In this document: positions 1-35,105 of the stretch, one piece after another
Position numbering within the stretch: position 1 is the stretch's first letter
Layout: every line of letters begins with the position of its first letter
Origin: Veillonellaceae bacterium
Lineage (GTDB): Bacteria; Bacillota; Negativicutes; Veillonellales; Negativicoccaceae
Direction: 5' to 3'
Length of the DNA: 35,105 nt
Assembly (NCBI GenBank): GCA_022771805.1
Contig: JALELM010000009.1
Span: forward strand, 1-35,105
Notes under the pieces: model-generated
Told to the model about the DNA's origin: nothing
Database searches by the model: none
Seen by the model: the letters and a program-made list of their open reading frames with translations, nothing else
Program-made: the position numbers and the translations under genes

Positions 1-57
1 GATGTGAAGTTATTGTGTGAGACACTTCATATCGAAATTCCAAATGAGTATAGATAA
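1..57 (+). CDS. C-terminal tail of an unidentified protein (partial)
   Basis: Reading from base 1 in frame 1 there are 18 sense codons ending in an arginine codon and TAA at 55-57. The peptide ends HIEIPNEYR. A terminator-like hairpin follows 18 bases later, which is what would be expected after the end of a gene. The fragment is too short to identify, and an open frame of this length could also occur by chance. Confidence 0.4.
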   Translation, partial: DVKLLCETLHIEIPNEYR

Positions 58-75
58 CTGCAAATAACAGTTTGT

Positions 76-101
76 AGGGGAGTTCTGATACTCCCCTATA
101 A
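76..101 (+). terminator. Possible terminator hairpin
   Basis: A perfect 7-bp stem, AGGGGAG at 76-82 with CTCCCCT at 91-97, encloses an 8-base loop. It is followed by ATAAAAAT rather than a clean T-run, so it may terminate weakly. Its place just after the TAA at 55-57 supports a terminator for the upstream gene. Confidence 0.4.
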
Positions 102-161
102 AAATGGCTATTTATCAACTGTTTGTTGTGACATAGCCATATATAAAAAGGGGGGACGCAT

Positions 162-731
162 ATGCAACCTACACGTGAACAGGGTTGGGAATTGTTGTGT
201 CGCTACACGGCGACGGATGCCTTGCGTAAGCACGCCTTGCAGGTGGAAGCGGCGCTGCGGCATTTTGCCGAGTATTTCGGCGAGGATCCGGAGAAGTGGG
301 GCGTGATCGGCTTGTGCCACGATTTGGATTATGAAAAATATCCGGACGAGCATTGCCAAGTCACGAAGCGGATTCTTACCGAAGAAGGCTGGGACGAGGA
401 GTACATTCGGGCGATCATGGCGCACGGTTGGGGCATGGTGACCGATGTAGAACCGCAGACACGGTTGGAAAAGACACTCTATGCGGTGGATGAGCTGACG
501 GGGATCATCAATGCGGCCTGTCTGGTGCGGCCGAGCCGATCGGTACTGGATTTCAATTTGAAATCATTGAAGAAAAAGTTCAAAGACAAATCATTTGCCG
601 CCGGCTGCGATCGGGAGGTAATCCGGCGGGGGATCGAAATGATGGGGCTTGATTTTGATACGGTCGCAACGGAAACGATCAAGGGCTTGCAAGCGCGGGC
701 GGAGATTTGCGGTTTGAAAGGGAATTTATAA
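162..731 (+). CDS. HD-domain phosphohydrolase family protein
   Basis: This 189-residue cytosolic protein belongs to the HD superfamily of metal-dependent phosphohydrolases. His24, the adjacent His53-Asp54 pair, His88 in IMAHGW and Asp110 in YAVDELTG fit the spaced H...HD...D metal-binding pattern. The length is that of a stand-alone HD domain with no partner domain. The ATG at 162 follows an AAGGGGGGA ribosome binding site. The gene seems monocistronic, with a possible hairpin upstream and a strong terminator just after its stop. Single-domain proteins of this kind are common in Firmicutes and their substrates (nucleotides, phosphate monoesters or others) are mostly unknown. The family call is firm. 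The reaction is not known. Confidence 0.85.
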   Translation: MQPTREQGWELLCRYTATDALRKHALQVEAALRHFAEYFGEDPEKWGVIGLCHDLDYEKYPDEHCQVTKRILTEEGWDEEYIRAIMAHGWGMVTDVEPQTRLEKTLYAVDELTGIINAACLVRPSRSVLDFNLKSLKKKFKDKSFAAGCDREVIRRGIEMMGLDFDTVATETIKGLQARAEICGLKGNL

Positions 732-736
732 CGACG

Positions 737-763
737 ACGGGCTCGGCTGCGGGCCCGTTTTTT
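737..763 (+). terminator. Rho-independent terminator after the HD gene
   Basis: ACGGGC at 737-742 pairs with GCCCGT at 753-758, and a run of six T residues covers 758-763. It starts six bases after the TAA at 729-731 and separates this gene from the serine operon promoter. Confidence 0.85.
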
Positions 764-804
764 ATTGCCTCGTCCGTCTTGAATAGATCTTTGTCGTCTT
801 GCTG

Positions 805-833
805 TTGACAGCGGCGATCCGCTCTGTTATAAT
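805..833 (+). promoter_or_regulatory. Consensus sigma-A promoter of the serine operon
   Basis: TTGACA at 805-810 and TATAAT at 828-833 are both perfect consensus hexamers separated by exactly 17 bp. Transcription should begin near 840, immediately before the T-box leader. A strong constitutive promoter followed by a riboswitch fits control by attenuation rather than by initiation. Confidence 0.93.
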
Positions 834-1023
834 GCAGCTAACTTCAAAGGAAACGCAGTGAGGGAGAATATCCGTCGGAGACGATGCAGAGAGCAGGCGG
901 TCGGTGTGAGCCTGTACGGATACGACGAGGTTCCGCTCCGGAGCGGCAAATGATGAATTTGACGGGTGCGCCCGATAACGCGCGACTAAGATGGCCGACG
1001 GCAATTTGGGTGGCACCGCGAGT

Positions 1024-1054
1024 ACTCTCGTCCCAGCAGGATGGAGAGTTTTTT
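1024..1054 (+). terminator. T-box terminator 1
   Basis: ACTCTC at 1024-1029 pairs with GAGAGT at 1044-1049 and runs into six T residues at 1049-1054. The intervening CGTCCCA segment would instead pair with the preceding GGGTGG...CCGCG core in the antiterminator form, as in ordinary T-boxes. Confidence 0.8.
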
Positions 1055-1102
1055 GTTTATACGGATGCTTTGCCGCGGCAAGTCGGGTGGTACCGCGAGA
1101 GA

Positions 1103-1137
1103 AGAGAAGCTCGTCCCGAAGGGGCACTTCTCTTTTT
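1103..1137 (+). terminator. T-box terminator 2
   Basis: AGAGAAG at 1103-1109 pairs with CTTCTCT at 1127-1133, with GTCCC and GGGG strengthening the inner stem, followed by TTTTT to 1137. It lies 23 bases before the serC start codon, the usual position for the regulatory terminator. Confidence 0.85.
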
Positions 1138-1160
1138 GTTTTCGAAAAACGGAGGTCATT

Positions 1161-2231
1161 ATGGAACGAGTATTCAATTTTAACGCAGGGCCGGCGGCTA
1201 TGCCGGAGGACGTATTGCGGCAGGCGGCCGCGGAAATGACGGACTATCGCGGCACGGGCATGGGTGTGGCGGAGCTGTCGCACCGGTCGGCGGAGTATGA
1301 CGAACTGCATCATCGAGCGATGACGGATCTGCGCGAGTTGTTGGCGATCCCGGACGACTACGATGTATTGTTCTTGCAGGGCGGCGCCAGTCACCAATTC
1401 ATGATGGTGCCGGCAAATCTCGCCCGCGGCGGCAAGCTGGGCTATGCGGATACCGGCGTCTGGGCGCATAAGGCGATGGAAGAAGCCGGGCTGTACGGGC
1501 AGACCTACACCGTGACGAATGCGGGGCCGGACTACACGACAATCCCACCGGATTTTGCGGTTCAGGACGGTACGGATTATGTCCATATCACGACGAACAA
1601 CACCATCTACGGCACGCAGTACCGGGAGTTCCCGGATTTGGCCGTGCCGCTGGTTGCGGATATGAGCTCGGATATTCTTTCGCGGCCGGTGGATGTGCGG
1701 AAATTCGATCTGATTTACGCCGGCGCGCAGAAGAACCTCGGTCCGGCGGGGGTGACGGTGGTCATCGTGCGAAAAGAGCGACTGGCGCAGGCCAATACGC
1801 GTCTGCCCAAAATTCTGCAATACCGCACGCATGCCGCGAAGGATTCGCTGTACAATACGCCGCCGACGTATCCGATCTACCTGATGGGACTGGTCTTCAC
1901 CTGGGTGAAGAAGCAGGGCGGAGTCGCCGCCATGCAGGCGCGCAATGCGGCGAAGGCGGCGCGGCTGTATGAGGTGATCGATGCGTATCCGGAGGTATTT
2001 ACGGGGCATGCCGCCAAAGAAGCGCGGTCGCAGATGAATGTGACATTTAACTTGAAGGATCGTGCGGCGGAAGCGGACTTTATCGCCGCGGCGAAACGGG
2101 AAGGCTTTGTCGGGATCAAGGGGCATCGTCTGGTCGGCGGCTTGCGGGTATCGCTGTACAATGCGGTTACACCGGAGGCGGTCGACGCGCTTGCGGCTTG
2201 GCTGACGGCATATGCGGAACGGAAGGGATGA
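1161..2231 (+). CDS. serC: Phosphoserine aminotransferase
   Basis: SerC converts 3-phosphohydroxypyruvate and glutamate to O-phosphoserine and 2-oxoglutarate, the second step of serine synthesis, using pyridoxal phosphate. The 356-residue length is normal. The N-terminal FNAGPAAMP segment, the GGASHQF turn near residues 74-80 and the Lys191 site in AGAQKNLGPAG (the lysine that binds the cofactor) are typical. The ATG at 1161 is chosen because GGAGG at 1151 precedes it. An upstream in-frame ATG at 1041 lies inside the T-box and would remove the leader. This is the first gene of the T-box operon, and its stop at 2229-2231 is followed within a few bases by serA. Confidence 0.97.
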   Translation: MERVFNFNAGPAAMPEDVLRQAAAEMTDYRGTGMGVAELSHRSAEYDELHHRAMTDLRELLAIPDDYDVLFLQGGASHQFMMVPANLARGGKLGYADTGVWAHKAMEEAGLYGQTYTVTNAGPDYTTIPPDFAVQDGTDYVHITTNNTIYGTQYREFPDLAVPLVADMSSDILSRPVDVRKFDLIYAGAQKNLGPAGVTVVIVRKERLAQANTRLPKILQYRTHAAKDSLYNTPPTYPIYLMGLVFTWVKKQGGVAAMQARNAAKAARLYEVIDAYPEVFTGHAAKEARSQMNVTFNLKDRAAEADFIAAAKREGFVGIKGHRLVGGLRVSLYNAVTPEAVDALAAWLTAYAERKG

Positions 2232-2236
2232 AGAAA

Positions 2237-3826
2237 ATGAAGAAGAAAATACTTATAGCAGACGGTGTGTCGGAACTCGGCATTGATATTTTGCAGGAAG
2301 AATTTGAGGTAGTGGAACGGCCGCAGCTGGACAAGGAGGAATTGCTGGCAACGATCGGCGAATACGATGCGATCGTATTGCGCTCGGCAACGAAGATGAC
2401 GGCGGAAGTCATCGCCAAAGCCGACCGGCTGCAGGTGATCGGGCGAGCCGGCGTCGGCGTGGACAATATTGATATCGAGGCGGCGACGGCCAAGGGGATC
2501 ATCGTGCTGAACGCGCCGGACGGCAATACGAATGCGGCGACGGAGCATACTTTCGCGCTGATGCTGGCATTGGCGCGGCAGATCCCGCAGGCGCATGCAA
2601 GCATGGCGGCAGGACGTTGGGATCGCAAGGCCTTTCTCGGCGTGGAGCTGCGGAACCGCACACTCGGCATTCTGGGGCTGGGACGAATCGGTGCGGGTGT
2701 CGCGCTGCGGGCGCAGGCATTCGGCATGCAGATCGTCGCGTACGATCCGTTTCTGACGGCGGAGCGGGCGGAAACGCTCGGCGTACGCAAAGCGACCTTG
2801 GAGGAAGTATTGCAGGCGGCGGATTTTCTGACGTTGCATTTGCCGCTGACGGATGAAACCCGCAACCTGATCAATCGCGAGCGGCTTGCGCTGATGAAGG
2901 ACGGTGCGCGGATCATCAATGCGGCGCGCGGCGGCTGCGTGGTCATTTCGGACTTGGTGGACGCTTTGCGGAGCGGAAAACTCGCGGGGGCGGCCTTGGA
3001 TGTGTATCCGGAGGAACCGCTGACCGATGCGGACGAGCTGTTGGCTTTGCCGAATGTGGTCTTGACACCGCATCTCGGGGCATCGACGGTCGAGGCGCAG
3101 GAGGGGGTCGCGGTGGATGTCGCGCATGGGATCGTGGCGGCGCTCCATGGCGAGCCGGTTGCCGCCGCCTTGAATATGGCGCCGGTCGCACCGGAACTGT
3201 TGGCATTGCTGCAGCCGTTCTTCCCGTTGGCCACGGCCGTCGGCAATATTGCCGTCGAGCTTGCCGAAGGGCCGATTGAAGAGGTGACGATCGAATATGC
3301 CGGCGCGTTGGTCGAGTTGGATACGCGCGCATTGATGACGACGGTTCTGCAGGGGCTGCTGAACCCGATCCTTCAGGAGGCGGTGAACCATGTCAATGCA
3401 CCGGCTCTGGCGAAGGCGCGCGGGATTGTCATAAAGGAAATGAATAATTTGAACGAGGGCGATTACACGGACACGCTCACGTTGCAGGTACGCACGGCGG
3501 CAGGTACGCAACGCATCGTCGGCGCGCTGCTGGACGGGCGTCCCTATGTGGTGGCCATTGACGATTACGAGATCCGCTTTGCGCCGGAAGGGCCGCTGGT
3601 ACTGGTACCGCACGCGGATCGGCCGGGGATGATCGGCAAAATCGGCACGCTGCTCGGCGAGAACGGCATCAATATCCGCGGGATGCAGGTAGCGAATACG
3701 GCTCGGGCGGGACACAATATCATGGCGATTGCGGTCGATCGGATGCCGGCGGAGGATTTGGTCGCGGCGTTGCGGGATATCGACGGGGTCGATGCGGTAT
3801 CGACCGTGTATTTCCGGGGGATGTAA
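2237..3826 (+). CDS. serA: D-3-phosphoglycerate dehydrogenase
   Basis: SerA oxidises 3-phosphoglycerate with NAD+ and commits carbon to serine. The 529-residue length matches the long form with substrate and NAD domains, an intervening (ASB) domain and a C-terminal ACT domain. Visible landmarks are GRAGVGVDNID (69-79), the nucleotide-binding GLGRIG (147-152), Arg231 in NAARGG, and His279 in PHLGAST. The ACT domain begins near 455 (LVPHADRPGMIG), where serine feedback usually acts. The start at 2237 is preferred because GGAAGGG at 2221-2227 lies nine bases upstream. The alternative ATG at 2228 touches that site. Coupling with serC is close, and the order serC-serA is common in Firmicutes. Confidence 0.97.
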   Translation: MKKKILIADGVSELGIDILQEEFEVVERPQLDKEELLATIGEYDAIVLRSATKMTAEVIAKADRLQVIGRAGVGVDNIDIEAATAKGIIVLNAPDGNTNAATEHTFALMLALARQIPQAHASMAAGRWDRKAFLGVELRNRTLGILGLGRIGAGVALRAQAFGMQIVAYDPFLTAERAETLGVRKATLEEVLQAADFLTLHLPLTDETRNLINRERLALMKDGARIINAARGGCVVISDLVDALRSGKLAGAALDVYPEEPLTDADELLALPNVVLTPHLGASTVEAQEGVAVDVAHGIVAALHGEPVAAALNMAPVAPELLALLQPFFPLATAVGNIAVELAEGPIEEVTIEYAGALVELDTRALMTTVLQGLLNPILQEAVNHVNAPALAKARGIVIKEMNNLNEGDYTDTLTLQVRTAAGTQRIVGALLDGRPYVVAIDDYEIRFAPEGPLVLVPHADRPGMIGKIGTLLGENGINIRGMQVANTARAGHNIMAIAVDRMPAEDLVAALRDIDGVDAVSTVYFRGM

Positions 3827-3827
3827 T

Positions 3828-4463
3828 ATGGTACGGATTCTTTTGGCACGGCACGGCGAAACGAAGTGGAATTTGGAAGGGCGCTACCAGGGACAGGTGG
3901 ATACGGAGCTTTCCGACCGCGGCATTGCCCAAGGGGAACGGCTCGCCGCCGGCCTGCGCGACATCGCTTTGGATGCAGTGCTGGCCAGTCCGCTGGGACG
4001 GGCACGCAAGACGGCGGAACTTTGTGCGGCGTACCACGCTTTGCCGGTACGGACGGATGCCCGCCTGTTGGAGATCGCCCACGGCACCTGGGAAGGACGG
4101 CTGAGCGAGGATATCGCCGCCACGGACGGCGAATTGTTGCGCGCCTGGCGGGAACAGCCGGCAAGTGTCGTCATGCCGGAGGGAGAGTCGCTGCAGGACA
4201 TATTGGTACGCAGCCGGGAGGCCTTTGCGGAGTACGCGCGCACCTACGAGGGGCAGACGATACTTGTCGTCGCCCATGACGCGGTGAACAAAGTGGTCAT
4301 CACCGACCTGCTCGGCATGGATCTGAACCGTTTTTGGCAAATCAAGCAGGACAATGCCTGCGTGAACGTGCTCGAATATGACGGCGCTTGGCGGGTGGTG
4401 AACCTGAACGCGACGGCACATCTGGGCTATCTCTTTTCCGGCATCGAACAGAAAGGATTGTAA
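3828..4463 (+). CDS. Histidine phosphatase, probable phosphoserine phosphatase
   Basis: This 211-residue protein belongs to the phosphoglycerate mutase/histidine phosphatase superfamily. The catalytic RHGE is at 8-11 (His9 is phosphorylated in the family), with GRYQG at 18-22, an SPLGRAR arginine site, Glu82, His85 in AHGTWEG and the second core histidine His150 in VVAHD. It starts two bases after the serA stop, so it is an integral operon member. Serine synthesis needs a phosphoserine phosphatase and no HAD-type SerB is seen here. As I recall, the metal-independent phosphoserine phosphatase of Hydrogenobacter shares the GRYQG, HG-W-G, GES and C-terminal HLG elements (HLG here at 198-200). 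The family is certain. The substrate is inferred from operon position and motif likeness. Alternatives are a GpmB-like or alpha-ribazole phosphatase. Confidence 0.85.
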   Translation: MVRILLARHGETKWNLEGRYQGQVDTELSDRGIAQGERLAAGLRDIALDAVLASPLGRARKTAELCAAYHALPVRTDARLLEIAHGTWEGRLSEDIAATDGELLRAWREQPASVVMPEGESLQDILVRSREAFAEYARTYEGQTILVVAHDAVNKVVITDLLGMDLNRFWQIKQDNACVNVLEYDGAWRVVNLNATAHLGYLFSGIEQKGL

Positions 4464-4523
4464 TTCCCAAACGTCGCCGAATATGGTAGGCTAAGGGGAG
4501 AAATAAAGAGGGAGAGATTATCT

Positions 4524-5807
4524 ATGTTGGCTATGAAACGAATTCGGGAAGAGACCGAGGTGGTCCGCAATAATTTGAAGAACCGGCATCATCCGGCCGA
4601 TGTCGATGCGATTCTGGCGCTGGATCATACCCGGCGCGAGTTGCTGGCGGAAGTCGAGCAATGGAAAAAGGAACGCAACGACGCGACGAAGATCATCGCG
4701 CAGAAAAAGCGGAACGGTGAGGACGCGGCGGCGGAAATCGCGGCCATGAAGGAAAAGAGTGATGCGATCGCCGCGCATGATGCGCGCTTGCGCGAAGTGG
4801 AGGCGGAACTGGCTGCCGCCGTGCTCGAGATCCCGAATGTGACGGCGCCGGACGTACCGGTCGGTGCGGACGAAAATGACAATATCGAAGTGCGCCGTTA
4901 CGGCACGCCGCGGGAATTCGATTTTCCCGTGCAGGCACACTGGGATATCGGGGCGAAACTCGGCATTCTCGACCCGGAAACGGCGGCGAAGGTGACCGGC
5001 GCGCGCTTCCATTTCTACAAGGGGCTCGGCGCACGTTTGGAGCGCGCCGTGTACAACTTCATGCTCGACTTGCATACGGAGGAATTCGGCTTCACCGAAA
5101 TCATTCCGCCGTACATCATCAATGAAGCGAGCATGATCGGTACGGGGCAATTGCCGAAATTCGCCGAAGACATGTTCAAGCTGGAAGGCCTGCCCTACTA
5201 CCTCACGCCGACGGCGGAAGTGCCGCTGACGAACTACTATCGCGAGGAAATCATCCCGGGGGACGAATTGCCGCAGCGGTTCTGTGCGTTTACCCCCTGC
5301 TTCCGAGCGGAAGCGGGATCGGCCGGCCGGGATACGCGCGGGCTGATCCGGCAGCATCAGTTCCACAAGGTGGAAATGGTGAAATTCACCAAGCCGGAAG
5401 AGTCCTATGCGGAGCTCGAGTCCATGACGGCGGAAGCGGAAGAAATCCTGAAACGCTTGGAGATCCCGTATCGCGTCATCGTTTTGTGCACGGGTGATAT
5501 CGGTTTCTCGGCGGCGAAAACCTATGATATCGAGGTGTGGATGCCGGCGCAGAATACGTACCGGGAGATCTCGTCCTGCTCCAATTGCGAAGATTTCCAG
5601 GCGCGCCGAGCCGATATCAAATTCCGGCGGACGCCGAAGGATAAGCCGGAGTATGTACACACGTTGAACGGCTCGGGTCTGGCGGTCGGGCGAACGGTAG
5701 CCGCCATTTTGGAAAACTGCCAGCAGGCGGACGGCTCCGTCCGCATCCCGAAAGTGCTGCAACCGTACATGGGCGGTCGGGAGGTCATTCCGGCTCCGGC
5801 GGAGTGA
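4524..5807 (+). CDS. serS: Seryl-tRNA synthetase
   Basis: SerRS charges tRNA-Ser with serine and is a class II synthetase. The 427-residue protein starts with MLAMKRIRE, the usual SerRS opening, after a GAGGGAGAG site. It has the N-terminal helical arm, rich in charged residues (about 27-100), that grips the tRNA. The TPTAE motif is at 228-232, motif 2 includes [14 protein letters not shown] at 260-273, and motif 3 is in [10 protein letters not shown] near the C-terminus. It is the last gene of the T-box operon, so synthetase and serine synthesis are induced together when tRNA-Ser is uncharged. The 60-base gap after the phosphatase shows no terminator or clear promoter. Confidence 0.97.
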
Positions 5808-5825
5808 GCTGAATTGCAGACGAAG

Positions 5826-5855
5826 ATGACAATCGCGGCGGCGGTTGTCATTTTT
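5826..5855 (+). terminator. Terminator of the serine operon
   Basis: ATGACAA at 5826-5832 pairs with TTGTCAT at 5845-5851, with a G+C-rich loop, followed by TTTTT at 5851-5855. Its 3' arm overlaps the -35 element of the tig promoter. Confidence 0.75.
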
Positions 5856-5873
5856 GCATACTTGTGCTAAAAT
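5845..5873 (+). promoter_or_regulatory. Promoter of tig
   Basis: TTGTCA at 5845-5850 and TAAAAT at 5868-5873 are separated by 17 bp, each one mismatch from consensus. The start of transcription would be near 5880, giving a leader of about 50 bases before the tig ATG. The -35 hexamer lies within the descending arm of the serS terminator. Confidence 0.75.
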
Positions 5874-5932
5874 TTATTTTATGGATATGCATGTAAGAAT
5901 AATAAACTAGATATATTAAGGGGGATTTATCC

Positions 5933-7294
5933 ATGAAAGTAACTGTGACTCCGGTGGATACGCATCAGGTAAAGTTGGCGATTGAGGTACCGGCTGAAGA
6001 AGTTGCGAAAGGAATCCGATCCGCAGTACAACGTCTCAGCAATCAGGTCACCATACCGGGTTTCCGTAAAGGCAAAACACCGCGCAAAATTTTGGAAGCG
6101 CATTTCGGCAAGGATGTTGTCCTCGCGGAAGCGGCGGATCTGCTCGTAAACAAATTTTATGACCAGGCGTTGCGGCAGGAAAACCTCGTGCCGGTTACGC
6201 AGGCGGATATCGACATGGAGGTCTTTGAAGAAGGACAGGACATGAAGTACACGGCGACCTTCATCAAGAAGCCGGAAGTAAAGCTCGGCGCCTACAAAGA
6301 TCTTTCCGTTGCACATACACATACGGAAGTTACGGATGACATGGTCACCGAACAGCTGGAAGCGATTGCCCGCCAGCATGCAAAACTCGTCGTCAAAGAA
6401 GATGCCGTCATTGAAAACGGCGACTTGGCGATGATCGACTTTGCCGGCAGCGTTGACGGCAAACCTTTTGACGGCGGCGAAGGCAAATCCTACCCGCTTG
6501 AAATCGGCTCAGGCAGCTTTATTCCGGGTTTTGAAGAGCAGCTTGTCGGCCATAAAGCCGGGGAAGAGGTTACGGTCAAAGTGCAGTTCCCGGCGGAATA
6601 TTTCGTGCAGGAACTCGCCGGCAAGGATGCGGAATTTGCGGTCAATATCATCGACGTGAAACGCCGGGAAATGCCGGTGCTTGATGATGAATTTGCCAAG
6701 AGCGCGACGGCATTTGAAACCATGGACGAATTGCGCGACATGGTAAAACAGCAGATGCAGAATCAAATTACTTCCAGCGAACAGGATGCATATCACAATG
6801 CATTGATCAAGCAGGCAGTGGACAATACGGAAGTGGATATTCCGCCGGCCATGGTGGAAAACCGCATTGATCAGATGGTCGATGAATTGCGTCTGAATCT
6901 GGAAAGCCGCGATATGAAGTTTGAAGACTATCTCGAACAGTCGAAGAACGATCTCGAAAAGTTGCGTGAGAATTACCGCGAAGCGGCACAGGTCAATGTA
7001 AAGACCGACCTCGTACTCGAGGCGATTTGTGCGGCGGAAGATATTCACGTCACGCCGGAAGATATGAATCTGGAAGTATTCCATATGGCGCAGAATTTCG
7101 GTGCGGAACCGAAGGACGTCTGGAATATCATTCAGAAAGAAAAGAGAGTGCCGATGCTCGCCGGAACGGTAGCGCGCCGTAAGGCTGCGGCGTTCATCAT
7201 TCAGCACGCCAAGCATGAACATCATGAAGATGCGGCGCCGGCAAAGAAGGCGGCAGAAGCCGTAAAGGAAGAGAAAACGGAAACTGAAGAATAA
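5933..7294 (+). CDS. tig: Trigger factor, ribosome-associated chaperone
   Basis: Trigger factor binds ribosomal protein L23 at the exit tunnel and shields nascent chains. The 453-residue protein has all three parts. The N-terminal ribosome-binding domain carries the signature GFRKGKTPR at 43-51. The FKBP-type prolyl isomerase domain runs from about 161 to 246 and includes FIPGFEEQLVG. A long helical C-terminal domain ends in a Lys/Glu/Ala-rich tail. The ATG at 5933 follows AAGGGGG. The tig-clpP-clpX-lon arrangement is classical in many bacteria and groups folding and proteolysis. Only about 18 bases separate it from clpP, which suggests shared transcription from the promoter upstream of tig. 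Confidence 0.97.
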   Translation: MKVTVTPVDTHQVKLAIEVPAEEVAKGIRSAVQRLSNQVTIPGFRKGKTPRKILEAHFGKDVVLAEAADLLVNKFYDQALRQENLVPVTQADIDMEVFEEGQDMKYTATFIKKPEVKLGAYKDLSVAHTHTEVTDDMVTEQLEAIARQHAKLVVKEDAVIENGDLAMIDFAGSVDGKPFDGGEGKSYPLEIGSGSFIPGFEEQLVGHKAGEEVTVKVQFPAEYFVQELAGKDAEFAVNIIDVKRREMPVLDDEFAKSATAFETMDELRDMVKQQMQNQITSSEQDAYHNALIKQAVDNTEVDIPPAMVENRIDQMVDELRLNLESRDMKFEDYLEQSKNDLEKLRENYREAAQVNVKTDLVLEAICAAEDIHVTPEDMNLEVFHMAQNFGAEPKDVWNIIQKEKRVPMLAGTVARRKAAAFIIQHAKHEHHEDAAPAKKAAEAVKEEKTETEE

Positions 7295-7312
7295 GTAAAG
7301 AGGTGGAATAAT

Positions 7313-7915
7313 TTGAACTATGTACCGATTGTTGTGGAGCAAACCGCACGCGGCGAACGTTCGTATGATATCTATTCCCGCCTGCTGAAAGATCGCATTG
7401 TCTTTTTGAGCGGGCCGATTGACGATAATGTCGCCAACATCGTCATTGCACAGATGTTGTTTTTGGAAGCGGAAAGCCCGGATAAGGATATCCATGTGTA
7501 TATCAACAGCCCGGGCGGTGTCGTGACCGCGGGTTTGGCGATTTACGACACGATGCAGTACATCAAGCCGACCGTTTCGACGATTTGTGTCGGTTCGGCG
7601 GCCAGTATGGCGGCGGTGCTGCTCGCCAGCGGCGCTTCGGGCAAGCGCTATGCGTTGCCGCATTCCCGCGTCATGATTCATCAGCCGCTCGGCGGTGTAC
7701 AGGGACAGGCGACGGAAATTGAGATTCATGCCCGGGAAATTCTGCGGATGCGTGAAGAATTGAACGGCATCCTGGCTAAACACAGCGGCCGGACGCTGGA
7801 CGATATCAAACGCGATACCGAGCGGGATTACTTCCTGTCGGCGACGGAAGCGTTGCAATACGGTCTGATTGACGAAGTGTTGGATCGTCCCCTGCCGGTT
7901 TTGACGAAAGACTGA
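7313..7915 (+). CDS. clpP: ATP-dependent Clp protease proteolytic subunit
   Basis: ClpP forms a tetradecameric serine protease barrel that degrades proteins fed by ClpX or related ATPases. The 200-residue protein shows the triad Ser98 in GSAASMA, His123 in MIHQPLGG and Asp172 in the DTERDYF segment. The substrate-contacting NSPGG lies at 65-69. It begins with a TTG codon at 7313, preceded by AGAGGTGG at a suitable distance. The first residues ([19 protein letters not shown]) match the usual mature start, so no long propeptide is present. It lies between tig and clpX with short gaps. Confidence 0.96.
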
Positions 7916-7925
7916 GGTGGGCGCG

Positions 7926-9173
7926 GTGCGGCACACGAACACAACCTCCGCCACCTGCAGCTTTTGCGGGCGGAGCAATGATGAAGTAAAGAAATTGGTG
8001 GCCGGTCCCGGTGTGTACATCTGTGATGAATGCATCGGCGTATGCGAACATATTCTGCAGGAAGAATTGCGTGAGGAAAGTCAGGCGAGCTTGCGGGATT
8101 TGAAAGTGCCGCTGCCGAAAGAGATCAAAGCCCGGCTGGATCAATACGTGATCGGTCAGGAAGATGCAAAAAAAAGTCTTGCCGTGGCCGTGTACAACCA
8201 TTACAAACGGCTCCGCTCGGAAGTAGACAGTGACGAGGTGGAGTTGCAAAAATCGAATATTATCCTGATCGGCTCGACGGGCAGCGGGAAAACATTGCTG
8301 GCGCAGACGCTTGCGAAGTTTCTCAACGTACCGTTTGCCATTGCGGATGCGACGACCCTGACGCAGGCCGGCTATGTCGGCGACGATGTGGAGAATATCC
8401 TGTTGCGCCTGATCCAGGCTGCCGATTATGATATCGAGCTTGCCGAGCGCGGGATCATCTATATCGACGAAATCGACAAAATCGCCAGGCGCACGGAAAA
8501 CACCTCCATTACGCGGGATGTTTCCGGCGAAGGTGTGCAGCAGGCGCTGCTGAAGATTTTGGAAGGAACCGTGGCGAGCGTACCGCCGCAGGGCGGCCGC
8601 AAGCATCCGAATCAGGAAATGATTCAAATTGATACGACGAATATTCTTTTCATCTGCGGCGGTGCTTTTGACGGTATCGATCGCACGATCTCCCGCCGCA
8701 TGGCGAAAAATACCATCGGCTTCGGTGCGGATATTCAGCGCCGGGAGGAAAAAGATATTCGGACGGTATTGCAGCATGTACAGCCGGAAGATTTGTTGCA
8801 GTTCGGCTTGATCCCGGAGTTTATCGGGCGACTGCCGGTACTGGTGACATTGGATCCGCTGGATAAAGAGGCGTTGTTGCGGATTTTGACCGAGCCGAAG
8901 AATGCGCTGGTCAAGCAATACCGTAAATTGTTGGAAATGGACGGCGTGGATTTGGAGTTTACGCCGGATGCATTGGTGGAAATTGCGGACGAAGCATTGG
9001 CTCGAAATACCGGTGCCCGCGGTCTGCGCGCCATCATTGAAAAGGTCATGCGTAATGTCATGTTCGAAATACCGACCATGCAGGGCGTAAAAAAAGCGAC
9101 CGTTACCGCCGCTACGATCCGCAGGCAAGAGGAGCCGGAGTTGGAATACGGCGAGGCGGAAGACACAAAATAA
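7926..9173 (+). CDS. clpX: ClpX, unfoldase subunit of Clp protease
   Basis: ClpX is a hexameric AAA+ unfoldase that hands substrates to ClpP. An N-terminal zinc-binding domain has Cys11, Cys14, Cys33 and Cys36. The Walker A motif is GSTGSGKT at 116-123, and Walker B lies in IIYIDEIDK. The IGF loop that docks on ClpP is at 264-266, and the sensor-2 region is [11 protein letters not shown] prefer the GTG at 7926 (415 residues) because GAGGTGG at 7914-7920 lies five bases upstream. The GTG at 7917 is inside that site and has no ribosome binding site of its own. Spacing from clpP is about ten bases, so the two are cotranscribed. Confidence 0.96.
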
Positions 9174-9175
9174 TA

Positions 9176-9197
9176 AAGGCTCCTGCGGGAGCCTTTT
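9176..9197 (+). terminator. Terminator after clpX
   Basis: AAGGCTCC at 9176-9183 and GGAGCCTT at 9188-9195 form an 8-bp stem with a TGCG loop, followed by TTTT to 9197. The short T-run may allow partial read-through into lon, which has no obvious promoter of its own in the 23 bases that follow. Confidence 0.75.
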
Positions 9198-9220
9198 GCC
9201 TTGTACAAGGAGAGGACGAT

Positions 9221-11554
9221 TTGGAAGAAACGATGATCGACAACGAAAGGGAAGGCATGGTACTGCCGCTCTTGCCATTGCGCGATGTGGTGCTGTTCCC
9301 GTACATGGTGACCGGGTTGGAAGTCGGGCGGGAGTTTTCCGTCGCGGCGGTCAAGGCGGCCATGGAAGCGGACGGCTACATCGTCGCGATCATGCAACGG
9401 GAAGCCGAGACGGATGATCCCGGCGCGGAGGATTTGCACGATATCGGCACCGTGGCGAAAGTAAAGCAGGTTCTGCAGTTGCCGGAAGGAACGTTGCGGG
9501 TGCTGCTGGAAGGGATTGCCCGGGTGCGACTGCTCGGCGTAGCGGCACGGGACGGCATGCAGGTTGCGGAAGTGCTGGACTGTGAAACAATCGATGAGGG
9601 AACGACGATCATGGAGACATATCGTCGCGATATCATTCGCCGGTTCATGCAGTGGGCACAAAACAGCCGCAGCGAGGTGGACAGCGACGAGCTGGAACAT
9701 TTCAGTCAGCTCGCGGATTCGGGGCAGGTGGCGGATTTTGTGGCGCTGCATCTGCCGTTGGTGCCGCAGGCGCGGCAGCGGATGCTGGCGGAACTCAGCG
9801 TGTATCGCCGCCTGAAAGAAATTCGCCAGATGCTGCTGGCGGAAGAAGAAATCGCCGGCTTGGAAGAAAGACTGAATGCGCAAGTCCGCAAGGGGATGGA
9901 TAAGAACCAGCGGGAATATTACTTGCGCGAGAAGCTGCGCGTCATTCGCGATGAGCTCGGCGAAGCCGTGGAGCTCGATGAAGAAGTGGAAGAGTACCGC
10001 CGGAAGTTGGCGGCTCTGACCCTGGACGAAGAGAAAAAAGAAAAGATAGCCAAGGAAATCAAGCGCTTGGAAAAAACGCCGCCGCTGACACCGGATGCCG
10101 CCGTGCTGCGTAACTATTTGGAGTGGGTCTTCGACCTACCCTGGGAAACCGCCACGGAGTTGCATACCGATTTGGCGGAGGCGCAACAGGTGCTGGACGA
10201 AGATCATTACGGTCTGAAAAAGATCAAGGAGCGTATCCTCGAGCATTTGGCCGTGCGGCAACTGACGCAGGCGCAAAAAGGACCGATCCTCTGTCTGGTC
10301 GGACCGCCCGGAACGGGTAAAACGAGCCTGGCTCGCTCCATCGCGCGAGCGTTGGGGGCTAAATTTGCCCGGATGTCGCTGGGCGGCGTGCATGACGAAT
10401 CCGAGATTCGCGGGCATCGGCGCACGTATATCGGCGCGCTGCCGGGTCGCTTGATGCAGGCTATGGCGCGGGCGAAAGCGAATAATCCCGTCCTGCTGCT
10501 GGATGAAATCGACAAGCTCGGCGCGGATTTCCGCGGGGATCCCTCGGCGGCGCTGCTCGAGGTGCTCGATCCGCAACAGAATAATGCCTTCAGCGATCAT
10601 TTCATCGAATTGCCTTTTGATTTTTCGCAAGTGTTCTTCATCACCACGGCGAATACGACGGCGACCATTCCGCCGCCGTTGCTGGATCGGATGGAGGTCA
10701 TTCATCTGGCCGGCTATACGGAGGAAGAGAAGCTGGAAATTGCCAAGCGGTACCTGTTGTCGCGGCAAATCCGCGAAACCGGTCTGACGGTGAAGAATGT
10801 GCGCTGCAGTGAAGCGGTGTTGCGTAAGATCATACGGGAATACACGCGGGAAGCGGGTGTACGCAACCTGGAGCGCGTCATCGGTACGCTTTGCCGCAAG
10901 CTGGCAAAACGCAAGGTGCTCGGCGAAGAAGTCGGTACGGTGACCGTACGCAACTTGGCGGATCTGCTCGGGCCGGCGAAGTTCCTGCCGCAGGAGAAGG
11001 AAAAGCGCGACGAAATCGGTCGGGTGACGGGACTTGCCTGGACGGAAGTCGGCGGCGAAGTGCTGAATACGGAAGTGACGGCTTTGCAAGGGACGGGTCG
11101 AATGATTTTGACGGGTCAGCTCGGCGATGTCATGAAGGAGTCCGCGCAGGCGGCGTACACATACGTCCGCAGTCGGGCGGAGCAGCTGGGTTTGGCGGCC
11201 GATTTTTATCGCACGCTCGATATCCACATCCATTTACCGGAAGGAGCCATTCCGAAAGACGGCCCGTCGGCGGGGATCACGATGGCGACGGCGATTGCGT
11301 CGGTCGTGACGAAACGCCCGGTTCGCCGGGATACGGCGATGACGGGAGAGATTACGTTGCGCGGGCATGTTCTTGCGGTCGGCGGGGTTAAGGAAAAAGT
11401 GCTTGCCGCACATCGCTTGGGCATCCGGCGAATTTTGTTGCCGAAGGAAAACCGTCGCGATGTGGAAGAAATTCCGCAAACGGCACGGGAAGAATTGGAG
11501 TTTATTTTCGTCGAACATATGGATGAGGTACTTAAGCAGGCGCTCGTGAACTGA
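9221..11554 (+). CDS. lon: ATP-dependent protease La
   Basis: Lon is a soluble hexameric AAA+ serine protease that removes damaged and some regulatory proteins. The 777-residue protein has the N-terminal substrate-binding domain ([12 protein letters not shown] near 16-27), Walker A GPPGTGKT at 361-368, Walker B ending in Asp428-Glu429, and a C-terminal protease domain. The catalytic Ser683 is in PKDGPSAG and its lysine partner is Lys726 in GGVKEK. I take the TTG at 9221 as start because AAGGAGAGG at 9207-9215 is five bases before it. The ATG at 9233 is too far from that site. It follows clpX across a terminator and is followed 15 bases later by engB, a common pairing. Confidence 0.96.
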
Positions 11555-11569
11555 AAAGGTGGTGCAGCC

Positions 11570-12220
11570 ATGGAAGGAGAATTCCGGATTATCGAGTCTT
11601 CGTACTTGCTCTCGGCGGTCAGTTTGGAGCAGTGCAAAAAAGACTCAAAAAAAGAAATTGCATTTATCGGTCGCTCCAATGTCGGTAAATCGTCATTGAT
11701 CAACTCGCTCTGCAATCACCGCGGGCTGGCGATGGTCAGCCGCGAACCGGGAAAGACGCGAACGATCAATTATTTCGACATCCGATCCAAGTACAGTTAT
11801 CCCGGTGCGGGGGATCGGGAAGAAACCCGGCAGGAATGGTACCTGGTCGACTTGCCCGGCTACGGGTTTGCCAAAACGAGTCATGAGAACCGCGATGCCT
11901 GGTCGGGATTCATTGCCGACTATGCGGCCAATTCGCGGGACCTGGCACTGATGTGTCTGCTGATCGACTTGCGCCACCCGAGCTTACCGATCGACAAAAA
12001 AGCATATGCCTGGTTACGCAGTTTGGGCATGCCGCTGCAGGTCATCGGCACGAAGTCGGATAAACTCGGCCAAAGTGAACGGCAAAAGAATTTGCAGATT
12101 TTGGCGCATGAATATCCGGGAGATTATCCGCCGCTTGCCTATTCGGCATTGAAACATTCCAACCGGGATCTGTTGTTGCAACGCATTGCGGGATTTATTT
12201 GCGAAGGTGAAGAAGCATGA
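11570..12220 (+). CDS. engB: Ribosome biogenesis GTPase EngB (YsxC/YihA)
   Basis: EngB is an essential GTPase needed for assembly of the large ribosomal subunit. In the 216-residue protein the P-loop is GRSNVGKS at 34-41, G3 is DLPG at 94-97 and G4 is TKSD at 161-164. A segment of about 16 mostly charged residues (74-90) between switch I and G3 makes it a little longer than the usual form. The ATG at 11570 follows AAAGGTGG. The lon-engB order is common in many bacteria. The last four bases overlap the start of the next gene (ATGA), so translation of the two is coupled. Confidence 0.95.
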   Translation: MEGEFRIIESSYLLSAVSLEQCKKDSKKEIAFIGRSNVGKSSLINSLCNHRGLAMVSREPGKTRTINYFDIRSKYSYPGAGDREETRQEWYLVDLPGYGFAKTSHENRDAWSGFIADYAANSRDLALMCLLIDLRHPSLPIDKKAYAWLRSLGMPLQVIGTKSDKLGQSERQKNLQILAHEYPGDYPPLAYSALKHSNRDLLLQRIAGFICEGEEA

Positions 12221-12693
12221 AGCGTATAGGAATAAGCGTAGCGGCTCTTTTGCTCGGCGGTATGCTCACGGTCGGCGCATACAATGCGTACGCACCGAAT
12301 TCATTTGATGAAGTCGAACGCAATACCGCCGCCTATCGGGCGGTGGCCGTCTGGGTGGCGGACGGTCGTGTGCCGGGCTATACGAGTGAGGACTTGGCAC
12401 GGGAGCATTTGTCGCGCTATGAATTCGCCCGGGTCATCGTCGCCGCATTGAACGATGCCGAGCTGGTCGCAACGGCGGACGCCGCGGAAGTCGCTGCCGT
12501 GCGGAAGGGATATGCCCGTGAGTTGGAGGCTCTCGGTTACGGTGAGCGCAAGAAAGCGAAACCCTTTACTATCGAGGGGGATGTGCGTTTGCGGCATACG
12601 GATGACGGGGAGTCTCGCAACGATGCCCGGATTCGCATCGGCGCGAAATATACTATCGGAGCGGACGACACGGAAGATACAGAGACGAAATAA
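12217..12693 (+). CDS. Small exported SLH-like protein resembling OmpM start
   Basis: This 158-residue protein has a signal peptide with a hydrophobic core (about 8-22) and a likely cut after AYA at 24-26. Residues 29-78 look like a single S-layer homology (SLH) unit: a helix AYRAVAVWVADGRVPGYT, then a second helix starting SRYEFARVIVAAL. A helical linker follows. The last 40 residues contain two amphipathic strands, FTIEGDVRLRH and DARIRIGAKYTI, like the first strands of SLH-type porins (OmpM) that tie the outer membrane to the wall in Negativicutes. It then stops after an acidic tail, with no barrel. It overlaps engB by four bases and ends before a strong terminator. The SLH and OmpM likeness is my reading. 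The function is unknown. It could be a tether without a pore, or a remnant. Confidence 0.75.
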   Translation: MKRIGISVAALLLGGMLTVGAYNAYAPNSFDEVERNTAAYRAVAVWVADGRVPGYTSEDLAREHLSRYEFARVIVAALNDAELVATADAAEVAAVRKGYARELEALGYGERKKAKPFTIEGDVRLRHTDDGESRNDARIRIGAKYTIGADDTEDTETK

Positions 12694-12710
12694 AAATACG
12701 GAAACCAAAG

Positions 12711-12743
12711 AAGCGGTCATACCTCGGGTATGACCGCTTTTTA
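12711..12743 (+). terminator. Terminator between convergent engB operon and bioA
   Basis: A perfect stem joins 12711-12723 (AAGCGGTCATACC) to 12727-12739 around a tiny loop, followed by TTTT. It serves the plus-strand genes. On the minus strand the stem is followed by CTTTGGTTTCC, a poorer T-tract, so it may also act weakly for bioA, whose stop is ten bases away. Confidence 0.88.
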
Positions 12744-12752
12744 TTGACGGAT

Positions 12753-14099
12753 TCAACTGTCTAGGACTTCTTGTAACGCCTGCTGCATGCCGGCAATGGC
12801 AAAATCCAGTTCTTCCCTTGTGATGTTCAGCGGCGGATTGAAGTAGAGCACATCGCCGAGCGGGCGCAAGACGAGACCGTGTTGTAAGGCGCGACGATAG
12901 ATTTCATAGCCGAGACGCCGCCCGGCCGGGAAGGGGCGCTTCGTTTCTCGATCCGCAACGAGTTCGACGGCATGAATGAGACCGATATGGCGTATCTCGC
13001 CGACATGCGGGTGGTCGCCGAACGTTTCCGTCAGGCGGGCGGTCAGCCATTCCGCCGTTGCGGCGGCCTGCTCGAGGATATGATCCCGCTCCAGTATGTC
13101 GAGGACGGTCAGCGCCGCCGTGCAGCCGAGCGGATTGCCCGCATAGGTGTGGCTGTGCATGAAAGCTTTGCCTTCGCTCCAGTCCGCATAGAAAGCATTA
13201 TAGATTTTTTCTTTGACAATGGTAAGGGACATCGGCAAGTAGCCGCCGGTAAGACCTTTCGAGAGGCACATGATATCCGGCGTGATACCGGCTCGCCCGG
13301 TCGCAAAGAGCGCGCCCATGCGGCCGAAGCCGGTAGCGATTTCATCGGCGATAAGCAGGACATCGTACTCCGTGCAGAGCGCCCGCAGTTTACGCAGGTA
13401 GAGATCGGGATAGATACGCATGCCCGCACTGCCTTGGAGCAGCGGCTCGATAATCATCGCCGCCGTTTCCTCGCCGTGCTCGGCGAAGGTACGTTCGGCC
13501 TGTTCGAAGCATTCACAGGCGCAGCAGTCGCGAGTCTTGCCGTAAGGACAGCGGTAGCAGTCGGGAGCCTCGACACGGATGTTTTCCATCAGCATCGGCT
13601 TGTATATTTCGGCAAACAGATCCATGCTGCCGACGGAGAGAGCACCGATGGTTTCGCCGTGATAGCTTTCGGTAAAACACATAAAGCGAGTCTTTGTCGG
13701 CCGTCCGGTTTGCCGGCAGTATTGGAACGCCATTTTCAGCGCCGCTTCGACGGCGGCGGAACCGTTGTCGTTGAAATGGAACTTGGTCAGTCCGGGCGGC
13801 ACGAGTTCGGCTAGACGTTCCGCGAGCTCGATGGCGGGACGATGGGAGAAATTGGCAAAGATCACATGCTCCAGACGATCCAGTTGCTCTTTGAGCCGGG
13901 CATTGATCGTTTCGTTGGCATGACCGAGTAAATTCGCCCACCAGGAACTCACGATATCGAGGTAGGCGTTGCCTTCCGTATCGTAGAGCCAGGAGCCCTG
14001 CGCGCGTTCAATGATCGGCGGCGGAAACTCTTCGTAGTCTTTCATCTGGCTGCAGGGATGCCAGATGTATTGCAGATCGCGTTCAGCCAAAGTAAGCAT
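12753..14099 (-). CDS. bioA: Adenosylmethionine-8-amino-7-oxononanoate aminotransferase
   Basis: BioA transfers the amino group of S-adenosylmethionine to 7-keto-8-aminopelargonate, giving 7,8-diaminopelargonate in biotin synthesis. It is a class III pyridoxal-phosphate transaminase. The 448-residue protein has YIWHPCSQMKDY at 11-22, the FNDNGSAAVEAALK segment, the DEIATGFGR motif (252-260) and the cofactor lysine Lys281 in SKGLTGG. A cysteine cluster (Cys181, 184, 192, 193, 195, 197) lies in an insert that, as I remember, is also seen in Bacillus BioA. The start at 14099 is chosen for its AAGGGGG site upstream. An in-frame ATG at 14150 would overlap the end of bioD. It is the last gene of the bioY-bioD-bioA operon. 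Confidence 0.96.
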   Translation of the reverse strand: MLTLAERDLQYIWHPCSQMKDYEEFPPPIIERAQGSWLYDTEGNAYLDIVSSWWANLLGHANETINARLKEQLDRLEHVIFANFSHRPAIELAERLAELVPPGLTKFHFNDNGSAAVEAALKMAFQYCRQTGRPTKTRFMCFTESYHGETIGALSVGSMDLFAEIYKPMLMENIRVEAPDCYRCPYGKTRDCCACECFEQAERTFAEHGEETAAMIIEPLLQGSAGMRIYPDLYLRKLRALCTEYDVLLIADEIATGFGRMGALFATGRAGITPDIMCLSKGLTGGYLPMSLTIVKEKIYNAFYADWSEGKAFMHSHTYAGNPLGCTAALTVLDILERDHILEQAAATAEWLTARLTETFGDHPHVGEIRHIGLIHAVELVADRETKRPFPAGRRLGYEIYRRALQHGLVLRPLGDVLYFNPPLNITREELDFAIAGMQQALQEVLDS

Positions 14100-14146
14100 G
14101 GGATCCCCCTTTTTTGTACTAACGGTAAGAAGTGTCCGAGGGCTGC

Positions 14147-14836
14147 TCAAGAGCGATACAAGGCGGTAAGCGTAGCCGCAGACATGGGCAATTCGGCGGC
14201 ATCGCGTTCCACGCAGCAGAGAACGGGCGCGCCGGTCAACGTTTCCACCATGTATTTATTGTTCTCATGCATCCGGTCGCCGGGCTGCCAATTGTTGAAA
14301 ATAAAGCCCTGCAAGGGAATCCCCCGGGCGCGCAGGTGCTCCGCAGTCAAGACGGCGGCATTGATGGTGCCGAGTCCCGCATCGGCAACGACGAGCGCGG
14401 AGAGTCCCAGCCGCAACACGAGGTCGGAGAGAAGAACGTGCTCCCGTTCATCCCAGCGCAGCGGACAGATAATCCCCCCGCTGCCTTCCACGGTCAGGTA
14501 GTCACAGCGTTCCTTGGCGGCGTGAAAGTCCCGCTCCACTTTGGCGAAATCCGGTTGCCGGTTTTCCAGCTGCGCGGCCAGATGCGGCGAAACGGCATCC
14601 CGATAGATGTAGGAAACCGACCGCTCGGGCGCTTCCGTAAGCCCCGCAACCTCGCTGACATACAGCGCATCTCCCGGCAGCAGCGTGCCGTCGGCTGCCT
14701 GCTCCGCGCCGGAGAGCATCGCTTTGTAATAGCCGGCGACAAGCCCGGCTGTGCGCAGGCGTTTGACGATCAGTGCCGTAACATAGGTTTTGCCGATATC
14801 CGTGCCCGTTCCCGTTATGAATAATGCCTTACCCAC
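14147..14836 (-). CDS. bioD: Dethiobiotin synthetase
   Basis: BioD closes the ureido ring of dethiobiotin from 7,8-diaminopelargonate, CO2 and ATP. The 229-residue form begins GKALFITGTGTDIGKT, with the P-loop GTDIGKT at 11-17. The VEGSGG and ICPL region and the VVADAGLGTINAA segment match the family. I choose the GTG at 14836, which has AAGGAAGGG a few bases upstream and starts just before the conserved fold. The longer frame to 15034 would read through much of bioY in another phase and adds no recognisable sequence. The start overlaps the bioY end by eight bases. Confidence 0.94.
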   Translation of the reverse strand: MGKALFITGTGTDIGKTYVTALIVKRLRTAGLVAGYYKAMLSGAEQAADGTLLPGDALYVSEVAGLTEAPERSVSYIYRDAVSPHLAAQLENRQPDFAKVERDFHAAKERCDYLTVEGSGGIICPLRWDEREHVLLSDLVLRLGLSALVVADAGLGTINAAVLTAEHLRARGIPLQGFIFNNWQPGDRMHENNKYMVETLTGAPVLCCVERDAAELPMSAATLTALYRS

Positions 14837-15389
14837 GAGAGCCCTTCCTTTCCGTAAGCCACAAGCCCGCTTTGTGCAGGCGCAAACCGATATAGGTCGC
14901 CGCCAAGCAGAGAATAAAATCCGGCACGACCTGCAGGACGCCGCAATACCAAAGCGCCACCCAGAATCCGATCGGTACGTGAATAATGTAGTTGGAAGCG
15001 AAGTAGAAATAGGCAATACCGAGTAAATAGACAATGCCCATACCGACGGTGCAGGCCCACAGCACGTTGCGGAAGGTCGGCGGCTTGCGGCGTGTCAACG
15101 CACCGGTAGCGTAGGCCTGGAGAATGAAGCCGACAAGATAGCCGAAAGTCGGCTGCAAAATATAGCCGGGGCCGCCGCCGGAGGCAAAAACGGGGATTCC
15201 CACAATCCCCATCAGCACATAGGTGCCGACGGCCAGCGCGCCGAGACGCGGGCCGAGCACGATACCGGCCAACAGGGTGAACAGGAATTGCAGCGTGTAC
15301 ACATCCGCACCGACGGGGATGCGGATAAAAGCGCCGGCCGCAACGAGAGTGATGAACAGTCCGCATAAAATGATTTCTCTTGCTTTCAT
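14829..15389 (-). CDS. bioY: Biotin transporter S-component BioY
   Basis: BioY is the biotin-binding membrane subunit of ECF-type transporters, or works alone in some bacteria. The 186-residue protein has about six hydrophobic segments. It shows the family features IRIPVG near residue 22, YTLQFLFTLLAGIVLGPRLG, and the GIPVFASGGGPGYILQPTFGYLVGF loop region (residues about 64-88, read as several motifs). A ribosome binding site AAGGAGG lies 13 bases before the ATG at 15389, which is rather far. No ECF ATPases or T component are in this window. It is the first gene of the biotin operon, so uptake and synthesis share one promoter and a likely BirA operator. Confidence 0.94.
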   Translation of the reverse strand: MKAREIILCGLFITLVAAGAFIRIPVGADVYTLQFLFTLLAGIVLGPRLGALAVGTYVLMGIVGIPVFASGGGPGYILQPTFGYLVGFILQAYATGALTRRKPPTFRNVLWACTVGMGIVYLLGIAYFYFASNYIIHVPIGFWVALWYCGVLQVVPDFILCLAATYIGLRLHKAGLWLTERKGSRG

Positions 15390-15418
15390 GGTGTTTACAG
15401 AGCCTCCTTGAGAATATC

Positions 15419-15440
15419 GGTTGGTAAAGTTGGTAAATCG
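15419..15440. repeat. Tandem GTTGGTAAA repeats in the bioY leader
   Basis: Two direct copies of GTTGGTAAA (beginning about 15420 and 15430) lie between the bioY promoter and its ribosome binding site. They resemble part of the operator arm just upstream, so they may be a degenerate second binding site. I cannot tell from sequence alone. Confidence 0.5.
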
Positions 15441-15445
15441 GTTTT

Positions 15446-15474
15446 ACTATACTCTGAAATCCGAAGTCTGTCAA
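15446..15474 (-). promoter_or_regulatory. Promoter of bioY-bioD-bioA
   Basis: On the minus strand TTGACA (complement of 15469-15474) and TATAGT (complement of 15446-15451) are separated by exactly 17 bp. The -35 hexamer is perfect and the -10 has one change. Transcription should start near 15440, about 50 bases before the bioY ATG. Confidence 0.88.
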
Positions 15475-15499
15475 CTATGAAAAATAGATAGGTTTACAA
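15468..15499 (-). promoter_or_regulatory. Candidate BirA (biotin repressor) operator
   Basis: On the minus strand TTGTAAACC (complement of 15491-15499), 14 bases, then AGTTGACAG (complement of 15468-15476) resemble the known BirA site, TTGTAAACC and GGTTTACAA separated by about 15 bases. The first arm is perfect and the second matches at six of nine places. The weaker arm covers the -35 hexamer, so binding would block transcription when biotin is plentiful. No birA gene is in the window. Confidence 0.75.
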
Positions 15500-15507
15500 A
15501 ATGGAGA

Positions 15508-15535
15508 TAAAAAGAGGAGCCGAGAGGCTCCTCTT
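15508..15535 (-). terminator. Terminator of the minus-strand membrane gene
   Basis: AAGAGGAGCC at 15512-15521 and GGCTCCTCTT at 15526-15535 form a perfect 10-bp stem with a 4-base loop. Read on the minus strand it ends in a T-tract. It isolates the biotin operon from the upstream membrane gene. Confidence 0.88.
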
Positions 15536-15542
15536 GCAGCAA

Positions 15543-16475
15543 TTAAAACGAGATCGGCATTTTTACGTAGAGCAGATCGACCACGCCGAGCGGTGCCGGT
15601 TGGACGAGAAAGAGACAGACGACTACGAGAATCGTCATGGCCAAAGCAATCGGGCTGAACTCACCGCGGGAGGTGACTTGGTAGCGCCCGAACAGACGTG
15701 TCGCGACAGTTGCCGCCAGTGCGATGATGAGACCCGCCAGGGTCAGCGTGCCGTAGTAGGCATGCATGGTCACGAACGTGAGGAAGATCACCGTCAGGGA
15801 AACCGGCATCAGCGCACGCGCCAGCGGAGTCGTAAAGGAACGCCGCAGATCAATCAGCCAGTCCGTCCAGTCCAGACCGAACAGGCCGAGCGTGGTGTAG
15901 GATGCGAGAATGACGGCATCCCAGTGAGCTGCCAAGAGATCCCGCCGTTTACCGGCTTGATAGGCAAAGGCGCAGGCGGCGAGGATGACAAGACCCGCGA
16001 GCAGGTAGTAGTAAGCCGGCGGAATGACGGCGAGCAGAACCATGCCGATGCAGGACACCAGCAGACCGCCGCCGATGTACAGCAGCCATTGGCGGCGACT
16101 CGGTCGCTCGGCAACCGGCAATTGGCGATACAGGCGCAACAGGACTTCCATCAGGAAGAAACCGACAAACGCGGCCACCGCATAGAACGGATTGGCCACG
16201 AGCATAAACGTGATGAACAGAATCGGAATCAGGATACGCCAGCCGGCGAAAATCTGCAAGTTATTAAAAGAAAGCCGCTGCTCCTGCGTATACGTGGTGA
16301 GTTGCATGAAGACGAGGAAAGTCAGCATCATGCTTAATGTTTGCAACGGAGTTGTTCCGAGCCAAAGCAAGGAACACAGCACGATGGCGGTGAGATTGGC
16401 TCCGGTGAAACGGGCAAACAGGGCTCCGAAAAAGCCGATATTCAGGTACGGCAGCATAGCGTATAAAAATTCCAT
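15543..16475 (-). CDS. Multipass membrane protein, function unknown
   Basis: The 310-residue protein is almost entirely hydrophobic, with about nine or ten membrane segments, and I do not recognise the family with confidence. The N-terminal half (GFFGALFARFTGANLTAI, then a segment ending MQLTTYTQEQ) is loosely reminiscent of TauE/SafE-type anion exporters, but the diagnostic glycine-rich motifs are missing. The start at 16475 has AAAGGAGAG six bases upstream. A longer frame to 16571 would cross the promoter. It has its own promoter, is transcribed away from the heme locus with which it shares the intergenic region, and ends at a strong terminator, so it appears to be a single-gene unit. A transporter role is only a guess. 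Confidence 0.8.
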   Translation of the reverse strand: MEFLYAMLPYLNIGFFGALFARFTGANLTAIVLCSLLWLGTTPLQTLSMMLTFLVFMQLTTYTQEQRLSFNNLQIFAGWRILIPILFITFMLVANPFYAVAAFVGFFLMEVLLRLYRQLPVAERPSRRQWLLYIGGGLLVSCIGMVLLAVIPPAYYYLLAGLVILAACAFAYQAGKRRDLLAAHWDAVILASYTTLGLFGLDWTDWLIDLRRSFTTPLARALMPVSLTVIFLTFVTMHAYYGTLTLAGLIIALAATVATRLFGRYQVTSRGEFSPIALAMTILVVVCLFLVQPAPLGVVDLLYVKMPISF

Positions 16476-16510
16476 GTGAACTCTCCTTTTAGCGATCAAT
16501 ATATAGAAAC

Positions 16511-16539
16511 AGTATACTAATTGTGAGTGAAACTGACAA
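16511..16539 (-). promoter_or_regulatory. Promoter of the unknown membrane gene
   Basis: On the minus strand TTGTCA (complement of 16534-16539) and TATACT (complement of 16511-16516) are 17 bp apart. It lies about 35 bases upstream of the 16475 start codon and diverges from the hmu promoter. Confidence 0.8.
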
Positions 16540-16599
16540 GGGAAAGACCCGTTGTGCCGAAATTTTATCAAACAATATTGAAAATAAAAACGATACCCT

Positions 16600-16628
16600 T
16601 TGTCAAAAACGGTTTTTCTTGCTACAAT
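16600..16628 (+). promoter_or_regulatory. Promoter of the heme locus
   Basis: TTGTCA at 16600-16605 and TACAAT at 16623-16628 are separated by 17 bp, 33 bases before the flavodoxin ATG. The spacer contains AAAAAC-G-GTTTTT (16605-16617), a small inverted repeat that could be a repressor site. The A+T-rich stretch 16561-16592 just upstream could hold an iron-responsive operator, but I see no clean Fur box. Confidence 0.8.
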
Positions 16629-16660
16629 ACAATGTAGACATTACAGGAAGGAAGATGGCG

Positions 16661-17173
16661 ATGACACAAACAATTACGGTGGTCTATTCATCGAAAACCG
16701 GCAATACCAAGCGTGTTGCCGAGGCGATTGCGGCGGCCTGCCGGACGGAGGCGCTTGCCTTGACGGCGGATATGACCGTCGCTACGGATATGGTAGCGGT
16801 GGGTTACTGGGTAGATAAGGGGATGCCGAATGCCGAGGCATTGCATTTTTTGGAAGGTTTGAACGGGAAAAGGGTATTCCTGTTCGGTACATTGGGTGCG
16901 GATCCGGACAGCGAGCACGCGATACGGACGAAGGAAAATGCGCGCAACTTGGTTGCGGAGCGCAATGTGTTGTTGGGCGAATTTCTTTGTCAGGGCGCAA
17001 TCGATCCGAAACTGATTGAAATGTTCAAACAATTTCCGCCGGATCATCCGCATGCGATCACGCCGGAACGCTTGGAGCGGTATGCCCGTGCGGCGAAGCA
17101 TCCCGACGCAGCGGACTTGGCGGCGGCACAGGCGGCGATTCGCGCGGCGTTGGAGTTGAGCGGTGATGCGTGA
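16661..17173 (+). CDS. hmuF: Flavodoxin-like protein, probable HmuF anaerobilin reductase
   Basis: This 170-residue protein has the flavodoxin fold start TITVVYSSKTGNTKR, where TGNT (13-16) binds the FMN phosphate. The aromatic VGYWVDKGMP and the FLFGTLGADPDS segments lie near the isoalloxazine in the family. The next gene is a HutW/HmuW radical SAM protein, and this pair is the arrangement of Fusobacterium nucleatum HmuF-HmuW. There HmuF is reported to carry heme and to reduce anaerobilin, the product of oxygen-free heme opening. The start at 16661 is preferred over the ATG at 16655 because AAGGAAG is then six bases away. It overlaps hmuW by eight bases. The specific role rests on context. 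It could instead simply supply electrons. Confidence 0.85.
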   Translation: MTQTITVVYSSKTGNTKRVAEAIAAACRTEALALTADMTVATDMVAVGYWVDKGMPNAEALHFLEGLNGKRVFLFGTLGADPDSEHAIRTKENARNLVAERNVLLGEFLCQGAIDPKLIEMFKQFPPDHPHAITPERLERYARAAKHPDAADLAAAQAAIRAALELSGDA

Positions 17174-18821
17174 CGGCGGTGCGGCGGCGCGTTTGACGGC
17201 CGCTTTGAAACGTTTGTCGCCGGAAGAACGGGAATGGATTTACGGTCGGGATACCGCCGACGCGTTGCACGATGCCTTCGGCCAAAAGCGCGTGGTGCAT
17301 GCGGGGCGCGGCGGTCAGCCGCTGCTGGTTCCGGCGGAGCAGCAGGCCGTCTGGCGGGAGCGTTTGGCGGAGCCGTATGGCGGCGACGGTCGTTCCGTAT
17401 ATATTCATATTCCTTTTTGTGACCGCAAATGTCTGTATTGCGGTTTTTTCCAGAATTTCACGGAAGCGGAACTCGTTGAGGAATATACCGACGCGCTCTG
17501 CGAAGAGATTCGCGGAATTGCCGGGGCAAGACGACTGGCGGGCAGACCGGTGGAGGCCGTCTACTTCGGCGGCGGGACGCCGAGCGTGCTGTCCGGTGCG
17601 CAATTGACACGTATTCTGACAGCGCTGCGGGACAGCGTGCCGTTGGCCAATGATTGTGAAATTACGCTGGAAGGGCGTTTGCATGATTTTACGCCGGAGT
17701 ATTTTGCGACGGTAACCGAGGCGGGGATTAACCGCATTTCTCTCGGGCTGCAATCCTTCGATACCCGCGTGCGGAAATCGGTCGGTCGGATCGATGCGGA
17801 AGATGTCGTTTGCGAGCGGTTGGCGCACATGGTTCGCTCCGGCAGAGCGGCGATCATTGTAGATTTGATTTTCGGCTTGCCGTACCAGACGCCGGCGGTT
17901 TGGCAACGCGATCTGGAGTTGCAGCACGAGTTGGGGCTGCACGGCGGAGACTGGTACCAGCTGAATATTTTCCCGCATTCGGAGCTGTATCGGGCTATCG
18001 AGACAGGCAAGCTCCCCGCCGGGGCGACCACGGCCGAACAGGCGGATATGTTCATGCAGGCCTTGGACGAATTGGAGCGCCGCCCGGTTTTGCGGCGGAT
18101 CGATGTCAGCCATTGGGCGCTCGGTACGCGGGAGCGGAGTGTGTACAATACGCTCACCAAGGGCAGCCGAGATGTGATTCCTTTCGGTTGCGGCGCGGGC
18201 GGTAAGCTGTCCGGCTACGGAATGATGAATTACCGCACCTTGGCGGAATATATGGCGGCCGTGGCGCGCGGCGAAAAGCCGCTCCAGTTCATGACACGAC
18301 CGGAGCCGGAATACGATATTCTCGGCGATTTTATGCAACAGCTGGAAGGCATGTATTTGGACGGCGAGGCATTTTTACGGCGGTGGGGACATAATCCGTT
18401 GGAATTGTTCGCGCCAGTGTTTGAAGTTTGGCAACAGAAAGGTCTGGTCACCGTGGACGGTCATATCTTACGGCTGACACGAGCGGGCCAGTTTTGGCAT
18501 GACAATGTGATCCAAGCGGTCGTGGAATTGTGGCGAATGGCGCGGACGGAGCAGCCGATCCGGCCGGCGGTGGAAGATGTGGCGCGCCAGGATGAGCTGG
18601 TGCAGCGTCTTACGCCGGACGAGCGGGCGGCGGGGGTTGCCCTGCGTTTGCGCGAGATGTCGGGCATGCTCGCGGGGGCGGCCATTCCGAATCATCCGCA
18701 TGCGCTCAGATTGCAGAAAATCCTTACGAAGCTCGGCTTGGAACGCTTGCCCGAAGAGGAAGCGCAATTGCTGGAAGTGGCCAAGGAATGGTTGGCGGCG
18801 GACGAAAGGAGGCGGGGCTGA
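17166..18821 (+). CDS. hmuW: Radical SAM heme-degrading protein, HutW/ChuW/HmuW family
   Basis: ChuW and HmuW use S-adenosylmethionine and a 4Fe-4S cluster to open the porphyrin ring of heme without oxygen, releasing iron and a linear tetrapyrrole. The 551-residue protein has an N-terminal segment with KRVVHAG and VPAEQ that marks this family rather than HemW. The cluster motif is Cys85-x3-Cys89-x2-Cys92 in IPFCDRKCLYCGFFQN, and GGGTPS is near residue 138. FGCGAGG and the substrate-side H-rich region follow. It is about 100 residues longer than ChuW as I remember it, the extra part being a helical C-terminal tail (from about 430). I use the ATG at 17166. A GTG at 17163 in the same frame is possible. 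It overlaps hmuF and hmuT, so the genes are coupled. Confidence 0.92.
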   Translation: MRDGGAAARLTAALKRLSPEEREWIYGRDTADALHDAFGQKRVVHAGRGGQPLLVPAEQQAVWRERLAEPYGGDGRSVYIHIPFCDRKCLYCGFFQNFTEAELVEEYTDALCEEIRGIAGARRLAGRPVEAVYFGGGTPSVLSGAQLTRILTALRDSVPLANDCEITLEGRLHDFTPEYFATVTEAGINRISLGLQSFDTRVRKSVGRIDAEDVVCERLAHMVRSGRAAIIVDLIFGLPYQTPAVWQRDLELQHELGLHGGDWYQLNIFPHSELYRAIETGKLPAGATTAEQADMFMQALDELERRPVLRRIDVSHWALGTRERSVYNTLTKGSRDVIPFGCGAGGKLSGYGMMNYRTLAEYMAAVARGEKPLQFMTRPEPEYDILGDFMQQLEGMYLDGEAFLRRWGHNPLELFAPVFEVWQQKGLVTVDGHILRLTRAGQFWHDNVIQAVVELWRMARTEQPIRPAVEDVARQDELVQRLTPDERAAGVALRLREMSGMLAGAAIPNHPHALRLQKILTKLGLERLPEEEAQLLEVAKEWLAADERRRG

Positions 18822-19786
18822 TGGGGCGTACTTGCCGGATCTTGGGGCTTGTCGCTCTCGTTCTCGTCCTGCTGACCTGGTACTTTACCGCGGGACGGAC
18901 GCCGGCACCGTCGCCGCCGGGAACCGTAACGATTACGGACGGCCTCGGTCGCGAAGTCAGCATCCGCACGCCGACGGAGAAAATTATTTCCCTGACGAAT
19001 GCGGATACGGAAACATTGCTGGCACTGGGAGTGACACCGTATGCGGTCGTTTCCAATTTCAATATGTCGCCGGAGATTGCTCAACGATTGGCGGGCGTGC
19101 CGGAGGCAGGAGCCGTGACGGCGCCGAATCTGGAGAAAATCGTGGCGCTGAAGCCGGATCTCGTCGCCGGCGGTTTGATGCCCTTTCAGACACAATTGGC
19201 ATCGCCGCTGACACAGGCCGGCATTCCGGCGGTCTTTCTGCTGGCCAATTCCTACCGGGATATTCTGGAGCGGATCACGTTCTGGGGGAATGTGACGGGA
19301 CGTAACCGGGAAGCGACGGAGCTTGTCAGAACCATTGAGCGGGATGTGGCGGCGGTACGCGAGAAATATGCCCATCGCGAGCGCAAACGAATACTGATTG
19401 TCTGGGGCACGGCAACGAGCTTCCAGCTGGCTTCTTCGCATACTTTCGTCGGCGATTTGGTGGCACAGGTTCCCGTGGAGAACTTGGCGGACAGTTTTGC
19501 CGGCAGCATGGAGAAAAAAGGCCTCGGCACGGGTTTTGTCGCATTGGATCCGGAATACCTGGCCAAGGCGGATCCGGATGTGGTTCTGGTAGTAACGCAC
19601 GGAGTTTCGCAGGAAAAAGCGAAAACTTTCCTGGCGGCATTTCAGAAACAATCCGTCTGGCAGAAATTGCGGGCGGTGCGCGAAGGGCATGTCCATATTC
19701 TACCGCAGGAAATGTTTGCATCCAATCCGAATGTACGGGTAGCACAGTCGGTCGCCTATGTCGGGCAGGTGCTGTATGAACAATGA
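18821..19786 (+). CDS. hmuT: Heme ABC transporter substrate-binding protein
   Basis: HmuT-type proteins carry heme from the outer-membrane receptor to the ABC permease. In the 321-residue protein a hydrophobic segment (about 7-24) ends without a lipobox cysteine, so it is either a signal-anchor or an ordinary signal peptide. Next come the family start TITDGLGREVSIRTP, a region with NLEKIVALKPDLV, and a C-terminal half with GHVHILP. This is the two-lobed cluster A-II/PF01497 fold used for heme, siderophores and B12. The ATG at 18821 follows AAAGGAGG and overlaps the hmuW stop by one base. The heme call comes from its neighbours. The fold alone would allow other metal chelates. Confidence 0.9.
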   Translation: MGRTCRILGLVALVLVLLTWYFTAGRTPAPSPPGTVTITDGLGREVSIRTPTEKIISLTNADTETLLALGVTPYAVVSNFNMSPEIAQRLAGVPEAGAVTAPNLEKIVALKPDLVAGGLMPFQTQLASPLTQAGIPAVFLLANSYRDILERITFWGNVTGRNREATELVRTIERDVAAVREKYAHRERKRILIVWGTATSFQLASSHTFVGDLVAQVPVENLADSFAGSMEKKGLGTGFVALDPEYLAKADPDVVLVVTHGVSQEKAKTFLAAFQKQSVWQKLRAVREGHVHILPQEMFASNPNVRVAQSVAYVGQVLYEQ

Positions 19787-20768
19787 AGCGGTGAAACACA
19801 GTCCGCGGGACTGGCTCTTCGGCGTGATGTTCGTACTGCTGCTTGCGGGTCTGATTTACGGGATGAGCAGCGGTGCGTACCGGCTCGGCTGGCAGGATAT
19901 GTGGGCGGCGTTGCAGACGGGGCCGACGCACGAATGGTACACCGTGCTCTATGATATCCGTTTGCCGCGCCTGCTTGTGGGCGCTTTGGCGGGTGTCAAT
20001 CTCGCGTTGGCCGGTTGCATTTTGCAGGGGGTGCTGCGCAATCCGCTGGCGGATCCCGGCCTGCTCGGTGTCAGCGCCGGCGCGGGGCTGGCGGCGATGG
20101 TCATTATGATTATTCTGCCGCAGCATATGGCGTGGATTCCGCCGGCCGCTTTCATCGGGGCTCTGATCGCGACGGCACTGGTGTACCTGCTTGCCTGGCG
20201 GCAGGGAGTCAGTCCCCTGCGCCTGGTATTGGCGGGCGTGGCGCTGGCTGCTTTCTTTGGCGGCTTGATGACCTTGCTGACTTTTTTCTACTCCGATCGG
20301 GTGCAGGGAACGGTCGGCTGGATGGCGGGCGGTTTTACCGGCCGCGGCTGGGATTATGTCCTGCTCATTTTGCCGTATACGCTGTTGGGGCTCATCGGTT
20401 CGGTGTTTGCAACGAAGGCGCTTACCATTTTGAGTTTCGGTGACGATATTGCCGCCTCGCTCGGCCTGCCGGTCGAGCGGACACGGCTGTTGCTCCTGAC
20501 TCTGGCGGCATTGCTGGCGGCCTCGGCGGTCAGCGTGGCGGGGATGCTCGGCTTCGTCGGGCTCATTGTGCCGCATATCGCGCGGCTTCTGATCGGCGGC
20601 GATTTTCAGCGCTTTGTGCCGTTGGCGGCACTCAGCGGCGCAGTTTTGATCCTTTTTGCCGATACCGTTGCTCGGACGGCGTTCAGCCCGATCGAAGTGC
20701 CGGTCGGCGTGCTCATGAGCTTCGTCGGGGCACCGTTCTTCCTGTATTTGTTGCGGAAGGCGGTGTGA
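19776..20768 (+). CDS. hmuU: Heme ABC transporter permease
   Basis: A BtuC/FecCD/HmuU-family permease of 330 residues with about ten membrane segments. Family landmarks are DIRLPRLLVGALAG near residue 52 and NPLADPGLLGVSAGAGL at about 88-104, plus GFVGLIVPHIARLL near 260. The last is next to the coupling helix that touches the ATPase. The start at 19776 overlaps the end of hmuT by 11 bases, so translation is coupled. The ribosome binding site is weak. It would form the inner-membrane channel with HmuV and receive heme from HmuT. Confidence 0.93.
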   Translation: MNNEAVKHSPRDWLFGVMFVLLLAGLIYGMSSGAYRLGWQDMWAALQTGPTHEWYTVLYDIRLPRLLVGALAGVNLALAGCILQGVLRNPLADPGLLGVSAGAGLAAMVIMIILPQHMAWIPPAAFIGALIATALVYLLAWRQGVSPLRLVLAGVALAAFFGGLMTLLTFFYSDRVQGTVGWMAGGFTGRGWDYVLLILPYTLLGLIGSVFATKALTILSFGDDIAASLGLPVERTRLLLLTLAALLAASAVSVAGMLGFVGLIVPHIARLLIGGDFQRFVPLAALSGAVLILFADTVARTAFSPIEVPVGVLMSFVGAPFFLYLLRKAV

Positions 20769-20769
20769 G

Positions 20770-21567
20770 ATGGCGACATTGGCAGTGCATCATCTTTGCA
20801 TGGGTTACGGCAAACATATCGTGTTGCCGGATGTCAGCCTGAGCTTTGAGAAACCGGAGATCGTCTCGATCGTCGGCGCCAACGGCTCGGGTAAATCGAC
20901 ATTGTTACGGGCGTTGGCGCGGCTGCAGGCACCGCGAGCCGGTGCAGTACTGTTGGACGACCGGCCGATCGGTGCGTACACCCGGCGGGAAGTGGCACGG
21001 AAGATTTCGGTATTACCGCAGTCGGCCGCCGCACCGCCCGATATGTTGGCGGAACGGCTTGTCGCCTGCGGCCGGCATCCGCACCGGGGCTATTTTGCGG
21101 AATACGGGGCGGAGGATCGCCGGATCATTGAAAACGTCATGCGGGAAACGGATACGTGGCAATACCGCGATCGCTTCCTGCAGGAACTTTCCGGCGGGGA
21201 GCGGCAGCGCGTCTGGCTGGCGATGGCGTTGGCACAGGAGCCGGAAATATTGCTGCTGGACGAGCCGACGACCTATTTGGATATTCGTCATCAATTGCGT
21301 TTGATGGAATTGGTACGCGAGGCGTATCAACGCAAACGGATGACTGTCATCATGGTGCTGCACGATTTGAATCAGGCAATCGCGTACAGTCACCGCATTA
21401 TCGCTTTGCGTCAGGGGACGATCGTCGGCGACGGGACACCGTCGGCGGTACTGACGGCGGAGCACATCGCCGACTGGTTCGGCGTGCGTGTGCAATGTGT
21501 GGACATCGAGACGACGGACGGGAAACAGCAGTTTCACCTGCCGCTCGGCATTGCGGACGAAGAATAG
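20770..21567 (+). CDS. hmuV: Heme ABC transporter ATP-binding protein
   Basis: HmuV is the ATPase subunit that powers heme import. The 265-residue protein has Walker A GANGSGKST at 36-44, the signature LSGGERQR at 140-147, Walker B ILLLDEPTTYLD at 160-171 and an H-loop histidine in MVLHDLNQA. The extra C-terminal part (AEHIADWFGVRV) is common in the iron-chelate importer subfamily. The ATG at 20770 lies one base after the hmuU stop. The gene is followed by a hairpin with a T-run before the first TonB receptor. Confidence 0.95.
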   Translation: MATLAVHHLCMGYGKHIVLPDVSLSFEKPEIVSIVGANGSGKSTLLRALARLQAPRAGAVLLDDRPIGAYTRREVARKISVLPQSAAAPPDMLAERLVACGRHPHRGYFAEYGAEDRRIIENVMRETDTWQYRDRFLQELSGGERQRVWLAMALAQEPEILLLDEPTTYLDIRHQLRLMELVREAYQRKRMTVIMVLHDLNQAIAYSHRIIALRQGTIVGDGTPSAVLTAEHIADWFGVRVQCVDIETTDGKQQFHLPLGIADEE

Positions 21568-21574
21568 GTTCATT

Positions 21575-21608
21575 AAGGGTGGTATGCTTTCAGCATGCTG
21601 CCCTTTTT
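21575..21608 (+). terminator. Hairpin terminator between hmuV and TonB receptor 1
   Basis: A 13-bp stem (three G-T pairs) joins 21575-21587 and 21593-21605, followed by TTTT into 21608. It is internal to the locus: no clear promoter lies between it and the receptor start at 21649. So it may be a partial terminator that makes receptor expression lower than, or separately tuned from, the import genes. Confidence 0.65.
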
Positions 21609-21648
21609 GTGTTTTTATGCACGGGAGTGTAGGAAAGGAAGGGAAATA

Positions 21649-23673
21649 ATGAGCAGAAAACTTTGGTTAGCGGCTGTTGTGGCCGCTGTCCTCGGTAGCA
21701 CGGCGCAGGCGGCCGATTACAGCCTGGCGGAGGTCGTCGTGACGGCCGCGCGGGTGCCGCAAACACTGCGAGAGACTCCGACCACGGTCGAGGTCGTCAA
21801 TCAGGAGACGCTTGTCGCACAAGGCGCGACGAATCTAGCGGAAGCATTGGAAACGGTGCCCGGCATTACTTTCCACAATGACGGCATGCGGCGCTCGCAT
21901 GTTACCATCCGCGGGACGGATTCCCGCCATACGCTGATCCTGGTCGACGGCAAGCGAGTCGGGACGGATGTGGGCAAAACGCTTTACAATCCGAATATCC
22001 TCCAGGATATCGGCATGGAGAATATTGAACGCGTTGAAATCGTCAAAGGCGGTGCCTCCGCGCTCTACGGCTCGGAAGCCATCGGCGGCGTTATCAATGT
22101 CATCACGAAAGCACCGGACAAGGCTGTCCTGACCTTGCACGGCCAGACGGGGAATTACCAAGGCGGCGAGCACAACGAATACCGCTACCATATGAGCTAT
22201 GATACCGGCAAAACGGGGAACTGGCGTATCCGTGTCGCGCATGGCGCACGTAAGCAGGTCCCGCAGTACAACAAGGCCGGCGGCACGGACTACTACTACG
22301 GCCTGGCGCGCCCGACGAGTGTGAGCATCGGTTATTCCTTCGACGAACGACATGAGCTGGTTGCCGACTATGAACGGCAGGTTTCACAGCAATACGGCGA
22401 CAAATATGTTATGGGAGCCGACGTCAGCAACCGCGTCGTAACGAATAACGGCGGGCTGACTTTCCGCGGTACGGACGGCGGCTGGGAATATACGGCGCAG
22501 GTGTATCGCAATCAGTATGTGAAAGACTATGCCCAAACAACCGCCGGTCGCATCGGGAGTTTGGATTATACGAAACATACGGAAACCGTGTTCGATTTGC
22601 TCGGGACACGGACGCTGAATGCCGCGCATCGACTGACGCTCGGCGGGGAGTATCGCAAGGAAAACGGTATTTCCACGCGGATGAAATCCGGTCGCGACGA
22701 AGGCTTGTACGGCACCTATAAGAAACACGTTATGCAGCCGATTTTCGATGCTGATCACAACATCATCGGGATGAAGCCGGTGATGGAAGAAATCACGCTG
22801 CCGAACGGGCAAGTGATTAAGCAGCCGAAGATGAAAACGGTTGAAGTCCGGAAATACGGGGCGGATCTGTCCTATTGGAGCGTGTATGCGCAGGACGAAT
22901 GGCGGCCGAACGAGAAGTGGCTGCTCGTGCCGGCAATTCGCTATGACCACAGCAATGAATTCGGCGGCCGCATTCTCCCGAAATTCGGTGCGACGTACTT
23001 CAACGCCGAGACAAGTCGCTGGAAATTCAATATCGGCACGGGCTTTGTCACGCCGGGCTTGATGGAACGCTACTACGATTTCGATATGGCCGGCATCGTG
23101 CATTGGGTGGGAAATCCCGACTTGAAACCGGAAAAATCCGTCAGCTACGAGTTGGCTTGGGAAAAAGAATTTGCTTCTCATCGGACAAAACTGGCGTATT
23201 TCTACAATGACATCCGGGATTATTGGAATGCGGTTCCGGCCAAGCCGGGCAATCCTGCATCGCGAGATCAGATGTATGTCAACGAATACCGGGTTATCTC
23301 GCAGGGCTTGGAATGGACGGGCAGTGTCGAGCTGAATGAGCATTGGGGTTTGAATTACGGTTACACGTACCTGCATGTGAAGAATAAAGACACGAACCGC
23401 GCCATCACGGAGCAGCCGAAGCATAAAATAGACTTGGGGCTGCGCTACAGTAACGGCGCTTGGAGCGTAAACATCTGGGGAAATCGGTACGGCGGTTACC
23501 TCACGACGGACGGCCTGAAAAAGAGCACGACCATGCTGAACATGACGGTTGCTCACCGTTGGGAGAACGGGTTGCGAGTCTTCCTCGGCGTGGACAATAT
23601 TCTGAAGCGGGATACATTGGTTCGTACGTACAACGGGCGTTTCTACAAAATCGGTTTCGATTGGCGAATGTAA
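21649..23673 (+). CDS. TonB-dependent outer-membrane receptor, probable heme receptor 1
   Basis: A 674-residue 22-strand receptor. The signal peptide (hydrophobic core 7-16, cut after AQA at 19-21) precedes a TonB-box-like EVVVTAAR. A plug domain follows, with ALETVPG, IRGTDSRHTLILVDG(K) as two motifs and GASALYGSEAIGG. The barrel contains NPDLKPE, similar to the NPNL box of heme and hemoglobin receptors. A variant of the FRAP box (FVTPGLMERYY) precedes it. It ends in a barrel strand. The ATG at 21649 follows GGAAAGGAAGGG. The position after hmuTUV makes heme or hemoglobin the likely ligand, but sequence does not fix this. No tonB, exbB or exbD is present in the window. Confidence 0.92.
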   Translation: MSRKLWLAAVVAAVLGSTAQAADYSLAEVVVTAARVPQTLRETPTTVEVVNQETLVAQGATNLAEALETVPGITFHNDGMRRSHVTIRGTDSRHTLILVDGKRVGTDVGKTLYNPNILQDIGMENIERVEIVKGGASALYGSEAIGGVINVITKAPDKAVLTLHGQTGNYQGGEHNEYRYHMSYDTGKTGNWRIRVAHGARKQVPQYNKAGGTDYYYGLARPTSVSIGYSFDERHELVADYERQVSQQYGDKYVMGADVSNRVVTNNGGLTFRGTDGGWEYTAQVYRNQYVKDYAQTTAGRIGSLDYTKHTETVFDLLGTRTLNAAHRLTLGGEYRKENGISTRMKSGRDEGLYGTYKKHVMQPIFDADHNIIGMKPVMEEITLPNGQVIKQPKMKTVEVRKYGADLSYWSVYAQDEWRPNEKWLLVPAIRYDHSNEFGGRILPKFGATYFNAETSRWKFNIGTGFVTPGLMERYYDFDMAGIVHWVGNPDLKPEKSVSYELAWEKEFASHRTKLAYFYNDIRDYWNAVPAKPGNPASRDQMYVNEYRVISQGLEWTGSVELNEHWGLNYGYTYLHVKNKDTNRAITEQPKHKIDLGLRYSNGAWSVNIWGNRYGGYLTTDGLKKSTTMLNMTVAHRWENGLRVFLGVDNILKRDTLVRTYNGRFYKIGFDWRM

Positions 23674-23691
23674 GCAAGGTCAAGCAAGGTT
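23674..23691 (+). repeat. Short tandem repeat after TonB receptor 1
   Basis: AAGCAAGGT occurs twice in tandem, separated by one base, directly after the stop codon. It is probably a small slippage duplication and has no clear role. Confidence 0.6.
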
Positions 23692-23696
23692 AAATA

Positions 23697-23730
23697 AGAA
23701 AACGGTTTCCTGTACAGGAAACCGTTTTCT
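23697..23730 (+). terminator. Perfect palindromic terminator after TonB receptor 1
   Basis: The 34 bases are a perfect 17+17 palindrome centred between 23713 and 23714. The outer AGAAAAC and GTTTTCT arms supply A- and T-tracts on both sides, so it could terminate in either direction. It separates the two receptor genes. Confidence 0.85.
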
Positions 23731-23770
23731 GATGCACCGGATATATGTTCATCTGTGCAAGTATTCAAAT

Positions 23771-23826
23771 ATTATTATAAAAATAATGATGCATAAGTAG
23801 TTTTTGGTTAAACGCAATGCTATAAT
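23771..23826 (+). promoter_or_regulatory. Promoter region of TonB receptor 2 with A+T-rich inverted repeat
   Basis: TATAAT at 23821-23826 is a perfect -10, 30 bases before the ATG. The -35 region is poor (TAGTTT at 17 bp), which would fit an activated or regulated promoter. Upstream, ATTATT at 23771-23776 and AATAAT at 23782-23787 form an inverted repeat with a 5-base spacer, loosely like a Fur box. This is a weak match. Confidence 0.55.
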
Positions 23827-23856
23827 AAATACTCGAAAGTGAAATGGAGGTTTACT

Positions 23857-25881
23857 ATGAAACAATATCTCGAGCGCCGGCTGACGGCGCTGACATTTGC
23901 TCTTGCGGTGCCGGCGGGGACGGTCTTGGCGGCATCTGCGGACTATCATCTCGGTCCGGTTGTCGTGACGGCGACGCGGACGGAAGAACGAGTGCAGGAT
24001 GCGCCGGCGGCGGTGCAGGTAGTCACGCGGCACGAAATGACGGATCGCGGTGCGAGCACGCTGGGTGAAGCATTGGCGGCAATCCCCGGTGTGCAGCTGT
24101 CGATTGATGCGAAGTCGCGTTCGCATGTGAACTTGCGCGGGATGGAGAATCGCCACACGCTGATTTTAGTGGACGGGCAGCGTATCGGCGGCGACATCAA
24201 CCAGGGTGCAGGTAATGCCCATGTGTTGGAGCGCATCGGCATACAGGATGTGGAACGGATCGAGGTCGTGCAGGGAGCGTCCTCGGCGCTGTACGGTTCG
24301 GATGCGGTCGGCGGGGTGATCAATATCATCACGCGCCGCAGTCAGGAGCCGTCGCTTTCCTTGCGCGGGAGCTACGGCTCGTTCAGTGACGGCGCCCGCG
24401 GGCAGTACGACTACGGCTTGCGTTACGACAGCGGCAGCGACCGGGCATTGCGGTATCGTATTTCATACGGGGCGCTGCATCAGGCGCCGCACTCAAACGG
24501 TCGGGGCGGCTCGCTTTACTATTACGGCACGGCACGGCCGCTGGCCATCAGTGCGGAGTACATGCTGAGCGAGCAGGCGAGAGTCGGCGCGATGTATCGC
24601 CGAACCGTTCATCAGCAGTATGTGGACGGCGGTTACAAGGAGACCAAGCCGGGAGCGCCGAAGCAATTCCGCGACGATACGGACAATCGCACGGTGACGA
24701 CGACGGCGGGAGCGTATTATGAAGGGAATAGCGGTGAGGCGAGATACCGTTTGGATTTGCAATATACCCGTTACACGAAAGATTACGCGACCTTTTCGCG
24801 GGCGAGGGAAATCACGGGTGTAGACTATACGCGACACACGACGGCGGGAGCGGCGTTCCGCTACGATTGGCAGCCGCTCGGTTCGCACCGTCCGCTGCTC
24901 GGTGCGGAGTATCGCACGGAAGAGGGAGTCTCGACGCGGATCGGTACCTCGGATCCGGCCGGTATGTATCAGCGCGGCGATTATCCCGCACAGCCTTTGC
25001 ATCGCTTGCGAATCAAGTATCGCAGCGCATATTTGCAGGATACTTGGGAGCCGTCCTCGCGTTGGCGTATCATCCCGGCACTGCGCTTGGACTCCAGCGA
25101 TGCGTTCGGCTCGCAGTGGTCGCCGAAACTCGGTGCGATTTATCGGCTGCGGGATGATCTGCGTTTCAAAGCGAATGTCGGGCGCGGCTATGTCACACCG
25201 CGCATTACGGAACTGGCGTATCGGTTCATGATGTTTCAGGAAGTGTTCATGGGGCCGCGTGTCGGCTATGTGGACAGCTGGTGGATCGGCAATCCGGATC
25301 TCCGCCCGGAAACATCCGTTTCCTATGACATAAGCGTAGAAAAAGACTTTGCGGCAGGGCAGATCCGCGCCACCTTGTTCCGCCAGCAATTGCATGATTA
25401 CATTCACTATCGCCGCATCAAGGTGGAAAAGCTGGGACAGATTCAAGGCTTTCCGCATCAGCTTTGGACCTATCGGTACGAAAACGGCGGCGAGGCTACG
25501 GTGCAGGGAGCGGAACTCGCGGGAGAGTGGCGCATCGGTACGCATTGGGAGATGCGTTTCGGCTACAATTACCTGGACGCGCGCAACGGTGCGGGGGAAC
25601 GCCTGTACGATCGCGCCCGGCATAAAGTCGATCTCGGCGCCTACTACCACGGCGGCAACTGGTCGGCTGCGCTGTGGGGCAGCCGTCAATGGAGCTACCT
25701 GTCCTCTTTTGCGGAGGAAGCGCGACCGGAAGCTTTCGGCATCTGGAATGCCAATATCGGCTACACCTGGAATAACGGTCTGCGACTGTACACCACGGTG
25801 GAAAATCTGTTCAATGCAAACCGAACGGAACGAACGTTTGTCGGGCGCGGCTGGCGTATCGGCATGGAATATACATGGTAA
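23857..25881 (+). CDS. TonB-dependent outer-membrane receptor, probable heme receptor 2
   Basis: A second receptor, also 674 residues. It has a signal peptide (cut near VLA-AS at 23-27), a TonB-box-like VVVTATRTEE, a plug with ALAAIPGVQ, RGMENRHTLILVDGQRIG (two adjoining motifs) and GASSALYGSDAVGG, and a barrel. It also has NPDLRPE preceded by a YVTPRITELAYRF segment, the positions of the NPNL and FRAP boxes. The closest relative I can see is the receptor just upstream, though the two clearly differ in the plug loops and barrel, so they may take different ligands. GGAGG lies seven bases before the ATG at 23857. It has its own promoter and terminator, so it is not strictly in the hmu operon. 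Confidence 0.92.
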   Translation: MKQYLERRLTALTFALAVPAGTVLAASADYHLGPVVVTATRTEERVQDAPAAVQVVTRHEMTDRGASTLGEALAAIPGVQLSIDAKSRSHVNLRGMENRHTLILVDGQRIGGDINQGAGNAHVLERIGIQDVERIEVVQGASSALYGSDAVGGVINIITRRSQEPSLSLRGSYGSFSDGARGQYDYGLRYDSGSDRALRYRISYGALHQAPHSNGRGGSLYYYGTARPLAISAEYMLSEQARVGAMYRRTVHQQYVDGGYKETKPGAPKQFRDDTDNRTVTTTAGAYYEGNSGEARYRLDLQYTRYTKDYATFSRAREITGVDYTRHTTAGAAFRYDWQPLGSHRPLLGAEYRTEEGVSTRIGTSDPAGMYQRGDYPAQPLHRLRIKYRSAYLQDTWEPSSRWRIIPALRLDSSDAFGSQWSPKLGAIYRLRDDLRFKANVGRGYVTPRITELAYRFMMFQEVFMGPRVGYVDSWWIGNPDLRPETSVSYDISVEKDFAAGQIRATLFRQQLHDYIHYRRIKVEKLGQIQGFPHQLWTYRYENGGEATVQGAELAGEWRIGTHWEMRFGYNYLDARNGAGERLYDRARHKVDLGAYYHGGNWSAALWGSRQWSYLSSFAEEARPEAFGIWNANIGYTWNNGLRLYTTVENLFNANRTERTFVGRGWRIGMEYTW

Positions 25882-25908
25882 AAGAGGAGATGTCTCCTCT
25901 TTTTTTAT
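25881..25908 (+). terminator. Terminator after TonB receptor 2
   Basis: AAAGAGGAGA at 25881-25890 pairs with TCTCCTCTTT at 25893-25902 across a very small loop, and the T-run continues to 25906. It begins at the last base of the stop codon. Confidence 0.88.
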
Positions 25909-25924
25909 TCAAAGACCTCTATGT

Positions 25925-25930
25925 TATACT
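25925..25930 (+). promoter_or_regulatory. Putative -10 box of the DUF1538-PII operon
   Basis: TATACT at 25925-25930 lies about 40 bases before the preferred start. The corresponding -35 position (25902-25907) is a T-rich string and not a good hexamer. A short leader follows. This is a candidate only. Confidence 0.45.
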
Positions 25931-25968
25931 AATAAATACAGATGATATAGTACATGAGGGGTGATGTC

Positions 25969-27453
25969 TTGGGAGGATTACTGCATACCTTGCGGGAAGT
26001 CGGGCAGGCGGTATTGCCGATCGGTGCCTTGATTTTTTTCCTGAGTTGGACGTTGGCGCCGCTTCCGGCTGATATGCTGGTGCGTTGTGCGTTGGGAACC
26101 TTGCTGATTGTCCTCGGCCTGGCGATTTTCCATGTCGGGGTGGATATCGGTGTCCGCCGGATCGGGGCGCATCTCGGTCGCTCCATGACGAAGTACGGCA
26201 AGATGGCGATCGTCATTGCAAGCGGGCTGGTGCTCGGCTTTGCCATTTCGATGGCGGAGCCGGATCTGCGGATTTACGGGCAGCAGGTGGAAACGCTGAC
26301 CGGCGGCTACATGACGGAAATGATGCTGGTGTACGCGGTCTCGGCGGGGATTGCCGTGTTCCTGGCGATCGGTCTTTGGCGGATCGTGCGGACACTGGCC
26401 TTGAAATATATATTCCTGATTTTTTACGGTATTGTCGGGCTGTGCTGTTTTTTCGTACCGACGGAATTTATCGCATTATCGTTCGATGCATCGGGAACGA
26501 CGACGGGAGCCATGACGGTGCCTTTCTTTCTGGCGCTGGCCGCCGGGGTTTCCGAATTCAAAGCGGCAGACACGGTCGCTTCGGAGGAGGACAGTTTCGG
26601 TCTGGTTGGCATCGCTTCGGCGGGAGCGATAGTCGGAGTGTTGCTGATGGCGATCGCCAGCAGCCAGCAGGCCTTTGCCGCGACGGTCGTTATTCCGGAG
26701 CAGCCGGAACTGCTGCCTTTGTGGGAGAGCTTCGTGACCTTGGTGCCGCATATGGCATGGGAAGTGTTGCTGAGCGTGCTGCCGGTCGTGGTGTTGTTCT
26801 ATCTGGCGCATTTTTTTGTCGAACGGGTTTCGGCGGCGGAGTTGCGACGGATTCGCTTCGGTCTGATTTACACGTATATCGGGTTGGTCATTTTTATGAC
26901 GGGTGTGAATTTCGGTTTCAACCGGGCAGGATATGAGCTCGGGTTGCAAATCGCGGCGGGACATTCGGGCTGGTGGTTATGCCTGGTCGGTCTGGTCATC
27001 GGTTTGGTCGTGATTTTGGCGGAGCCGGCGGTAACTCCGCTGGTGCACCAAATCGAAGACATCACGAGCGGCTACGTGCCGAAGCGATTGGTACTGATTT
27101 CGCTCTCGCTGGCGGTCGGCGGTGCCGTGGGCTTGTCGATGCTGCGGATCGTCGTGCCGGGGTTGGAGCTTTGGCATCTGTTGTTGCCGGGTTACCTGTT
27201 GGCGACGGGGCTGGCCTTCATCGTCCCGAATTTGTTCGTCGGCATGGCCTTTGATTCCGGCGGAGTCGCCTCGGGACCGATGGCGGCAACTTTCGTTCTG
27301 AGTTTTGCCAGCGGTGCGGCACGCAATTATCCGGGCGCGGATGTGTTCCTGGACGGCTTCGGTGTGGTCGCACTGGTAGCTATGTTGCCCATCGTGGCAC
27401 TGCAGATTTTAGGTCTGCTGTTTCGTATAAAAGCGGGGAGGAAGCAAGCGTGA
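25969..27453 (+). CDS. DUF1538 tandem-domain membrane protein
   Basis: The 494-residue protein has about 12 membrane segments. It is built as an internal duplication: the first half has a hydrophobic run, AEPDLRIYGQQVETLTGGY and FDASGTTTGAMTVPFFL, and the second repeats these as AEPAVTPLVHQIEDITSGY and FDSGGVASGPMAATFVL. That double pattern is the DUF1538 fold. Paired DUF1538 proteins (UmpA/UmpB in Halomonas) are, as I recall, reported as a Na+/H+ antiporter, so a cation transporter is plausible but unproven here. The TTG at 25969 is preferred: AGGGGTG lies just before it, and the ATG at 25954 has no ribosome binding site. It overlaps the next gene by four bases (GTGA). A PII-like partner implies allosteric control. 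Confidence 0.85.
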   Translation: MGGLLHTLREVGQAVLPIGALIFFLSWTLAPLPADMLVRCALGTLLIVLGLAIFHVGVDIGVRRIGAHLGRSMTKYGKMAIVIASGLVLGFAISMAEPDLRIYGQQVETLTGGYMTEMMLVYAVSAGIAVFLAIGLWRIVRTLALKYIFLIFYGIVGLCCFFVPTEFIALSFDASGTTTGAMTVPFFLALAAGVSEFKAADTVASEEDSFGLVGIASAGAIVGVLLMAIASSQQAFAATVVIPEQPELLPLWESFVTLVPHMAWEVLLSVLPVVVLFYLAHFFVERVSAAELRRIRFGLIYTYIGLVIFMTGVNFGFNRAGYELGLQIAAGHSGWWLCLVGLVIGLVVILAEPAVTPLVHQIEDITSGYVPKRLVLISLSLAVGGAVGLSMLRIVVPGLELWHLLLPGYLLATGLAFIVPNLFVGMAFDSGGVASGPMAATFVLSFASGAARNYPGADVFLDGFGVVALVAMLPIVALQILGLLFRIKAGRKQA

Positions 27454-28109
27454 CGACACATAACTATACGGTCGTGTACTTTGTCGTCAATCACGACCTC
27501 AGCGCCGATCTCAGTGCGGCGTTGCACCGGGAGCATATCCGCGGTGCATCGGTCATGCCCGCTTGGGGCTCGGTACAGAATTCGGTTTTGGCGTTTTTCT
27601 GTCTGGACCAAGTACGCAAAGACATCGTTTTCTTCGTCGAGGAGACGAATCTGGCATTGCGGCTGCTGCGGGAGATGGCAGCGCGATTCAAATTGACGAA
27701 ACGCAACCGGGGGATTGCCTTTGCGCTGCCCGTCAGCGGTATTTACGGCGTGCGGGATATCCCGAATCGGCAAGTGGCACAACAGGAGGCGAAAGAAACT
27801 ATGTGGCAGGCAATTTATACGATCGTCAATCAGGGCGATGCGGACGGGGTCGTGGCTGCGGCGACCGAAGCGGGGGCACGCGGCGGTACGATTCTGCGCG
27901 GACGCGGCTCGGCACAGCATACGGGGGTGCGGTTGTTCGATTTTCCGATCGAGCCGGAAAAAGAAGTCGTGCTCGTTCTTGCGCCGAAGGACAAGACGAG
28001 TGAAATTGTTGCAAATATTCATACCAAGATGAAAATCGACGAGCCGGGACGCGGGATTATTTTCGTGATGGATGTTACGGAAGCGTACGGACTTGTCGGG
28101 CAGGATTGA
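27450..28109 (+). CDS. PII-like protein with two GlnB-type domains
   Basis: The 219-residue cytosolic protein seems to hold two tandem PII-like (GlnB/GlnK fold) domains: 1-112 and 117-219. The second has GGTILRGRGSA (145-155) before the T-loop region and ends with GRGIIFVMDV, both typical. The first is more degenerate, with FALPVSGIYG in the matching place. Neither has a clear uridylylation tyrosine in a normal T-loop. The GTG at 27450 overlaps the DUF1538 stop by four bases, so the two proteins are made together, as GlnK is with AmtB. The likely job is to bind a nucleotide or metabolite and gate the transporter. Ligand and target are inferred, not shown. Confidence 0.85.
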   Translation: MTTHNYTVVYFVVNHDLSADLSAALHREHIRGASVMPAWGSVQNSVLAFFCLDQVRKDIVFFVEETNLALRLLREMAARFKLTKRNRGIAFALPVSGIYGVRDIPNRQVAQQEAKETMWQAIYTIVNQGDADGVVAAATEAGARGGTILRGRGSAQHTGVRLFDFPIEPEKEVVLVLAPKDKTSEIVANIHTKMKIDEPGRGIIFVMDVTEAYGLVGQD

Positions 28110-28112
28110 GGC

Positions 28113-28141
28113 TTGACGTCGAACGATTTCTTGTATATACT
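28113..28141 (+). promoter_or_regulatory. Promoter of rplU-prp-rpmA
   Basis: TTGACG at 28113-28118 and TATACT at 28136-28141 are separated by 17 bp. It begins three bases after the stop codon of the PII gene. Transcription would start near 28148. Confidence 0.85.
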
Positions 28142-28147
28142 GTATTA

Positions 28148-28242
28148 GTCATGGTGCAGTGCTATGGCACAACCGCACGAAGAGGTTCTAAATGCTTCGG
28201 CTACCGTATTCGGCGAGTCCGAGAAAAAGAGGAGGTGCAACT
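28148..28242 (+). promoter_or_regulatory. Candidate L21 leader RNA
   Basis: About 95 untranslated bases precede rplU. They contain GTGC and GCAC arms in the first 25 bases and further pairing segments before the GAGGAGG ribosome binding site. Firmicutes have an autoregulatory L21 leader at this position, so I list it by position and length. I have not matched it to a model. Confidence 0.45.
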
Positions 28243-28557
28243 ATGTACGCAATTATTCAAACAGGCGGTAAACAGTACCGCGTCGAAGAAGGCAAGGTCA
28301 TCACGATTGAAAAATTGGATCTGGCTGTCGATGATGCGGTTCGTTTTGAAGAAGTACTGAGCGTCGTGGACGGCGATCAGGCACACTTCGGCGCGCCCTT
28401 GGTAAAAGGCGCAACGGTTACGGGTAAGGTGTTGGTACAGGGCAAGGCGAAGAAGATTCGCGTGTTCAAGTACAAATCCAAGTCCAACTATCGTCGGCGT
28501 CAGGGTCATCGTCAGCCGTTTACCAAAGTATTGATCGAATCGATCGCGCTGGCATGA
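28243..28557 (+). CDS. rplU: 50S ribosomal protein L21
   Basis: L21 is a large-subunit protein that binds 23S rRNA near L20. The 104-residue protein has [18 protein letters not shown] at the start, the [20 protein letters not shown] segment, and [14 protein letters not shown] near the C-terminus, all characteristic. AGGAGGTG precedes the ATG at 28243. The frame continues upstream but without a site. It overlaps prp by four bases. Confidence 0.97.
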
Positions 28558-28862
28558 TTCAAGTCCGACCGGAACGAACGAACGGGCGCGTGAGCGGCTT
28601 TACCGTGCGCGGGCATGCCGACTATGCAGCGGCGGGCGAGGACATCGTCTGTGCTGCGGTTTCCGCCGTGACATTGACGGCGGCGTTGGGGCTCAAGGAC
28701 GTATTGCGGAAGGCCGGGACTTATGAAAATGAGGCCGGGATTCTGACGGTTCGTCTGACGGATCCGCTCGACGAAGCGACCGAACTGATTTTTCAAACCA
28801 TGTTGACGGGGCTGGCGGAAATTTCCCGCCAATATCCGCAACATATTCGTATTTTGGAATGA
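28554..28862 (+). CDS. prp: Ribosomal-processing cysteine protease Prp
   Basis: Prp cuts the N-terminal propeptide of ribosomal protein L27 in Firmicutes. The 102-residue protein has the expected catalytic pair His21 in RGHADYA and Cys33 in DIVCAAVS. It sits between rplU and rpmA, the usual place, with an ATGA overlap with rplU and 13 bases to rpmA. The L27 in this window carries the sequence that Prp recognises, which supports the call. Confidence 0.95.
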
Positions 28863-28875
28863 CGGAGGTGACAAC

Positions 28876-29160
28876 ATGTTTACTTTTGATTTGCAGCTTT
28901 TTGCACATAAAAAAGGTCAAAGCAGCACGCGTAACGGCCGCGACTCCCGCAGCAAGCGTCTCGGTGTGAAAGTACACGACGGACAGCTGGCGAAAGCGGG
29001 CTCGATTATCGTTCGCCAACGCGGCACGAAATTCCATCCGGGTACCAATGTCGGCTTGGGTAAAGACGACACTTTGTTTGCCATGACGGAAGGTATAGTT
29101 TCGTTTGAACGCCTGGGTCGCCACCATCGTCAGGTGGTTGTACGACCTGTCGAAGCGTAA
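28876..29160 (+). CDS. rpmA: 50S ribosomal protein L27 with Prp-cleaved propeptide
   Basis: L27 sits at the peptidyl-transferase centre. The 94-residue protein starts [15 protein letters not shown]. The nine or ten residues up to LQLFA are the Firmicute propeptide that Prp removes, leaving the mature AHKKG end needed in the active site. The body includes [15 protein letters not shown] and [15 protein letters not shown] precedes the ATG. A terminator follows the stop at once. Confidence 0.97.
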
Positions 29161-29162
29161 GC

Positions 29163-29191
29163 ACAAAACGCCCCTTTGCGGGGCGTTTTTT
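29163..29191 (+). terminator. Terminator of rplU-prp-rpmA
   Basis: AACGCCCC at 29167-29174 pairs with GGGGCGTT at 29180-29187, with a TTTGC loop, and ends in a run of T residues to 29191. Confidence 0.92.
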
Positions 29192-29198
29192 ATTTTCA

Positions 29199-29228
29199 TT
29201 GGCAGCGAGCGCCGGAGTGTGGTACAAT
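29199..29228 (+). promoter_or_regulatory. Promoter of putP
   Basis: TTGGCA at 29199-29204 and TACAAT at 29223-29228 are 18 bp apart. The start of transcription would be near 29235, about 24 bases before the ATG. Confidence 0.75.
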
Positions 29229-29258
29229 AAGCGGACTAGCGTAATAAGGAGTGATCAT

Positions 29259-30761
29259 ATGGCGACGGATTGGCATCTGGCGACGGACTGGCGCGTTATT
29301 GCCGCCTTTGCCCTGTACTTGGGCGTAATGATATATATCGGAGTGTATTATTACCGAAAATCGAATCAACTGAGCGATTACATTCTGGGCGGACGCAGTC
29401 TGGGGCCGTGGGTGACCAGCATGAGTGCGGAAGCCTCCGATATGAGCGGCTGGATGCTGATGGGCTTGCCCGGTCTGGCGTATCTCGCCGGCCTGCCCGC
29501 CATGTGGACGGGCGTGGGGCTTGCTGTCGGGACTTGGGCGAATTGGGTGTTCATTTCGAAGCGTCTGCGTAATTACACCGAGATCGCCAATGACAGTTTG
29601 ACCATTCCGGATTTTTTGAACAATCGCTTTCATGACACGTCCCATATGCTGAACCTTGTTTCGGCTGTATTTACTTTTATTTTTTTCCTGATTTATACCT
29701 CGTCGGGATTTGTCGCCGGCGGTAAATTATTCGAAACGGTTTTCGGCGTGGACTATGTCTGGTCGCTACTGATTACCGCGGGCGTTGTGATTACCTATAC
29801 CTTTCTCGGCGGGTTTATGGCGGTCAGTTGGACGGATTTCATCCAAGGGATCATGATGTTTTTGGCGATCGTATTGGTGCCGCTGGCGGGGATGATGGCG
29901 AGCGGCGGTCCTGCAGAAACCTGGGCTCGGATGCAGGCGACGATACCGGGGCATTTCGTGCTCTGGGATCCCGCCGTGGAGGCCTCCGCGACGGCGATCA
30001 TGCTGATTTCCGCTCTCGGCTGGGGACTCGGCTACTTCGGCCAGCCGCATATCCTCGTCCGGTTCATGGCGATTCATGATGCGGACGAGCTGCACAAAGC
30101 GACACGGATCGCGATGACCTGGGTGGTTATTTCTTTAGCGGCGGCGGTAGCGGTCGGCTTTGTCGGGCGTATATACTGGCCGGAATTACTGGCGGGAGCG
30201 GATGCGGAGCGCATCTTTTTGCTGATGAGCGGAACGCTCTTTACGCCTTTTGTCGGCGGGCTGATTTTGTCGGCGGTGCTGGCGGCGATTATGAGTACGT
30301 CCTCGGCGCAATTGCTGGTCACGTCGGCAACGATTTCCAAAGACTTTTATAAAAACTTTATTCACCGGGAGGCCGGGGAAAAAGAACTGGTTTTTGTCAG
30401 CCGGGTGACGGTACTGGTGGTCGCCGCCTGTGCCATCGTGCTGGCGCTGAACCCGAACAGCTATATACTCAACATCGTGGCCTATGCCTGGGCGGGCTTT
30501 GGAGCCGTATTCGGCCCGGTGGTCGTACTCTCCCTGTTTTGGCGTCGGATGACTCGCAACGGTGCGTTGGCGGGCATGCTCACGGGCGGGATTACGGTAC
30601 TTGTCTGGAAACAGTTCGCCTGGTTCGGCTTGTATGAAATCGTCCCCGGATTCCTGTTCGCTTTGTTGGCGATCGTCGCGGTGAGTTTGACGGATTCGCC
30701 GCCGCCGCAGTGTGTGGTCGATGATTTCGACCGGGCGAATGCACGCCACATTCTCGGTTAA
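29259..30761 (+). CDS. putP: Sodium/proline symporter
   Basis: PutP brings proline into the cell with sodium ions and is a member of the solute:sodium symporter family (LeuT fold). The 500-residue protein has about 13 membrane segments. The early motif GGRSLGPWVTSMSAEASDMSGW (residues 43-64, given as one family block beginning GGRSLG and ending DMSGW) and LMGLPGLAY are strong PutP marks. The GYFGQPHILVRFMAI loop and the central SSAQLLVTSATISKDFY segment also fit. The ATG at 29259 follows AAGGAGTG. An in-frame upstream start at 29199 would lie inside the promoter. It is a single-gene unit, possibly used for osmotic protection or proline catabolism. Confidence 0.93.
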   Translation: MATDWHLATDWRVIAAFALYLGVMIYIGVYYYRKSNQLSDYILGGRSLGPWVTSMSAEASDMSGWMLMGLPGLAYLAGLPAMWTGVGLAVGTWANWVFISKRLRNYTEIANDSLTIPDFLNNRFHDTSHMLNLVSAVFTFIFFLIYTSSGFVAGGKLFETVFGVDYVWSLLITAGVVITYTFLGGFMAVSWTDFIQGIMMFLAIVLVPLAGMMASGGPAETWARMQATIPGHFVLWDPAVEASATAIMLISALGWGLGYFGQPHILVRFMAIHDADELHKATRIAMTWVVISLAAAVAVGFVGRIYWPELLAGADAERIFLLMSGTLFTPFVGGLILSAVLAAIMSTSSAQLLVTSATISKDFYKNFIHREAGEKELVFVSRVTVLVVAACAIVLALNPNSYILNIVAYAWAGFGAVFGPVVVLSLFWRRMTRNGALAGMLTGGITVLVWKQFAWFGLYEIVPGFLFALLAIVAVSLTDSPPPQCVVDDFDRANARHILG

Positions 30762-30784
30762 AGCAGTCTGCGGACTGCTTTTTT
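30761..30784 (+). terminator. Terminator after putP
   Basis: AAGCAGTC at 30761-30768 pairs with GACTGCTT at 30773-30780 around TGCG, followed by TTTT to 30784. It begins on the last base of the stop codon. Confidence 0.9.
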
Positions 30785-30862
30785 CTTTTGGTGACGGCAA
30801 AGACCGACTTCTTCCGGGTAACTTTTTCGCAGCCCGTCTTACCTCTATATGACTTAATTTGT

Positions 30863-30868
30863 TATAAT
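30863..30868 (+). promoter_or_regulatory. -10 box of the C_GCAxxG_C_C gene
   Basis: TATAAT at 30863-30868 is perfect and lies 22 bases before the ATG at 30891. The -35 positions give TTACCT or TACCTC, neither good. The leader is very short. Confidence 0.55.
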
Positions 30869-30890
30869 ATAAAATAAGGGGGTGGACGGA

Positions 30891-31451
30891 ATGGACAAAG
30901 ACTTGATGCAACTTACACCGGAAGAACGGGTGGAACAGTACGCGATTGAGAATTACAAGAACGGCTTGAACTGTTCGGAGAGCGTACTGGAAGCGCTGGT
31001 GCGTGAAGGCGGTTTGGAAATTCCGCGCGAATTGGTGGGAGCAAGTGTCGGCTTCGGCGGCGGTATCGGTCTGTCCGGCTGTACTTGCGGGGCACTTTCG
31101 GCGGCGGTATTGGCGAACGGCCTGCGCTACGGGCGCAAAGACCCGTACGAAGTTCCGGCGGCAGAACGGGCAAGCGAGATTGCCGCCAAGTACTATCGGC
31201 GCTACCATGCATTGGTGAAGGATTTTGTTGAGGAAAACGGCGCGGCCGCCTGTGCGGATATTTGTGCGGCACACGGCGAATGGGAATCGCGCGAACGCCG
31301 CAAGCATTGTCTGCATCTGATCGGTCGCACGGCTCGGCTGGCTTGGCGATATCTGCAGCTGGAACAGGAGGAGGCCTTTGCGCTGCCGTACGAAGGGAAC
31401 ACGATGAAGACATTTGACGGGCGCGATCCGAGTACCCGTCCGAAAACGTGA
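30891..31451 (+). CDS. C_GCAxxG_C_C family redox-type protein
   Basis: The 186-residue protein matches the family named after its cysteine pattern. Cys28 is in NGLNCSESVL, and Cys64 and Cys66 are in GFGGGIGLSGCTCGAL (54-69). Cys121, Cys125 and Cys140 lie in the C-terminal part. Such small cysteine-rich proteins are common in anaerobes, often near redox genes, and their reaction is unknown. They probably bind a metal or make disulfides. The ATG at 30891 has AAGGGGGTGG five bases upstream. A GTG at 30882 falls inside that site. The gene stands alone between its own promoter and a terminator that overlaps its stop codon. Confidence 0.88.
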   Translation: MDKDLMQLTPEERVEQYAIENYKNGLNCSESVLEALVREGGLEIPRELVGASVGFGGGIGLSGCTCGALSAAVLANGLRYGRKDPYEVPAAERASEIAAKYYRRYHALVKDFVEENGAAACADICAAHGEWESRERRKHCLHLIGRTARLAWRYLQLEQEEAFALPYEGNTMKTFDGRDPSTRPKT

Positions 31452-31466
31452 ATTTTCACGTTTTCG
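31441..31466 (+). terminator. Terminator overlapping the stop of the cysteine-rich gene
   Basis: CGAAAACGTGAA at 31441-31452 is perfectly complementary to TTCACGTTTTCG at 31455-31466, and includes the TGA stop at 31449-31451. The 12-bp stem has a two-base loop and A/T tracts in its outer arms, so it can act in both orientations. Confidence 0.8.
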
Positions 31467-31539
31467 TCTCATGTGAAACACACGGTAGCGTGTTATAGAA
31501 GCCGGCCGAAAGTATGGGCGCAATCAAATAAAAAATCTA

Positions 31540-31568
31540 TTGACAAGCCGCGCTTTGATTGGTATACT
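31540..31568 (+). promoter_or_regulatory. Promoter of the str operon
   Basis: TTGACA at 31540-31545 and TATACT at 31563-31568 are 17 bp apart. The -35 is perfect and the -10 has one change. The leader runs from about 31575 to 31632. Confidence 0.93.
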
Positions 31569-31632
31569 ACTTAAGTACGTTTGCGGGGTGAGCCCGTTAT
31601 AAACGGACGGTAACAGACGAAAGGACAGGCGA

Positions 31633-31878
31633 ATGAAGACGTTATCACAAGCATTGCCGGCACATGCGGCCGGTGTGAAAGAGGCGCTTCGGGCGGTCCG
31701 ATCCGGACGTGCCGTGCGAGTGTCGGTCGCTACGGATGCGACTGATGAAGTGTTGGCGGAGTTGCTGGCGGCTTGTCGGGAACGGAATATCCCGATCGAG
31801 AGGAAGCATACCCGCGAGGAGTTGGGGAAAAGTTGTCGCTTGCCGGTAAAAACGGCGGCGGTCGCCCGGCTTGCTTAA
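31633..31878 (+). CDS. L7Ae-like ribosomal protein (YbxF-type)
   Basis: The 81-residue protein belongs to the L7Ae/L30e/S12e/Gadd45 family, whose members bind kink-turn RNA. The pattern RSGRAVRVSVATDATDEV then LLAACRERNIPIERKHT fits the shared core. In Bacillus subtilis the related YbxF gene sits just upstream of rpsL, as here. The ATG at 31633 follows AAAGGAC. It is the first gene of the str operon here, directly behind the promoter. The role is presumed to be RNA binding. The cell partner is not certain. Confidence 0.88.
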   Translation: MKTLSQALPAHAAGVKEALRAVRSGRAVRVSVATDATDEVLAELLAACRERNIPIERKHTREELGKSCRLPVKTAAVARLA

Positions 31879-31888
31879 ATCCGTTAAT

Positions 31889-31913
31889 ATTTTTCGTTCT
31901 TATGACGAAAAAT
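31889..31913 (+). promoter_or_regulatory. Hairpin in the rpsL leader
   Basis: ATTTTTCGT at 31889-31897 pairs with ACGAAAAAT at 31905-31913 over a seven-base loop. No T-run follows, so it is not a simple terminator. It sits between the L7Ae-like gene and rpsL and could be an RNA-processing or translational control element. Confidence 0.6.
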
Positions 31914-31952
31914 CAATTATAAATATCCGAAATGAAGAGAGGAGGTGCGATA

Positions 31953-32327
31953 ATGCCGACAATCAATCAGTTGGTGCGTAAAGGTCGCGCCACATTGGAA
32001 ACGAAATCGAAGACTCCGGCGCTGAAAGAAAGCCCGCAAAAACGTGGTGTCTGCACACGCGTTTACACGGCGACGCCGAAGAAGCCGAACTCCGCATTGC
32101 GGAAAGTTGCCCGTGTTCGTCTGACGAACGGCATCGAAGTATCGGCGTATATTCCGGGTATCGGTCATAACCTGCAGGAACACAGCGTAGTGCTGATCCG
32201 CGGCGGCCGTGTCAAGGACCTTCCGGGTGTTCGTTACCACATTGTTCGCGGCGCATTGGATACAGCAGGTGTTCAGGGGCGCATGCAGGGACGCTCGAAA
32301 TACGGGGCGAAATCTGCCAAGAAATAA
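31953..32327 (+). CDS. rpsL: 30S ribosomal protein S12
   Basis: S12 lies at the decoding site and affects accuracy. The 124-residue protein begins [11 protein letters not shown] and contains [17 protein letters not shown], where lysine 43 is the usual streptomycin-resistance site. It also has [22 protein letters not shown] precedes the ATG at 31953. An in-frame ATG at 31932 lies ahead of that site. It is followed 36 bases later by rpsG. Confidence 0.98.
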
Positions 32328-32351
32328 TTGAACTGACGAAGATCTGATTAA

Positions 32352-32834
<483 letters not shown>

Positions 32835-32857
32835 TTTTTGAGGAGTGAACTAAGATC

Positions 32858-34945
32858 GTGGCAAGAGAGTACTCGTTAGAGAATACAAGAAATATCGGTA
32901 TCATGGCGCATATCGATGCCGGCAAAACCACGACGACGGAACGTATCCTGTTTTATACGGGTCGTACCCATAAAATCGGCGAAACGCACGAAGGTGCGGC
33001 GACGATGGACTGGATGGATCAGGAACAGGAACGCGGGATTACTATTACTTCGGCGGCGACAACCTGCCACTGGAAAGGCAATCGAATCAATATCATCGAC
33101 ACGCCCGGCCACGTGGACTTTACAGTCGAAGTAGAACGTTCCTTGCGTGTATTGGACGGATCCGTTGCCGTATTCTGTGCCAAGAGCGGCGTAGAGCCTC
33201 AGTCGGAAACCGTTTGGCGCCAGGCGGATCATTACGGTGTACCGCGTATTGCCTTCGTCAACAAGATGGACACGACCGGTGCAGACTTCTACAACGTCCT
33301 GGACATGATGGTGGAACGCTTGGGAGCCAATCCGGTGCCGATCGCATTGCCGATCGGGGCGGAGCAGGGATTTGAAGGCGTCATCGACCTGATTACCATG
33401 CGTGCGCTGCACTTCAATGGCGACTATGGCGAAAAGATCGAAGAATTCGATATTCCGGCGGACATGCAGGCCAAAGTGGAAGAATACCGCGCGAAAATGA
33501 TCGAGTCCGTTGCGGAAAGCGACGACACGCTGATGGAAAAGTACCTGGAAGGTGAGGAACTCAGCAATGAGGAAATCATGGAAGGTATTCGCAAAGCGAC
33601 CATCGCCTGCACGATGAATCCGGTTCTCTGCGGTTCGGCATACAAGAATAAAGGTATTCAGCTCCTGCTGGATGCGGTCGTTCGCTACATGCCGGCGCCG
33701 ACGGACATTCCGGATATGAAGGGTATTGTCCCGGGAACGGAAGAACCGGACAGCCGTCCGGCCAGCGATGAAGCGCCTTTCTCGGCACTGGCCTTCAAGA
33801 TTATGACTGACCCGTACGTCGGTAAACTTTCCTTCTTCCGCGTGTACTCCGGTACGTTGGACTCGGGTTCGTATGTATACAACTCGACCAAAGGAAAACG
33901 CGAACGTGTCGGCCGTATCCTGATGATGCACGCCAACCATCGCAGCGAAGTGGATAAAGTGTACAGCGGCGACATTGCGGCTGCCATCGGTTTCAAGGAT
34001 GTAACGACCGGTGACACGCTCTGCGATGAAAAAGCGCCGATCATTTTGGAAAAGATGGAGTTCCCGGAACCGGTTATCTCGGTTGCGGTAGAGCCGAAAA
34101 CCAAGGCTGACCAGGAAAAGATGGGGATTGCGCTGCAAAAGTTGGCGGAGGAAGACCCGACCTTCAAAGTCTGGACCGATGCCGAAACCGGCCAAACCAT
34201 TATCGCCGGCATGGGCGAGCTCCACTTGGATGTATTGGTAACCCGTATGTTGCGCGAATTCAAAGTCGGCTGCAATGTCGGTAAGCCGCAGGTTGCGTAC
34301 CGCGAAACGATCCGCAAGGAAGTCGAAGCGGAAGGCAAATTTGTTCGCCAGTCCGGCGGCCGCGGCCAATACGGCCACTGCTGGCTGCGTCTGGAGCCCC
34401 TCGAACCGGGCAGCGGTTTTGTTTTCGAAAACAAGATCGTCGGCGGTGTCATTCCGAAAGAATACATCGGACCGGTCGAAGCGGGTGTGGAAGAGGCAAT
34501 GCAGAGCGGCGTAATCGCCGGCTACCCGATGGTGGATATCCAAGTTACCGTGTTCGACGGTTCGTACCACGATGTCGACTCTTCGGAAATGGCCTTTAAG
34601 ATTGCCGGCTCCATGGGCTTCAAGGCAGGCGCACAGAAAGCGAACCCGGTTCTCCTGGAACCGTACATGCGTGTCGAAGTGGTCGTGCCGGATGATTATC
34701 TGGGTGACGTAATCGGCGACCTGAACTCCCGTCGCGGCAAGGTCGAAGGCATGGATCCGCGGCGCGGCGCGACCAATATCCGTTCGTTCGTACCGCTGTC
34801 CGAAATGTTCGGTTATGCGACCGACCTTCGGTCTAAAACACAGGGTCGTGGGAACTATACGATGACCTTTGACCATTATGAAGAAGTGCCGAAAGCGATT
34901 GCGGAAGAAATTACCGCACAGCATTCCGGTGCGAAATCTGAATAA
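32858..34945 (+). CDS. fusA: Elongation factor G
   Basis: EF-G drives ribosomal translocation by GTP hydrolysis. The 695-residue protein has the P-loop [10 protein letters not shown] at about 17-26, DTPGHVDF in G3 and NKMD in G4, then the later domains ending with the [13 protein letters not shown] segment. It begins with a GTG at 32858. TGAGGAGTG lies ten bases upstream. It is the third ribosome-related gene of the operon after rpsL and rpsG and precedes tuf. Confidence 0.98.
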
Positions 34946-34966
34946 CAAAATTGGAGGCTGAACACA

Positions 34967-35105
34967 ATGGCAAAAGCACATTTTGAAAGAACCAAGCCGC
35001 ATGTAAACATCGGCACGATCGGTCACGTCGACCACGGCAAAACGACGCTGACGGCAGCGATCACGAAAGTACTGTCGGAAAAAGGCTATGCGGACTTCCA
35101 GGACT
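34967..35105 (+). CDS. tuf: Elongation factor Tu (partial, start only)
   Basis: Only the first 46 codons are in the window. They encode [16 protein letters not shown] and the P-loop GHVDHGKT (19-26), then [14 protein letters not shown], which is EF-Tu. TTGGAGG precedes the ATG at 34967 at a good distance. It follows fusA by 21 bases and closes the classical rpsL-rpsG-fusA-tuf order. The rest lies beyond the right edge. Confidence 0.96.

Follow-up and report, generated by a model that had tools for sequence, protein, structure and literature searches.

The window analyzed here is the whole stretch of 35,105 nucleotides at positions 1 to 35,105 of contig JALELM010000009.1 from a Veillonellaceae bacterium, and all of the features described below lie on its plus strand. 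Downstream of a T-box leader, Pfam assignments give the operon order serC-serA-phosphatase-serS, i.e., phosphoserine aminotransferase (serC, 1161..2231; PF00266, 356 amino acids), D-3-phosphoglycerate dehydrogenase with an ACT domain (serA, 2228..3826; PF02826, PF00389, PF19304, and PF01842), a phosphoglycerate mutase-like protein of the histidine-phosphatase family (3729..4463; PF00300), the true start of which is uncertain, and seryl-tRNA synthetase (serS, 4524..5807; PF00587 and PF02403). The leader is predicted to be transcribed from a sigma-70-type promoter (TTGACA-17-TATAAT) at 805..833, just 5' of Stem I, which matches 12 of 12 consensus bases; one such promoter was found, compared with a mean of 0.3 in shuffles. 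The host genome contains 11 matches to RF00230, two of which are the two parts of the serC leader.

The whole-model match of the covariance model RF00230 in the window lies at 849-1038 (89.8 bits, E 2.6e-20) and contains, in order, Stem I, the specifier, Stem III, and the antiterminator core. The match falls 3.2 bits short of the gathering score (93), which explains why a default Rfam scan is empty. Stem I (849..945; model positions 1-104) carries the AG bulge, the distal loop, and the specifier loop, and the RF00230 alignment places small hairpins at 946..987, between Stem I and Stem III. The likely serine specifier UCC (TCC in the DNA) was read by eye from the Rfam alignment at 932..934, and the genome encodes a tRNA-Ser with the anticodon GGA. 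Taken with the serine genes located 3' of it, the leader is likely a serine T-box, with alternative readings of the specifier possible.

The 5' half of Stem III, which consists of the purine string AAG..G and the 5' arm, was located at 988..997 from the aligned serC leaders, and we propose that it serves both of the modules described below. Positions 994-1002 form a 3-bp hairpin, and the 3' strand of Stem III in module 1, together with the AA dinucleotide, occupies 1000..1004, as placed by RF00230 and by alignment A1, in which 96.3% of the cells are paired. Core 1 (1008..1020) is an exact GGGTGGNACCGCG core within the RF00230 match, and its bulge, UGGC at 1011-1014, is a Watson-Crick match to G73 of tRNA-Ser, a base read in the four tRNA-Ser genes found. 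Terminator 1 with its U run follows at 1024..1054 (-13.5 kcal/mol for the folded stretch; 5 of 200 shuffles as good).

The exact GGGTGGNACCGCG core occurs again at 1085..1097, 77 bases further on, where the bulge UGGU (1088-1091) pairs with G73 of tRNA-Ser by wobble. The RF00230 match to this second core is partial, as the hit at 1080-1118 (25.7 bits, E 8e-4) is confined to model positions 183-216, and terminator 2 with its U run is found at 1099..1137 (-18.8 kcal/mol; 9 of 200 shuffles as good). The terminators that compete with the antiterminators are predicted to fold at 1018-1056 and 1092-1137, respectively. Since a loose core motif with two mismatches allowed gives an average of 6.3 matches in shuffles and proves little by itself, the two-core reading is based on the covariance model. 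Rfam shows no second Stem I in the leader, and the 64 bases between the cores are too few to hold one. The stretch 991-1138, which follows a single Stem I, contains two T-box cores and a terminator for each, in agreement with what the earlier note had described from the letters alone, and the covariance search that it had proposed over the leader matched both modules and no second Stem I. Two complete T-boxes were rejected on the latter ground.

Vitreschak et al. reportedly described "duplicated terminator-antiterminator elements" in 2008. With one Stem I and two antiterminator/terminator modules, the serC leader has the composition of a partially tandem T-box, a known kind in which one sensing stem is likewise combined with repeated antiterminator/terminator elements, as the earlier note had mentioned for other bacteria; its mode of action is called unknown in the accessible part of a 2020 review (PMC7583486), and the source of the Stem III of the second module is not stated in that part. 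Fully tandem T-boxes, e.g., those of thrS and the trp operons, also have repeated terminators in one leader, but according to the available text of PMC12452182 they repeat the complete sensor and regulatory domains, whereas Stem I is single here; the 64-base gap and the missing second Stem I match rule out that arrangement for the serC leader. The Paenibacillus polymyxa serA T-box is similar to what is predicted here in that serine synthesis is controlled by tRNA-Ser-dependent antitermination, but it is described, in the accessible portion of PMC8002221, with one module and an AGC specifier, whereas the serC leader has two modules and a likely UCC specifier.

The partially tandem architecture is common within one bacterial class. 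With a pattern that requires two cores at a distance of 53-113 bases, leaders of this kind were found in 87 of 380 Negativicutes genomes (63 of 234 good-quality genomes and 42 of 102 genera), and the reversed control pattern gave 0 matches among the Negativicutes genomes. A serC gene was identified in 99 of 120 genomes; in the 30 serC loci that were read, two cores lie upstream in 14 (12 found with the search expression and 2, L241 and L242, recognized by eye from a variant core), one core in 7, and none was found in 9, one of which sits at a contig end. Two cores are thus present in 14 of the 21 serC loci that have a T-box core, and the suggestion that this form is rare is not borne out by the comparison of serC leaders in relatives that the earlier note itself had called for. 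A stricter pattern returned 68 stretches in the GTDB collection, 7 of which (L031, L035, L047, L056, L065, L071, and L076) were removed by eye as non-T-box repeats; those kept after weeding come, judged by their record titles, from Negativicutes, Bacilli, Clostridia, Chloroflexi, and a few others. After the further removal of tRNA loci (L083-L112), of leaders in which core 1 is preceded by fewer than 60 bases, and of exact duplicates, the final set contained 146 leaders with 161 downstream modules, 87 of them non-redundant. Two cores are present in 134 leaders, three in 9, and four in 3, at spacings of 57-109 bases, and in 137 of the 146 the Stem I motif AGAGA precedes core 1 by 115-190 bases. 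Gene names outside the window are putative and were read from the translations, partly on the basis of general family features.

Stem III is indispensable, and its flanking motif, 5'-RRRxG-Stem III-AA-3', contacts the antiterminator, as stated in the available part of the review (PMC7583486). An expression for the purine string, which was fitted by eye to first modules, matches 59 of 87 first modules (17.1 expected in shuffles) and 6 of 87 later modules, which is near chance (4.0 expected). In the 17 serC leaders other than the window, the string is present in 17 of 17 first modules and 0 of 17 second modules; in the window, it is seen by eye 5' of Stem III of module 1 and not before module 2. 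The AA dinucleotide is kept in both positions (74 of 87 first modules and 78 of 87 later modules). As shown by this comparison, the later modules hold the predicted 3' half of the discriminator, i.e., the 3' strand of Stem III, AA, the T-box, and the terminator, and are usually without its predicted 5' half, i.e., the purine string and the 5' arm of Stem III. We infer that they may be half-discriminators that borrow the 5' half of the first Stem III.

On reading, the strand before core 2 had seemed complementary to the first Stem III along its 5' arm and loop. This pairing was examined with an alignment-free test, in which the duplex energy of each module's own strand was compared with that of strands swapped between leaders. 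Paired with the arm and loop of its own first Stem III, the strand reaches a mean of -6.63 kcal/mol versus -4.23 kcal/mol for swapped strands (z -11.2, 0 of 5000; 87 modules). The effect persists when the swaps are stratified by the class of the downstream gene (z -9.4), in modules with less than 60% identity (n = 58, z -10.2), and outside Negativicutes (n = 26, z -8.2; others, n = 67, z -7.6). The cross energy is -5 kcal/mol or better in 60 of the 87 modules; among these 60, the 5' base of the stem is kept within two bases in 35, the pairing reaches two or more bases into the loop in 39, and the number of pairs exceeds that of the first Stem III in 46, a geometry compatible with reuse of the stem. 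In the insulator model, a mean of 12.2 cross pairs is expected for own strands versus 7.4 for swapped ones, with poor discrimination, as swapped strands give at least 3 expected cross pairs in 72% of cases. A per-locus shuffle test reaches p 0.05 in just 37 of 161 modules, and a position control is weak, with 460 of 1392 other upstream stretches pairing equally well. Taken by themselves, the small classes trpX (5) and livSBP (7) do not reach significance, and the class with a spacing of about 100 bases gives z 0.1 in the standard stretch and z -3.0 in a longer stretch that was picked after looking. In this last class (L180-L203), a matching strand is seen further upstream, and the first module seemingly has no Stem III partner of its own.

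If each module instead had a complete Stem III hairpin of its own, the match to the first arm would be a leftover of duplication, a reading that we consider unlikely. Positions 1070-1081 of the window can fold alone, and some long-spaced leaders (L024, L128, and L195) show strong local folds; nevertheless, the strand pairs with its own local upstream sequence no better than swapped strands do (-4.01 versus -4.30 kcal/mol; z +1.5, 4635 of 5000 at least as good; 87 modules), and z is still -0.2 in the 36 modules that offer more than 24 bases for it. There is also little room for such a hairpin, as the gap from the first U run to core 2 does not exceed 24 bases in 105 of 161 modules, 86 of which lack a local hairpin, and the purine string that should precede the hairpin is missing from later modules. 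A copied 3' strand would, furthermore, leave unexplained the pairing of the loop bases: the cross pairing is weakened when the loop alone is shuffled (z -6.1, 0 of 300), but this shuffle has little effect on the 3' strand of the first module, which served as the negative control (z -0.6). Cross pairing is also found in the 47 modules whose two strands are unlike (z -6.9), and this, together with the dependence on the loop, indicates that the match is more than a remnant of copying the first 3' strand. On the local pairing result, an own hairpin was rejected as a general property of later modules, and the same result, with the 6 purine strings in 87 later modules and the 88 of 200 shuffles that fold at least as well as 1070-1081, argues against the description of each core as preceded by its own short hairpin. 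The earlier interpretation thus stands for the single Stem I with two modules and lacks support for the separate hairpins and the rarity.

The shared helix is also seen in alignments. In 42 leaders of sodium:solute-symporter-like genes, 78% of the cells are paired, with 38 double-change cells compared with 15.1 (SD 3.1) in shuffles (0 of 500), and sliding of the partner lowers the pairing to 32-48%. A subset of 22 leaders has 94.2% of the cells paired, a percentage biased towards structure because the subset was chosen by register, and 12 double-change cells versus 3.3 (0 of 500). In nine serC leaders, 68.9% of the cells are paired, and the covariation score is 0.322 versus 0.212 (21 of 500). 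This covariation across classes bears on the possibility that module 2 is a decaying copy or a mere second terminator, the core of which no longer senses tRNA. Single-core serC leaders in relatives (7 of 30 loci) indicate that modules are gained and lost, and core 2 of the window makes just a wobble pair with G73; however, the helix covaries and core 2 is intact in all of the collected leaders, the latter being partly circular as the pattern search demands it, and we regard decay as improbable to about the same degree as separate hairpins. Pairing of core 1 with core 2 as an additional off state, conceivable because GGUACC is self-complementary and seen in the unconstrained RNAalifold consensus of alignment A3, in which the first Stem III is kept and the cross helix is absent, is very improbable, as the cores are nearly invariant, leaving hardly any covariation, and GGCACC of core 1 in the window pairs poorly with core 2. 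Shared Stem III pairing as a class-wide property of these leaders, predicted from the swap test and the alignments, is held firmly.

In the window itself, the strand before core 2 (1070..1084) is proposed to act as a second 3' strand of the shared Stem III, and four cross pairs are predicted for it, all of them G-C (G994-C1079, C995-G1078, C996-G1077, and G997-C1076). The estimated energy of the cross duplex is -8.6 kcal/mol versus -3.7 kcal/mol for the weak local hairpin that is also possible. Because the sequence is palindromic, the cross pairing in the window is ambiguous; it does not stand out from shuffles of this locus (z -0.1), and a register score also yields a second possible register. 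For the serC family, the evidence is mixed. The duplex energy gives z -0.8 without the window (n = 17) and z +0.6 for n = 6, whereas the register score, devised after the duplex-energy test had failed and one of two statistics tried, favors the pairing (n = 18 including the window, 13 of 20000). We consider the shared pairing through the four G-C pairs likely in the window.

Overall, the leader is probably a partially tandem class I (transcriptional) T-box for tRNA-Ser with two serial checkpoints on one Stem I and a shared Stem III, and in-series checking is its most likely function. The tRNA would dock on Stem I, and core 1 would be tested first. Past terminator 1, the strand of module 2 would base-pair to the first Stem III along its 5' arm and loop, the loop serving as a toehold from which the invading strand displaces the first 3' strand. 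Module 1 would thereby be looped out, antiterminator 2 would occupy, with respect to the docked tRNA, the position vacated by antiterminator 1, and core 2 would in turn be tested with this tRNA. If uncharged tRNA is lacking, the polymerase would have two terminators to slip past, and every polymerase would be checked twice by one sensor, which would reduce terminator leakage. In single-molecule work on glyQS, fully bound uncharged tRNA is reported to stay for more than 24 s (PMC6197855, available part), which suffices for the polymerase to get past a second module approximately 75 bases on. A tentative extension, which we would not quite expect to hold, is a relay in which one docked tRNA is handed from antiterminator 1 to antiterminator 2, and to as many as four, via repeated invasion of the Stem III loop, giving serial proofreading without a second tRNA capture.

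The present analysis adds to the known architecture the putative sharing of the 5' half of the first Stem III among modules; a literature search that missed the likeliest sources recognized no description of tandem T-boxes that share or exchange a Stem III. A shared Stem III with a swapped 3' strand would be a concrete, mutable answer to how partially tandem T-boxes act, and it would explain how a second module can work despite missing the half of the discriminator that is needed in the T-boxes studied so far. If true, a switch would here be reset naturally by toehold strand displacement. The current family model sees the tandem of the window as a sub-threshold match plus a fragment.

Further observations concern other leaders in the collection. 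The host genome has a second partially tandem T-box (L001 and L013; G000:C1:66444-66517), and the gene 3' of it resembles those for TrpX-type binding proteins of ABC transporters. In the serC leaders L227, L230, L234, and L241, the first core is GGTGGCAACGCG rather than GGTGGCACCGCG, and the second core has ACC. In many symporter leaders (L135, L137, and similar ones), terminator 1 seemingly uses the T-box core as its 5' arm, with GTGGTACCG pairing with CGGTATCGC before a T run. In the three-core leaders L072 and L133, the match to the Stem III arm covers more bases for the third strand than for the second, a pattern that resembles step-by-step displacement. The Lysinibacillus leaders L061, L068, and L073 have four cores in a row at a spacing of 88-89 bases, and each is followed by a sodium-dependent transporter-like gene.

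What the first reader, a model, noticed from the sequence alone, without database searches (positions are those of the whole stretch)
16600..25881. Complete anaerobic heme uptake and degradation locus in a diderm Firmicute
HmuF-like flavodoxin, HutW/ChuW/HmuW radical SAM protein, hmuTUV importer and two TonB receptors form a full route from outer membrane to heme opening without oxygen. Characterised examples are in E. coli O157, Vibrio and Fusobacterium. In a Negativicute the locus would link heme scavenging to gut or oral anaerobes and to how such cells cope with or use heme.
Basis: partly seen in the sequence, partly recalled or inferred. Interest (0 to 1): 0.65.

Follow-up and report, generated by a model that had tools for sequence, protein, structure and literature searches.

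The report
Anaerobic heme uptake and breakdown operon
A small-genome anaerobic Negativicute (a relative of Veillonella) carries a complete gene set to import heme and cut it open without oxygen to free its iron; this is real, but the same kind of cluster is already published in Veillonella and Fusobacterium and is common in this bacterial class, so it is a good example of a known system and no surprise.

Summary
Confirmed and ordinary in kind. Window 16655-21567 holds a tightly packed run hmuF-hmuW-hmuT-hmuU-hmuV, followed by two TonB-dependent receptor genes (21649-23673, 23857-25881) set off by terminator-like hairpins. HmuW passes the curated ChuW/HutW cut-off (472 against 400 bits) and groups with E. 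coli ChuW and Vibrio HutW, not with HemW or HemZ (support 99/98; joining it to HemW rejected, p about 2e-6). HmuF is a true relative of Fusobacterium FldH/HmuF: the iron ligand His134 and most FMN contacts are kept, and its predicted model matches heme-bound FldH (8G64) far better than ordinary flavodoxins (Z 21 against 16). The receptors and importer are heme proteins by context only; heme-specific cut-offs are not met. TonB and ExbD lie elsewhere in the genome. No ferrochelatase or cytochrome bd was found, which favours heme as an iron source. HutW is over cut-off in 88 of 200 Negativicutes, with an HmuF relative within 7 kb of 90 of 95 copies; Veillonella clusters were published in 2023. 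The one odd feature is a long, fast-evolving C-terminal tail on Negativicute HmuW, His-rich in some genera.

The parts
16600..16628 (+). sigma-70-like promoter candidate for hmuF (TTGTCA-17-TACAAT with TG before the second hexamer)
   Evidence: consensus scan only
16655..17173 (+). hmuF: heme-binding flavodoxin-superfamily protein (HmuF/FldH type), 172 aa
   Evidence: PF12641 3.5e-52; phmmer to FldH 8g64 2.4e-20; iron ligand His134 and most FMN contacts kept; model pLDDT 88, best PDB match 8g64 Z 21.1 over 163 residues
17163..18821 (+). hmuW: radical SAM anaerobilin synthase (ChuW/HutW family), 552 aa, with an extra C-terminal tail of about 95-100 aa
   Evidence: TIGR04107 472 bits, cut-off 400; CX3CX2C-GFFQN and SHW...RERSVYN; HutW clade 99/98
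18821..19786 (+). hmuT: periplasmic binding protein of class III (heme/siderophore/B12 type); start overlaps hmuW stop
   Evidence: PF01497 5.8e-36; best models IsdE 144 bits (cut-off 298.65, not met) and PDB 5joq, 2q8p IsdE-type
19776..20768 (+). hmuU: FecCD-type permease
   Evidence: PF01032 2.4e-97
20770..21567 (+). hmuV: ABC ATPase of the FecE/HmuV group
   Evidence: PF00005 1.8e-32; FecE 256 bits, heme ATPase PRK13548 233 bits against a cut-off of 261
21575..21605 (+). terminator-like hairpin after hmuV
   Evidence: 14 pairs followed by a T-rich tail
21649..23673 (+). TonB-dependent receptor 1, 674 aa, candidate heme receptor
   Evidence: PF07715 and PF00593; TIGR01785 hemin receptor 176 bits against a cut-off of 316.85; PDB CirA then heme receptor PhuR; 64% identical to the receptor in the same place in G001
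23698..23729 (.). perfect inverted repeat GAAAACGGTTTCCTGTACAGGAAACCGTTTTC between the two receptor genes (terminator candidate)
   Evidence: read directly from the sequence
23857..25881 (+). TonB-dependent receptor 2, 674 aa, ligand unknown (heme or related by context)
   Evidence: PF07715 and PF00593; 38% identical to receptor 1; the sister genus G001 has a second hmuT-like gene here instead
25880..25903 (+). terminator-like hairpin that closes the locus
   Evidence: 10 pairs followed by a T-rich tail

Best explanation
An iron-from-heme locus of an anaerobic diderm. Steps: (1) one or both TonB-dependent receptors bring heme, or a heme-bearing ligand, across the outer membrane, powered by the TonB and ExbD coded elsewhere in the genome [inferred]. 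(2) HmuT binds it in the periplasm and HmuUV carries it into the cytoplasm [inferred from families and context]. (3) HmuF binds heme through the His134 equivalent and hands it to HmuW [inferred; demonstrated for the Fusobacterium proteins in PMC10404700]. (4) HmuW, an oxygen-sensitive radical SAM methyltransferase, adds a SAM-derived carbon to a heme meso position, which opens the ring and frees Fe2+ and anaerobilin [inferred from family membership, which was tested here]. (5) Reduced HmuF reduces the reactive anaerobilin [inferred, as shown in Fusobacterium]. Since no ferrochelatase and no cytochrome bd were found in this genome or its family, the most likely benefit is iron and protection from free heme, not supply of heme as cofactor.
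For: HmuW over the curated HutW cut-off and below the HemW cut-off. Tree: HutW clade 99/98, HmuW joined to HemW rejected with p 1.97e-6. Radical SAM cysteines and HutW-type motifs kept. HmuF matches only FldH 8g64 among solved structures by sequence, keeps His134, His89, His150, Pro151, Asp155 and the phosphate-loop residues, and its model matches 8g64 at Z 21.1 over 163 residues against 16.3 over 122 for ordinary flavodoxins. Overlapping or abutting genes hmuF-W-T-U-V. Synteny in G001. HmuF relative within 7 kb of 90 of 95 HutW genes in Negativicutes. TonB and ExbD in the genome. No ferrochelatase and no cytochrome bd.
Against: No activity data for these proteins. Heme-specific cut-offs of the importer and receptor models are not met. 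No convincing Fur box was found upstream. The genome is 95% complete, so absences in it rest partly on the 99%-complete relatives. Absence of PF00762 does not exclude the siroheme-dependent heme route.
Confidence: 0.88

Rival explanations
1. The locus serves mainly heme detoxification or porphyrin disposal rather than iron feeding: HmuF buffers heme and HmuW destroys the excess.
For: HmuF in Fusobacterium is described as protecting against labile heme and anaerobilin (PMC10404700); no heme biosynthesis end step and no cytochrome bd, so heme has little evident cofactor use here.
Against: The enzyme genes are joined to an importer and lie next to two outer-membrane receptors, which is odd for pure detoxification. 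The two roles are compatible.
Confidence: 0.2
2. The importer and receptors carry another substrate (cobalamin, a siderophore or another tetrapyrrole), and only hmuF and hmuW act on heme.
For: Heme cut-offs are not met for HmuT, HmuV and both receptors; best solved relatives of the receptors are CirA-like; in Selenomonas the hmuF-hmuW pair stands without this importer.
Against: HmuT's best relatives are IsdE-type heme binders. The same transporter set is linked to HmuW-HmuF in several other genera of the order (L065, L068, L070, L072, L080) and in published hmu clusters.
Confidence: 0.1
3. HmuW is not an anaerobilin synthase but a HemW-type heme chaperone or a coproporphyrinogen oxidase.
For: Same radical SAM fold family; hits to HemW, HemN and HemZ models, all below their cut-offs.
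Against: HutW cut-off met, HemW, HemN and HemZ cut-offs not met; tree and AU test; the genome has separate HemW-like and HemZ-like genes at C9 and C16.
Confidence: 0.02

Closest known systems
Fusobacterium nucleatum hmuTRUVWF locus (HmuW anaerobilin synthase, HmuF anaerobilin reductase; PMC10404700)
   Same: Same enzyme pair, importer and receptor type; HmuF keeps the heme ligand and FMN site of FldH.
   Different: Gene order (hmuF first, hmuF-W-T-U-V then receptors), two receptors, HmuW with a long C-terminal tail.
Veillonella dispar and V. atypica heme clusters (PMC10404700 Fig. 1)
   Same: Same class, with HmuW and HmuF in one heme cluster; this is the published precedent in Negativicutes.
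   Different: The Veillonella-like family f4 in the searches also has ferrochelatase and cytochrome bd, which the window's family lacks; that f4 is the Veillonella family is inferred.
E. coli ChuW/ChuY/ChuS and Vibrio HutWXZ
   Same: HmuW is in the same enzyme family.
   Different: Those systems use ChuS/ChuX or HutX as heme carriers and, in E. coli, ChuY as reductase (PMC10404700); here HmuF would take both jobs.
BilS flavodoxin family (NF045594)
   Same: Same Flavodoxin_3 superfamily; 116 bits.
   Different: Below the BilS cut-off of 155; genomic context is heme uptake.

Membership tests
ChuW/HutW/HmuW anaerobilin synthase (TIGR04107) | score over the curated equivalog cut-off (400 bits) | tested here: met
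   472 bits, positions 2-417 of 419
ChuW/HutW/HmuW anaerobilin synthase (TIGR04107) | CX3CX2C radical SAM cluster motif | tested here: met
   CDRKCLYC at residues 86-93, with the HutW-type GFFQN after it
ChuW/HutW/HmuW anaerobilin synthase (TIGR04107) | falls in the ChuW/HutW clade, not with HemW or HemN | tested here: met
   clade 99/98; HmuW with HemW rejected, p 1.97e-6
ChuW/HutW/HmuW anaerobilin synthase (TIGR04107) | opens heme to anaerobilin and Fe2+ without oxygen | not testable with these tools
   needs anoxic enzyme assay
HmuF/FldH heme-binding flavodoxins | flavodoxin fold with helical cap like FldH | tested here: met
   model pLDDT 88; 8g64 best match, Z 21.1 over 163 of 172 residues, ordinary flavodoxins 16.3 over 122
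HmuF/FldH heme-binding flavodoxins | heme ligand His134 and FMN-site residues | tested here: met
   His134, His89, His150, Pro151, Asp155, Ser9, Asn13, Thr14, Lys56 kept; Ala57 and Ala82 are Gly and Lys92 is Arg
HmuF/FldH heme-binding flavodoxins | contiguous with hmuW | tested here: met
   hmuF overlaps the hmuW start by 11 bases
HmuF/FldH heme-binding flavodoxins | heme trafficking and anaerobilin reduction | not testable with these tools
   needs purified protein
BilS flavodoxin (NF045594) | score over cut-off 155 | tested here: not met
   116 bits
HmuTUV / class III iron-complex ABC importer | Peripla_BP_2, FecCD and ABC ATPase genes together | tested here: met
   PF01497, PF01032, PF00005 over cut-offs
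HmuTUV / class III iron-complex ABC importer | heme-specific subfamily (IsdE TIGR03659, PRK13548) | tested here: inconclusive
   best-ranked or near-best models are heme types, but 144 of 298.65 and 233 of 261 bits
TonB-dependent heme/hemoglobin receptor (TIGR01785) | score over cut-off 316.85 | tested here: not met
   176 and 166 bits; filed only as TonB-dependent receptors with ligand inferred from context
HemW heme chaperone (TIGR00539) | score over cut-off 205.4 and HemW clade | tested here: not met
   168.5 bits; outside the clade

The most novel reading that the evidence does not exclude
Negativicute HmuW carries an extra C-terminal tail, about 75-155 residues in most cases, that binds heme, the released iron or HmuF, coupling delivery, ring opening and iron capture in one protein. 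The tail has an HPH motif shared by the window, its sister genus and Selenomonas, and GHPxGVP-type His-rich repeats in two other genera.
Probability: 0.12. Interest if true: 0.4.

Novelty: new member of a known kind. Interest (0 to 1): 0.2.

Why it matters
It confirms that oxygen-independent heme breakdown is a general trait of many Negativicutes, including a family with very small genomes that lacks ferrochelatase and cytochrome bd, where imported heme would be of use mainly as iron. It gives a compact, well-conserved operon in which HmuF and HmuW can be studied together, and it points to a lineage-specific tail on the enzyme. It does not change what is known about the chemistry.

Tried and rejected
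HemW, HemZ and coproporphyrinogen oxidase identity for HmuW: rejected. BilS identity for the flavodoxin: below cut-off. Fur box search upstream of hmuF, receptor 1 and receptor 2 with the TGATAAT-N-ATTATCA consensus: best 9-10 of 14, no better than elsewhere in the window; no regulator site claimed. Structure of the HmuW tail: AlphaFold model from nine sequences was poor (mean pLDDT 49, tail under 50), so nothing is drawn from it. An apparent match of the HmuW tail to the start of Vibrio tritonius HutX runs through the hutW stop codon and was set aside as a by-product of the search. Similarity of the tail's NHPHA to the DHPHA around the heme ligand of HmuF: the Selenomonas HmuF proteins do not have it, so taken as chance. 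The order is taken to be the Veillonellales from genome sizes, base composition and the Selenomonas/Centipeda hits (inference).

Full report
What is there. The stretch 16600-25881 holds seven genes on the + strand. Refined coordinates are hmuF 16655-17173, hmuW 17163-18821, hmuT 18821-19786, hmuU 19776-20768, hmuV 20770-21567, receptor 1 21649-23673 and receptor 2 23857-25881. The first five overlap or abut, so they are most likely one operon. Terminator-like hairpins follow hmuV (21575-21605) and receptor 2 (25880-25903), and a perfect inverted repeat lies between the receptors (23698-23729); the receptors may therefore be expressed at their own levels (inference). Upstream lie serS, tig, clpP, clpX, lon, engB and biotin genes; downstream a fused UmpAB-like antiporter (DUF1538), a PII-like protein and ribosomal genes.

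HmuW. The 552-residue protein scores 472 bits against the curated ChuW/HutW model (cut-off 400), while the HemW, HemN and HemZ models stay under their cut-offs. It has CX3CX2C followed by GFFQN, and SHW...RERSVYN, as in E. coli ChuW and Vibrio HutW. In a maximum-likelihood tree with E. coli, Rahnella, Vibrio and Cereibacter HutW and with HemW, HemZ and a coproporphyrinogen-oxidase-like protein as outgroups, all HutW-type proteins form one side of a branch with support 99/98, and a tree that joins the window protein to HemW is rejected (p 1.97e-6). The outgroup branches are long, as the tree program warned, but family scores and motifs agree with the tree. The genome has its own HemW-like gene (C9) and HemZ-like gene (C16), so the roles are separate.

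HmuF. The 172-residue protein has a Flavodoxin_3 domain. Its only match by sequence among solved structures is heme-bound FldH of Fusobacterium nucleatum, 8G64. The residues reported for FldH (PMC10404700) are mostly kept: the iron ligand His134, His89, the phosphate loop Ser9, Asn13, Thr14, and Ala147, His150, Pro151, Asp155. The hydrophobic residues around the heme are only partly kept (Leu121 and Phe125 yes; Leu130, Ile133, Val137, Met140 changed). A structure model of good confidence (pLDDT 88) matches 8G64 at Z 21.1 over 163 residues, against 16.3 over 122 for ordinary flavodoxins, so the cap as well as the core is matched.

Importer and receptors. HmuT, HmuU and HmuV are a class III importer of the iron-complex type. 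HmuT's best relatives are IsdE-type heme binders, but curated heme cut-offs are not met. The two receptors are full-length TonB-dependent receptors; hemin-receptor models score 176 and 166 bits against a cut-off of 317, and the closest solved structures are CirA, then PhuR for receptor 1. They are 38% identical to each other, and receptor 1 is 64% identical to the receptor at the same place in the sister genus. In that sister genus a second hmuT-like gene stands where receptor 2 is here. Their ligand is therefore inferred from context. The energy-transfer proteins ExbD and TonB lie together on another contig (C6:68336-69955), and the genome has 16 receptor plug matches.

Genome background. Ferrochelatase (PF00762) and cytochrome bd (PF01654) are absent from this genome and from the three other genomes of its family, and present in exactly the same 28 of 61 genomes of the order, all in one family. 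HutW over the cut-off occurs in 39 of the 61 genomes, 25 with and 14 without ferrochelatase, so heme breakdown is not tied to heme synthesis. In the window's family the simplest reading is that heme is taken for its iron. The siroheme-dependent heme route was not tested.

How common it is. HutW over the cut-off was found in 88 of 200 Negativicutes sampled, and in a sample of 398 genomes across the phylum only in 8, all of the window's class. An HmuF relative lies within 7 kb of 90 of 95 of the class's HutW genes. Clusters with hmuW and hmuF in Veillonella dispar and V. atypica are shown in Figure 1 of PMC10404700. The finding is therefore a new member of a published kind.

The one unusual feature. 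Gammaproteobacterial HutW proteins end 16-21 residues after the conserved FW-x-x-N/T-x-x-Q motif, whereas most Negativicute HmuW proteins continue for 75-155 residues (two for only 30-36). The tails begin with a conserved V/I-A-x-Q-D/N motif and then diverge. The window, its sister genus and Selenomonas share an (N/D/S)HPH motif, and two genera of the Veillonella-like family have His-rich GHPxGVP-type repeats (a 93-base tandem repeat in one). A structure prediction failed. A role in heme or iron handling is a guess that could be tested by deleting the tail.

Verdict. It is a well-preserved example of a known system, of interest for Negativicute biology but not surprising.

Noticed in passing
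L077:9496-10926 and L078 (genomes G002, G003, same family as the window): A strongly divergent HutW-like protein (337 bits, under the 400 cut-off; FPKRH in place of FFQN after the cysteines) sits in a receptor-PBP-rSAM-HmuF cluster; long branch inside the HutW side of the tree. Could have a changed reaction or substrate.
   Followed up: partly
L074:10663-11100, L065, L072; window 18530-18821: Negativicute HmuW has long C-terminal tails absent from gammaproteobacterial HutW; in two genera these are His-rich GHPxGVP-type repeats.
   Followed up: partly
G000:C16:29383-30764: A HemZ-like radical SAM gene lies next to the only Fur-family gene found in the genome.
   Followed up: no
order-wide search: Ferrochelatase and cytochrome bd are present in exactly the same 28 of 61 genomes, all one family, suggesting heme is made there mainly for cytochrome bd.
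   Followed up: partly
whole genome G000: 16 TonB-dependent receptor plug matches in a 1.44 Mb genome, a high number for its size.
   Followed up: no
window 25954-28109: Fused UmpA/UmpB-like DUF1538 antiporter followed by a PII-like gene directly after the heme locus, kept in the same place in the sister genus.
   Followed up: partly
window 15543-16469, minus strand: Membrane protein of 308 aa without any Pfam or NCBIfam match, divergent from hmuF, kept beside the locus in the sister genus and at a distance in L067 and L080.
   Followed up: partly
G015:C1:1985478-1986805 (L079): hmuW split over several reading frames next to an hmuF-like gene: a likely pseudogene in that genome.
   Followed up: no
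literature: PMC12077173: The E. faecalis protein RS05575, described as an anaerobilin synthase, is only 23% identical to ChuW and flanked by hrcA, the usual neighbour of hemW (as in L087); it may belong to the HemW clade rather than to HutW.
   Followed up: no
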